64,000 nt of DNA from Sanghuangporus weigelae. Its lineage: Eukaryota > Basidiomycota > Agaricomycetes > Hymenochaetales > Hymenochaetaceae. Shown here in pieces: positions 1-64,000 of the stretch. A program made the translations under genes and the position numbers. Positions within the stretch are counted from its first letter, which is position 1, and each line of letters begins with the position of its first letter. Below the pieces are notes generated by a model that ran no database searches, was not told the origin of the DNA, and saw only the letters and a program-made list of their open reading frames with translations. Where the stretch lies: contig CP137327.1 in NCBI GenBank assembly GCA_033182465.1, positions 620,001 to 684,000 on the forward strand. The letters are read 5' to 3'.

Positions 1-712
1 ATGTCATTTGCATACCTTATCACTGTCAGGGATTGGTTCCTTGCGGACAGGCTTCAGCAGAAGGGAGTTAAAAATGTCTTCACATTCAGGTAAACGTTCC
101 CGCCTTTTGCTGAAATCTTTGCTTTTGACCGGTGCCGTTACTCTTTAGATTCAACTCTCCAAATCCGGTTCTACTCGCAGAAACACCCTACCAGGGAGTA
201 ATGCATACTTCCGATCTATTCTATCTCTTTGATGGTTCGCTCCGTCTCCCATATTTATAGTCGCCACTTATTCATATTAGATTATGTTGACAGGAACGAC
301 GTGAGTTAGATTATCAATAAAATGCTTAACACAATGCTAACCTCTTGGTCTTGGACAGCTCGGCTCCTAATGGCGGATTCACATTCACCGCTTTCAACAG
401 CGTAAGCCCCGGGTACCACTTGTCCTGTCGGAAAGAGGCTTACAATTCTCCGAACAGACAGAAGACGCTCTCTCAAGAGAGTCAATTGCATTCTGGACAT
501 CGTTTGTCTCATCTGGTGATCCGTCGACTTCAAGAGAACTTATATCGCCGGAGTGGCAACGGTTCGCAAGCGGTGGACGTATGGTCCTCAGCCAGCCGGC
601 AGGCACTGATTCTATGGCCAGCGCATCGTCAATGGAGGTCACGCCTCGAGACGAGATTGAGCGGTGCAGATTCTGGATGTCGCTAAATGCGACAGCACAG
701 ACGGAAATATGA
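1..712 (+). CDS. Type-B carboxylesterase/lipase, 3' end only
   Basis: This is the C-terminal part of an alpha/beta-hydrolase of the carboxylesterase type B family, which hydrolyses carboxylic esters and is often secreted in fungi. The gene enters from the left edge. Visible exons are about 1-89 and 149-234, followed by a terminal exon ending at the TGA at 710-712. The stretch RFNSPNPVLLAETPYQGVMH around 148-210 carries the His-containing 'GVMHTSDLFYLFDG' segment typical of the family's catalytic histidine. The last exon reads FWTSFVSSGDP and ends WMSLNATAQTEI, the usual 'FW..F..tGdPn' tail. The splicing between about 235 and 400 is not clear to me, and one small exon may be mis-placed. It is convergent with the sugar transporter on the right. 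Confidence 0.72.
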
Positions 713-824
713 GGCTCTAGATACTTCACCTAGTGGCTTAGCAGAATGGTTTAAGGGCAGCCGAGGGTTTCAACAATTCAACAATATCACCAAAAAATAT
801 GTAGTCTTTCAATCCCGACAGCTA

Positions 825-3023
825 CTACGTTCTCTTCGTTACAGAAATTGCTTTGTGGAACTTATGAATCTCACTGATGGTAACCGGCATATACCGCCTC
901 CTCTTGTATTGGAAACCAGAATTCCCAGGATCTACGCATCGACAGTAGCTACAGCTCCTGTCTTTGTGGCGAGCTACAGGGAGATCCATATCAACGCGCG
1001 TTGGTTCGGTGGAGCAATAAGGATCACGAACCTTTCTCTTTTGGATAGACGCCTTTACCGGATTTGATGACGAAAAGATCTCATCCAGTTCCTCCAAGGT
1101 AAAACCAACGGTCTCAATGCAGAAGAAGTACCAAATCACCGCCTCGAATGCGTCCCATAGCACGAAGATGATGATGTACTTCCAACCGATCCTGCCAAGT
1201 GCGATGGGGATGCAGAATAAGTTGATGAATGATGTGCACGAGAAGACGAATATCTGCAGCGCGACACCCTTAGCGCGAGTTGTCGTTTCAAGGCATTCTA
1301 TTGGATACAAGGCTTGAAGGGGTACATACTAGACAGAACACGAGCATGTGAGTTGATTTTCAAGGTACCTATTGTATTGTAGGTACTCACGGTGAATCCG
1401 TACACAGCATTAAACAAGACTGAGAACAACTTAGCATGGTAACTAGGTATTTGGACAGAAGCTACTTACAAAAGAATGCGGCTCCTGCACGACCGACATT
1501 GAGGTTCTCGTGTCCTGGTTGGTAGCTCGCCCACGCAGCGGAGAACGCAGCGTTTCCTGCAAGCATGACGGAACACGCTAATGTTCCCCATATGAGCACT
1601 CGACGACGTGGCAGACGATCTTGAAGCGAGACAGCGATCCAAGCAACAAGAGCGATACAGCACCCCTCAATGAGATTCATGTTGAATTGCATTTTCTTGT
1701 CAAAGCCCAGGGCCTGGTAGATCGAGAGCTAACAGGGAAAAGACGTCAGAATGATATGTAAACCTTTCGAAGTTGGAAATGCACATTGAAATATCCCAAT
1801 CCATTTCCTGACATCTGGCTAAAAAGTCCCATAAGAAAGACCATAAGTATCCGCCACCTGGCATTATGATTGTTGACAAGAGCCCTGAGAAAAGAAACAC
1901 TTCAGGTCGGGAAATGAAATAAATCAAACTCATACTCACTTGAAGTCCCACCATCGTTTGTCGGATCCGTTTAGTGAGATATTAGCCTTAAACTCGCGTA
2001 TCTCAAGCTGCACAATCGGGTTTTGGATATCTCCGTTTCCATGGTACTTGATCAGGAAATCAAACGCTTTCTCTTCTTTGCCATGCATGAAATGCCATCT
2101 GGGGCTCTCCGGAACGGACCACACAATTAGGACAACGAGAGTCGCGGGAAATGCTTGTAGAATAAGAGGAATCCTCCATGACCAGTCTGAATATAGGTCT
2201 GACGTCCCAAGGGTGATTGCCGCTGCAGGAATAAGACCAGCAAAGTAACCGGTAGTATACAATGAAGTGAGACGTCCTCTATACAGCAATTTATATCAGA
2301 AACAATGCTGCGGATACTGAAGCGATAGTATGACTTACCTCCATTGAGGAGGAGCAACCTCAACAATATAAGTTGCAGAAGCAACTGTCGCAATTGTGAC
2401 GCCCATGCCCAAGATGAATCTTCCTGCGATGAATTGCGGGCGATGCATAGCCGAGGATATTATCGCGGCTCCAAATATGATTGTCAAGCATCCCACAAAT
2501 ATTCCGGCTCGCCGACCGAAACGATCGCATATTTGTCCAGAAAAGAGTGAACCAGTCATCTGGCCGATACTGTAAATGGAAAAGATAATCCCAGTGGAGA
2601 CATCTAGGTGGCCTGGATTGCCGGGAAGATGTGTTAGAGAAAAGTATCCTCAAAGGTTAGAATAATCTCACCTTGACTGAATCGATCTTGATAGAAAGGC
2701 ATGACGTTAATCGAACGCATGAGTGAGCTATCATAGCCATCGACGCAGGCGACCATAAACGCAGTTGCCGTACCTGTAAGCGTACAGTTGTGATTAAAGG
2801 TCAACGAGTTTCATGCCCAAGACTCCGAACTCTCACATGCATAGATAACAAATGCCGACTTGCTCAGTGCAACCGTTCTGCCGGCAGACGCCTGAGAAAC
2901 GAGTTCAATTGTCTGCTCCTTCTTTATCTCCGCGTCTTGAAGCTTTTCGTTGAATCCGTCGGTAGGATGAAGACTAGCTGCGTGAGGCTCGTCATGAAGT
3001 AACTGGGGTAGTAGTGAGCCCAT
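825..3023 (-). CDS. MFS sugar transporter (sugar porter family), copy 1
   Basis: This is a 12-helix major facilitator, sugar porter family (lactose-permease/hexose-transporter-like), which moves a sugar across the plasma membrane with protons. All exons join in frame from the ATG at 3023. In order they give the soluble N-terminus (MGSLLPQLLHDEPHAA), SAFVIYAC, GYDSSLM, the signature QICDRFGRRAG, PESPRWH, DKRWWD, NGLGYFN, LGFDKKMQFN, AAWASYQPGHENLNVGRAGA and YPIECLETTTRAKG. The PESPRW and (D)RxGRR motifs define the family. Introns are short. After FTLEELDEIF the open frame runs about 80 residues further than in copy 2, with no family-like sequence. The true 3' end may therefore involve another intron, or the original stop has been lost. 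It is tandem with a close paralogue at 4021-6169. The substrate cannot be told from sequence. Confidence 0.85.
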
Positions 3024-4020
3024 TGCAGCTAAATCTGAAATCAGTCAATGCCAAGTGAAGAAAGCCTGAAGGCTATTGAGTCCCTCGAAACGCAGCAGCT
3101 CGATAATTTATATAAATCCTTTTTTCTATTTTTTCCTTGACTCATGTTCGTACATGCCAACAGAAAGTCCGTCAGGTGTGGTGTCATAGTAGGTAGCAAG
3201 CCAGAAATGGCGAAACTGAAGCGACTTTCAGGAAGTCCTATAGTAAGGTTCGTCGACGAACGAGAAAAGTAGAACAGCATGTTACTGAGAGGCGATAACT
3301 GGTGAGCTAATGACGTCTAGCAGAGCAACGAGTTGCGCTTCCATACTACCCTGAAGAATGGGGTCCTATCCATCAGCAGAATTCTGGGTTTCAGATTGCC
3401 ACATTCGCCGTGGAGTGTAAAAGGTTTTCATCCAGGCTGGCTACACGACGCCGACTCGGATGCGTTCACTGCTGTATCCCCTTGCTGGGTTAAGGGTTGC
3501 CATTAGGGGCCAGGAATGGGACTTCCCTTCATTGGAGAAGGAGCCATCCATCAGTTGACGTCTGCAGCTTTGCGAGTGCAAGGGGGCAGGTAAAGACATA
3601 GGCCTTGAGGCGCAACAGGACTCCGAGTCAGTGATGAAGGGAAGAGAACTATGAATGATTATATAACACATTACGACATCCAAACTGAGAATGCCAATCT
3701 TCCGATCCTTCAGTTTCGAGACGAGACGAAAGAGCTAATCCTGGGCACCATGTCTGATGATTATATCACGTCACCGAAGTTGATTTGATTCGGCGGGAGC
3801 TAGCGGACGCTGTGCATTCGAGAGAGGTTGTGATAGTCACCGTATTAGTAAATATAGGCACGTTGTGACAAACGACTAAGATCAACGAGTGGTGATTCTT
3901 TGTTTTCGAAAACATGTGAGATGGAGCGTTTTAGGGCCCAATATTCAATATAAAATAGATGAACAACGTCGAAATTATCGAGGGCGGAGCATCGCTTCTT
4001 CGAAAAGACGCTTCGGACTC
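3024..4020. other. Intergenic gap between tandem transporters
   Basis: About 1 kb separates the start of transporter copy 1 from the stop of copy 2. Several short open frames occur on both strands, but none shows a family motif or joins to a neighbour. It should contain the copy 1 promoter and the copy 2 terminator. I see no repeat or RNA gene. Confidence 0.5.
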
Positions 4021-6169
4021 CTAATTGCCAATGAGAACCACGTCGCCCGTTTTTTTCACGGCAATCTTCAGAAAGATACATATCAGGACCTTGGCGCCAC
4101 ATGACAAGTAGATACTTACCTTTTTCTTCTGGGTAGAAGCCTTCACCGGATTCGGCGCCGAGAAGATCTCGTCCAGTTCCTCCAAGGTAAATCCGACGGT
4201 CTCAACGCAAAAGAAGTACCAAATCACCGCCTCGAATGCATCCCAGAACACGAAGACGATGATGTACTTCCAGCCAATTCTACCGAATGCGATGGGCGTG
4301 CAGAATAAGTTGATGAAAGATGTACAGGAGATGATGAAGATCTTCATGGCAACGCCCTTTGCGCGAGTTGTCGTTTCTAGACACTCAGCTGGGTACAGGG
4401 ACTGAAGAGGCGTGTACTGGGAAGGATCGTATAAGCTGATGAGTTCCTGTGAGTGTATATTTAGGACCATTACGAACCGTGAATCCATAGACCACGTTGA
4501 ATAGGACTGGTAAACGATAAGTAATGCCTTCATACATATGAGGCGGTCAAATGGACTCACAAAAGAAAGCGGCCCCTGCGCGACCAACGTTTAGATTCTC
4601 GTGGCCTAATTGGTAGTTCGCCCATGCTGCCGAGAACCCAGTGTTTGCAGCAAGCATGAAAGAGCATAAGAGCGTTCCCCATACGAGCACTCTGCGTCGC
4701 GGCATACGGTCTTCAAGTGACACCGCAGTCCAGGCAACCAATGCATTGCAGCAGGTTCCGATGAGGTTCATATTGAATTGCATTTTCTTGTCGAATCCTA
4801 ATGCTTCGTAGATCGAGAGCTGGGAAATGCGGACGTCAGATCGGCACATGTGCAATTGAGCTGCAAAAATCGTACATTGAAGTATCCTAGTCCGTTTCCT
4901 GACATCTGGCCGAAGAAACCCATGAGGAATACCATCAACATTCTCCACCTTGCATTATGATTCTTGACAAGAGCTCTAGGGGTTAAATACCCTTAGTATC
5001 AATGGTTCGTAAGAGAAATGATTCATTCCCACCCGTAGTCCCACCATCGCTTATCCGAACCATTCAGAGAGATGTTCTCTTTAAACTCCCGTATCTGGAG
5101 TTGAACGATAGGATTATTGATATTGCCGTTCCCATGATACTTTGTCAGGAAGTCAAAAGCTCGCTTCTCCTGATCGTGCATATAATGCCATCTTGGACTC
5201 TCCGGGAGGAACCACACAGTCAGGACGACAAGCGTAGCAGGGAGAGCCTGAAGAATGAGAGGAATTCTCCACGACCAGTCTGAATTCAAATTTGCTGTAC
5301 CGAGTGTGATTGCTGCAGCAGGAATTGCACCACCATTCCAGCCTGTGTTGTACAGTGAGGTCAGACGGCCTCTGTAACATATTTCACGTCGAATTCTGTT
5401 GCTATAAGCACCAGAAGAAGTGCAAGACGTACCTCCACTGTGGTGGAGCAACTTCAACTGTGTAAGTCGGAGCCGCTATTGTGGCAATTGCGATACCCAT
5501 GCCCAGGATAAATCGACCTCCAATGAATTGCTGACGGTGCATTGCCGAGGAGATAATCGCAGACCCAAGAATGATCGTCAAGCATCCTACAAACATCCCA
5601 GCGCGGCGGCCGAAACGGTCGCAAATCTGACCCGCAAAGAGTGAACCTGCCATCTGGCCGATGGTATAGATTGAAAAAATGATTCCAGTCGAGACATCCA
5701 ATTGGCCTCAATCAATAGTATGATTATCAGAAAGAAAACCATTTTTGACGACCAAATTTTGCCTCACCTTGGTTGAATCGATTCTGATAGAAAGGCATGC
5801 CGTTGATTGCGGTCATGAGGGACCCGTCATAGCCATTACCGCAGGAGCACATGAAAGCTGCTGCTGCGCCTGTGCAAAATCGCAATAACAATTCGTTCTC
5901 AGTTAGAATTCGAATACAGGTTAAAGCAAAGCCTTACATGCATAGATTACGAATGCCGCTTTGCTAAGTGGATCCGTCCCACCAGCTGCAACAGCGGCAG
6001 CAAACTCAGCATTCCGTGCTTCTTTCACTTCCACATCCCTCAACTCCTTATCGCATCCGTCGGCATGGTGGAGTTGAAGGCCAGATATGTGGTTTTCGTC
6101 GTGCTCCTCGACTTCAACCTTGCCATGAGACGCTTGGAAGGGCGAAGATGAATGTTTGGTTTCCGACAT
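4021..6169 (-). CDS. MFS sugar transporter (sugar porter family), copy 2
   Basis: A second sugar porter, clearly paralogous to the gene just to its left. The likely start is the ATG at 6169 (MSETKHSSSPFQ); an in-frame ATG seven codons earlier is possible. Successive exons carry SKAAFVIYA, NGYDGSLM, ICDRFGRRAGMF, GRLTSLYNTG, PESPRWHYMH, SGNGLGYFNV, LGFDKKMQFNMNL, GHENLNVGRAGA and YPAECLETTTRAKG, then TLEELDEIF and NPVKASTQKKK. A short intron (GTAAGT at about 4120) likely joins KKK to the final IAVKKTGDVVLIGN before the stop at 4021. The open frame also reads through that 54-base stretch. The gene looks whole. Tandem duplication with divergence suggests two transporters of related but possibly different substrate use. 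Confidence 0.88.
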
Positions 6170-6190
6170 GTCCCAGAACGACGGAAGCAA

Positions 6191-6868
6191 GCCAAAGCTC
6201 AGGACTCAAGACAGCTCACTGCCATTCGTCCGTGTTTTATTTTCTCAGCCATGAGGTAGGTAGGTCACCAGAGGCCTTGCAAGCTTAATGTCGGTACATG
6301 TGGTCCGTCAGAAGTACTATACATGGACAAAATCTCACCAAGCGCGTTCGCCAAACGAATGTACTCGGGACATTCTACCGCCTCAGGAAGCCTGTTCGCA
6401 AGATTGTCGGCGATGGAACAAGGCAAAACCGGATAAAAATAGCTCTTTTGCAGACATGCGGGCGGAGAACACGAACGGTCGTCGAGAGCCTTCCCGCTGA
6501 ACTATAGATTCTGTAATGATATCCCGGCCAAAGTGGGTAAACAGTCATCGCCAAGATGTTTTCGAATGCGGGGTTTCGCTTCAAGTTCGGAGTCGGAGAG
6601 TAAGCTGACTCCTAAATGACATGATGCGTATCAGCCCATTGACGACAGGCATGTTTTGGCTGTGATTACGTAACAAAATTGTGCAAAATCGCATATATAT
6701 TATTTGTAGAGTCTTTGAGGAGAGTATAATACAATGGTTCATGTCGATTACAAAGTAACTGGTTGGAGCGGTAGATAGATAGATCATACGAACAATTTGT
6801 GCAAGAACTGAAGGGGATGGATGCTGAGTTCACTTTGAGAAACGGAACGAGGGGGACGATTAAGACGT
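6191..6868. other. Intergenic gap
   Basis: Region between the start of transporter copy 2 and the stop of the Ish1-type gene (both on the minus strand). No convincing gene. Short open frames here have no family features. Confidence 0.5.
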
Positions 6869-8515
6869 TTATAGCTCATTCTTTTTCTTTTCTGCCGTCT
6901 GCTTGGCTTCCCTGCCTTTATTTTCCACATACTCTTTCTTGCCCTGCAAATTTGACTTCGATTTATTCTCTGCTCCGCTGAGGACATCGAGAATCTGTCC
7001 GAGGGTCTCTTCTGCCGTGGAGACGCCTGACGCAACTAATGCACGAAGCCGCGAGTAGATTTGTTCGAGAAGCGAAGTGCTCTGAACGTAGCGAATGCGG
7101 ACTTCCTCTGGAATTGTAAAATAAATTCAAGTTGAGGAGAAACCTTAGGATGAAGGACTGCTTACGAAGAAGACCAGGGCGGGACGTCGGAAGACCTTCC
7201 TCGGACATACCATGACCACGCAAGAATGCTCGGAGTCGGGCATCGGGCCAGGTGAGGTACGCAGCCGAACGAGCGTTACCTTCGTTGTACTTGTCATTCA
7301 TGAGCTTCACGAGTTTGTCTCGCTGAACTTGTGCATCGCTGCGCAGGTAACCGTGATCGATTAGCCAAGACCGAAGATCACTGTCCGGCCAGCTAGACCA
7401 AACAGTGTCAGATGCAGAAGCGTAATTATCACTGGATGCATATCAATGAACGGAAGAACGAGCAACGGAATCCCCATGAAGTAAATGACGCACGCCACAA
7501 GCTTTTTCATTTTATCCTTCTTAATTTGAGCGTCTGACTTAATGACGTTATGATCAATGAGCCACTGCCGGAGGTCGCTCTCGGACCACGAATCCCAAAA
7601 GCGCTCTTGCGGAGTATAGTAATATGATCGCATCCTAGCGGAAAGCGCGTCACGCCTCTTCTCGAAGTCAGACTTGATTACTCCTTGAGACACAAGCCAT
7701 TCGTACTACGGGAAAAAAATTTGAAAATAAGGCTTCAACGAATGGAACGGAAATCAAAAGATGAACAAGCATACCATGTAAGAATCAGACCAAGCTTCCC
7801 AGATAGGATCTGTAGTTTTCACGTATGTGTCGCGCATATACGCAAGCAGCTGGTCTCTCGTAGTTTTCTGGTTCAATTTGATCACACCCTTTTTAACCAA
7901 ATAGTCGCGAAGCTGGTTGTCGTTCCACGTAGAATAAACGTAATCCTTGGAATCGTCAAATGCACGAGTCAATGATTCCGTGCCTCGAGACGTAATACTG
8001 CTAGCCGTCTTTGAAGCACCCGAGAGAATCGAAGTGCCAGATTTTGATGCTTGTGCTGAGCCACCGTATATGGCAGTGCTCGCGGCATGCGACGCGGTAG
8101 ATGCGAGACTCGACGCCGCATTCGTGTAGCCGCGGTAACGTAGCTTCGCTGCAAGAACTAGTTGCTCGCGAGGGCCAGAAGGAGCCACTACGCCCTGTTC
8201 TAACAGAAACTCGCGTAGACGACTTTCGTCCCAATTCTCAAAAGCAGTGTCCTTGGTGTCACCAAAAACCTTCTGCGCCTTCTGAAACTGCTCTTGAGAC
8301 CACGCTCCAAAATTATTCCAGTTTGAAGCGACGAGATCTTGAAGTTCCTTCTGAGAGTAGCTTTTCGGCGGTTCGATGTCGTGTTGTCTCAGCCATGACT
8401 TGAGTTGATCGGTGTTCCAAGACGAATACTCAGGTTTATCGGATGACCACCATGAGGCAGCCACGGGAGTGCTGACTACCGCGAGTGCGACGACGAGAAT
8501 ACTGGCAATCCGCAT
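6869..8515 (-). CDS. Ish1/Msc1-type repeat protein with signal peptide
   Basis: This protein has tandem Ish1 domains (Pfam Ish1, related to the HeH/LEM fold). Fission yeast Ish1 is a stress-responsive nuclear-envelope protein and budding yeast Msc1 belongs to the same family. I chose the ATG at 8515 because it starts a good signal peptide (MRIASILVVALAVVSTPVAA); an in-frame ATG 18 codons upstream would spoil it. At least five repeats follow the pattern 'W.ds.Lr.wL..hgv', for example SSWNTDQLKSWLRQHDIE, ENWDESRLREFLLEQGVV, STWNDNQLRDYLVKKGVI, DSWSESDLRQWLIDHNVI and SSWPDSDLRSWLIDHGYL. Exons include 8515-7775 and one starting at 7705 (TAC GAA TGG). The C-terminus is Lys-rich (AEKKKNEL) and ends at the TAA at 6869. 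The location at the ER/nuclear envelope is inferred from the family. Confidence 0.87.
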
Positions 8516-11392
8516 CTTGAGAGTGGAAAGGAGAAGAGCAGTGGAGAGACGAGATGACGCGCTCTGCACTTTATGAAGACTTGATGCACGACGTCGATGA
8601 CGCCAACACGTGACTTTGCCAAAATATATGACCTCATAGAACGCGTATGAGATCCACTTTCTACATTAGGCTCGCCCCATTGGTCCCGTGCAATCTATCT
8701 AGCTGCATCGTCAAAATATGCGCCGGGGGCGATTTCTCTATTTCCTGATCCTCTAATGTGGCCTATATCAAATCCAGCGTGCAAGACGGTTGGGCGAAGG
8801 AAAGCCAGGATCTCTTAAGATTGTGGTTCTGGATACATGGTTTTGAAATAGTCTTGAACTGGTTTTGGACGCAGCTTTGTGGTTGATATCAATCACTGCC
8901 CGCATGCGCTCGCTTGCAATCATGACATCCGGCGTGCAGATATAAAATGGCTTGTATGAGGCAACGGTCTTCAGAACTCTTCTGCTAAAACTGAAGAGGA
9001 GCCTCGAGCCTGAACTCAAGATATGTATCCCTACTGGTCGCCGGGAGAAGTACGTGAGTCACCTCGCACGTTGGACCATATGCATATCCCACCTGGATCA
9101 ACGACAATCCTAACGACACGGTCAATCGAGGCCCATTGATTCGCCCCCCGACATCATATGAGATCGCATGGAACGAAGCAGAAGATAGACTGCCCCAGCC
9201 TCGAATTCGTGCAGCTATGATTTCCCGGGACATCCGGCAGATTAATCAAGCTTTAGCCCACAGCCCCTCCAATGAGTGCTTGTGGAACGCCGAGTCGTCA
9301 GCATCGGCACGACATGGCCAGATAATTAATACAAGCGATGCGCCAAGTATAGCTCACGCAATGCCTCTCCAGACTTGTCAGGCTCACTCGGTGCCGCCTG
9401 TGCAATCTCGGCCTGAGCGCTTTAGGTATTCGAGGTCCATAGGGAACAATGTGGGGTCTTTCCGGAAAGCTCCCCGTAGCCCTTCCGAGTTATCGAAATA
9501 TGGACAAGGTGGACTTCAAAAAAGTCTCCTCCAGACTCAGAAACTCCCTTCTTTTGGACTTGAATATCCTTGCCGCATTAAGAACGTAATGTGCGATCTC
9601 GCGCGACGCAAAATACGGTTCGTGCAGGATCCTGACAAAGAGTCAAATCCAATTTGGTGAGTCTTGGTATGTGGGAGGTTAAGGTTGAACGAAATCATCC
9701 TGTCCGAGTGACAGACCTTGTCGAGGATCTCCATAAAATTTCCCACAAGCTCCTGGATTGAAAGGAATTTCGCGAACTTAAGGCCCTTCTTAACGCCTCG
9801 AGATAGAACGAACTGAGGATCCGTATGCAAGAAGTCGCGAAACGAAGGACTAGACGAAGTACATGGACTGATGTCGACTCCGAAATTTTTGCGAAAGTCG
9901 ATCACATTCAGTCATACACTGATGAACCGGGAATATATCTGTAAAGCGGCACGTTATATACTGATTCTTATGCATTAAGGCGATCGTAAATGACATATGC
10001 GAGAGGCCTGGCCTTTCGCATATGGTATTTGATCTCTGAATAAGCTTTGCTCCAGCGGCATGAATAAATTGCAGAGTTGCATCGTATCTAGGTGAGACCC
10101 AAAGGAAAGTCTCAATACTCCATGACTTATTATCAATGAAGGTGACTCTTTCAGAAAAAGCTGAAACCAAAAGAGAATACTGTCCGGGTATAATCAGAGT
10201 TGCATGTCGCTATAGCACCCTTGTACTATAATCGATAAATGAGTCCAATAGCAACATGAGTCAGATTGGAATAATTGTCCGAACGAATCTTTCTTTGGCT
10301 TTGGACTTTCCGCAAGACACCTTTCGCCGGCTTATGGATTATTATATGACATGGCCATAATGGAGGGAGGGGAATAAGAGGTTCAGTCCAAATAAAGTAA
10401 GCACAACAGATCAAAGCACAGCCACGGGGCTCTTCTCAGACCTGCGGATCCTCATTCAACTTCTCTTCCAGCTCCAGCGCGGCCGACTCGCCGACTGCCA
10501 ACCCCGTCTTCCATGCAGGATCTCACACGGTAAGGGCTCAAAGCTAAAAAATATACCGCTAGCGACATGCTTGAAGCATCTACTTTGTTCCGGAAGGTGC
10601 ATCTCGATGAACACGTGTTCAAATTCAACAACTTCCTCAACAAAGATCTCTATTTAGGTTCTTCGCCTGTTGCTAAACGCGGATGCTCGTGCATTCTTTT
10701 TTTTTGTGTCTCGGGAATCCAAATGAATGGTGAAGGGCGCGTGAAGAGAGAAGGATTCGAACAATGCAATGCTCATAATAATTAACCCGTCCGGTACAGA
10801 GAAAGAACGCAGATTCACAGGGGTTTGTTCGATCTCATTGCACCTTGCCTCCCCTATCGGGTTCAAAATCATCCTTAGGCTTAGGGCTTAGTAAAACGAT
10901 ATTGCTGGAGATACCTACTTCATCAGCAGCCCGCTGTAAGTGACTCGGTCTTTGGTGGCCCGCACCGAGAGCTTGGGCCCTGTGCCATAGCGACGGCGAG
11001 AACAATACACTGGCCGTGTCATGGATTATCTTAGAGATCTCTGGGAATACAGGGGCTTCCTTATTTCTGACGCATGCCTATTTTGCACAGGTGCTCAGGC
11101 CTGTAAACGCCTAAACGTGTACAGTTGAAGGCCGTGAAAGCAACCATCTCGTTCATCACAGGTTCTTCAATGAACCGCGGGTCCTTACATACGTGCTTCT
11201 CCCCTGAATCTGGCCTAGGCATATTCATCTCCCCCTTGTCGATATATAAAGCTTGCTGGGACTACGCATTTTTCCAACAGAGAAGCAAAGCCCCTTTCAA
11301 AGCGACTTCTCTACGCCGCTTCTATTGTCACAAGTGCTATTAAATCGTGCTCTCACCTTCATTACCATCCTATCACTCCCACCATCGTTAAA
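8516..11392. other. 2.9-kb stretch with no recognised gene
   Basis: No product could be assigned between the Ish1-type gene and the DUF6699 gene. Medium open frames exist on the plus strand (9136-9660, 174 codons, no motif) and the minus strand (about 8985-9233, 9537-9905 and 9850-10170). None joins by plausible splicing into a protein I know. The minus-strand pieces lie in a row and could be the remains of a decayed gene. No tandem repeat, tRNA or obvious transposon ends were seen. Confidence 0.4.
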
Positions 11393-11978
11393 TATGACTT
11401 CATCGAAACCTCGCATACACAAAGACCTCGACCATCATCAGTACACGTTACGTTCGCCCAAAGAGACGAATCTGTTCTGGGACATGCGCTACGACCCTCG
11501 CGATCGCAACAATCAATTCAGAGAACCCCGCTTTCCGTACCACTTCAGTTACTACGGTCCCCGTACAATGGCATTCTTACCTCGGGTCGAACGGCTCTGC
11601 GTACTCTTTCGTTATCACCGAAAAGTCCCGCATTATTGGGTTTTTGACATTGTCCATTACGGACCACCGTCTCCCCAAGACGGATACGCCATCACTGCAG
11701 AGGACGTTGTCAGCGGGATATACGACCAGCTACAGCTACTGCCGAGCCACGAGGATGTCGCATTCTCAAAGGAGCACAATAAACTTGCCGACCAAGCACG
11801 CCTGGAAAGATGCGAACTGTTTGGACTTGATAAATCGAGAGAGCCGGTCAGGAGAATTGACTATATAAAGGGCGTTCAAGGTGGATGTGCCTTCGCGGGG
11901 CTCGACAAGTACGACCGGCATTTGGCGACGCCGATAATGAGGATATATACAGGAGAGATAACCCCGAGGAGTTTCTGA
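11393..11978 (+). CDS. DUF6699-type hypothetical protein (1 of 4)
   Basis: An intronless frame of about 194 codons from the ATG at 11393 (MTSSKPRIHKDLDHHQYTL). An upstream in-frame ATG at 11253 exists, but it adds a low-quality leader preceded by the TATATAA at about 11240, so the later start is preferred. The order 'W D.R..P' near the N-terminus, then ITAEDVVSGIYDQL, then RRIDYIKG and FAGL matches the layout of the basidiomycete DUF6699 domain (VTvgDVL..I...L, then R.d.L.G...F.GL). Function is unknown. The GC-rich third positions resemble the other coding genes. The family match is by eye. Confidence 0.68.
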
Positions 11979-12134
11979 CATGTACCTGTTGTATACCTGG
12001 ACATATCGTCCTGTCGATCTTCAATATACCCAGGGCTGGAACTCCGTAATAATCAATAGTGAATTTAGTATGTATACCCGGGAATAGAGTATAAGATGAA
12101 GAAGGAAACAGAAAAGAATCGGTTTAGCTACTAT

Positions 12135-14208
12135 TTAACCTTGAGGCGACATGCTGTTAGGGGTGAGACTAGTTACGTGAAAAAACTCGCGTGCTCCCGG
12201 CTTAAGATCAAGCTCGGTGGGGCTGATGCCCTCAAATGCACGGTCCTTCACCCGTCGCGAGCGAATCTCGCGCTGCGAGAGGTATTGGTACCAGATGCTG
12301 ATCAAATCTTTCGCAACGTAGAAGATCCCGAGGCCAATTGCGTTACGCCACCTAAAATTTCTGGATAAAAACAATATCAAAACACCGTATTAACATAAAA
12401 CATACCAAACGGGGTCTGCTTCGGTCCAAGCCGGAGTTCCTACAACCAGCGCCCGACAAGAAAGTAAGGTCATCGCACGCATCACTTGTCCGGTTGACAT
12501 ATCTTCCGGGAAGGAATACATTCTTATCATAGGGTAGTTTGGAGCCGACCCCGGAGGACGCACACCTAGGAAACGACATAATAATCGTCGTGGGGAAAAG
12601 AGGGAATAGTTCTTGAAGTTCAGAGTAGAATGCGCATTTGGAACATTCGGAAGCGCAAGACGCAGGAGGACCGATCCGGCAAAAGAAGCCAAGGGCGGGA
12701 CGATAAGTGCACTACCGACGATGTTTCCAATATACGTTGTCGTCAACTGAAGGCGTACTCGGGCTGCTGCATTGGCACCTCGCCCATCCCGCTGATCGCC
12801 ATTATGATTTGGGGGTGGATCAGCTTGCCGAACTCGCCCTTCAAGTATTCCTTCCGCAGGACGCTCGAGATTCTGTGCTGGGATCTGTTGCTGTTCTTCA
12901 GGGTCGTTTCGTACGGGAAGTTGAGCATGCTCAGCCGGGCGTTCTTCTATCGCAATCGGCCCTTCCTCTGCATCGTCAAGGAGAAGCCTAACATTATTAT
13001 CGTCATGAAGTTGATCCGCTTGGTCATTTGCAATAGCCGGAGCAGCAGGTTGCTGAGGTGCTCGCGGCACCCCATTCTCTTGTTCATCATCTTCCCCCTC
13101 AATCCGGATTTCCATCTGAAAATTGTCAAGCAGGCCTTCACGATCACCAGGATAGTCGTTGTTTCGAGGAAGGTCTCCTAGAATGAACTGCCGGTACTGT
13201 TCCATGCGGCGACCGTAGATAGAACGGACAAATCGAAGACCGACGGCAAAAACGAAAGGCGAAGGTGGCCAACTGAAGAGCAAGTCTCTAAATAGATCAG
13301 ATGAGATCCTATTGACACTTGCTGGATACTTGATTCTGGGTTGACCTCGGGTTGAGGAAGATAGACCAAGGAAAGAAAGAAAACTCCGTTCCCGGGAAGC
13401 GCCGCTTATTCTTGGAATGCTGGGCCAAATAGACATAAGGGAAGAGAGAGGTAGAGTATCACGAAAGCGTTTAGTCTTGCTCAGTACAAGACTGAAGGGA
13501 ATTAGAGGAAGTGCAAAGAATGCGGACAGTGGCCATTGTTCAATGTCCTCTCCGAGGATGAGGTCGTACATCTCTTGTCCAAGGAACTGACGTACAGCAT
13601 AGGCGCCGTATCCTGCACTACAGTACGCCATACTTTAAGTTCTGAAGCTGGGGATTGATATAAGAGGAAAAGGATACCTGAGGATATACACGCCTTGCGT
13701 GTACATGGCAAGTCAGAAGGTGAAATTATATAGTAAAGTAGTCACGCTTACCCGTACCGATAGAGGAGACACCCACAACCACGGTCAGAACAGTAACAAC
13801 CGTTCCACACTTTTGCAGGGCTCTGTTACCAAAGTCCAAAATACGTAGAACAACGGGATTCTCGCTCTCCAATTTGTACCGCTCGCCGCACTGTGGACAT
13901 TTTAGGATGAGCAACAGTGGCTTGTCCGGATTGGTCTCAGATGCCCTGATCCATTCTAGCAAACATTCCTCATGGGCTATTAAGGTGCATTTACAAGGAT
14001 GCACCCAGCGTTTTTGAGGTCTGGAAGGCTCTGCACCGTGTCAAATCGGCCTAAACGGGATGATATGTGATGCTACTCACTGTCGTATGTCTCTTCCTCA
14101 CGACAGATATAGCACTCCTTGACCTGAAAGACAGCGTCAACGATACATTGACAAGACAAGAGTATAGCAACGCACTCTCAGGTCGTTGACTGTGGGCAGC
14201 CGTTGCAT
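12135..14208 (-). CDS. RING-CH membrane E3 ubiquitin ligase
   Basis: This is a MARCH/Doa10-like RING-CH protein that would transfer ubiquitin to membrane proteins. The start is the ATG at 14208 (MQRLPTVNDL). The RING-CH finger spans exons 2-3: CYIC in the exon near 14120, then HPCKC, H-x2-C in IAHEECLLEW, and KCPQCGERY near 13890, giving C4HC3 spacing. Hydrophobic segments follow (VVTVLTVVVGVSSIGT, and later ALPLIPFSLVLS, FVFAVGLRF and SALIVPPLASFAGSVLL). The middle is acidic and Pro/Gln-rich. After the exon ending DPVW, the last exon begins WRNAIGLGIFYVAKDLI and contains YQYLSQREIRSRRVKDR, ending at the TGA at 12135. Organelle and substrates cannot be told. Confidence 0.88.
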
Positions 14209-15283
14209 CGAGTTTTGACTCCTGGAGGTACACCGTCAAGAACAATGTCTGTCGCGCCGTCGCGGCGTGACGCAGCGCACGAAGTGCTTATGCAGTTGTA
14301 CGTAAGTGTTACCGAATGTAGAAACAACGATCGATCAATTTGGACAGTGCTTCCGTCATGAACTCAATCTAAGAAATTCCACGAAAAGGGTCGAAATCGG
14401 CCTTAGGCCGACTCACAATTTACTCCGAAAGGTTGAGAATTGTCGTTGTACAACTCATGCCTTCTGTCAAGCTCGAATCTCGGGACTTCGCAATTTTTGG
14501 AGCCACTTCCACACTTGGCAACAACAGGTACCAAAGCTACGAAAATTTGAATGTGTACGGAACTATTGAACTAGCAGAGCAGAATTTGTCCGGTGCAGCC
14601 GATACAGTGGTCTTCTGTACGCTCTTCCTGCCTCCTTCTTTTTGAAGGGGAATGTTTGTTCTTAGGTTAATTCCTAGGCTTGAAATTTACTGTACTTCCG
14701 TCGATGCAACTCGGGCCTCAATTTCGAACAGATCATTGCCATTGTGGGTTCGAATACTTACGGATCCTTAAGACAAGGATCGTATGATACAGAAAGAAAA
14801 GAGAGACGAAGACACTGGTAGACTGGCGGTCAGTCTTTCCAAACGCTCGCACGTAAGATGTATTAGGGGGTAGCGTGAACCCCGGATCACCTGTGAGCCT
14901 GTTCTGGAACGGAAACTCCGATTCTCATAGGCTTACGGCACCAGCATCTTCAGCTCGACAAACTATGAGACTCCATTGGAAATGAAGGAGTACGAGTATT
15001 CCCAGGCAATGCCGCCGCATGGTGAGTTTCTCATTCTATGAGGCAATAGATCAATTAATCTATTTCAATATTGCCTAAGTCAAAGAAGCCATACAAAAGT
15101 ACAGCGTTCACCTTATCATCACCAATTTGATGTCGTTTATAAACTTGTAATGCATAGGCCGTCATATTTCATTCCTCATCCATCTATATTACAAAAAAGT
15201 TGCAAACCAATGAACGCGAGTACTAGAATACACAAAACATTTCTCCGTTCCTAAATCCATAAGATCCGGGCATCAGTTTTACT
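14209..15283. other. Intergenic gap
   Basis: About 1.1 kb between the RING-CH gene start and the stop of the serine-rich protein. A few small plus-strand open frames (around 14306-14645) show no motif. Nothing else is supported. Confidence 0.45.
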
Positions 15284-16709
15284 TTACGAATCGATATCCA
15301 TGTTGACTTCCTTAGATCTCCTGCGCCGGGCGACTGGTGCTCTGTCATGTTCTGTCCGTGTGCGGTGTCGCTCGCCGAGCACTGAGCCACTGTATGCCCC
15401 GCGTCCTTTACCAGTACAAAAAATTCCGAAGGTGCGTTGGAGCGGAGAATACGATGGGACAAGTATGTGGGAAGGTTCAGATTCATCGTCGTCTTCTGAA
15501 CTCGAGTCGGAATACTCGGCAGTGTCCAATTGGTCTCCGATATAGTGATCCCGGGCAATGTTCAAGCTGCCATGTGACTGCAAACCTTGAGGGAACTTAT
15601 AAGTTAATGAAGGCAGAGAGGAAATTTCGAATTTACCGTGCAGACTTATAGCCTCTCCTTGGCGTCGCTTGAAGTGCACAGTGTCATTCGAGATCGCCCG
15701 ACGTTTCGACAGAGCAGGACGCACTTTGTCCAGTTGTACGGAAGTACCACCGCGGGAATGACATACGGGACCATCAGATGGGTGTTTTGTTATTATTTCG
15801 CCAATATTTGAAGACCGCGCACTGAGCCGTATTGGAGCGGGGGGTGCTGCAGATAGCATACAAGACAGAATAAGTAGTTTTGTCTGTGTGAAAATATCTA
15901 CACGGTGCTTACGAAGCATGACATTAGGAGGAAGATTTGAGGAAGAGTCTTTAGGCAAGTATGAGCTAACGGACGATGTCGCCGGATGAACCGGCGCTGG
16001 ATTTGTCTCTGTCGAGCTGCCCTTGTACTCGGTACCTGGTTGTCTGGTGCTGCGAGTTTGAGAAGCACAGCCACCAAGTAACTCCTGTTTGTCCGCTTTC
16101 GTACTAACCCTAAGCTGAGTAGACAGAGGGAAAAGTAGGCGGTTAAGGCGCACTGCATTAAATTTAGGAGTCAGTCCCAATCATGGCTCATTTGCCTCAG
16201 GATGTAAGAGGTAACCGGATTATCAAATCGTTTCACCTTGGAGATCTTTTGATTCTAGGCGGGCATTATGACTGTGCGCCTGGAGCTGCAATAAAAGGCC
16301 GAAGTATGCGGCCTTATACGCAGACAAATAATCAGGACATGAGGAAAACGTATGCAAGCTAATGCCATTATTCTGTAGCGTAGCCTTCGCCACCTAAAAG
16401 CGCCATTGATGAGCTACTATTCTCACGCCGCACCAAAACAATTTTAAAGTTGCTACTTAGAAGGCAACTTACTTCGACAAATGAAATTAACTGCGCACGC
16501 ATAAGAGATTTGTGTGATGTCAGTCATCAGACGATCAGATGCGCATGACAAGTAAGAGCTTAACGAACCTCTTCCGGATTGGAGATGAGGAAGGAAGGTG
16601 ACGAGTGAAGAAGCATTGTGCGAAGCTCTGCGACTGCCTCGAGATATTCTGCCAGGGCTGAGAGCCGAGTTCTCAGGCTGGCGGAAGAAGTCGAGTTGTA
16701 TCGAGCCAT
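15284..16709 (-). CDS. Unrecognised multi-exon serine-rich protein
   Basis: I do not recognise this protein. A coherent gene emerges from the splice signals: exon 1 16709-16569 (47 codons, MARYNSTSSASLRTRLSALA, ending ISNPEE); an 18-base exon 16490-16473 (LISFVE); exon 3 16393-16237 (VAKATLQNNG ... LESKDLQ); then an exon from 16152 (VRLNRLLFPLSTQLRVSTK). At least one more intron (near the GTAAGC at about 15915) is likely. The N-terminal about 110 residues look helical and folded. The rest is Ser/Pro-rich and probably disordered, with an acidic SDSSSEDDDESE run and a basic tail (RRRRSKEVNMDIDS). No membrane helix or enzyme motif is seen. It could be a regulator or scaffold, but that is not shown. 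Confidence 0.62.
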
Positions 16710-17720
16710 CTAGTGGCTGATGAAGTCCGGCTGAGGATCAGGACCGAAACTATGGAATCAAAAGGAAGAAAGGCAGGGTAACTCCGGGATGGATAAGAGC
16801 TTAGTCGTTAGAAGCGGACGGCGAATAGCAACATAGAATGTGGGAGATAAATAGCAGATGAGAGATGTATCACAAAGGAGAAACGGAGAAACGGAGCTGA
16901 ACTGATATGGTGGTCAAGAGCCAAGGGGAACGGTTAGTTCCAAAACTGCAGGCGGATCTACAGCGCTAACGGGCTGTGCCGAGATTGTTGAAGAAACAAC
17001 TTCTACAGAGCTAACGAAGCATGACTGAGTTCACTGGGCTGTGGCACAGATGACCCATCACATTAAATAATGATATGATAATAGCACTGTCTGGCCCGTG
17101 GCCCTTATCTGCGGCCAGCCGTCGCCATCGGGCGAGCCTTGATCGGCCTGAGCCCAGCTAGGTATTTACCATAAGTGAAAATATTGTAAAAGGCGTCGCC
17201 GACGGAACACGACGCGTGTTTGAGTCAAGATTTTCCCTCGAAGAAATTTTCTATATTTGGCATATGCGGCGATTCACACGCTGTTGCTACATCGTCAGAT
17301 TCTTCTCGATCTTTCCTACTTCCAACAAAGATGACTGTCCAAGATGAGAAAAGGGGCACTTTGTGTGCGGATTCTTAGCGTTCGAGCTCGCTGAGCTGTA
17401 TCACGGAAGCCGTACACGTATTCAGCTTACATGTTTCCAATGAATGGAAGCACCTGCCACAAGAGCAATTGGTGCCGCGAGTCAAGCGCAATCGGATAGG
17501 CTTTGTCCAACCATCAGAAGTAGATATCACGACTACAGTAGATGATTGAGCGAACCAGCAAAGCATCATATCAGACTTAAGTAAAGTGCTTTGTGGTTTA
17601 GCAACCTGACTCAAGGTGCGAATGTAATACAGCAATTTCTTAGAATCACTAATCATGCTTGTGATCTATAACTGCTTGATCCAGAAAGCAAGTATTATCC
17701 CCTATGTGTGCACGAACTTA
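16710..17720. other. Intergenic gap
   Basis: One kilobase between the MCM10 stop and the start of the serine-rich gene. A 93-codon minus-strand frame (17375-17656) has no recognisable motif and no clear splice partner. Otherwise I see nothing. Confidence 0.4.
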
Positions 17721-20320
17721 TTATACACACGCCAATGCGGTCACCATCCTCTCTTCCGTTTCCGTACTTGGCGGAGCTGGCTCAATCTCAAGATCGCTCT
17801 CGGTGTCACTGTCAGCAGTCGATACTGAAGAAACCCTTTTTTTGACCAATTCAGATCGCTTTAATTTGTTCACCGAAGACGTAGGCAAGCAGATTGAGTC
17901 CATAGCAACGGTATGATCGCCGGCCCCCCCTTGCTGCAGAGGCAATGATGACTCGGTAGGTGAAGCTGCAACTGGGTTGATTCGTAGATGAGAGACAGCC
18001 ACGCCAGACCGAACTTTGGGACCTGGAGGAGGACCTAACTGGATGTCGCGATTCTGACTCGCCAGTTTTCCAAGCTGTGACATCCATCGAGTTTATGGAA
18101 CACGATTAGAAAATGAATAGATCAGATTCAAGAGATGCCTTACTTTGCTCGTTCCGTCCGCGGTTTTCGGTTTTACTCCCGATTTCCTTGCACCGTACGC
18201 TTTTATTGTCGGATCGAACCCAAGACGCTTGATCAGTTCAGCAGAATATGCCTTGCGTTGAAGCTCTGCATTGTCGCCATCCTCTTCCCCTGCCGGAGCG
18301 GCCGTCTGGCTTCCAGCCACGGCAGCTTTTGAGTCGCATCTAGCCTTTGTCACAGCCTGTCGTGCCTTCTGTACGACCGTCAATGCTTCCCTAGATGCTT
18401 CAGCGCCACCTACACCCGCGCTATGCGAACTGCTCTTGCCGAGGAGTTCAGTTAGTACTTTATCCTCCTTTGTGTCTGCTTTGCGACGCGCGCGAGCTTG
18501 CTCCTCACGGCCCATTGTATTGCCGACATTGCCAAGGGTTTGCGCACGACCAGAAGATGCGACAAACCCGCCTACGACAAAAGTTGCTTCTCCGTCCATT
18601 CCTCGGCTCGCAGGATCAGGTTTCAGACCCCACTGCCGCGCAAGATCAAACTCGGACTTGCGCTTGTGCGCGGTAGTGGACAAACCAGACGTCCTGCAGC
18701 TCGAAATTAGATTATAGCATTGTGGATCACAGATATACACAGACAAACCCTATTGAGAACTCTGGTCGTGCTGCTCTCGTGCGCATCACTGCAGCCTGTA
18801 TGTGGTATTCGCAGACATCTCCGGTAGGCTTGGAATTTGATGCCCCGTGGTTGATACGTCTGTCCACCCAAGACCCACAAGGTTTACCATCACGTTTGAG
18901 GACGGTACATCTACCCAAGTCTGATGCAATGCCGATTATAGCAACAGCAGAGGAGGACGGCGGGGTGAGGGCTAGAATTGTCGAGGTTGAAGAAGGATTC
19001 TTGCTATTCTGTCTCACGCATGATTGATTACACAAAAACTAATCGGTGCAGCCAGAATAGAAGACTTACTGTGAACGGTTTCAGAACCTTTGGATTCAAT
19101 AGGGCGATGACAGTGCCTTCTCTAAGCCCAGGAAAGCACTCCTCAAATGCGCCACCACTTCCCCCACGCCAAATTTTCCGGATCTTCTCCTTGTTGCCGT
19201 TCTTGTCGATGAGTTTATCGTAGTAGTCTGACTCAAATAGTAGAAGTGAGAGTTGTGCATCTCCCCGAAGCGATCCACGGGAGGAATCCGATGATGATCC
19301 CCAGGTCCGGGAACGATGGCCAAGATCAACGAGTCTGAGATGCACGTATTTCTTTGCTCCCTTGCGGGCGGTGTCTTCATCTTCCTCATCAGCGTCCTTT
19401 TTGCGCTTGCTTTCGCGGCTGTTGTCCTTTCCCAGGTCATCTTCATTCACCTCGTTTTGTCGTTTGTTGTACGCCAAGTTTCCAGGGCCACTCGTGAACT
19501 TGACATCGCCACGCTCTGCAACAACAGCAATAGTAACCCAATCACCCTCGACAGCTACCTCATATGCCTGTTTGTTCGCTTGCAGACGTACGACGGAGTA
19601 CAGCAAAGATGGGGGTAGATAATAGCGGCCGGAAAGGTGATCTTGCAAAGACGCGTGTGATAGTATGCGCTCCCTACAGGTAACGTAAACCACAATGGGA
19701 ATTGGAATAGAAGTCCAAAATGACAGACTTACTTTAACCGTATACCGGAATTTGGCTCAATTTTGCTGAAGTCAGGATCGTCCGGAATAGACTTATGCTC
19801 CGCAGGCCCTGGTACGAGATCCTCTATGATCGCTAGTCTATCATCACGGGCCGGCACGTTGGCGTCCTCCGAGGCTGTCGGCGCCGCCGGTCTTTCCTCA
19901 AACCCTTCCGTACGTGTAAGAGCCTCTCTAACAGCATTTTCCCTGGCGTTAAGGGATTTTAGTTGTGAGATGAACAATGACTTGTCAGAGACTGTCGATG
20001 GCGCCGGGTGCATCGAGCAGGTGCTAGGTGCGACTTTCTGTACAGCGTTGGGGACCGGGCGGTGTCGTGTCTGTAGATGATTTCGAGCTCCACCTGTGGG
20101 AGATTGGGAGCGCCGGCGCGCCGCAGGCCTCTTACCTACAGTCAATTAGCGGCTGAATCAGTCTAGGAAAGACTATTCGCGTACGAGGAGAAGGCGTCGC
20201 AGGCGCAAGCAAGTTAGCTTGTTCTGATCGTCGTCGTTTCGCTGGCGGTGTCTGTGGTGCCTCGGCAAGCTTTGCTTGTAGTGCTTCTATTTGTTGTTTA
20301 ATCTCTTCTCTGCTTGCCAT
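17721..20320 (-). CDS. mcm10: DNA replication factor Mcm10
   Basis: Mcm10 binds the CMG helicase and DNA polymerase alpha/primase and is needed for origin firing. The start at 20320 gives MASREEIKQQIEALQAKLAE, a short coiled coil. After a basic linker come the OB-fold region (DDPDFSKIEPNSGIRLK, then RYYLPPSLLYSVVRLQ, and GDWVTIAVVAERG with an acidic/Lys insert, then KYVHLRLVDLG, LLLFESDYYD and FPGLREGTVIALLNPKVL) and the Mcm10 zinc finger (GRCTVLKRDGKPCGSWVD ... GDVCEYHIQ, i.e. C-x9-C ... C-x2-H). The conserved KRKSEFDLARQWGLKPDP and AELIKRLGFDPT segments lie near 18650 and 18230. It has several exons with short introns. The acidic tail TADSDTESDLEIEP is the last part before the stop at 17721. 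The gene looks complete. Confidence 0.93.
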
Positions 20321-20567
20321 GCGGATGCAGGCGTGGTGGATGAAGACGGAGCAGTAGCTAAAATTGGTGGTCCCACACATTCAGCGACCCGCGTGACGTT
20401 AGATGGCACGCGTTGTTTACACATATGTACGCGGTACTTACATAATATACAGAGGCTGTGAGGGCTTATTCATTGACGGTGCAATACGTTATCGTACAGA
20501 AACTTTGCTTTGTTGACAATATGAAATCACATTTGCGTAGAGTAGTAGATTCTAATGTTACAAGCAA

Positions 20568-20686
20568 GACTTCCTCTCGATACCATTTATTAGCTTTCTA
20601 CTTTGTGTAGGTACAGAGAACGAGAAAATAAATAAATGGTACCTACGCAAAGCGAGAAAGCTAATAAATGGTATCGAGAGGAAGTC
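20568..20686. repeat. 119-bp near-perfect palindrome (MITE-like)
   Basis: Bases 20568-20599 are the exact reverse complement of 20655-20686 (32 bases each side). Pairing continues imperfectly inward for about 15 more bases on each side (20600-20614 with 20638-20654), leaving a short A-rich loop. It lies between the MCM10 start (20320) and the stop of the DUF6699 gene (20836). It could be a miniature inverted-repeat element or a structured RNA/cruciform site. I see no certain target-site duplication. Confidence 0.8.
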
Positions 20687-20835
20687 ATAGTATTTGCGAG
20701 GCGGGTGGGCAAAGCAATAGCTAGTACACGGGTATATGGAGACTAACAAATACGCGATGACAAGGTCAGACGTCAGTAATTCTGCGGAATTGCAATGTAG
20801 CATCATGGACTTACACACAAATTCTGATTCGGACC

Positions 20836-21351
20836 TCAATGGGATTTCTTAATCACGAGTTCGAAGTCGTCCTTCCCTCTCCATGACGGCTGTAATCCAT
20901 AGTATTTCGTATTTCCGAGAAGCAGGTCGATTCCTCTGGGACCCCGACATAGTTGATAATCCCGATCACGAGATGATCTAGCACGTTTCTTGAACTCTTC
21001 TGTCACCAGACGGTAGTCGTGCCTCGACAGCTTAGATAGGTCACTACGAGACACCGGTTCGTGCAACTTTTGGTGAATCATATGAAGAAGCTGACCCACG
21101 GAAATGTAGTAGTGGTGCTTGACATCGACGAGTAATTCAATGTGGGGTAAAGGGCGTATCAGGATGCGCAGATGGCGCGCCCCTTCCTCTGTCGCAGGCT
21201 CGAAAAGATCGATGTCTTTATACATCGGCGCGGGTGTCGTAACAGTGTGCAGATCGGGTTTGACCCGGAAGTCGTAGATTAATCCAGAGCATAGTCTGGG
21301 TTGCCAGCGCATGCGGACGGCAAGAGGATCAGCGAGTACGTGATGCCACAT
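20836..21351 (-). CDS. DUF6699 domain protein (2 of 4)
   Basis: An intronless 171-residue protein with the clearest DUF6699 layout in the window. It shows WHHVLADPLAVRMRWQPR at the start, then YDFRVKPD, LFEPATEEG, LRILIRPLPHIELLVDV, the YISVGQLLHMIHQKLHEPVS block, LSRHDYRLVTEEFKKRAR, then GPRGIDLLLGNTKYYGLQP. These match the family's 'PaT.P....l.I', 'vTvgdVl..Ih..L..pvs' and 'G.rr.D.L.g...f.GL' elements. The size is near the domain itself, so it is a single-domain protein. Function is unknown. The ATG at 21351 is the only good start. Confidence 0.78.
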   Translation of the reverse strand: MWHHVLADPLAVRMRWQPRLCSGLIYDFRVKPDLHTVTTPAPMYKDIDLFEPATEEGARHLRILIRPLPHIELLVDVKHHYYISVGQLLHMIHQKLHEPVSRSDLSKLSRHDYRLVTEEFKKRARSSRDRDYQLCRGPRGIDLLLGNTKYYGLQPSWRGKDDFELVIKKSH

Positions 21352-22656
21352 ACTTAAGCAGTTTGAGAGTTTTAGAACTGGAAGATTACAAGAATGCGAA
21401 GTGTGGGTGAGGTGCTAATCAGGCGCCCTCTTCTGGTCCAACTCGCCCTCCTTTTATACTGTACTCGGACCCGACCCAAAAGTCTCCGCCACGGCTATTT
21501 ACTAACGAATGAAGCTTTCATAGTAAGCGTCAATGCACCGCCCCGCAGGACGATAACAAGTTCTCTATGCCACGATCCATGTCACAAGATGGATGAAGAC
21601 AGGTAAGTTGTGTGGCCTTGGGCTTCTAGAACAGCGAAGTTTTAGGGAAGCAAGTTGCGAGCGTCATGGCTGCGCACAGCAGTATGATACATCATCAAGT
21701 GGCATAAACATAAATAGGCCAGAGCAAATTTCGTGGCTTATCGGCACATACGCCTAGGAGCAGCTATGCACAAACCTAAGGGTGTGCTCTCCAGTTTGTC
21801 ACAGTTCTTCTTTCATATAATGGCTGAAGGTTAAAGGCAAAAAGACTGAGTCACTGTGCGCCGGCTGGAGCGATTGGAATGGGAAGAGAAGACTCACCAG
21901 GCGCGGAGGCGTCTAATGCATTTCTCAGAAAGCGCGCGGGCCTTACAATCGGCTATGCCGCTGTATTTGTACTTCAGCCGCGTAAGGCTGTGAAGGACTA
22001 TCGCGGAACAGAGCATCGGAGGGGAGGAGGAAATAGAAAAGTCTGCCCAAAGGCCGCAAGCCATGTAGACTCAAGGGACGAAGAGATTCGGCTGCGATCC
22101 ATTTCATGGTACGTCGTACCGCAGCTACGAAAGTGAAGGGCTGCCGAATATAGATGCAATTCCCTTCTTGACAAAAGTGAGTCAGGAAAGTCCCCTCATG
22201 AAATGGAGGCGCTTTCTCTAGGGCCAATTCTCTCGTAGACAAGACAGAAAACATATAAGATAAGTCGCGATAGGCACAAGAGACGCGTCATACTCGTTCC
22301 GAAGCTACCTTTTTGTTCTTGCTGATTTAACAGGCCATGATGATCACGCACAGCCTGTAGATAAGTTGTCTACCCCTGAGATGATGCAAGATACCAACCA
22401 CGATTCGCACATATCATGCGGAAAGAAGCAACAAAGGGATCACAAAGGCCCGGGTTATCTACAAACAAGATAGATGGCGATGCAAGCATTACGAGGTACC
22501 CAGTAAATAACGAAAAGAGTTTATTTGTCGAAGTTTGAGTCATGTGTGGAGTCACGTGGTGAACGCTTGCCCATCACAAACCAAACCTTGCTTCACTCCT
22601 CTTCAAAGTTGCTTGGAATATTTTCTCCCGTTCTTTCGGTTGCTCTAAGATTTAAA
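21352..22656. other. 1.3-kb divergent intergenic region
   Basis: Lies between the DUF6699 gene (minus) and the eIF2-gamma gene (plus), and should contain both promoters. Short plus-strand frames (21394-21606 and 21879-22136) carry no motif. No repeat or RNA gene was seen. Confidence 0.5.
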
Positions 22657-24392
22657 ATGTCTGAAACACGACAAAAGCCGCACGAAAATTCTGACTCTGA
22701 GGAGGAATCGGAAGATGAAGAAATTCAGACTGTCACAATCGATCCGACAAAATTGACGCCCTTGTCCCCAGAAGTCATCTCAAAGCAGGTGCGAGTAGCT
22801 TGTGCCATTGAACGATGATTTTTGGTTTGGCTTATGCATTCTATTCCTACCAGGCGACGATAAATCTTGGTATGCATGCCCCAGAGACTGCGTAGATTCA
22901 ACGCATATGCTCATCATGTCGGTTCGGAATGCTGCAGGAACGATCGGGCATGTCGCTCACGGGAAATCAACGGTGGTGAAAGCCATCTCGGGAGTGATGA
23001 CTGTCCGATTTAAAAACGAGCTCGTGCGGAACATCACCATCAAGCTAGGTTATGCGAATGCGAAGGTGCGTCTTTTAGATTCCTGCCTTTATAGGACTCA
23101 TCGTCTGAGCTTTCCAAACGTGTATGTTAGATCTACAAATGTGAAAATGAAGCTTGTCCGAGGCCAGGCTGTTACCGATCCTACCCATCAAGTAAAGAAG
23201 ACAACCCTCCATGCGAGCGACCAGGGTGCGGTCACCGTATGAAACTCCTACGCCACGTCTCTTTCGTCGATTGCCCCGGACATGATATTCTCATGGCCAC
23301 TATGCTGAACGGCGCGGCCGTCATGGACGCTGCGCTCCTGCTTATTGCCGGAAACGAAACGTGCCCGCAACCTCAGACATCTGAACATCTGGCCGCCGTG
23401 GAGATCATGAAACTGCAACACATCATCATCTTGCAGAATAAAGTCGATCTGATCAAAGAAGCAAGCGCTCTTGAACATCAAAAGAGTATAACCGCTTTCG
23501 TAAAAGGTCAGAAATCCCTCATGTTGCCTGTTCTATAGGGATTCGAAGACTGATTGAGCACCCATCTCAGGAACCGTCGCGGAATCGTCCCCCATCGTCC
23601 CCATCTCGGCACAACTAAAATACAACATCGACGCCGTAAACGAATACATCGTCAAACGGATCCCAATCCCCGTTCGGGACTTTACCACCTCCCCCAGACT
23701 AATTGTCATCCGGTCCTTCGACGTGAACAAACCGGGTGCAGAAGTAGACGAGCTCAAAGGCGGTGTAGCGGGAGGGTCGATCCTCACAGGCGTGCTCACC
23801 CTCATGCGAGTTGAAATTCGTCCCGGCATCGTTACGAAGGACGCACAGGGCCGGAATCGCTGCAAACCGATCTTTAGTAGGATCGTCTCACTTCACGCAG
23901 AGAATAACCAGCTGCAGTTTGCTGTACCAGGCGGACTCATTGGTGTAGGCACTATGATTGACCCGACGCTGTGCCGTGCGGACAGACTCGTCGGGCAGGT
24001 CCTCGGTGCTCCCGGGAAGCTACCAAATATCTTCACAGGTGCGCAAAAGACTTCTTTCCTTTAATACACTTACTGAGGGACAGGTGATGCCGATAGAACT
24101 TGAGATCAGCTTATTCCTCCTTCGCCGTCTCCTAGGAGTCAAATCTGAAGACAAGAAGACGACGAAAGTAACAAAGCTCGTAAAGAACGAGCTCCTACTC
24201 ATCAACATCGGGTCGACCTCGACTGGTGGACGTGTTATCAGTGTCAAGGCTGACCTTGCCAAGATCCAGCTCACCTCGCCTGCTTGCACCGAGATTGGCG
24301 AGAAGGTTGCTCTGTCCCGACGTATCGAGAAGCATTGGCGACTCGTCGGGTGGGGTAGCGTACAAAGGGGAACTATACTGGAAGTAGATTGA
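22657..24392 (+). CDS. gcd11: Translation initiation factor eIF2 gamma subunit
   Basis: This is the GTPase subunit of eIF2, which carries initiator Met-tRNA to the ribosome. Six exons join in frame: 22657-22788, 22854-22869 (16 bases), 22938-23065, 23131-23506, 23571-24038 and 24097-24392, giving 471 residues. After an acidic leader come G1 GHVAHGKST, switch and DCPGHD (G3), NKVD (G4), the zinc-binding pairs [13 protein letters not shown] and [25 protein letters not shown] (G5 region), domain II ([20 protein letters not shown]) and domain III ending [18 protein letters not shown]. Several nearly invariant positions differ: [11 protein letters not shown] instead of ELERNITI, and a shortened [13 protein letters not shown] in place of the usual 'kLGdEIEIRPG'. 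It may be a diverged paralogue or simply this species' copy. Confidence 0.94.
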
Positions 24393-24714
24393 GCGTGAAT
24401 GTATAGAATACGCGCAAACTCTAGAGATGACTGATGTTGTCCATTATCGCAATGTTCCATATACGCAACTTGAACCATATTCAAGCAAATTTTCAAACCG
24501 AAACTCAATGACTTTATTGAATACTGATGACGGTAACATAACGCAACGAGAGAGACAATATATACTTCAAATTTTTCGAAAGGAAAAGCATGGTTCGTGA
24601 ACTCAGTAGATTTTCTGGATCACAAGGCTTCGCAGGGAAACAGACAGGACACTGGAAGAAAACAAAAGGAACTTATAAGCGAGCAACCGCACCATTGGCA
24701 GATTTTGCAACTTT
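24393..24714. other. Short convergent 3' gap
   Basis: The 3' flanks of eIF2-gamma (plus) and the SR factor (minus) meet here. Nothing else is seen apart from probable polyadenylation regions. Confidence 0.5.
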
Positions 24715-25813
24715 TCAGGCTTCAGACAAAGCAGGACCGTCAGCATCACCATTAACTTTTTTCAGGTCTTCCTCAGGCGGAGGAGGGGTCCTCGCCCTGT
24801 CAGACCTATCCCGACTGTAGCTCCCCTTCCTGTCAGGACTCTCGCTGCGGCGCCTCTCCTTGTCCCTGACATCGTCCCTATCATCATCACGATCTCTGCG
24901 GTCCACGCTGCGGCTCCTACTGCGACGGCGATCGTCTCTGTCATAGTCGCGGTCGCGGCCCCTGCGGGGGCTGCGAGAACGGTCGCGATAGCGACCCCCG
25001 CGACGAGGAGAACGACCGCTGCGCCACATAGAAGAGGGCAGCCTCTTAGCCCACTACAACAGAAGAGTTAGCCCTAGTTACTTAGAAACATAACAATAGA
25101 GGCTTGCCTCGACTGTCAGGCGAGAACCTTCAAAGTATCTCCCATGCCTATATGACAAGAATAAATATCAGGGACAAGCCAAGACCATACGTGTCCACTT
25201 ACATGTCGTCAAAGGCCGCACTTGCATCCCTTGAGCTGCGAAATTCGATAAAGGCGTAACTAATGATCGATCGAAGGGGGTTTCGTTGAGCGCGCAGTTC
25301 GTACTCGGGGATAAGCGGAAGCGCAGTGGTGAAAGTGACTCGAAAAAAGGGCGTGCGCGAAACAGGATCGCAATCGTACATGTCATACGTATCGTGCGAG
25401 AACGTCATTTTGTGAATGTATCAAGATCGCAACGCCCGCTTAGCCGTGGATACAAGCGAGGAAGTCGACCCGGGTCGCTGGACGACGGCGTCGTCTAAGA
25501 CAGGTTTTTTTGAAAGAAAAGGGCGAGCATGACAGTTCGTTCTCGTTCGTGCCACTGAAGCAAAAAAAGTGGACGAAAAACTTGAAGGGATACTCACGGA
25601 GATGCGCCTGAGCCGTGACCGCGCGGTGCGGGTATGTCGCAACGAATAAGGGGACCATAGCTAATTGAAAAAAGTCAGTTTTACCAAGTCACAACCGCCA
25701 GCAACCACAGAGCATTTCTGATGAACGACTACTCACCGTTCGAACTCATATGCGAGGTCGCGAGCGCGGGTGTTAGCGTGGAAGCCACGAATGTAGAGGA
25801 TTGTGCGAGGCAT
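24715..25813 (-). CDS. SR-family splicing factor, one RRM plus RS tail
   Basis: A pre-mRNA splicing regulator that binds RNA through an N-terminal RRM and spliceosome partners through an Arg/Ser tail. Five exons join in frame: 25813-25737, 25660-25598, 25259-25203, 25147-25108 and 25053-24715, for 191 residues. RNP2 is ILYIRGF (residues 5-11) and RNP1 is SPYAFIEF. Between them lie RARDLAYEFERYGPLIRCDI and, after RNP1, DDMHGRYFEGSRLTVEWAKR, as in single-RRM SR proteins. The C-terminal half is RS/RD dipeptide-rich (RSRSPRRGRDRDYDRDDRR) and ends in an acidic segment. The fourth intron begins with GC rather than GT (GAG|GCAAGC), while its AG end is normal. It is divergent from the PPR-like gene. 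Confidence 0.92.
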
Positions 25814-26092
25814 GGCGAGCTGTGTTGTGGTGACTGTGTGCGTTCAAGTCGTGCAACCACTTCTCAACCGAGGCCAGCACCTCTTTTGATGGAGCAATTA
25901 GGTAAGCAGAAAGTCACATGGGCGCTTAAAGTTAACTTCCAGAGTGACGGTGCAGCGCAGCGCGTCAATCCTTCTCAAAGCTAACTACTGACAACCAGCT
26001 TGTGCTTGCTGAAATCTGGTATGCAATAAAATTCATTTATTTTGTATTTATTTCCAGCTCAAATGATTTTAGATGTCACACACCCGAATTGC

Positions 26093-28720
26093 ATGCTAGG
26101 ACGGTTCGCTGCAATCGCGGCACGGTCATGGACATCTTCCTGTGGTCTTTGCGTTTGCACTTCTAATATCTCTCTGCCGCTGTTCTCAAGATGTTTCGCA
26201 TATGAGGCAACATCAAGAGAAGATCCGGTATCTCCCAAGCTTTTCGCAAAGATTGTCAGAAAAAGGGTCTCAGCGGCTCAACAAACTTTACGTATCCCAC
26301 CACCCGTTCGAATTAGTCCTTCATCTCAACACGAGATTGAGGTCTGGGGAGATGCACTTAAAGTCTCAGACTTCGGCGCAGCCGTAGAAATTTGTGGAGA
26401 GCGGCTTCTTTCTGCACCCATTTGGGTGCTTGTCTACCTGCTCTCCAACAAAGTCCACACACCGTCACAGGCAATGTTAGCTGTACCCATCATGTTGCAG
26501 CATTTTCCCGCAGTTGACAGGGCTCTTCGACCCGGGCTTATCATATTGGTTATCCGATTCCTTGCAAAGCAGCAGGTACCGTTGCCCATACCGAGCTTGA
26601 TCAAATTGTTCCTCGCTACCGATCTTCCTGATCCGTCGACCGAGTTCAATCTTTTACTCCGGGCCATGTCGCATTTCAAGCCCTCGCCCATTCCTTCAAA
26701 GGCGACCGTACGCATCATCGAGGCAATGCATGGACGGCAGATCATGCTCCAATCGCGCACGTATCGATCACTGCTCTCAAATAGCCTCGTCACACTCGAG
26801 CTTGCCAAGAAGCTGCAACAGAGTATGGTCATGGAGGGTGTTCAGCCAAATCGGCATCATCTCGAAGCCTATCTTCGTGTATTTGCACACCATGGTGCTG
26901 TACACTCTTCGGCACGGTATCTCAACTTGATTCGAGAAGAGACGAAGAAGGAAGAAGGAATGATAGTGCCTCACGGCGTGGAATTATCGTCCCAAGGTCC
27001 CCGGGTTGTAAAATCAGAGAACAGTGCTAATACGCGATGGAACACGGAGTTCTTGATGTCTTTCAAGAGACACACCGGTTCTGCCTTCCAGTATCTGCGT
27101 GACATGGTGGACAAGGAGGACTCAGCGACAGTCTTTCTGCGACCCGTCCGAAAGGAAAGTCGTGTATCTCGCACAGTACGGAAGGACCGCCCTCGAGTCT
27201 GGAAGCATCGGACACATGTCTCTGACTGGGCAACAGTATTGAACGTAGCAGCGCATGACAGGAAGATCAGCAGTGAGAGGCTTTTGAAGCTGTTCGACGA
27301 CACCAGGGCTGCAGCGGGGTATCCTCCGACTGTCGGCATTTTCACAGTCCTCATGCGCGGACTGGCGAGAAAGGGAGATTATGCTATGGCTATGTCTGTA
27401 TGGGAGCGATGCCGAGCCTCGTGGACTCGTCGGCGGAAGTTGGATACGAAGGCGCTCACGGTGGCGATGGACATCATCGTAGCGAGCGGACAACATCTGT
27501 CTGCTTTTGACACACTCGTTAAAACGAGTGGAATCCTTCATGATCGGAAAAGCATGCCACAGAACCAGTCATCGAGTACGATCAGTCGTCGATGCAAACG
27601 CGCCTTGTATTCCAAGTATGCGAAAGTCGACGTTCCACTGGTCAATTCCCTCATGAACGCATATCAAAAGAATGGCCGACAAGACCTGGTTTTCATGCTC
27701 TGGGATGTCTTCTACCCTCTCTTCGGCGTTCATCCGAACTCAGATACATTGACTATTGTCTTGGACGCTGCGTTGTCTGTAGCATTATGGGACCGTACCT
27801 TCCGCGGCTTACTCGAGCAACTTGGGCTGCACGACCTCTTTAGCAAATCCACTCCTTCCTCCTTCTCCGCTGAGAATAAGAAACGAGAGCAGATCGTCCA
27901 ACACGTCCAAAAAGCCATCCAGAGAGGTTCACCTTCCTCTTCTTCCAGTTCTGCTGTGAGTTCTTCGAGTGGGAATGACGGAGAAGGAAGCACGGAGAAG
28001 GAAGTGGTGAAGCAAGCGAGGAAGTACATGCGCAGGACTTTGTGGAATGGAGAACTGGCCGCGCCGAAGGCGATCAAGCTCTTCCAGGAGATCGTGCTAG
28101 GGAATTATCCCGAGCTGAGGCGGATCGTCCCTCCTGCCAAAGCTGTATGGCCCGACGAAGCGTTCGACGCGAGTCCGTTACGAGATGCGCTGAGTTCTCT
28201 CGGTTCGCGTCTGCGCGGCGGCACCAGCTCTCAACGGAATTCCGCTGCAAGCACACCAGGCAGTCCCAGTCCCAAACCACCTCTCCTCTTCGGGCCCTCC
28301 CTCCTCCCATCCCGCTCTCCCACAAATCCAGACCCTCCCTCTCCCCCTCCATCTAAAACGGACAACCCGATTCTCAACCTACACATCTCCCCACACCCGC
28401 AAATAACACCCAACAGCCAGTCCTTCTCGTCCTACCTCCTCCTCCTCGGGCGGACGCACCGCGCCTCGCAAATCCCACTCACCCTCGCCTGGATGCGCTA
28501 CCTGCACGTCCGCCCGCTCTCGCGCCCCCTCGCAATCGCGCTGGCGCTGTGGAGCGAGGCGAGCATGCGCGGGCCGCTGATCCAGGCGTATGGTGCAAGG
28601 GAGAGCGAGTTTGATAAACTGTACATGTGGCTTGTGGATTGGTTGGGAAAGGAGGGCGTGCCGAGCGAGGCGGCTGTTAGTTGGGCGTTTAGGAAGTTGA
28701 AGCAGGAGAGGGAGAGTTAG
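26093..28720 (+). CDS. PPR-like mitochondrial protein
   Basis: A large, nearly intronless protein (about 875 residues from the ATG at 26093). The open frame extends 17 codons upstream, but the ATTTCCAG just before looks like a splice acceptor. A start at 26093 gives MLGRFAAIAARSWTSS, a basic mitochondrial-type presequence. Helical-pair segments resemble pentatricopeptide repeats, for example GIFTVLMRGLARKGDYAMAM and PLVNSLMNAYQKNGRQDLVF followed by HPNSDTLTIVLDAAL. PPR proteins bind organellar RNA and help its processing or translation. The region around residues 620-790 is Ser/Pro-rich and probably disordered. C-terminal helices follow (FSSYLLLLGRTHRASQIPLT, ALALWSEASMRGPLIQAYG). The specific target is unknown. 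Confidence 0.75.
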   Translation: MLGRFAAIAARSWTSSCGLCVCTSNISLPLFSRCFAYEATSREDPVSPKLFAKIVRKRVSAAQQTLRIPPPVRISPSSQHEIEVWGDALKVSDFGAAVEICGERLLSAPIWVLVYLLSNKVHTPSQAMLAVPIMLQHFPAVDRALRPGLIILVIRFLAKQQVPLPIPSLIKLFLATDLPDPSTEFNLLLRAMSHFKPSPIPSKATVRIIEAMHGRQIMLQSRTYRSLLSNSLVTLELAKKLQQSMVMEGVQPNRHHLEAYLRVFAHHGAVHSSARYLNLIREETKKEEGMIVPHGVELSSQGPRVVKSENSANTRWNTEFLMSFKRHTGSAFQYLRDMVDKEDSATVFLRPVRKESRVSRTVRKDRPRVWKHRTHVSDWATVLNVAAHDRKISSERLLKLFDDTRAAAGYPPTVGIFTVLMRGLARKGDYAMAMSVWERCRASWTRRRKLDTKALTVAMDIIVASGQHLSAFDTLVKTSGILHDRKSMPQNQSSSTISRRCKRALYSKYAKVDVPLVNSLMNAYQKNGRQDLVFMLWDVFYPLFGVHPNSDTLTIVLDAALSVALWDRTFRGLLEQLGLHDLFSKSTPSSFSAENKKREQIVQHVQKAIQRGSPSSSSSSAVSSSSGNDGEGSTEKEVVKQARKYMRRTLWNGELAAPKAIKLFQEIVLGNYPELRRIVPPAKAVWPDEAFDASPLRDALSSLGSRLRGGTSSQRNSAASTPGSPSPKPPLLFGPSLLPSRSPTNPDPPSPPPSKTDNPILNLHISPHPQITPNSQSFSSYLLLLGRTHRASQIPLTLAWMRYLHVRPLSRPLAIALALWSEASMRGPLIQAYGARESEFDKLYMWLVDWLGKEGVPSEAAVSWAFRKLKQERES

Positions 28721-29024
28721 AGTCGCAGGGTTGGGTTTGTTAATTGATTGGTTGATTTGTTGGTTGGTCCGTTAGTGGATTGGATTTGGATATGTCGTTG
28801 ATATATTCTCTTTCGTACTTGCATACGGTAGTGTAGCTCTAGTCGTCTCATAATAGAATAGATGTTCTTATTGCGCATATGATCGGCCCAGATGGTACAG
28901 TGGTACAGCAGTACATTTACAATCGTACATTTCGCAGAAGAGTAAGGAGTACTCAGTATAATACACGATCACTTCTAAATATTTATTGATCTCTTCGTCG
29001 TCTGGCCTGGCTATCACGTTCATT
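28721..29024. other. Short convergent 3' gap
   Basis: About 300 bases between the ends of the PPR-like gene and the PP28-type gene, T/G-rich just after the first stop. No gene seen. Confidence 0.5.
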
Positions 29025-30185
29025 TCATACACGTTTCCCGCTCTTCTGCGCGGCTTTCTTCACCTCGATTTCCTTCGCTTTCGCTGTCATCATCATCATC
29101 ATCAACAACAACAACCGAAAATGTCAGAGATCAGCAAAAGAGACCGTTGCAGAAAAGAAGAAAATGAGTTACTGACCTTCAGCCTCAGCCTTCCGCTTTG
29201 CCAGCGCCTCCTCGCGCTCCTTGCGGATCTTGGCGAGACGAGCGAGGTCTGCCTTGGCTTGGTCGGTCTTGCCTTGCTGATGGAGCTGCATTCATTTGCA
29301 CACAGAATCAGTAAATTGAATGGGGGCTCGGAGTTAAGTATATTGCATACCTTCCAATACCGCTCCTGAGCCTCTTTCTTCTCTATGGCTTCCCTGTATG
29401 CCATTAAGTGTGTAAGTAACTCTTCCGATCCTCAAATAAAGCCTAAAAGGCGATAACAGAAACGGAAATGGAAAACGCACCTTTCCCTTCTGGATAACTC
29501 CCTCGGCGCGTCCAGGTCAGCGATATTCAGCTTCTTCTTGACATGATTCGGGTTAACTAATATATCAGCTCCCTTATCCTTATCCCCATCTTCCTCCTCT
29601 TCATCGTCATCCCCTTCTTCGCCTTCCTTTTTAGGGGTTTTAGAAGGTTGGCCGCCTTTAGATTTGGCTTTCTTCTTGAGCTCGCGGCGTTCGGTGCGAC
29701 TTAGCTCGGCCTGCGGGGTGGCTGAGACGTTGGCGCCGGAGGAGGCGGGTACGGTGCCACCGACTTCGTCTTCGTCCTCTTCAGAGTCTTCTTCCTCTTC
29801 GGACGACTCTTCTTCATCGTCATCTTCGTCTTCATCGTCGTCCTCTTCTTCCTGGTCTTTCGACCTCCTGTAGTTCCTATCGCCACAAAGAAGAAGAAAA
29901 AATAAATAGATTGTGAAGGGGGAGGGAAGGGAGAGACGTACCTGCGATCCGAGGAGACGGCGATACCGTTCTCGTCCAACGCCAGGTGCCGACTACAGTC
30001 ACATACTTTATACTCAGTCATCATTCTCGTGCGCGAAGAAGGATGGGACGTACCTGAAGCTGCGCCCACCACCTCGCTTAGTCTTGAATTTGCCTGAAAG
30101 ATGTCAATGAAAAGATGGAGTCAGCCCGTGCATATATAACTTTGTCTGTCTGTCTTATGTAGAACACACCTGCTCCTCTAACCAT
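29025..30185 (-). CDS. PP28/PDAP1-type casein kinase substrate phosphoprotein
   Basis: Homologue of human PDAP1 (28-kDa heat- and acid-stable phosphoprotein). Seven exons join in frame: 30185-30170, 30093-30054, 29992-29942, 29876-29481, 29393-29351, 29285-29177 and 29083-29025, for 237 residues. The N-terminus MVRGAGKFKTKRGGGRSFS is typical. The middle is a long acidic Glu/Asp/Ser run suited to CK2 phosphorylation. The conserved PP28 core is ADILVNPNHVKKKLN, LDAPRELSRRER and EKKEAQERYWKLHQQGK followed by TDQAKADLARLAKIRKEREE. The molecular role is poorly defined; a link to translation or growth signalling is known only from animals. It is divergently transcribed from the complex I subunit gene, about 330 bases away. 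Confidence 0.92.
29088..29115. repeat. CAT/CAA trinucleotide microsatellite in an intron
   Basis: A run of CAT units followed by CAA units lies in the last intron of the PP28-type gene, ending only a few bases from the 3' splice site (minus strand reads GTTGTT...GATGATGACAG). Confidence 0.9.
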
Positions 30186-30513
30186 TCTGTATCAGATACA
30201 ACGATAGCACGAGTGTGTGAGTGAGTGAGTGGGTAATTGTTGTCTGTTGTAGTTACTAGTTAAGGAGAATGTACCAATGTGAAGACAAACGAGACCGACT
30301 TGGTTCGCCGGCCCTCCTCAGGACATTACCTAATTTGGGTGTCCTTCCGGTGTCGATCTCTTATTCCACTTTGGGCAATTGACATTCATCGTGCCTCATC
30401 TGAACAATATTGTCAACGACGTCGAGCTCATCGTTCAGGACTACTGTGGACGGCTTCGACTACCACAACCATACCTATACCTGTGAAACTAGCGGCTTGG
30501 TCTTGAGACGACG
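30186..30513. promoter_or_regulatory. Divergent promoter region
   Basis: The 328 bases between the PP28-type gene (minus) and the complex I subunit gene (plus) must hold both promoters. I see a GTGAGTGAGTGAGTG stretch near 30210 but no certain box. Confidence 0.4.
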
Positions 30514-31063
30514 ATGACGACCATCCCACCCCGCCTCGCGCAGATGACGCGAACGTCAGGCAGCCCACAAGTCGCCCGACAGCGCGTCCTCCAGCTGTAC
30601 CGCGACTGGTATCGTTCCGTACGTCCTCCCTCTCCTCCCTCTCTAATCCGTAACTAACCAACCCTAACACAAAACCCCTCACAGGCCCCCGAGATCGTCG
30701 AATCCTTCTCCCTCCCCAGTACCGCCACGGACATCCGGCGCATCATCCGCGCGGAGTTCGAGCGGCACCGCTACGTCTCCGACCCCAAGGTCATCGACAT
30801 CCTCCTCCTCAAGGGCCGGCAGCAGTACCAGGAGGTGATGAACAGCTGGGCGCAGGACTCCCATGTCCTCGGTATCGTGTTCGCCCCGAAGGAAAGACCG
30901 CGGAGGACGTTCTTGCAGAAATTCTTGGAGGGTGAGTGGACTTGTTTCGGTTTCCGTTTGTGGATGAAGGGAATGCTGAATTTTTTTTTCCTGTGTAGGG
31001 AGAGACGAGGACCAGGTGTCACCCGCTGCATCAGGTTCCCTGCGGAAGGACCTCATTCCTTAA
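30514..31063 (+). CDS. Complex I LYR-motif subunit NDUFA6/B14
   Basis: An accessory subunit of mitochondrial NADH:ubiquinone oxidoreductase that binds the acyl carrier protein through its LYR motif. Three exons join in frame: 30514-30618, 30685-30931 and 30999-31063, for 138 residues. Key features in order are TRTSGS, ARQRVLQLYRDWYRSAPEI with the LYR triplet, IRAEFERHRYVSDPKVIDI and LLKGRQQYQEVMNSW. These match the family closely, and the length is normal for fungi. There is no cleaved presequence, as is usual for this subunit. The start ATG at 30514 follows an in-frame-less leader; MTTIPPRLAQMTRTSGS matches fungal homologues. Confidence 0.94.
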
Positions 31064-32096
31064 CTCCTCCTCCTCCTCCTATACTCTATACAAATCCCTC
31101 CCTCAAACATCCTAGCAATATACATACATACGTATAAAGCTCTTAAGCAAAAAGGCACTCTGGTATCTTCCTTCTGAAGTGCTTCAATTGCTTCAAGTTA
31201 GTCCGGGCAGGGTATGAATGGAAGGACGCTGTAGCGACCAGCTCAAGGCCGGAGTCTCTTACAGATCTCTTTTGATTCGATTCGTTCGACCGATTTCGAT
31301 GCTCATGCATGATGAAGACAGCAGCGAAGTCGTGACGCACAATGCTGCACTCCACGAAGAGCCGCAAAATTTATTTCTAAACCTGAGTTTGATCTTCTGC
31401 TTCTGAATTTGGGAGATGATTCCATTTTTCCCGTTCATTCTGGTGGATGGTGGAATGGGGGGGGATACACATCTCCGTCGAACCTAATCTACATACTCAG
31501 CTCCGGAAGCTCTTCCTACGTCCAGGTCGTGCGGTCCGAGTCTATCTGAATCATTCGAACAGGAATCGGGTTACAGTACTTATTATTGTCTAATCTAAAG
31601 ATGGTGGGCTAAGAATAAATTTCCTGATTCCCCTGCTGTGTTTCGAGACTGAGACTGAAACTGAGACTGAGACGCAGACTGAGACAGGGACGGAAACGAA
31701 AGACAAACTCAATCGGATTCGCACACACAAGAAAGAAAGACGTTGATCGTAAAACAACAGGCATATCAGGCGCACGTATTCTGTTTCTATGATTTCTAGT
31801 ACAGGATATCGAAGAGAAGAATCCGTGCAACGTGCAGGATACATTGCGGGGGGTCAGCATTCGGGATAGCAATCAGTCAGATTGTGCGCGTGTACGAGTT
31901 TGGAGACGAGGTGAGTTTGTATGCATGTGTAAGACCAAGACCGATCGTATGCGTGTATGATGATCGTCTGAGTGTTTGTTTGTATCGTTGAGCGAGGTCT
32001 CCGTGAGACTGGCGTATCCGTCCTTCCTTCCCTTGAGTCACTCGAGAGCTTGAGCGCGTTTGCGTGCGGAGATGTTCAAAGTGCCCGCGGGACGTT
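31064..32096. other. 1-kb convergent gap
   Basis: Lies between the complex I subunit end and the F-box protein stop. It holds low-complexity DNA, including a GAGACT-type repeat listed separately. Open frames here are simple-sequence artefacts. No gene is supported. Confidence 0.5.
31645..31690. repeat. GAGACT hexanucleotide repeat
   Basis: About seven imperfect units of GAGACT (variants GAAACT, GAGACG and CAGACT). It lies in non-coding DNA between two convergent genes. Confidence 0.85.
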
Positions 32097-33256
32097 TCAA
32101 TACTCATCAAAATCCCCGCCCTTATCCCAACCGCCCTTATCCCTCACCGCCCCGCCAAACTTCGCCTTCGTCCGCGGCTTCCTCCCGCCCAGCTCCTTGT
32201 ACATCTCCCGCATCTCGTTCTTCGTCACTTTCTCCTTGTCCTCCGCCTCCGTCTTCCACTGCTCTTCTCGCGCCTCTTTGGGCGTGACGTACCCCGAGTT
32301 GGCTCCGTTGCTCACACGGGAGGAGTAGTGTGGCTGGCCTCCGTCGCTGGAGGCGGCGGACATGATGTTCGCGAAGGAGAGGGAGTTGTTGAACGGCGAG
32401 GCGGGCCGCGAGTAGCGCGGCGGCGTGTAACTCCGTCCGGCGTCTTCTTCGTGTCGCTGCGCGGAGGATTGCATATATGTTATTCGCTGTGTTGTTGTTT
32501 AATAAGTTGAGAAGTCAGCATCTGAACAGAGACAGACACGAGTCAGACTCGGTTCCGGAAGATGACTTACCCAGTTCTGCTTTGACTCCCTTCGGGTCCA
32601 CTTCCCGGGCGGGAGGTCTTCGTCTTGGAAGGTCTCTCTTCGAACGTGCTGGAACCACACTGCATAGAGTCACGAACCCACCAACCACAAGTCATAAATT
32701 AGTTAGCATCCTGAGCAGCTGACCAACAACAAGAAAAAAAGATCGCACCGTAATTCAACGTCTGGCTCCTCTCCCACTTCCTGCACACCCGTGCGCAGCG
32801 GGCAAGGTCACGGACGCTCAGCAACGCAAAGATGCGCTGAGCGACTTCTGTCGGGAACGTCCTCAATGGGTCCGAGCTTCTTTCTTTGCTCTTGCCTCCC
32901 ACGTTTATGAGCAGTGGGCCCGGGATCTTTCGCCGTCTGCTCGCACCGCCTATGCGGGTGGGCGAGGACGGGCGGGAGGGTTGTCTGGATGGTGCGGCTG
33001 AGCGGGACGGAGAGCCCGGAATCGACATCTGCGTAGGTAATCAGATTAGAGAGGGAAAGAAGATGGTGGTGATACGTACTACGCCGACGAGCTCGTCGTC
33101 TGAATCGTCTAGTGCAGCCTGTCTGCTGGGCGGAGAGTCGCCATCGCCATCGGCATTTGCACTGAGGGAAGCTGCTGCGAGCTTCGAGTTTATTCTATCG
33201 ACTCCGAAAGCGTGCGGGCGGAGTACATCCTGCAGGAGGGACGTGGACGTAGACAT
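32097..33256 (-). CDS. F-box protein
   Basis: A substrate receptor of an SCF ubiquitin ligase; the F-box would bind Skp1. Four exons join in frame: 33256-33080, 33028-32749, 32659-32571 and 32486-32097, for 311 residues. The F-box lies at about residues 105-150 (TFPTEVAQRIFALLSVRDLA, then CARVCRKWE). It is followed by VWFQHVRRETFQDEDLPPGK and WTRRESKQNWRITYMQS, a conserved fungal extension. The C-terminal part is Ser-rich, then has a charged helix (EAREEQWKTEAEDKEKVTKN) and KPRTKAKFGGAVRDKGGWDK. There are no LRR or WD repeats, so the target-binding mode is unknown. Confidence 0.85.
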
Positions 33257-33488
33257 TGTGTTGAGATGAGATGGTGGATGCAAAGTTGAGTTGACTTCAG
33301 TTGAAGCAGGTCCACTGGCTTATATACCGTAATTATTCTTCAAATTTTGACGTCACGCGGAGGACTGGATTGAGCCGATCCTATCCGACATCGTCTTTTA
33401 CAAAAAATAGACAATAAAATCACAATAAAATGTTCAACCTTGTCTTGTGTAAAACATATAATAAATGCACTGCATGGTCATAACGGTA

Positions 33489-34259
33489 TCAAACACGAGA
33501 GACATCCCTATCCGGCTTCACCATCTTCACAAACAGCTTAAAATCATGGTTCTCCGCTCGTTTAAGTCCACCAAACACTGTCTTCTCACCCAACCACCGC
33601 GTCAGCACGCTCTCACCCGACTGCTTCTTTCCAAAGGCGGACGACGCATCTGACGAACTCGAGAAGCTGCTCTCGCTGCTATCCGGCGTCACGTTCGCGT
33701 CAACTTCCAAACTCACAGCTTTCGGGCTGCGCGGGCGTTCGACGAGTTCGTCGCCCTCACCGTCTGCGTCTCCACTCACAACGCCTGACTTTGGGACCTT
33801 CGCGGACCTGAAGTTCCCCACGAGCTTCGGCGCGGGCCGGTGCAGGAACTTATCGAGCTCGATCAGGATATCGCGCACGCTGATCCCCGCTGTGCGCTCG
33901 ATCCGGAACTGGCGCTCGCCGTGGTTCAGGCACACGTGCTGCAGCTCGGGGATCTCGAGCAGGAGTGTCGTCTGCGCGGGCCGCGTGGCGGGCTCGTCGA
34001 GCCACGCTTCGGTGCGCGCGGACCAGTCGGTGGGGGTGGACATGTCGAGTGCGACGAGTGACGGGCACGTTTGGGAGTGTTTTGTTGGTGTGGAGGTGGG
34101 TGAGGAGGGCGAGGAGGTGGAGGTGGGCGAGGGCGAGGCGCGGCTGGCGCTGCGCTCGCGATTGTGTTTCTTCACGCTGAGCGAGCCCCGCCGGGAGAGC
34201 GAACGCTTCAGGCTGCCCAGGAGGGACGGGTCATCTCTAAGTGCGGCGTGCAGTTGCAT
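33489..34259 (-). CDS. DUF6699-type protein (3 of 4)
   Basis: An intronless 256-residue protein of unknown function. The N-terminus MQLHAALRDDPSLLGSLKRS is shared in pattern with the gene at 44924-45853 (DPSFLGSFKRLF), marking the two as paralogues. The domain elements are LDMSTPTDWSAR, LDEPATRPAQTTLLLEIPEL and ISVRDILIELDKFLHRPAPK. A Ser-rich low-complexity segment interrupts the domain near the C-terminus, before TRWLGEKTVFGGLKRAENHD. It lies on the left outer side of the Ubl-kinase island and points away from it. Confidence 0.7.
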   Translation of the reverse strand: MQLHAALRDDPSLLGSLKRSLSRRGSLSVKKHNRERSASRASPSPTSTSSPSSPTSTPTKHSQTCPSLVALDMSTPTDWSARTEAWLDEPATRPAQTTLLLEIPELQHVCLNHGERQFRIERTAGISVRDILIELDKFLHRPAPKLVGNFRSAKVPKSGVVSGDADGEGDELVERPRSPKAVSLEVDANVTPDSSESSFSSSSDASSAFGKKQSGESVLTRWLGEKTVFGGLKRAENHDFKLFVKMVKPDRDVSRV

Positions 34260-34419
34260 TCTGGAGATCTCGTAAAATTAAGAGTCGACCCGCAGACGAA
34301 GTGGGGATTATAAGAGCAAGTAAGGCTGTACCAAGTCGAAGTAAGAGTCAGCAAACACAACACACCGTGTAAGTGTATTGCTGTGCGAGTGCGAGTCGGC
34401 GTTACATTCTTTAGGAATA

Positions 34420-34745
34420 CTCGGCTGTTGCTCAGCCACACAACTCAATTACAAAAGTAGTGCCTCGTGTGCTCTGATCTCATATCCATCAGCACTGGCT
34501 GGCCGTGATAGCATCCCTTCAGGCGAATCTGGATACTGGCCTGGTCGACACCTTCTTTTCTTACAAGAACAACAGCAAACGAGAATAAAACAAACGGAAA
34601 ACAAATCTTTATTTATGCTGTGCATGTTATCATCAGGCCTAGGAACGATCAAACAAGGACTTCTCTCTTCTCTCGGCCGAACTTTCTCTCTCAGTTACTC
34701 CAATAGGATATCCCATGCGTCCTTCTCTTTTCATGGTTGCTTACA
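34420..34745. repeat. Inverted repeat, left arm (upstream of Ubl-kinase copy 1)
   Basis: This stretch matches the reverse complement of about 37983-38375 over some 300 bases with several small indels (clearly related, roughly three quarters identical by eye). Shared landmarks include CACTGGCTGGCCGTGATAG, AATAAAACAAACGGAAAACA and CTTTCTCTCTCAGTTAC. It lies upstream of kinase copy 1. Confidence 0.75.
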
Positions 34746-34938
34746 GACGGGAAAATGTCGAACAGAAATTATAGATCCATTAATATTGTATGAAGTGAAA
34801 TGATGTAATTTAATTTAAAATCTGGCGGTAATTACGTGTTGCTTAGTAATTGAGATTTAATCTGATAGTCACGTGGTCGTCGTGTCTATCGTGGCCAGAA
34901 ATAGGTAAACGTCGACTCCTTCACCACTTTCCATCATC

Positions 34939-37316
34939 ATGCATATTGCTTTCGCTCTCAAGACTCCTGATGGAGAAACTTATTATATTGAAATAGAGCC
35001 CTCATTATTGGAGAAAGGTGTCGAGCGTATCAAGAACATATTCCAACGTGAAACAGCGTACGTTAGATCGCTTCTGTCATCTGGCGGTGTGTGGCTAACT
35101 GCACACAGAATTCCGCCGCACGAACAAACCCTTCAGTTATGCGAATGCACGAAAGATAGAGGTTTCTCCTTTAGAGATTCTCGGCAAGGTCAGTCTACTT
35201 TATTCAGGCATTGTTGTTTCTTTAGTCTCAGAGCCATGGGTAGCGCGAATACTCCGAACTGTTCAAGAAATCTGTAGTCTATGTTAACGATACGAAGGGT
35301 TGGGCCAGAGATGACATCACAAAACCTGCAAACAACTTGGAAAGATTCGTGGAGCGACAGAATTGCAATATCCACATCAACAACTTCTATGGTGATCTCA
35401 TCAAACCTCGACTAGTGGTAAGGTCCATGGTTGACTTGGAATTGCTTATAAGATTTGATTTTTTTTGCAAGACTTCGTCCATGGCAGCACGATTCCAGTC
35501 TTTATTGAAGGGTATTCAAGGCTTGAGGATGGACAATTTCTTTGAAATCGTCTCCGACGACGAGATGTCTGCCTGTGCCTCGGCGACAGAAATGGAGTGT
35601 TACAATAACATCTTTCACAACATAGTCAATCATTGCATTAAATTCAAGTCAGCTCGTAGTGACTCGTCCGGATTGCTTTGCTCGTTCTATGCCTCCACGC
35701 TGATGTTCCCCCCTTTCCTCTGGGACCGGACGGGTACCCTAGAATTACTCTAGTGCGTTTTTAAAGCCTGATTTGCACTTTGGATGGTGTCACTCATTTA
35801 CTTACAGCGATGTCGGTTCCCAAGTGCAAATGTTCGTCAAACCATTAAATGAGGGCAAATTCTACAAGTATTCTCCGCATAGCGATGTTGCTGTACTTTA
35901 TAACTCGGGAGACTCTCTTCCTTTTCTGATCTCTGAAGTCGATTCCAACAATCAGAAGCAAGACGAGGTTAGGATGATTTTTCAGGGCGCAGTGATCAGT
36001 CGCCAATGGCGATATGCCCTGAAGGAAGAGTTCAAGGACCGTATTATGCCAATTGGGCTATATGTTGATAAAACGTTGCGGATTGGTTTATCTTTGTTCC
36101 ATGCGGACGAAGGAGATAAGGTGCGTGATATTATCATGATTCTAGTGCATGTGTTTTTCATCTTTTCTTTACGTAGGTCCAGATTCTCAAGAAAACGTTT
36201 AGAGCAAATGATACGTGCGAGGCCCTTGAGCTTGCGCGTTGCTTATTCAATTACCGCAACAAATTGCGTGATATGTCAGTGCCGTACGATGAAGACCGGA
36301 TGCTCGAGTTCGAAAGTATTATCAAGGAGAATAATGACCTACCGACATTGACGAGTGGGAAAAGGAGGCAGCAGAATCAAGCAAAGAAGACAGACCAACT
36401 TGCTCCGATTCCTGAACACCCTGAGCACTCTGAAGGTGAAGTGCTACAGTCAGCGGCAAGTGTTGTTTGCCCAGATGGCACTCACATGGAACTCACGAAG
36501 GTCCGTGGTAACTTCTGAATCCTCCGACCAAGCCTGACTGATGAATTTGTCCAGCGCGTGAATGTCGCATCCGTGGAGACGAATACGTATCCTGTCAAGA
36601 CTGTCGGCTTCATGAAAATCACAAATTTCGCCGAACTCGAGGCTTTCGATCGTATTCGTGCTTCAGGATGCAAGTTTCTCCTTGAGCATGTTGTTCTTCC
36701 AACAAAGAGTGCTGAAATGCTTGGCCATTCTGTCATATTCTTGCCATACGGTGGGGAGCCACTTCATACTCATAGTTTGCGAATCGGAGCAATGATGGGA
36801 TACGAAACCTCTATCGCTGTGGAAATGCTCAAGACAATCTCTCATTTACACGAGATTCGCATCGCTCACTTGGATATCAAGCCGGGCAACATCCTCTGGG
36901 ATCGGTCGGCTCATACAGTCCGTGTGATTGATTTTGATTCGTCGTGGACATTCCAACCCGAGGAACGCGCCAGTGCCAATGTCGTGAGCGGAACCAAAGG
37001 CTATATCGCGCCGGAAGTTGAATCTTCTGGAGGACGCGAGTATGATCCTTTCCTCGCTGATGCATACGGTTGCGGGAAAGTACTCGAAGAAATGGTGGAT
37101 GAATCTCTTCAATCTGATGAGAAAGAACTTGTGCGTCGCATCGCAGAGGCTCTCACAATGGAGACTAGTCAGCGCTGGACTGTTTCGAAGGCCTTGGATG
37201 TGCTGACGGGCTACGTTGAGAGACGCCGTCAACGTAAAGTTCCATGGCCTAGTGCAGCGGAGATATCTGCCGATCCTCGTTTTAATACATCACAGGTGCA
37301 CGTTATTGTTCATTAG
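34939..37316 (+). pseudogene. Ubl-kinase gene, copy 1 (looks broken)
   Basis: Inverted paralogue of the whole gene at 42024-44426, with the same parts in the same order. These are an N-terminal ubiquitin-like domain (MHIAFALKTPDGETYY...EIEPS), an unassigned middle region (FYKYSPHSDVAVLYN ... LPFLISEVDS), a linker, and a C-terminal protein kinase with AHLDIKPGNILW, VIDFDSS and GTKGYIAPEV. Introns fall at the same sites as in copy 2. Compared with copy 2 it appears broken in about one place near the 5' end. The rest stays open and conserved, so the damage looks recent or the 3' part may still be expressed. Confidence 0.75.
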
Positions 37317-37739
37317 AGAATGCCTTGATATATACCCCTTGAATTGTCTTTATGCTTTTTTTGTGGAAATATACATATATGTATGCATTGTAAGTCCGGT
37401 CTTAGTGTATTAATAGCGTATAAGTTCGGTGATTATCTGAGTGGATTTACCCACATATGAGAGTGATGCTGGAAAGGTTTGACCGAGATGAAAACCCACT
37501 CATGATGCTTGCTTTTGAAAGCACATGTGCACAACAGAAATGAATAGCGGAAGTGATTTTGTTCAGTCGGTCTGGCTGACTCATTGAGCGCACACCATGA
37601 AACTGACGTGTACGTTCTTGTCGGAGGGATTCTGCGTAAATACGATATGTGCTAGAGTCGGTCACACAGTCAGACAACGAACGGAGCCACATAAATATGT
37701 ATCTGGTTATACGATTGAACACGACCTTGAATCGATTCA

Positions 37740-37830
37740 GACCACGTCATGACCCATTAATGACGGCTCTATCTCAATGTAATAATTTTTGTTCCATTCG
37801 GAACTGGAGAGCTATATTGATACCGCATGA
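37740..37830 (-). pseudogene. Truncated remnant of a third Ubl-kinase gene
   Basis: Read on the minus strand, this stretch aligns with the first about 75 bases of the Ubl-kinase gene (from its ATG through the 'EIEPalmG' codons), for example GAGATAGAGCC.TCATTAATGGG against GAAATAGAGCC.GCATTAATGGG in copy 2. The similarity stops there. It is a short, decayed fragment lying in reverse orientation behind copy 1. Confidence 0.6.
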
Positions 37831-37982
37831 ATATGGGAATTGTGGATTTGGAGAAATGAGCCACGATTCTGACTCTCGACCTAGACATCGCTTTATAAGT
37901 TGACAGACAACGAATCCATCTGTTCTGTCCGAGATTTACTTGTGAAAGAGTAGTGACGGTAAAGTCAACCCATGCTTATGGG

Positions 37983-38375
37983 AGGAGCAGAAAGGACGCG
38001 TGGAATATCCTATTGGGGTAACTGAGAGAGAAAGCTCCGCCGAGAGAAGAGAAGTCCTAAGAACCACTCTTGCTTGATCCTTCCTAGGCCCGATGACAAC
38101 ATGCACAGCAAAAATATGTGTGCAAAAATAATCTGTTTTCCGTTTGTTTTATTCTTGCTTGTTATTCATTTTACAATTACAAGACAAGAAATCTCCTGAA
38201 GGGCCTCGACGAGGCCACTGGCACTATCCAGACTCGCCTGATGGGATAACTGATAAGTACTATCACGGCCAGCCAGTGCTGATGTCCTTTCCTTCAAATT
38301 CGATATGGGACCAAAGCACACAAGGCATCACTACTTTATTATTGAGTTGGTGCAGCCGAGCAACAGCCAATTTAT
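37983..38375. repeat. Inverted repeat, right arm
   Basis: Reverse-complement partner of 34420-34745. Because the remnant of a third kinase copy lies just inside it on the same strand, this arm is best explained as the old upstream region of that lost copy. The LTR-like element is inserted at its outer end. Confidence 0.7.
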
Positions 38376-41300
38376 TGAAAGGATCCGCTCAAAAACTCGC
38401 ATCAGGATCGACGCGATCAACAGATCTACACGATCAGCTTTCCAAACGCGACCAGTAACCAAGCCAGCTATCACGGGCCCAAGCGATCGAGCGGCCTAGG
38501 CAACAGTAACCCGTTACCACCCGAGTGCTAGAAGCATCGAAGCGGATACATAATCCCGCTAACCGCTAACACCGCCGACCGCCTATTACCGCGGACTACC
38601 ACTCTAACACCGCCGACCAAGCAACCAGAACGACCTCAATCAAAAGAAGCGATCAAACTTCTTAGAAGTCCAGAAGCACAACTACTAAAGCCTAAATGCT
38701 AAAAGGCTAAAGGCTAATAAGGTGTTAGGGAGTAGGCCCGGGGTTACACCGGTTTGATCCTTTTGCCTAAGCAGCGGTGTGTTGTGCAGAGGTGATCTTA
38801 TCTACCCACGTCTGGCTGTACCACGCGGTCCCTTACTAGCCTTCCTAGTCGCGGTCCGAGTTATGGATGCTTTCAGATACGAGGTAATAGTAAAGCAGAT
38901 TGGTATTTTCAAGAGGCGTGATAGTACAAAGCACACAGTAATAGCTCGCTGTAGGGCAAGCTTTACACCAGTGTGTTAAGAGGATCGAAAGATGGGGAAA
39001 TGAGGGCCTAATCCTACAACTATTTATGCTCCCAGATATTCCATTTTCCGTCCTATTTCTTACTCATCCTGTCTCCACTTTACTCCACTTTCCTCCACCA
39101 TTACATCTGTTCCTTTGTCATCCTGCTGCGCTTCGCTCCACTTTGCTCCAATCTTTGTAAGGTCGTCTCCACTATGACAGAATTCTTTGGAGTTGCTGAC
39201 TGAGACAATAGAGGTGGTGCTCCGATATGGAATGCTCCACTGTCAGTACTCCATAACGATGTCATTGCCGTCATTGAGTGGCATCTTTGCTCTTGGAGCG
39301 ATGTAGGCTGCTCGGTATGTGATTCTTCGGAATTCATCTCGAGGTCCAGCGAGGGTAAGCATAACTCGCACGTCAGTGTTAAGGTGTCGGGTCGGTGTAG
39401 AGTATGGTCCAAGGCATATCATGAACTGCATAAGCTCTGCTGGTGGGTTCTGCTGGGTTCTGGTGACTAGCCATGCTTTGCCTTCGTATCGTATATCTCG
39501 AATGTAGCGCCATATCCTTCGTTGTATAAGGAGTTGTAATTGCTTGGTTTCCAGGTTCGCATCTCTCGGTAAATAAAGGTTTGCCTGTATCGTAGATGCT
39601 GGACATGGTGTGTGCAACTCCGGTCTATACCATCCAATCATTCTCCAAGTTATCGGGTTCGCAGTTCGAGGGGTCCGAGTTGTGATCGTGAGTTCCTCTC
39701 GTTTCTTGGGTACTATTGGGCTTGGTGGATTGGAATGCATTGTATCCTGAAGGTGTCGCTCGGTTTCGATGTGACAGTCACGCGTACCAACCGTTGCCGT
39801 GCATACTAAGTAGTATACTTCATAAAGGACCATGTAAACTCGTGCACAGACTTGACAGTGCTGAAATGCCAGTGAGGTCTCCATAAACCTTATTAGCCTT
39901 TAGCCTTTTAGCGTTTAGGCTTTAGTAGTTGTGCTTCTGGACTTCTAAGAAGTTTGATCGCTTCTTTTGATCGAGGTCGCTCTGGTTGCTTGGTCGGCGG
40001 CGTTAGAGTGGTAGTCCGCGGTAATAGGCGGTCGGCGGTGTTAGCTGTTAGCGGGATTACGTATCCGCTTCGGTGCTTCTAGCGCTCGGGTGGTAACGGG
40101 TTACTGTTGCCTAGGCCGCTCGATTGCTTGGGCCTTTGATAGCTGGCTTGGTTACCGGTCGCGTTTGGAAAGCTGATCGTGTAGATCTGTTGATCGTGTC
40201 GATCCTGATGCGAGTTTTTGAGCGGATCCTTTCATAAGGTTTATGGAGACCTCACTGGCATTTCAGCACTGTCAAGTCTGTGCACGAGTTTACATGGTCC
40301 TTTATGAAGTATACTACATAGTATGCACGGCAACAGTTGGTACACGTGACTGTCACATCGAAACCGAGCGACACCTTCAAGATACAATGCATTCCAATCC
40401 ACCAAACCCAATAGTACCCAAGAAACGAGAGGAACTCACGATCACAACTCGAACCCCTCGAACGGCGAATCCGATAACCTGGAGAATGATTGGATGGTAT
40501 AGACCGGAGTTGCACACACCATGTCCAGCATCTACGATACAGGCAAACCTTTATTTACCGAGAGATGCGAACCTGGAGACCAAGCAGTTACAACTCCTTA
40601 TACAACGAAGGATATGGCATTACATTCGAGACATACGATATGAAGGCAAAGCATGGCTAGTCACCAGAACCCAGCAGAACCCGCCAGCAGAGCTTATGCA
40701 GTTCATGATATGCCTTGGACCATACTCTACACCGACCCGACACCTTAACACGGACGTGCGAGTTATGCTCACCCTCGCTGCACCTTGAGATGAATTCCGA
40801 AGAATCACATACCGAGCAGCCTACATCGCTCCAAGGGCAAAGATGCCACTCAATAACGGCAATGACATCGTTATGGAGTACTGACAGAGGAGCATTCCAC
40901 ATCAGAACACCACCTCTATTGTCTCAGTCAGCAACTCCACAGAATTCTGTCATAGTGGAGATGACCTTACAAAGATTGGAGCAAAGTGGAGCGAAGCGCA
41001 GCAGGATGACAAAGGAACAGATGTTATGGTGGAGAAAAGTGGAGTAAAGTGGAGACAGGATGAGTAAGAAATAGGATGGAAAATGGAATATCTGGGAGCA
41101 TAAATAGTTGTAGGATTAGGCCCTCATTTCCCCATCTTTCGATCCTCTTAACACACTGGTGTAAAGCTTGCCCTACAGCGAGCTATTACTGTGTGCTTTG
41201 TACTATCACGCCTCTTGGAAATCCCAATCTGCTTTACTATCACCTCGTATCTGAAAGCATCCATAACTTGGACAGCGACTAAGAAGGCTAGTAAGGGACC

Positions 41301-41404
41301 GCGTGGTACAGCCAGACGTGGGTAGATAAGATCACCTCTGCACAACACACCACTGCTTAGGCAAAAGGATTGAACTGGTGTAACCCTGGGCCTACTTCCT
41401 AACA
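38376..41404 (+). mobile_element. LTR-like element (solo-LTR type), outer copy, split by insertion
   Basis: It begins TGAAAGGATCC and ends CTTCCTAACA, so it has TG...CA ends, and is flanked by an exact 5-bp target duplication TTTAT (38371-38375 and 41405-41409). Without the inserted copy it measures 1,512 bp (38376-38722 plus 40240-41404). TG...CA ends with a 5-bp duplication are the hallmark of an LTR, and there is no internal retrotransposon region, so a solo LTR is the best reading. A TATA-like ATAAATAG lies near 41102. It carries an open stretch with no known family. A fossil element of low divergence. Confidence 0.72.
38723..40234 (-). mobile_element. LTR-like element (solo-LTR type), inner copy
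   Basis: The same 1,512-bp element in reverse orientation, inserted into the outer copy. It begins TGTTAGGGAG and ends GGATCCTTTCA on the plus strand, with an exact target duplication TAAGG at 38718-38722 and 40235-40239. Its two parts (1,165 and 347 bp) have exactly the lengths of the outer copy's parts, with no net length change. By eye the copies differ by a few percent, mostly transitions. It is younger than the outer insertion. Confidence 0.75.
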
Positions 41405-41409
41405 TTTAT

Positions 41410-42023
41410 CCTAGAGAGCCATGATTTCAATTGCATATACGCACACACAGTGAGCCCACTAGCTGACCTCGTCAGAAACAACTTCAAAGAGATCGGTCAT
41501 GCCTAATTTGTGCATACATGTTAGTAGTTTCTGGCATTGAGCATGTATGGACGAGGACGTAGAAAGCGTAAAAATCTAATCAGAATTTTGAGTGAGCATG
41601 GAAAAATAGATTTAAAAATGAACAAATTGATGCACTCATCACCCGCCGAGGTCTATTCAAGCTGTAATAAAAGGTAAGTTATGACCGAAGCCTGAATTGT
41701 ATCAAAGCCGTGTTCCAATGCGAAACCAAATTAGTATTTATGTGGCTTCGTTCGTTGTCTGACTGTATGGTATTGCATGTTGTACATACGCAGAAACCTT
41801 GCTCACGTACAGAATGCTTGAGTTCCGAGTCACTGAATTAGCCAGAGACTGAACAACATCATTTCCGCTATTTATTTCTGTTGCATACATGTGCTTTTCA
41901 CCTCGCCAAACACATCACGAGTGGGTTTTATATCGATCAAGACCTTTCCAGCATCACCCTCATATATAGGTAAAACCATTAAACTTATACACATTCAATT
42001 CAAAGGGTATATCAAACCGCTTT
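41410..42023. other. 3' flank of Ubl-kinase copy 2
   Basis: Non-coding. The part from about 41680 to 42000 is the reverse-complement homologue of the flank behind copy 1 (about 37440-37740), so the duplicated block included 3' sequence. Nothing else is recognised. Confidence 0.6.
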
Positions 42024-44426
42024 CTAATGAACATTACCGTGCATCTGTGATGTATTAAAACGAGGATCCGCAGATATCTCCGCTGCACTAGGCCATGGAA
42101 CTTTATCTTGACGGCATCTCTCAACGTAGCCCGTCAGCACGTCCGACGCTTTCGAAACGGTCCAGCGCTGACTCTCCTCCATCGTGAGAGCCTCTGCGAT
42201 GCGACGCACAAGCTCCTTCTCATCAGATTGAAGAGATTCATCCACCAATTCTTTGAGTACTTTCCCACAGCTGTATGCATCAGCGAGGAAAGGATCATAC
42301 TCGCGTCCTCCAGAAGATTCAACTTCTGGTGCAATATAGCCTCTAGTTCCGCTCACGACATTGGCTCTGGCGCGTTCCTCGGGCTCGAATGTCCACGACG
42401 AATCAAAGTCAATCACACGGACTGTATGAGCCGACCGATCCCAGAGGATGTTGCCCGGCTTGAGATCCGAGTGAGCAATGCGAATCTCGTGTAAATGAGA
42501 GACTGTCTTGAGCATTTCCATAACGATCGAGGTTTCATATCCGATTAGCATACTACGAGTATGAAGTGGCTCCCCACCGTATGGCAAGAATATGACAGAA
42601 TGGCCAAGCATTTCAGCACTCTTTGTTGGAAGAACAACATGCTCAAGGAGAAACTTGCATCCTGAAGCACGAATACGATCGAAAGCCTCGAGTTCAGCGA
42701 AGTTGGTGATCTTCATAAAGCCGACAGTCTTGACAGGATACGAATTCGTCTTCACAGATGCGACATTTACGCGCTGGATAAATTCATCAATCAGGGCTTG
42801 GTTGGAAAATTCAGAAGTCGACACGGACCTTCGTGAGTTCCATGTGAGTGCCATCTGGGCAAACAACAGTCACCGCCGACCGCAGCGCTGCACCTTCAGA
42901 GTGGCTAGGGTGTTCAGGAATCGGATCAAGGTTGCCTGTCTTCTTTGCTTCATTCGGCTGCCTCCTTTTCCCACTCGTCAATGTCGGTAAATCATTGTTC
43001 TCCTTGATAGTACTTTCGAGTTCGAACATCCGGTCCTCACTGTACGGCACTGACATATCACGCATTTTGTTGCGAAAATTGAATAAGCAACGTGCAAGTT
43101 CAAGCGCCTCGCGCTTATTATTTGCTCTAAACCCCTTCTCGAGAATCTGGACCTATGTAAAGAAAATATGAAAATACACGCACTACAAAGTCATGATAAC
43201 ATCACGCACCTTATCCCCCTTGTCTGCATGGAACAAAAATAAACCGGTCCGCAACGTTTTATCAACATATAGACCGATTGGCATTATATGGTCCTTGAAC
43301 TCTTCCTTCAGGGCATATCGCCATTGGCGACTGAGCACTGCACCCTGAAAAATCATCCTAACCTCATATTGCTTCTGATTGTTAGAATCGACATCAGAGA
43401 TCAGAAAAGGAAGAGAGTCTCCCGAGTTATGAAGCACCGTAACATCGCCGTGCGGAGAATACTTGTAGAAGTTGCCCTCATTTAATGGTTTGACGAACAT
43501 TTGCACTTGGGAACCGACATCGCTGTAAGTAAATGAGTGACACCATCCAAAGTGCAAATCAGGCTTATAAAACGCACTAGAGTAATTCTAGGGTACCCGT
43601 CCGGTCCCAGAGGAAAGGGGGTAACATAAACGTGGAGGCATAGACTGTGCAAAGCAGTCCAGACGAGTCACTACGAGTTGGCTTGAATTTGATCCAATGA
43701 TTGCTTATGTTGTAAAAGATGTTATTGTAACACTCCATTTCTGTCGCCGACGCACAGGCAGACATCTTGTCGTCGGAGTCGATTTCAAAGAAATTGTCCA
43801 TCCCCAAGTATCGAAGGCCCTTCAATAAAGACTGGAACCGAGTAGCCATAGACGAAGTCTTGCAAGACAAATTAAGTCTTGTGAGTTGTATGAGCAGTTC
43901 CAAGTCAACCACGTACTCACCACTGGTCGAGGTTTGGTGAGATCATCATAGAAGTTTCTGATATGAATATTGCAATCCTGTGGCTCCTCGAATCTTTCCA
44001 AGTTGTTCACAGGTTTTTTTATGTCATCCCTGGTCCAGACCTGCTTGTCATCAACGTAGACTACAGACTTCTTGAACAAATCGGAGTATTCACGCTACCG
44101 GTGGCTCTGAGACTAAAGTAACAACAATGCCTGAATAAAGTAGACTGACCTTGCTGAGAATCTCTAAGGGAGAGAACTCGATCTTTCGCGCATCCTCACT
44201 AGGCGGTATCGCGTCACATAACTGAAGGGTTTGCTCATGCGGAGGTATTCTGTGTGCAGTTAGCCACACACCACCAGATGACAGAAGTGATCTGGACGAA
44301 CGCTGTTTCACGCTGGAATATGTCCTTGATACTATCCATGCCCTTTTCCAGACCCATTAATGCGGGCTCTATTTCAACATAATAAGTTTCTCCATCAGGA
44401 GTCTTGAGAGCAACAGCAATATGCAT
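42024..44426 (-). CDS. Ubiquitin-like-domain protein kinase, copy 2 (whole)
   Basis: Seven exons join in frame (44426-44302, 44249-44150, 44094-43921, 43858-43578, 43522-43210, 43152-42829 and 42773-42024) for 688 residues. Residues 1-75 resemble ubiquitin: VEIEPALMG and IKDIFQRETAIPPHEQTLQL line up with ubiquitin's EVEPSDT and IQDKEGIPPDQQRLIF. The middle (about 225-400) has GDVTVLHNSGDSLPFLISDV, which may be a degenerate PD-(D/E)xK-like fold (weak inference). The kinase (about 440-650) has a likely ATP-binding Lys in VGFMKITNFAELEAF, catalytic HSDLKPGN (HRD changed to HSD, Asp/Lys/Asn kept), DFD in place of DFG, and GTRGYIAPEV. There is no signal peptide or membrane helix. Ubl header plus kinase recalls the Crinkler-like 'CR' effector class; a role in conflict or signalling is inferred, not shown. 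Confidence 0.8.
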
Positions 44427-44923
44427 GATAGTGGAAAGTGGTGGTAAAGGACGCGACGATGGTATGCGATCAGCCAGGCACAAACCGCGACCACGTGATT
44501 GAAACTTGATTACTAAGCAATACGTAAGTATCACACACAAGTGACACCAGGTAATGCGAGAGAGATATAACAAAATATCACTATACATCTCTAGTCAGGT
44601 ATTGCTGTCCAAAGATGCCCTAGGCGTGAATCTCAGAAAGGAATTGAAAATATTCGAACAGTGTAGATGACTCGTATATACACAGATTATATGCAGAGAG
44701 ATGCAATTCTTTGCTATAGTACACACGCGTAGGAAGATGAGAAGGACAAACATGAACTGAGGTGCGAAAGAAGATACATACATACATAAGCGCCGGGGTT
44801 GATGATTCGAATATGGTAGAAAATGGCATATTGAGCGAGAGTTGAGATGCAGTCCGTGTGAATGATATGCATGGGTTATGTGAGTTGCGACTTACGGAAG
44901 CAAATCGTCATTATCGAATCGTA
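44427..44923. other. Upstream region of Ubl-kinase copy 2
   Basis: The 110 bases next to the ATG match the upstream of copy 1 (both contain TATTGCTTAGTAAT-like and CACGTGGTCG stretches), so the promoter was duplicated with the gene. The rest to 44923 has no recognised feature beyond a short ATAC repeat near 44780. Confidence 0.55.
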
Positions 44924-45853
44924 TCAAGTCAAGCTCCTCCGTCGCCTCGCCCACGGCGCCTCCATATTCAGCACAATGTCCGCCTCCGCCTCCCTGCCGT
45001 CCCGCGACTTCTTCAACCCGGCGAAGAAGAACTTCCCGCCGAGCCAGTCGATGCGCGGCGCGACCTTGCGATCGCGCTTCACCATCCGGCCGTGCGCGTC
45101 CACTTCTGCGCATTCCACGACTTGCATGAAACACAGCGGCGCTAGGTGCCCTCCTCCAGCTCCGCCTCCGCCTCCGATTCCGAAGCCGGCTCCTGCTCCG
45201 GCGCCGCCTTTCCCGTGCATGATGCTCATACTCATGCGTGCCCCGGCGCGCGCGGAGCGCCCGTGCGTCCGCGCGAGGTGCTTGACACGGAGCCGGTGCG
45301 CGCACTCGATGCGCTCCTGCAGACGCGGGTCCTCGGGCCAGTACGACGCGGGCACCTCCGCGTAGAGGAAACGGTCGAGCGCGGCGAGGACGTCGCGCAC
45401 GGTGACGAGCCGCGTTTGCCGGATGTGCAGCGTCCAGATGTCTTTGTCGACGTACCCTCCTGTTCCTCCTGTTTGTCCTCCGGATCCTGTCCTTGGCTCC
45501 TCTTTCCTTCCGGATTCTTCTCGTTCTCCTCCGGGTTCTTCGGAACAAGTCTCGCTACCGAGCGTCGTAGCCCGCGACTGCAACTCCGAAGACGAGGCTA
45601 TCGCCTGCAAGACGAGCGCGCGCAGCTCAGGCGCGAGCACGCTCAGCTCGCACGTCGGCGGGCTCGTCGCAGGCTGGTCGAGGAACGCACGGCCCGGCGG
45701 GCTGCTGCTGCTGCTGCGCTGGGCAGCGTACGCGTACCAGTCGACGCGCCGCGTCATGTCGATGTCGAGGTAGCACCCGCCCGCGCCGCTGTGCGAGAAG
45801 AGACGCTTGAACGAGCCGAGGAAGGACGGGTCGAGCGCGCTGTGTGGGTGCAT
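44924..45853 (-). CDS. DUF6699-type protein (4 of 4)
   Basis: An intronless 309-residue protein of unknown function. The N-terminus MHPHSALDPSFLGSFKRLFS and the order LDIDMTRRVDWYAYA, LDQPATSPPTCELSVLAPEL and VTVRDVLAALDRFLYAEVPA match the gene at 33489-34259. Two low-complexity inserts (a Glu/Gly-rich one and a Gly/Ala-rich one) expand the domain. After them come DAHGRMVKRDRKVAPRIDWL and GGKFFFAGLKKSRD, equal to the family's 'R.dwLg....F.GL' end. It stands on the right outer side of the kinase island. GC content is clearly higher than in the island. Confidence 0.7.
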   Translation of the reverse strand: MHPHSALDPSFLGSFKRLFSHSGAGGCYLDIDMTRRVDWYAYAAQRSSSSSPPGRAFLDQPATSPPTCELSVLAPELRALVLQAIASSSELQSRATTLGSETCSEEPGGEREESGRKEEPRTGSGGQTGGTGGYVDKDIWTLHIRQTRLVTVRDVLAALDRFLYAEVPASYWPEDPRLQERIECAHRLRVKHLARTHGRSARAGARMSMSIMHGKGGAGAGAGFGIGGGGGAGGGHLAPLCFMQVVECAEVDAHGRMVKRDRKVAPRIDWLGGKFFFAGLKKSRDGREAEADIVLNMEAPWARRRRSLT

Positions 45854-46561
45854 CGTCGCCAGTTGCAGAGAGTAGAGTAGGATCGGATAGGGGCTGTAGA
45901 CGTCACCGGTGGGATTAAGTACTTGTATTTATATAGCGCTGTGCTGTACACACGCAGCGACCGAAGTATGTCGATTGTCGCTGCATCCGTCGTCCTTCCA
46001 TCCGCTTCCTCCTCCTTACCTCCGCACAGCCAGCATCCTCATCATCTTCATCAGCGGCTGTAGTCAATTCTCGCCGCACACCACACAGCACACAGCACTA
46101 AGTGGGCATTTTGATAATCAAGTATTCGCCGTCGATAAGACCGGCGTGGTATGATCGAGGTTCAGTACATACATACATACAGCAAGAACGAAGCCGTCGA
46201 TTGTGTTATTATGTACACTGCTTCCGCGAATCCAATCAACACGAGTCGTCCAGCCTCGAAAAAAAATCGGGTTTCTCGGATTGCATCCGTTGATATGAGT
46301 GCTTAGACGCTCAGCATTTGTTGTTACTTAAAAGAGAAGCTCATATATTTAAACAAGAGCGTGTTTAGTATAAGGGCACAAATATCAATATTTAGTCCTT
46401 GTCTCTTCAATTTCATCCATTTCAAAAAAGCACAAACAAAACCATCAGTACTAGTAGTACCGCCTCGTCAGGACAATAGACAAGTTTCGACAGGACAGCC
46501 ATCCCATCCACGACCCCCCGATCAAGTAGGGAGAGAAAGAAGATCAACAACATGCACTGCT
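45854..46561. other. Intergenic gap
   Basis: Promoter side of the DUF6699 gene and 3' side of the DUF1365 gene. It contains a short ATAC repeat near 46165 and no supported gene. Confidence 0.5.
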
Positions 46562-48414
46562 TCACATGTTCACTTCGTCACTTCGAGTCCGTCCCTCAGT
46601 TCTTCTTCCCTTCCGGCGGGCCGTCCAAACACCCTCCGCACGCTCCCACATTCCCCACGGCTCCGTCCCTCTAACGAACCTCGCGCCCAGCACCGAGAAC
46701 AAGGCTTTCTCGAGGTATGTCAGCGTAAGGAAGGCCGTGAGGACGGCTAGAGTCTGGAGGGAGGTGATGCTGTTCTGGGGGAGGAAAGCCTGGGGAGGAT
46801 GGTGATGTTGTCTTTGTGAATCTGTAGATGCGATGTCGATGTCGATGTCTAGAGGATGGATGCCTGGCATCGGGAGCTCGGGATCGTGTAGAAGAGCGTT
46901 TGGGATCGGGAGTTTGCGTAGACTTTGTAGCGTGCGCTCTACAATATTCGTGTTAATAGTGTTATCTCGACCTTCTTGGCTCTTGAGCCCCTGGCTGGAA
47001 GGGAATGAGGAGACCTCAAGGAACAGCTTCTCGTCGGAAACGGACATAAGCCGCTCCGCGTCCCGTACAAGCAGCAGCGCATGCGCAAGAGAGGGACTCG
47101 CGAGGATGAGTAGGAACGCCCGTGCGGACCGGGTGAGGATCGTCAGCTCCTGTTCACACTCCGTGGTGGTGGCGGAGGTGAGTACATATACCTTGGTTCC
47201 GTAGCCCGGATTCGTCGAGACAAGTCGAACCTTCACCCCAGCCTCCCGAGCGCGTATCCTCAAGAACCGTTCCACCCACCTACGCGCGAACCGTTCGAGT
47301 AATCCCTCGGGTTGCCATCCAAGCCCGCCACCGACGCCTAGCTCTCCGTCTTTTCTCTGCACATCATTACGCACCACTCTCACTTCCGTGTCTTTCACTA
47401 ATCCTTCTGAAAAAAAGAGACTCTCGAGCGCAGGGTCGACAGCCCTCGGCTCCGGGCGCGCGTAGACGTCGAGTTTGAGCGCGTAGTGCAGGCGGAAGGC
47501 CTGCCACACTATCCGCGGGAAGCTGAGCAGGAGTGTGAATGGGTACTTCGCGAGAGCCGCGAGCAGGTTGTGCGTGTTGAGTGGGACGGCGGAGCCGGCT
47601 CGGAGGGAGGCTGTTAGTTTGAGTTCGTTTTCGGGGGTATAGAGTTGGATGAGGATTTTTGGGAGGGATGATGATGACGGTGATGCTGGAGGCGATGTTG
47701 ATGAGAAAGGAGGGGGAGGAGGGACGAGCGAGCAGGTGTAGAACCCCGAACGGTCGTTGAAGGGCGAGACGTGGAATTGTCGAGGGAAAGTCCAGGAATG
47801 AGCGTATCCTGGGACGACCTGCTTATCTTCATGCTCTGATCCTGTGCGGAGGACGTAGACGTGTCTCTCGCCGAACGTGTTGTGCACCTGTTCATCACAG
47901 TTAGAACGCTTCAATTATTTTAGACGAAGCGGTAACTCACCTCGAGGACGACAACCCAAAGCGCCGACTCTCCCTCCCCTCCTCTGCGCTTCTTCTTATA
48001 ACAGTAGTACACCGTCAGCGGGTTAATCCCCTCCACGCCCAAATACCTCGGCATCGTCAACATCCACACATCCACCATCTCCCTGGGATCAACCTGAAAC
48101 CTCATCAACACTTCATCCAACTTCTCTCTAACACTCTTCGCCTTCACACTCTCCTCAAAATATGAAGTGGGGTCATGTAAGTACGCCTCGGGACGGACAC
48201 CCACTACCCGCGCCCAGGGCGCCGGAGAGCCAGCAGGGGAGTAGCCAAAGAGCCTCCCGGCGCATAAGTCGAGTGCCTGGGACTCTAAGGCGGTGAGACG
48301 GAGGAGGAGGGCGAGCGTCGGGTAGGTGAAGACGTGCCTGGAGGTGGCGGGGATGTGTCGGGCGTGGAAGACTGTGTTTTCGAGGATGTAGGCATTATTC
48401 GACTTTAATTGCAT
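46562..48414 (-). CDS. DUF1365 family protein
   Basis: A fungal member of the DUF1365 family (function unknown; in bacteria often beside cyclopropane-fatty-acid synthases). Two exons join in phase: 48414-47941 and 47887-46562, about 599 residues if translation starts at the ATG at 48414 (MQLKSNNAYILENTVFHARH). The open frame extends to 48639, so an upstream start or exon is possible. Family signatures are HARHIPATSRHVFTYPTLAL, NPLTVYYCY, then VHNTFGERHVYVL and FPRQFHVSPFNDRSGFYTCS. A C-terminal hydrophobic helix (LAVLTAFLTLTYL) suggests membrane anchoring. Two Ser/Pro loops are fungal inserts. It is tandem with HSP78 on the same strand. Confidence 0.87.
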
Positions 48415-48650
48415 GTTTATTATGTGGGCCAGCGCTGAAAGAGGTGGGCTCGCAAATGCGCGTGCTGGGTTCTCATGGTGGATGGCAGCTGAGCTGAGGC
48501 GTGGCCATGGCGATCGTCGTGATCGTTGATCAATCGACACAGACGGAAAATGAATTAGCTTGAGTTGGGAGTACCGATAGAAATACAGTCGCGTTCTATA
48601 AAGATTATGGTATTCGTTGTGAAGGAGGAAAAACGCCAACCAAACTCAAA

Positions 48651-51600
48651 TCACTCCTCCACAGCACCCAACAAAGGCTTCGCCGCCTCCTCCTGGCCCA
48701 CCTCCGGGTCCGGCGGGTGGTTATCCCTAAACTCCAGCCTCTCCCCATCCTCGCCCACCCTCACAACAACCGCATCCCCGTTCCGTATCGTCCCCGCAAG
48801 CAGCTTCTGCGCAAGCGGGAACAGCACCTCCGTCCTTACGACCCTTGCAATCGCGCGCGCGCCGTACAGGTCCGAGTACCCGCGGTCCGCGAGCCACCGC
48901 CGCGCGCCGGCGTCGACGTCGAGCGCCATGCGCCGGTCCCTGATGCGCTCCCCGACGTCGCGCAGCCGCAGGTCGACGACGCCGAGGATGGACTCCCGCG
49001 AGAGCTTGTTGAAGACGAGCGTCGCGTCGAGCCGGTTGAGCAGCTCCGGCGGGAAGTACTCCTGTGTGAGCGCGAGCACGTCGTCCCGCGCGGAGGGCGT
49101 GATCGTCCCGTCTGGGAAGGTGGACTCTGAGGAGGCGAGGACGTTGCTCCCCAGGTTGCTCGTTAGGCAGATGATAGTGTTCTGTGTGGGTGTTAGAGGG
49201 ATGGTAGAACGGGATGTCAAGACGAACCTTGAAATCGACTTTCCGGCCTTGGCTGTCTGTAATGTTGCCTTCGTCGAGGATCTGGAGCAGGATCATCACG
49301 ACGTCTTTGTGCGCCTTCTCCAGTTCGTCTAGCAGGATAACGGCGTATGGCCTCCGGCGGACCGCCTCAGTTAATTGGCCTAAGTGATTATGTGTCAGTC
49401 ATTATTCTCTGCCGGTGATATGTGTAAAGTGTTTAATTACCTCCTTCCTCGAAGCCCACGTATCCCGGCGCAGCACCGATGAGACGAGACATAGTATGCC
49501 GATCGTGGTATTCGGACATATTGATGTTTATTCTGCATGACAATTATAAATAGTCCAGCCTTCGACGGAAGGACTAACAATAACGTACAATCCGCGCTGC
49601 TCGTCATTGAAGAGGAAAGAAGCGAGTGCTTTGCACAATTCTGTCTTTCCGACTCCCGTAGGACCGAGGAAAAGGAACGATGCGACTGGTCGGTTCGGTG
49701 GTTGCAATCCTGCGCGAGATAAGCGCACTGCGTCGCTGACGGCTTTGACGATGTGGTCCTGGCCGACGATTCGTTGACGTAGCGTGTCCTCCATCTGAAG
49801 CAAACAAAGCAAGATCAACGCGCACACCGCAAAATGTTTTGGAGGATTACTTACATGAACAAGCTTCTCCTTCTCACCCTTGAGCAAGCTCTGAACCGGT
49901 ATACCCGTCGACTTCGCCACAACACGCGCAACGTCGTCGCTCGTAACACGATCATGCAACATCGGGAGGGGCGAGTTCTTCTGCGCCTCCTCGTCCACCT
50001 CGTTCGGGAGCTGCTTCAGCAGCTCCGGGATAGTCGCATACCGCAGGCGCGACGCCCTCTCGTACTGCCCCTCCCGCTGCGCGACCTCTAGCTCATACTT
50101 CGCCTGCTCGAGCTCGCGCTTCGCGTTCTTGATGCGCGCGATGCGCGCGCGCTCCTGCTCCCACACCCCGCGCAGCCCCTGCGCCTGCGTGCGCTTCTCG
50201 GCGAGCGCGGCTTCGACCACCGCGCGCCGCTCGACGGAGAACACGTCCGACTCGTTCTTCAGCGACTCGAGCTCGATTTGCAGGGTGACGATGGCGCGTT
50301 CGAGGGACTCGAGTTCGTCCGGCCGGGATTCCTGCGCGAGGCGCAGGGCGGAGGCGGCCTCGTCGATGAGGTCGATGGCTTTGTCTGGGAGGAAGCGGTC
50401 GGAGATGTAGCGCGCGCCGTAGACGGCTGCGGTCACCAGCGCGGCGTCGGCGATTTCGACTCCGTGGTGGACCTCGTAGCGCGGTTTGAGCCCGCGCAGG
50501 ATGGAGATAGTCGACTCGACGGTGGGCTCGTCTATGGATACGGGCTGGAAGCGGCGTTCTAGTGCGGCGTCTTTGCCGATCGTTTTTCGGTATTCGTCCG
50601 CTGTTAGTGCGAGTTAGTGAGAAAAGAAGGCGAATTGTGGAATTGAGCGAAACTGACGTGTGGTCGCTCCAACAAGCTGAAGACCGCGAGCCAAAGCGGG
50701 TTTGATCATTTGGCCTGCGTCAATACTTCCTTCCGCTTTTCCAAGCTGGAACAGGATATCTTTATAGTTACATTAGTGACACAAATCGAAAGCGCGAGAA
50801 GTGTAGTGACTTACGAAGCTCGTCAATAAAGCAAATCACATTTCCGCCCTACATATTCAATTGTGTTGGACTTATATTGGCTATCCTTAACGCAAGAGTT
50901 ACTTACCTCATCCTCGATATCCCGAAGGAGAGCTTTAAACTTCTCCTCAAACGCGCCTCGGATTCCCGAACCAGCCATGATAGCAGACAGGTCCAACGCA
51001 AGTACGCGTTTATTATGCAGCGACTACATAGTAAAAAATCCATGAGTAATCCAAGGCAGATTGAATAATTTAAACTGGAAAGGATGTCTGCTCACCTCGG
51101 GCACTTCTTTGGATACTATCCGACTTGCGAGGCCTTCCAGGATTGCGGTCTTTCCAACTCCAGGCGGACCGATGAGCTAGCAGAAGGAAAGGAGAAATTT
51201 TTTAGATTTGTTTGAGAGTTTGTAGTTCGTTGCATGGACTTACGACTGGGTTGGACTTTGTCCGTCTCGAAAGGACTGAGATAAACAGGTAACGGATCTG
51301 CATGGTAAGAGGGATTCTAAGAGCTCACTTTGGATCGTTCTCCTAATTTCTGCGAACGTATGTCTTAGAATAATGTGCGTTACTTCCAGAATGATATAAT
51401 AGCGTACCTTCATCCCGTCCAATAACAGGATCAAGTTTACCTTCCCTTGCAAGCTGCGTGAGGTCAATGCTCTGTATCCGACATTTTTAGCATGAGATCC
51501 CAAGCAACACGACGAAACTCGACATACGTATTCCTTCAAAGCCTCTCCCTTCTGATGTGCGGGCTTGAACCCAGCGAAGGAGAATCCTCCGGGACCACCA

Positions 51601-51842
51601 GGTCCTCCTGCTCCTCCTCCAGGACCCTGTGCATACCTCCGAGCTTGGATACTCGCTATTGGTACTGTACCTCGCGCGGATGATAGAGCAAGAGGGCTAA
51701 GCAGTCGAGGGAGACGCTGAGGTCCGAGTCGAGCGGGTCGGCCATGAACAGCGGTGCTGCTGAGCAGCCGAGCTCGTACGCTCGAGCTCGGAACGGATCG
51801 AGAAGCGTACGTTCGAAGGGTCGTTAATCGTGAAGGCAGCAT
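48651..51842 (-). CDS. hsp78: Mitochondrial Hsp78 (ClpB-type disaggregase)
   Basis: A hexameric AAA+ chaperone that pulls apart protein aggregates in the mitochondrial matrix with Hsp70. The start at 51842 gives a presequence ([20 protein letters not shown]) followed by a Gly/Pro linker and no Clp N-domain, as usual for Hsp78. NBD1 has Walker [18 protein letters not shown] (about 51170) and Walker [10 protein letters not shown]. The ClpB middle domain is the long charged coiled coil near 50000-50300 ([18 protein letters not shown]). NBD2 has [54 protein letters not shown] and TSNLGS. The C-terminal small domain ([20 protein letters not shown]) is intact. It has at least nine exons with short introns. 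It is divergent from the SRPBCC gene. Confidence 0.95.
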
Positions 51843-52228
51843 GAGATCTATGAAGACAAGACAAGTAGAAGAGGAATAAACAACCGATGCATTTAGACTT
51901 TTTTTTTGCGTTGTGCAAGCTGTGCAAGTCAGATTTTGATTTGTTGTCGAAACGCGTCGACAAGTCACGAGAAAATTCTGGCGACGAGTGCACGTGATGT
52001 GCAGATGACTTCATCCACTGGGTTGACGACTGTTTACGATGATTGAGGGAGGCACCTTGCAACGATGCATTCTTTCCGAGGTCACTGAAGATCATCCAAA
52101 TTTTACATCGACTATGCTATGGGAATGCTATGGGAATAAAGCATTCACCGGCTCAGTTCTAGCCGACGAACGCCTGGCTTCCTTCATCCTTTCTATCACC
52201 ACCTTTCAGAAACCCTATTCTCAAGCGT
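51843..52228. promoter_or_regulatory. Divergent promoter region of hsp78 and the SRPBCC gene
   Basis: The 386 bases between two diverging start codons. Near 52030-52080 I see no clear heat-shock element array; the spaced GAA/TTC pattern was not convincing. Confidence 0.4.
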
Positions 52229-52805
52229 ATGATGAGTGCCGGTGAGGCACCGTCCGATGTGAACAAGAGCGTATTTCATGTACACATCACACGCGAAATT
52301 GACGCGCCAGTTGAGAAAGTATGGGACTGCCTGACTGATCTGCCGAAATATCATGAATGGTGAGTATGTAAATTGCGTATCCAAGTCTCCACGTGTAAAA
52401 AAGGAATCCTTTCGTGTAAGTAAGCAAGTCCTTTCCCCCGGCAAAATAGGTTTTTCCCGCGGGATCGAATGTGATGTGGTCCTTTGTTCTGATTTCAGAC
52501 GCAAGATGATCATTACCGACTCGAAGATGCGACGAGAGAAAGAACAGATTCTGACGGTGGACAAGTATCTGTTGATGACATGTCATTTCCCGCCGTCTAC
52601 TACGACAAAAGCGTTCGAGCGAATCACGACTGTGGACCGCGAGAATCACCGGCTTTCATGGAGGAATATTGACTACCCTTCCTGGGCGTTGCGAGCCGAG
52701 CGATGGCAGGTATTGACCAGCCGTAGTAGTAGTACTAATACTGGCACCGATAGCACGGGAACGAGCAGGACGCAGACACACTACGAGACATGGGAAACCT
52801 TCTAG
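52229..52805 (+). CDS. SRPBCC/polyketide-cyclase-like protein with disturbed C-terminus
   Basis: A START/Bet v1-fold (SRPBCC) small-ligand-binding protein. Exons are 52229-52359, a 12-base exon 52404-52415 and 52499-52805. They give the family pattern HITREIDAPVEKVWDCLTDL, PKYHEWNPFVRKMIITDSKM, then YLLMTCHFPP, the VDRENHRLSWRN strand and THYETWETF. In relatives the 'ETWE.F' strand is followed by 'gPLAYvVKWf', the C-terminal helix. Here the frame stops right after ETF (52803-52805), while LAYFVKWFIGSKLKQ is readable in the frame starting at 52802. So the gene has either a real frameshift that removes the last helix or an assembly error. No catalytic residue is obvious; the ligand is unknown. 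Confidence 0.72.
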
Positions 52806-53169
52806 CCTATTTTGTCAAGTGGTTTATTGGGAGCAAGTTGAAACAGCATTCGCTGCAGGCTGAAACAGTCGATGGAGCCAAGCATCTTTTCTGGAGCAAG
52901 CACATATACGAATATATTTGAATATTTGGTGGATTATTTCTTGCGGTATTACATAATATTTAAGGTCCAGACCGTAACTTAGAATAATAAAATGTTCCGG
53001 AAAAGGAAATATCTGAGTTTCGAGTGTGACCGTTCCTTCGCCTCTCTTTCCTTTCCTTTCGTTCCTCATCCCTTCAAGCGCTATTGTCTGCGCCCTGTCG
53101 TTGTCTTCCCCGACGTTGCCGCCCGCTCGCCCTTTAATCCTCGTCGCTGGTCGATAAGCCGTCGTCGCG
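52806..53169. other. Gap before the PAK-like kinase
   Basis: The first about 115 bases contain the out-of-frame C-terminal helix of the SRPBCC gene. The rest is the upstream region of the kinase gene. Confidence 0.5.
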
Positions 53170-56100
53170 ATGAGCGGCCAGCCGAAGCTCTCGTCGCGTC
53201 TCTCGAGCCTCAATATGTTCGGCAAGTTCTCATCCAGGCCGCCGCCTCCCGTAGAAAAGGACCCTTGGTATCAGACAGGCGGCTCAAAGTCGGCAGTGTC
53301 CCTGGCACCCTCCCAGGCCCTCTCAATGCACGCTTCCTCAATTGCCAGCATGTCCGTCGAGACACTTCAGCTCCCGCAGACTCCGCTCTGTATCTCGGCG
53401 GCACATTCGCAGTGCGATCTTTCGCGCACGATGACGCCTGTCTCGACGCGCAGTCGGACGACGACTATGACGGCGATGACGGCCCAGTCACAGGTTAGTG
53501 AGCATGGCTCGTTCAGAAGAGGGCTTTCGAAGCTGTCGAGCTCGCTGGGTAAAAAATCAAGGCTGTTTTTGCGTGCAAATTCTTCGCGCACGACTTTGAG
53601 TGTAGATTCGAAGCGAGCTTCTCAGGACGGAATTGGTAGTGATTCAGACGGCGACGGATCGATATCCTGGCCGCAGAATGTGAAGGTGTGTACCCTATCT
53701 TCCCGTATCATCACTTGAAACTCATACTCTTTGGCAGCATGATTTGCATATTGACGAAGGGTAAAGGAAAACTTTTGAGGTGGCGATTGTGTACGATACT
53801 AACCTCTACTATAGATTAGCAAATTTGCCTCCGGAGTGGATGGACAAGCTTCGACAAGAAGGTTTCAAAGACGCCGACGTTCTCTCGATCCATTCGCGAC
53901 GTAATCGCACGACGTACCTTAAGAACCATCCCGACGTATCAGTTGATATCCTTCGAGCCCGAGCAAACAACTCGCCTTACACACCTACTTCTACCTGCGC
54001 ATCTCCTAATTCGCTTTCACCGCTCCCGAAAAGTTCTTTGCCGGCGCGTTCTACGTCGCTTCGACGACCAACAACGGGCACCAGCGACAGTAGCACGTCG
54101 GTAACGGCATCGGCAAGAAGCGGTGGAAGCAGTCGTTCACCGGACTCGACCTCACCACCGTCAAGCTACGGCTTTTCGTCGTCAGGAGCACCGTCCGATT
54201 CATCCGTATCATCGCGTGCTCCGTCGCTTTACGCGGACGGAGATAGTGATGAGTGTCCTGATCCTGGCACCGCCACAGTTGCTCATTTCGCGGTCTCCGC
54301 GACTCGTTCGTCCGTCTCCGCCTCGCGTGTGTTGCCCCGGTTAGACAGCACCTGTGAAGATCTCCCGGCGCATACCCCACCGAGCCGAGCGGCGACGTTA
54401 ACCTTTGTCGTGACGAACCCGACGCCGCCGTCACCTCCGCCGGCATACGACCACTTGGAATCTGGCGCCCAAACACAAACTTTCAGTCGTGAGGAGAAAT
54501 TTGATCTACCGAGAGACGACGCACGAATGGGCGGGTCTGATGCACAGCAACCTGAAAGGCGATCCGAGGACACGTTGACGCCTGAGGTGTTGCTGATAAG
54601 CGAAAATAGTGTTGCTGCACGCTCGGAGCGTGTGCTTCAATCTGAGGCTTCCCGACTTAATGGATCGAAGGCTTCGCCTCCGTCATTCAGACTACATTTG
54701 CAGAAACCATCTCGTGATGAGTCTTCATCGACGTCACCTTCTAATTCACCTATCAATAAAACAACTTCCCTTCCTCCCCGCCTTTCACTGCATCAGGACG
54801 ATCTCAGTTCTTGGTCTGCAGAGCTGTTCTCAGTGATTAGCACTCCAGATCCAGTGCACAAGACTTTCGCGGAAGCATCTAGTCCATCAGCACCTGTGTC
54901 TCGTCCTAGACCTACTGTTCATCCTGTTCCTGCGGTCTCGACGAAGACTATATCTCCAAAGACCAGAAAGGGCTCTGTTCCACCTCTGGTCTTGACCCGA
55001 GCAAACGATATCCCGCGCGTGATCATAGAGACTGACGATGATGATAGTATAGAGACTGGATCCGATACTGTAGAACATGGTGCAGGCACCTCTACCACAC
55101 CCCTCTTTAATGAAGTTCTCTCTCTTGTGAAGTCAAATGCTTCAACTTCTCCAAATGTTTCTCCGCCTTTAACGTCGACTTATCCTTATCTCCCCGACCC
55201 TCCGCCGCTTTCATCTCCGAAACGATCACCAACGGTGATTAATCCTCAACGTGAGCCTAGTCCGTCTCCTTCCCACTCTCCCAACGCGACGTACGAGTTC
55301 CTCAACGAGCATTACGATCCACACCGTGACTCGACTGCGTCGAGCAGTGGTGGGAGCCGAGAATCACAGGCGACGATCTCAACGTCCAGCCGGTGGAGTC
55401 GCGCAACGACTGTACGCGATGTGCGCGATGCGACAATTGGAGTGGCGCATGTGCGGAAGCCGAGTGTGGCTAACGCTATGACAGTTCCCGCTCCCGTAGC
55501 AGGTAGGCATTCTCCCCAACCCAGTACGAGCACTATTCAGTCCGAGGGAAGTGGGAATGGTAGTGGTAGTAATGGGAGCAGACCTTTGAGCTCTGCGAGC
55601 AGTGATGGCGTGAGCATCCCGACTGCGGCTGATTTCCCGCTGCCGCCGCCTTCGCCGGGTGATTTTAGCATTAGCTCTGTGCAGGCTTCGCCTATGTCGG
55701 GGAAATTCTCTGTCATTTCGGACGATGTGTGCCTTCCGTACACTGTTGGGGATCCTGGTGTTTCTGTGGAGAGAGTTTCGAGTCCTACTGCTTCAGTCCG
55801 GTCGTCTCAGTCGAGTTCAGGGTCGGGATCGTCTTCGTCTTCGTCTCAGGTCAACCCGTTGTCTGTGACATCGGGTTCGGATGAACACCATGCTGTCCAC
55901 GTTGAGTTGCGGTACGTCGAAGGCAGCGTGCTTTCTCCAACCGGGTCGACAGTGTCGGAGGTGGACGCGGCGAAATGGATCGCAGAGCATAGGAAACTCA
56001 GCCCTCCCGCGCGTATTGACATCGCGCCGCGGATTTTCACGACTGCAGCGGATAACGATGATGAGCAGGATGCAGTGGGCTGCTTTGGGCGGGGCTCTGA

Positions 56101-57717
56101 CGTTCCGGATGGTGCGTCGGCTGTGGTGGAGTGGTTGGACGACACGCCCTCCCCGCAGTTCGACCTGAATGATAAGCCAATCCGCGACTCGGGGACGCTG
56201 TATAACCTCGTTGGCGAACCGTCTCCTCATGTACTGTTACATCCTAATGCTGCAGACAAGGAGCGACAGGGATCGCCTCAGACGAAACGACCTTCGCTTC
56301 AGATAAATGGAATAGCTACTCCTGGTAGCCCAGATAAGCCTCTTCCACGTCTTTCACCTACATCCACCGGTGGATCTTTGGTGTCGTCGGCGTCGGCTTC
56401 TCCGTCCTCAGGTACGCCCTCGCCCTCGCCCTCGCCAATGGACCGCTACCGCGGCTGGGTATCAGAAGTCGTCGCACCGCTGGAAGAGTTTATCGATCAC
56501 ACGGTCGACCCACGCGAGCTCTACACCGACCTGCAGGAGATCGCAGAAGGGGAATCCGGTTCTGTCTTCTCTGCTACGATTTCTTTTCCATCGTCGCCAA
56601 AGACGAGGTCTAAGATATCTGTAAAGGACACGAAAGCGAGATCATCAGGCAAGGTGGCCGTTAAGCAGGTACCGCTTTTACCGGGTGGCTCACCGAAGCT
56701 CGAGGATCTGAGAAAAGAGCTCATGCTCGTATCGCGAGTCTCGCATACGAATATCTTATCCATGGATGCGCTCTATGTCGACCTGGTGGAAGACTCGCTG
56801 TGGATCGAGATGGAGCTCATGGAGCGGAGTCTCGCTGATGTCCTTGCGCTGGTGGAAGAAGGACTTGTTTTAGAGGAGAACGTCATTGCTCGATTCACCG
56901 GTGACGTGCGTTTTCTCTTTAATTGTAAGTTTAAGGAAACGCGGTTGATGCTGACGGGGGATTTGAAATAGATATTGGGTGCCCTGGCACATTTAGAGAC
57001 TCTTGGTATCGTTCATAGAGATGTGCGCTCTGATAACCTGCTGGTCAATAGTCAGGGCGTACTGAAGCTCGGTATGGGTTTTTTTTTTCTTCCGACTTGT
57101 TGTCGTGATGAACTTGAGACTGAATTTACGACCGATCCAGCCGATTTTTCTAATGCTCTTCTCGTTGATCCGACATACCCAACATATACCGAGGCGGCAG
57201 GTGTAATTTACTGGCAGGTCTGTGATCCCTCTTTGTTACATTCGCATCAGAATCTTTATTCATGCTGTGCGTTTCACGTACAGGCGCCTGAGATGCGTAC
57301 CGGCTCATATGATGCGCGGAAGGTCGACGTCTGGTCCGCAGGCGCGACTGCCTGGGAGATGGCAGAGGCCGAACCGCCATTCATGAACATGGACATCTCA
57401 GACCCACGACAGCTCCCACAACGATGGCCCACGTTTCCTCGATCAGATAGCTATTCACGTTCATTCCACGATTTCCTGCACCTTTGCTCTGACCCTCCTT
57501 CCTCTCGTCCATCTGCTAACGACCTTATTACGGTAAGCTCAGACTTTATGATTTCACCTGGCGTCGTGTTTGACTTATTTTGGGGGCGTAGACACCTTTC
57601 GTTCGTTCTTCTTGCGCAAGATCGCTCGTTGTGGACCTTATGGCCCAATGCAGGACTATCGAAGAGCGCAGACTTCGCCGTACAAGCAGCGACTCTCAGG
57701 GGACTATTCTTTCGTAG
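53170..57717 (+). CDS. PAK-like (STE20) kinase with CRIB-type motif and altered DFG
   Basis: A p21-activated-type kinase that would respond to Cdc42/Rac. Seven exons join in frame: 53170-53685, 53738-53760 (23 bases), 53815-56905, 56972-57071, 57141-57217, 57284-57532 and 57592-57717, for 1,393 residues. The CRIB/PBD-like motif spans exons 1-3 (ISWPQNVKHDLHID, then LANLPPEWMDKLRQEGF), residues about 165-205. Some 850 residues of Ser/Pro-rich linker follow. The kinase (about 1,085-1,350) has GESGSVF, Lys in KVAVKQV, IVHRDVRSDNLLV (usual HRDIKSDN with Lys to Arg), ADFSNA (DFG changed to DFS) and YWQAPEMRTGSYDARKVDVW. Activity may be weak or unusual. It is the same arrangement as fungal PAKs without a PH domain. 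Confidence 0.88.
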
Positions 57718-57995
57718 GCATCATATTAGTGTATACCCATTACTGGTGGATACTTTCTCCCTCTTCTTTCGTTTCTTTTCTTAGGATTTGATGATGAGCC
57801 TTTTTTATTGTCGTATCATGCTGTTTGTTCGCTTTCCCACCCTTTTGCATTTATATTATCTACTGCATTTGTTTTCCCCTTCCTACTCATATCCTCTACC
57901 GGAATACTTTTTGGATGCGGATGCGTGTGGTTACATACGGTTAACGTTATTAGTTTATGCAAAGGCTTCGTTTTGTTTTATGTGTGTGTGTGTAA

Positions 57996-60900
57996 TTACA
58001 AGCCTTCGATTTTGCCGACTTCGGACTGAACGGCGTCTCTGAATTGACGGCAGATGCGGACGACTTCGTCGTTCTCGTCCTCTGCGCATTCGATGATGAA
58101 CGTTGCGGTCTCCGGTCCGAATGCTATTTACAAGGTACAGCGACGTGAGTTTTCTTTCTGATGTGAAATAGGAGAAAGGGAGGGGGAATCGTGTACCTCG
58201 GAGTTTCGTGCCGTGTGCTTGCCACATAGCGACGCTGCACTGGAGTGCGAATATCCGTGCACGTGTGTCTTCGGAGCGCGTGTGCATGAGCACTGCGTGG
58301 TTCACGGCTTTCACGGACGTGTCGTCCTCTAGGCAATCGACTAGCGCGTTTAGGGCGTTGGATAGCAGGGTTCTCCCTTCGCTGATTCTTAGATCAATAC
58401 AAACGGGGATTTGCTGGGTGAGAGGCTCGGAGATGAGGCGAAGCCTGTCATCTCTCCAGTAGACTGCGGGGGAGAGGTCTGGTTAGATAGAGAGACTAGG
58501 AAGATAGGGAAATGTCGTTACCTCCGTCATCTACGACGAAACTCTTGGATAGAGTCTCGATGGCAGCGAGCCATAATTCTTTATTCGCATTTTCTTCCTT
58601 CGTGAATGATGTCAAGAGCTCGGCAAAGTGGTTGACGAGCAGTGACATGTAGGGAGACATGAGTTCCTGTTGAATGTCAGGATTTGAGAATGATCATTCC
58701 AGATTGGAATTGCACATACCTTGAATAAGTCCAACAAGGCTGAATAGTGACGACAGAATGTGATCTGCTTGTCTGGTGCTAGACACTAAATGAGCAACCA
58801 GAACGTACAAGCGACTGTGAAAATGGGTGTACATACAGGAGTCTTCTCCGAATGCCCAGTCCACCATTCTTCTAAACAAGGGCTGGAATGCTGTTTCGTT
58901 CAGCTTCACGACTAGCTCCAAGTACGCCGCTATGATTTTATCTTCGGTCTAATGGAGATACCGGTCAAATTTTTTCGATTACTGGCTCAAGCAGTAACGT
59001 ACTTCGGAAGCTTCGTTAGATGGGAGAATGGTACGCGCTTCGAACGCCTCAAGGAAGAGACTGAAAAGGCCACGGAGATTCTCAAGGGTATCCGGTCGTG
59101 CAGCGAAATGAAGGCACCGCTTGAGCAATTCAAAGAACCGATTGAAGCGAGGAAGCCCATCCTTAAAAGGGACATCATTAACACAGCATCTATGAAAATG
59201 TCAAAGAAACGCCTACATATCCCTTCAGATCGTCAAGCGACGGTCGGCACTGTAATAAAGAGGACAGGACGATTTTGCCAGGTATTTGCTTGGATAAAAG
59301 TTTTGTCAGCTTCTCCAGATGAGAAGATAGTTCTCTGGCAACGGCCAACTCCTCGTCCAGATACAGTTCTACAAGTAAGATGATTTCTTGAACACCCCAG
59401 AACGTAGGAATGGCCTTGAGTAGACTACTGAGTGCGTGGAGACCGCCTACTACAGAATCTGAAAGCGAAACGAGAGGTTTATCTAAGTTCTGATAAAGAA
59501 TAATGAAGATACGCACCATGACTCAAAGTAGAATCCGTTGATCTGACCAGAGATACGCAAGTGTCAATGAGAGACCGGAGATATGGGATGATACGGGGAC
59601 CAAGTTTTGTCCTGTTTCCTAAGATCAGTGAACCGGTCGTGCAGATATCGTGAACCAAAACTAACGTGAGGACAGGAACGACTGCGATTGCTTGACTGAC
59701 ACCTGGATACTTCTTGATAATGTCAATGATGACGGGGACCATGCTTGTTAACGCAGGCTCTTCCTTCTTAGAAGCGGATTCGCCTATACTCAGCACTGCC
59801 TTCATGCCTTCAGAAATAGTTTCAGCATCCTGGAGCGCAGGCACAAGTTCAGTCATGCGAGTAACTATTTGCGCCATGATTGGCGAGATTTCTTCCCGAA
59901 CTTCTGCCTTCATCTCCCGAACTCGCGAGGCAAGCAAGTCAAATGCCGCTTGATAAATCTGACAAAATGAGTAAATACTGTGTAACACGGCATACGCAAC
60001 CAGAAGAAACGCGACCGACCTTTCGATTATCACTTGAAAGCATAGCTAGTATGGTCGAAGCAAAGAATTGCGCTGAAATCACGGTCATTGACTGAAGTAG
60101 AGCCCATTGTGCTGAGCTTCCAATTTCACGTAGATCGGAGAGAGCTTGTCCATTACGATCCAGAGTCGCCAGCTCCATCAATGATGAGATAACGAATTCC
60201 AAATCACTTGCAGGAGACTTTGCGAGTCTCGATACTGGTATTTGCTTCATGCCGAAACCAGCTAGGATTAGCAATGCCTGGCATTGTCGTTTACGGATCG
60301 TGGAAGGTGATGCTGCATGTTCGTCCAGCCTTAGGTTGTAAAATCAGTACCTCAGACTTGAAGCGATAGAACCATGACATACATGGCAAGCTCCAAAAAG
60401 GCCTTTTCTTCTGAGGCATGATCTTCAACTTTCTGGACTAATCTCTGCGCCTCATTAATGATTTCCGTCATTGCCTGAAATATAAGAGTTGTTTAGCGCA
60501 AATGTTTTGGCATGAAAGATGCAAACTCACGGCAAGTTGCGTCTTCGGTACGTAATGCTGCATGATGCTGAGCGGAAGAGTTAAGGTAGCTTGTGCTTCC
60601 TGTTTTGCTTGCCTCGAGACGCGATTCGCGAATTTGTCGGTTAAAAGCATTAGAACAGGCGCAAGATACGTTTCAGGGCCTAAAACATCAATCAAGTGGG
60701 TAAAGAAACTATATTACGCACGGAAGGCATAATCAGCGTAAAACTGAGGACAAGGCATGAATCAGAATACCTGGTTCGTCGATGACGTGGAATGTGGGTG
60801 GATGCATCCGTAAACGTCCGGAGGAGCTGTCTTGAGCCGATATACAGGCCCAGGCGATTTTCGTATTTCTCTCTCATTGAAGAGGTGGCGACTGGCACAA

Positions 60901-63900
60901 TGCTTTCAATTGTCTATATGGAAGTAATGAAGACATGCGTTAACGCAATTGAAAATATTATGCCATTACCTTCTGAATGACTTTGAAACTGTACGAGTCA
61001 TCTCTATGGAAGACGTTCGAGCCCATGAATGTGAAGATAGGCATGACGTTATGCAAGACAGACGAAGGAGATAGTTTCGCAAAAGAGGCCAGAAGTAATA
61101 ATGCCTGATTGAAGGTCTGTGGATTCTCCGAAGCTGTAGCCGCAAGGTTAAACACAAATCACGAGCAAATTGTCACTCCACGAACTTCGCATAAGTTCAA
61201 CCAAGACATCCGTCCTGATTGCATTTGATGTGACATCAGATAATTCCTGAACAGACATGAGTTCCACCGACGGGCAAGGTTGAACGATATAAAGTTTACC
61301 TCGATATGAGAAATAGAAGATTCCAAGCATGCCATGATGAGCTGAACCACGTAGATGACATCTGGTTGAGCGGGGTTGCAGGATATCATTATTCGATTCA
61401 AAGTATCGAGCAAAGCCGACACGAGATCGATAGAGCCTGGTAATTTCTGTGCAGAGAGAACTTCGGCTAGGAAAGCTAGTCGAGATAACGAATCGTTTTC
61501 AACCTCAGATGGTCTTTATGATCACGTTTAATTAGTGTATCTACAAAAGGTGAAAATCACGTACGCCTCTTTCCTAGGCTTTTTGGGTGTTCGTTCACTT
61601 GTGTCCTTGATGTCAGGTTGCAAAGACTGCAACAGCCCGATCACCAAAGCTGGTTTCTTCACGCTTTGCGAGAGGAGACGTTTAATGCCGTGCTACCAGA
61701 AACTTCATCAATAATACCACATTATCGTCGACAGAAGCATCATACCTCATCACCAATACGGCTCCCGAGTTCGATTAATTTATGGCTTACTTCTAATTGG
61801 CGCTTGGTAGAAAGTACAGCGAATAACGAGTCTTGCAATGTCGTGCGAAGGCGAGTCCATTGTTCTACGGATTCTCCTGAAGAATTCAGTTAGTACAATT
61901 GCTCCACATTCCGATGTACTCAAAGCTTACCCTGAGCAAGATAGTGATCGATTGCACGCATCAGAATCGACCAGACGCTACTAGTTTCCGAGTTTAGCAG
62001 TTTCGCCACCGAACTATCAAAGCTCTGCAGTGCATAAACTTCCAGATCGTCTGAAGCTCCGATGGTGGACGGGGAGTTGAGTGCTCTTTCAATGATCGGT
62101 AGAAGCATTTCGAGCTTCGTCTGATCCGATACACGACTCAGCGACTCCAGTATAAACAGCCGTATAGATAAAGAAGGGCAGCATAGAACATGGGACAGGA
62201 GGAAACAAAGTATCCGGCGTCTCTGTCTAGTAACGGACCTCAGGATATAACCGGTGCAAGACATTGAGAAATACGCTCACTTCAAGTCTTTTTTATTCCC
62301 TGCTTTTGTTCGAGAAATATGTTCATGGTGAAATAAAACGAGATAATCCGGGTCGTTGACCAAATGATCACGGTAATCGACAAGCAGGTTTAGATACTTT
62401 GCTTCGTCGGACCAGTCAATATACTGAAGGCGCGCTGTGGACGAGATTGAGTTTAGGTACACATTCTGAAAATATTACAATACCCACATGAGGCGGGGCC
62501 ATAGATTTTGTCATATGCGTAAATGGTCGTAGGCTTTGATCCTGAACTCGATGATGATATGATTGCTATGCACTCCATAGCTCCCCCTCGGACGCGCTTA
62601 TCTGATGCCTGGAGACAAGACAGAAGCGAAGGTAAGATGACTTGGAAATCTACAGGGTGTTCGTTCGGCTGGGCACGAAGAAAGGCTGAGCCATGTCGCA
62701 AGGCAATATATCTTATTGTTTCCGCATTAACACCTGCGATCGCTGTAGAACACGTCCAGATTCCAGAGAGGAAGAGCAGGGCATCCGGACCGAGTACCTC
62801 AAACAGGACACTGTTGGCTTGTATCGCAAGATTGGTGCTGGACACTGCAGAGTTCATGAGAGCATAAGCAGCTCTTTGAAGGAGAACGTAACGGGTGTTA
62901 ACCGCCTCGTCTGCACTCTACAGGCGAGAGAAGTCAGATACCAAAGGCATATGATCAAGAACAAAATCGACCTCATTCTCGGAGATGAACCACTCAAGCT
63001 CCCGGACCTGAGGGCGAGGCGTACTAGCAATACGCATCAAAACCATAAACCGAAGGCGCTGCGTCGTTACTCGATTATTTGGCTTCGCTATGACACTCTT
63101 CAAGGAACTTTGTTCATCCAAGACGTCTTCATCGTCTCCTAATCTGTCCATTCCCTCCATACTTGCAGTACTCAAGAACTTGAACGAGGCATCGATCCTG
63201 TCATCTCCGGAAAGACTTGGAAGCAGAGAACGGAGGACCAACAAGCAGAAGAGACGAGTATGTGCGTCACGCTCGTCTGCTATGTTTTCTAGCAACCATG
63301 CCAGAAGTTCTCGGTAATCATTCGAAACTCTGAAATTCTCTGCGTTTTGTTAGCTCGGATTAATGACGAGTCTAAAGTCAACAACTAGACATACCCGCAA
63401 GACGTTTCGTCAACGCGTCATTTGTGTCCACCAGACTGTCAGGGCTTTCGTCAATGGCCTCTTTCGTGCCCTTAAATAGATTATCTTCACCCAAGTGCGA
63501 TTTGCCAACCGCTTCCCAGACAGCTATCGCTGTCTTATTTTGCGGTTTTGTGAATAACGCGTTGGGAAACACTAGAGTGCTTGCAACGCGAATGCCATAC
63601 TCGGGATGTGCTGCAACAAAAGCATTACAGAAAAATTCCAGGTGCGCTCGTAAAACGGAGCGGGACACGGTTTGCTCTGAAACAAAGGTAGCGAGTTTGT
63701 GTAATACCTCTGTAGAGTATGCGACCAACGGTACGAGCACATTCGATTCTGCATAGAGCGCATTAAGTACTGCAGCATCCGTGTCGTATATACGGTCCAG
63801 TAGCGCTTCTTTCAGCGCAGACTTCTCATCGTCATCCACATTATCCGGACCACTAGCAAGTAGACCTGCAATCCGTTTGACCGCGCTAGCTCGCACTGAA

Positions 63901-64000
63901 GCATCGGAACTCGACGAGGCAAGGATAATGTCTTGGGGAACCGTTCCTGCGCCCTTCGGCTACAAGTAACAGTCAGGTCCCGCCGAATCAGTTAGAAATA
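57996..64000 (-). CDS. utp10: UTP10/HEATR1 ribosome-biogenesis factor, 5' end beyond window
   Basis: A huge HEAT-repeat protein of the U3 snoRNP/t-UTP complex, required for 18S pre-rRNA processing and rDNA transcription in the nucleolus. The stop is at 57996-57998 and the N-terminal part lies off the right edge. Many exons with short introns are visible. Matches in order from the right are VRASAVKRIAGLLASGPDN with ALLDRIYDTDAAVLNALYAE, LFCLLVLRSLLPSLSGDDRI, VLFEVLGPDALLFLSGIW, VDVLGPETYLAPVLMLLTDK, then ANRVSRQAKQEAQATLTLPL, YQAAFDLLASRVREMKAEVR and the end TATFIIECAEDENDEVV...EVGKIEGL. The VLGPEtylaPv...DK.anRv block is a UTP10 signature. It is convergent with the PAK-like kinase, with stops about 280 bases apart. 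Confidence 0.88.

What the first reader, a model, noticed from the sequence alone, without database searches (positions are those of the whole stretch)
34939..44426. Inverted pair of genes joining a ubiquitin-like header to a protein kinase
Seen: two genes with the same seven-exon plan, facing each other, each with an N-terminal segment that lines up with ubiquitin (EIEP...I...E.aIPP.eQtLqL) and a C-terminal kinase with a catalytic Asp but DFD in place of DFG. Established: Crinkler-like 'CR' effectors combine a ubiquitin-like header with nuclease-like and kinase domains and are often linked to transposons. Inference: these are basidiomycete members or relatives, possibly used in conflict with other fungi, hosts or selfish DNA. 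They do not start with a classical Crinkler N-terminus, so they may be an undescribed subfamily.
Basis: partly seen in the sequence, partly recalled or inferred. Interest (0 to 1): 0.75.

Follow-up and report, generated by a model that had tools for sequence, protein, structure and literature searches.

The report
Ubiquitin-headed Crinkler nuclease-kinase gene pair
A wood-decay mushroom carries two tail-to-tail copies of a gene whose protein joins a ubiquitin-like front piece to a nuclease-like middle and a protein kinase, a relative of the Crinkler conflict proteins with a front end of its own.

Summary
The window lies in a Sanghuangporus (Hymenochaetales) genome. Copy 2 (44426-42024, minus strand) is a seven-exon gene for 688 residues. 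Copy 1 (34939-37316, plus strand) is 88% identical in DNA, but a 20-base gap in exon 2 breaks its frame under that plan; the header splice of an annotated S. weigelae relative gives 655 residues with a cut header.

The header is ubiquitin-like by sequence (28 of 29 PDB matches are ubiquitin or variants). The kinase keeps its catalytic residues and has DFD for DFG.

The new result is the middle. Its exon is homologous to the PD-(D/E)xK-type (REase) exon of Crinkler-type REase-kinase genes in the same genome. HMM searches find the link in both directions, profile comparison gives 96.7% (score 60.9; at most 19.7 in shuffles), and two to three introns share position and phase.

So these are CR (Crinkler-type) REase-kinase proteins with a header unlike PF20147. 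All 28 relatives found come from four Sanghuangporus species. The usual nuclease lysine is aspartate in 23 of 23 aligned rows. Function is inferred: a nuclease-like domain governed by its kinase, compare CRN8 and SPOK. Secretion, toxicity and transposon carriage are unshown; both structure models were poor.

The parts
42024..44426 (-). Copy 2: complete gene, 688 residues, exons 44302-44426, 44150-44249, 43921-44094, 43578-43858, 43210-43522, 42829-43152, 42024-42773
   Evidence: best relative P0001 of S. weigelae, 95% identity over 100% of the query
44150..44426 (-). Copy 2 ubiquitin-like header (residues 1-75, exons 1-2)
   Evidence: ubiquitin best in the PDB; no PF20147 match
43210..43522 (-). 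Copy 2 nuclease-like (REase) core exon, motif D253...D270-V-D272-S273
   Evidence: HMM of five own-genome Crinkler-type REases, E 3.2e-6; intron positions shared with those genes; residues
42024..42773 (-). Copy 2 protein kinase exon, HSDLKPGN and DFD
   Evidence: PF00069 E 7.6e-20, above cut-off; catalytic residues
34939..37316 (+). Copy 1: same gene, exon 2 lacks 20 bases relative to copy 2; frame broken under the shared plan, 655-residue frame under the header splice of P0006
35808..36120 (+). Copy 1 nuclease-like (REase) core exon, motif D...E-V-D-S
   Evidence: HMM of five own-genome Crinkler-type REases, E 2.1e-8
36555..37316 (+). Copy 1 protein kinase exon, HLDIKPGN and DFD
   Evidence: PF00069 E 8.1e-19, above cut-off
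38376..41404 (.). LTR-retrotransposon pieces between the two copies: LTR 38723-39893 and its inverse 40234-41404, with 357-base pieces at 38376-38732 and 39879-40234

Best explanation
The two genes are Crinkler-type (CR) REase-kinase proteins of a branch seen only in Sanghuangporus, whose front end is a ubiquitin-like domain that does not match the classical Crinkler header. Shown: the ubiquitin resemblance of the header, homology of the REase exon with Crinkler-type REase-kinase genes of the same genome, and a kinase with its catalytic residues. Inferred: the protein works inside cells, probably in the nucleus; the ubiquitin-like header docks or routes it and is not conjugated (no C-terminal di-glycine); the REase domain attacks nucleic acid; the kinase on the same chain restrains or licenses that activity, as reported for SPOK and as proposed for CR proteins. 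Copy 1, with its header cut but REase and kinase open, may be a decoy or resistance form, or a gene on its way out.
For: Header; Crinkler headers of the same genome also have ubiquitin as best PDB match, more weakly (E 0.011). REase: in 3706 ORFs the family REase HMM finds, below E 0.01, only family members and L060 (2.8e-5) and L059 (1.8e-4); in a smaller set it also finds L063, L061 and L062. An HMM of those five finds both window copies (2.1e-8, 3.2e-6), and every hit below E 0.01 is a family member or L059/L060 themselves. hhalign: 94.5% with L059 and L060 alone, 96.7% and score 60.9 with all five, against at most 19.7 in 100 column shuffles. Introns: phase 0 after the REase exon in 5 of 5 of these genes, phase 2 before it in 4 of 5 (read by eye). 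Kinase: best non-family matches are L060 and L059 (these loci were partly chosen by kinase similarity). DFD in 12 of 12 family, 5 of 5 CR-type and 6 of 6 FunK1 rows put in the tree; of 5 ordinary kinases 3 had DFG and 2 no DFx match. Constraint: copy 1 against copy 2 dN/dS 0.33 over 651 codons, no stops in the six exons compared. Mechanism precedents, passages only: PMC5289972, PMC6660238, PMC9972908, PMC3426532.
Against: The canonical PD-(D/E)xK lysine is Asp in 23 of 23 rows of A2, and in SPOK that lysine is needed for killing. 4 of the 5 own-genome CR-type genes also have Asp there, so it may be an alternative site or a lost one. D253 is D in only 19 of 23 rows. Of the five CR-type genes only L059 passes the PF20147 cut-off; L060 (19.4 bits, cut-off 24.6) and L063 (14.4 bits) fall below it and the headers of L061 and L062 were not found. 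Family header against Crinkler header gave no profile match (0.2%). The kinase tree joins family and CR rows, together with one ordinary kinase, only with weak support (20/87). Both structure models were poor, and the REase profile had no meaningful PDB match. No expression, localisation or activity data.
Confidence: 0.6

Rival explanations
1. Single-gene toxin-antidote driver of the SPOK kind: the nuclease kills spores or cells that do not inherit the gene and the kinase protects those that do.
For: Same order of domains (unknown front domain, nuclease, kinase); a genus-limited, clustered family with at least one broken copy. SPOK work assigns killing to the nuclease and resistance to the kinase (passages); a Fusarium paper ties this architecture to Zhang et al. 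2016 (passages).
Against: The SPOK cysteine cluster is in 0 of 29 family proteins; the catalytic lysine is absent; the SPOK homologues described in the passages seen are from ascomycetes; no segregation data; no SPOK sequence was compared.
Confidence: 0.2
2. Secreted or translocated effector used against other fungi or the host tree.
For: CRN proteins of oomycetes act in host nuclei (passages); basic cluster KRRQPNEAKK at residue 393 of copy 2.
Against: No signal-like N-terminus by eye: the longest run of AVLIMFWCG in the first 30 residues of copy 2 is 5 (no signal-peptide program was run). The review says CR headers were judged to lack signal peptides too, so this weighs little. No expression data.
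Confidence: 0.2
3. Nuclease-dead remnant: the REase fold is kept as a binding module and only the kinase works, as an intracellular immune or signalling kinase.
For: Lys replaced by Asp in 23 of 23 A2 rows, E270 also D in P0001 and window copy 2, D253 not D in 4 of 23; kinase residues conserved.
Against: The changed site is itself conserved (D272 and S273 in 23 of 23, E270 in 22 of 23), and the REase exon has the lowest dN/dS of the six compared exons (0.20); acid-for-lysine sites exist in active restriction enzymes (BamHI, recalled).
Confidence: 0.3
4. Member of the FunK1 fungal kinase expansion rather than of the CR group.
For: The FunK1 kinases tested also have DFD (6 of 6); PF17667 matches weakly below its cut-off; many PF17667 loci in the genome.
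Against: REase profile against FunK1 0.07% and kinase profile against FunK1 11.8% (that FunK1 alignment mixed fragments), against 96.7% and 99.4% with CR-type genes; the family REase HMM hit none of 12 FunK1 loci.
Confidence: 0.05

Closest known systems
Crinkler (CRN/CR) proteins with REase plus kinase, e.g. Phytophthora CRN8
   Same: Ubiquitin-like header, REase-type middle and kinase end; REase plus kinase is about one sixth of CR C-termini according to PMC5289972 (passages)
   Different: Header does not match PF20147; kinase has HLD or HSD and DFD (CRN8 is an RD kinase); REase has ExD instead of ExK; header and middle segment differ from the Crinkler-type genes of the same genome
Podospora SPOK spore killers
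   Same: Unknown front domain, PD-(D/E)xK-type nuclease, then kinase on one chain (passages)
   Different: SPOK has a catalytic lysine and a cysteine cluster, neither found here, and a coiled coil (not tested here); no drive shown
FunK1 (PF17667) fungal kinases
   Same: Fungal, clustered, DFD kinases
   Different: No REase or header similarity detected
Ubiquitin
   Same: Header lines up over residues 2-52, including IPPxxQ
   Different: Fused to the front of a larger protein; the place of ubiquitin Ile44 is Gln in the alignment; no C-terminal Gly-Gly

Membership tests
CR (Crinkler-type) REase-kinase proteins, wide sense of Zhang et al. 2016 as summarised in PMC5289972 (original not held) | Ubiquitin-like or other CR header at the N-terminus | tested here: met
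   Ubiquitin-like by sequence; the fold itself was not confirmed
CR (Crinkler-type) REase-kinase proteins, wide sense of Zhang et al. 2016 as summarised in PMC5289972 (original not held) | REase-superfamily domain homologous to that of Crinkler proteins | tested here: met
   Homology to the REase-position exon of own-genome Crinkler-type genes: HMMs both ways and hhalign with controls, shared introns. That this domain is a PD-(D/E)xK fold rests on its motif and the review, not on a structure
CR (Crinkler-type) REase-kinase proteins, wide sense of Zhang et al. 2016 as summarised in PMC5289972 (original not held) | Protein kinase coupled to the REase | tested here: met
   PF00069 above cut-off in both copies; catalytic residues
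CR (Crinkler-type) REase-kinase proteins, wide sense of Zhang et al. 2016 as summarised in PMC5289972 (original not held) | Canonical PD-(D/E)xK lysine (not stated in the review passages as required of every member) | tested here: not met
   ExD in 23 of 23 A2 rows, but also in 4 of 5 own-genome CR-type genes
CR (Crinkler-type) REase-kinase proteins, wide sense of Zhang et al. 2016 as summarised in PMC5289972 (original not held) | Nucleic-acid-directed activity in the nucleus | not testable with these tools
   Needs experiments
Classical Crinkler header family PF20147 | Match to PF20147 | tested here: not met
   No match for 7 family proteins at E <= 10, the copy 2 header alone or 23 members at E <= 1; header profile against Crinkler headers 0.2%
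SPOK | Nuclease lysine required for killing | tested here: not met
SPOK | Cysteine cluster C-x3-C-x13-C-x5-H-x7-H before the kinase | tested here: not met
   0 of 29 proteins
SPOK | Biased transmission | not testable with these tools
   Needs crosses
FunK1 / PF17667 | Score above the PF17667 cut-off | tested here: not met
   13.7 bits against a cut-off of 24.1 for P0001; 13.8 and 12.1 for the two window kinase exons
Ubiquitin | C-terminal Gly-Gly for conjugation | tested here: not met
   Header continues into the protein without Gly-Gly

The most novel reading that the evidence does not exclude
One fungal genome has put at least two, perhaps three, front ends on the same REase-kinase module (classical Crinkler, a divergent Crinkler-like one in L063, and a plainly ubiquitin-like one in the window). 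The ubiquitin-headed branch uses an altered but conserved ExDS nuclease site and serves inside the mushroom itself, as self/non-self or selfish-gene weaponry in which a full-length copy and a header-cut copy form a killer-protector pair.
Probability: 0.12. Interest if true: 0.8.

Novelty: new variant of a known kind. Interest (0 to 1): 0.45.

Why it matters
It ties a genus-limited mushroom family that databases mostly call 'hypothetical protein' (one is named STK17B) to the Crinkler group, in fungi for which no paper in the searched library mentions Crinklers. Crinkler-headed and ubiquitin-headed versions of one REase-kinase module occur in a single genome, so the role of the header can be compared directly. 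The conserved Asp in place of the nuclease Lys gives a sharp yes/no test of whether this branch still cuts nucleic acid.

Tried and rejected
Structure route: two AlphaFold jobs (P0001 first, 16 rows; P0084 first, 27 rows) gave mean pLDDT 52.9 and 52.5. Foldseek listed kinases for the first (50 rows shown) and nothing at E <= 0.001 for the second, so no fold claim rests on them. The REase profile had one PDB match, a ribosomal protein at E 0.89. The second protein search, with alignment A1, added only one generic kinase. The kinase tree has no deep support.

Considered and rejected: FunK1 membership; chance resemblance of the REase (controls); a known transposon carrying the gene (the inverted repeat around copy 1, 34423-34724 and 37992-38368, has only these two places in the genome; the LTR pieces belong to an abundant family).

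Limits: L059 and L060 were picked because a kinase and a Crinkler-header match lie together, L061-L063 because their kinases matched, so only their REase and introns are independent evidence. Other PF20147 loci were not followed to their ends. The fungal coverage of the protein database is unknown and its search needs shared words. Zhang et al. 2016 could not be read. A2 holds 23 of the 28 family proteins (P0006, P0016 and P0081-P0083, shortened or partial, were left out); the kinase tree holds 12 of them.
Full report
Where it lies. The window is contig C10:620001-684000 of a 33.87 Mb, 13-contig genome. The closest relative of the copy 2 protein is Sanghuangporus weigelae ACEPAI_2094 (P0001), 95% identical over the full length, so the organism is a Sanghuangporus, a genus of medicinal macrofungi (start of the abstract of PMC10803629 in a search listing). 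That the genus is wood-decaying and belongs to Hymenochaetales is recalled.

The observation. Copy 1 (34939-37316, +) and copy 2 (44426-42024, -) are tail to tail and 88% identical in DNA. Copy 2 splices cleanly from seven exons into 688 residues. Copy 1 lacks 20 bases in exon 2 relative to copy 2, and under the shared plan its frame ends after 80 residues. The third copy, on C9, still has the full exon 2, so the gap arose in the copy 1 lineage. The annotated S. weigelae protein P0006 appears to run on past the exon 1 splice site and to jump into exon 3. The same header splice in the window gives 655 residues with the IPPxEQ part of the header missing (a second internal gap of P0006 was not copied). 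Six exons of the two copies compared codon by codon have dN/dS 0.33 over 651 codons and no stops (exon 2 was left out because of the gap), which speaks against long free decay.

The header. Residues 1-89 searched against PDB sequences give 29 matches at E <= 10: 28 ubiquitins, variants or fusions, best E 0.0048, and lysostaphin. The ten-row header profile gives 265 matches at E <= 10, and the 60 rows shown are ubiquitin, NEDD8/RUB1 or engineered forms, with one row under another name. The best E-values there come from chains with several ubiquitins; single domains score about 0.02-0.1. Pfam finds no family in the copy 2 header. As a control, seven Crinkler headers from the same genome also have ubiquitin on top, more weakly (E 0.011; 9 matches at E <= 10, 6 of them ubiquitin or a ubiquitin design and 3 others). 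Header against header by hhalign gives 0.2%. Both are ubiquitin-like but not detectably the same header.

The middle domain. A PF20147 (Crinkler) search of the genome gives 23 matches at E <= 1, 17 of them above the family cut-off. Two loci with a Crinkler-header match and a kinase downstream were read: L059 passes PF20147 (35.7 bits, cut-off 24.6), L060 falls short of it (19.4 bits), but its header is 59% identical to that of L059. Three further loci were chosen by kinase similarity (L061-L063): L063 has a weak Crinkler-like header (14.4 bits), and the headers of L061 and L062 were not identified. An HMM of the window family's REase region, run on 3706 ORFs of 60 loci plus the window, finds below E 0.01 only the family itself and the REase exons of L060 (2.8e-5) and L059 (1.8e-4); none of 12 FunK1 loci, 8 ordinary kinase loci or 8 other Crinkler-header loci was hit. 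L063, L061 and L062 were hit at 1.1e-8, 1.7e-6 and 2.2e-5 in a smaller set. In reverse, an HMM of these five REases alone finds window copy 1 (2.1e-8) and copy 2 (3.2e-6). The best shuffled ORF of 18530 reached 0.26 for that HMM and 0.051 for the family HMM. Profile comparison: 94.5% with L059 and L060 alone; 96.7%, E 3.4e-10, score 60.9 with all five, against at most 19.7 in 100 column shuffles.

Gene structure (read by eye from the printed DNA). In the five CR-type genes and both window copies the REase exon ends at a phase 0 intron at the aligned place. A phase 2 intron before the REase exon is present in 4 of 5 (not L060) and in both window copies. A phase 0 intron before the kinase is clear in L059, L062 and both window copies; in L061 and L063 the acceptor is there but the donor would be of the rarer GC type; it was not seen in L060.

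Active sites. In the 23 aligned family rows (A2) the REase site is D253 (D in 19), E270 (E in 22; D in P0001, as in window copy 2), D272 (23) and S273 (23). The lysine of PD-(D/E)xK is thus Asp. L060 keeps ExK; L059, L061, L062 and L063 have [ED]xDS. Kinase: K460 and E466 in 23 of 23; H540, D542, N547 and D561 in 22 of 22 rows that reach there; DFD in 20 of 22 and DFG in 2, P0013 and P0080. DFD is also found in 5 of 5 CR-type kinases and 6 of 6 FunK1 kinases tested, so it is not peculiar to this family.

Family and range. The three protein searches returned 71, 7 and 22 proteins. Together 28 of them belong to this family, all from S. weigelae (9), S. sanghuang (8), S. vaninii (7) and S. baumii (4); the others match over at most 26% of the query and look like generic kinases. 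In the window's genome the family has the C10 pair, a C9 copy, a C1 cluster with seven kinase matches between 240 and 261 kb, and partial matches at C1:3.88 Mb and C2:0.63 Mb. The C9 copy carries stop codons, has no kinase match on C9, and runs at the start of exon 7 into other sequence; about 1.1 kb further on lies a stretch 96% identical to the first 354 bases of the LTR found between the window copies.

Mechanism. Zhang et al. 2016, seen only through passages of the review PMC5289972, propose that in REase-kinase CR proteins the REase is the toxic part and the kinase regulates it. [quoted passage not shown] SPOK assigns killing to a PD-(D/E)xK nuclease and resistance to the kinase of the same protein (passages), and SPOK toxicity in laboratory E. 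coli and yeast goes with DNA damage (passages). By analogy I expect a nuclear protein acting on nucleic acid and governed by its kinase. Whether this branch cuts anything is open because of the ExD site.

Novelty. No paper in the held library contains Crinkler together with Sanghuangporus or with words beginning Hymenochaet. The architecture is known; the header type and the branch appear new, but the header lists of Zhang et al. could not be checked. I therefore call it a new variant of a known kind.

Noticed in passing
38376-41404: LTR of 1171 bases and its inverted copy with internal pieces; the LTR has 40 near-identical full-length matches in the genome (a lower bound: 40 of 407 candidates scored), often in pairs about 10.8 kb apart, so probably a recently active retrotransposon.
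   Followed up: partly
34423-34724 and 37992-38368: Inverted repeat, 68% identical, flanking copy 1; only these two places in the genome.
   Followed up: partly
33492-34256 (-) and 44927-45850 (-): Genes of the DUF6699 family (PF20415, above cut-off) flank the gene pair on both sides.
   Followed up: partly
1030-2777 and 4118-5873: Direct repeat of about 1.75 kb, 71.6% identical.
   Followed up: no
L061 (G000:C11:48700-51600): CR-type kinase with HLNINPEN in place of HxDxKxxN, a likely inactive kinase beside a REase motif like that of its neighbours.
   Followed up: no
G000, PF20147 loci: 17 Crinkler-header matches above cut-off in one mushroom genome, some near contig starts or ends (C2:2.8 kb, C13:15 kb, C11:15 kb, C5:23 kb, C11:1.794 of 1.801 Mb).
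   Followed up: no
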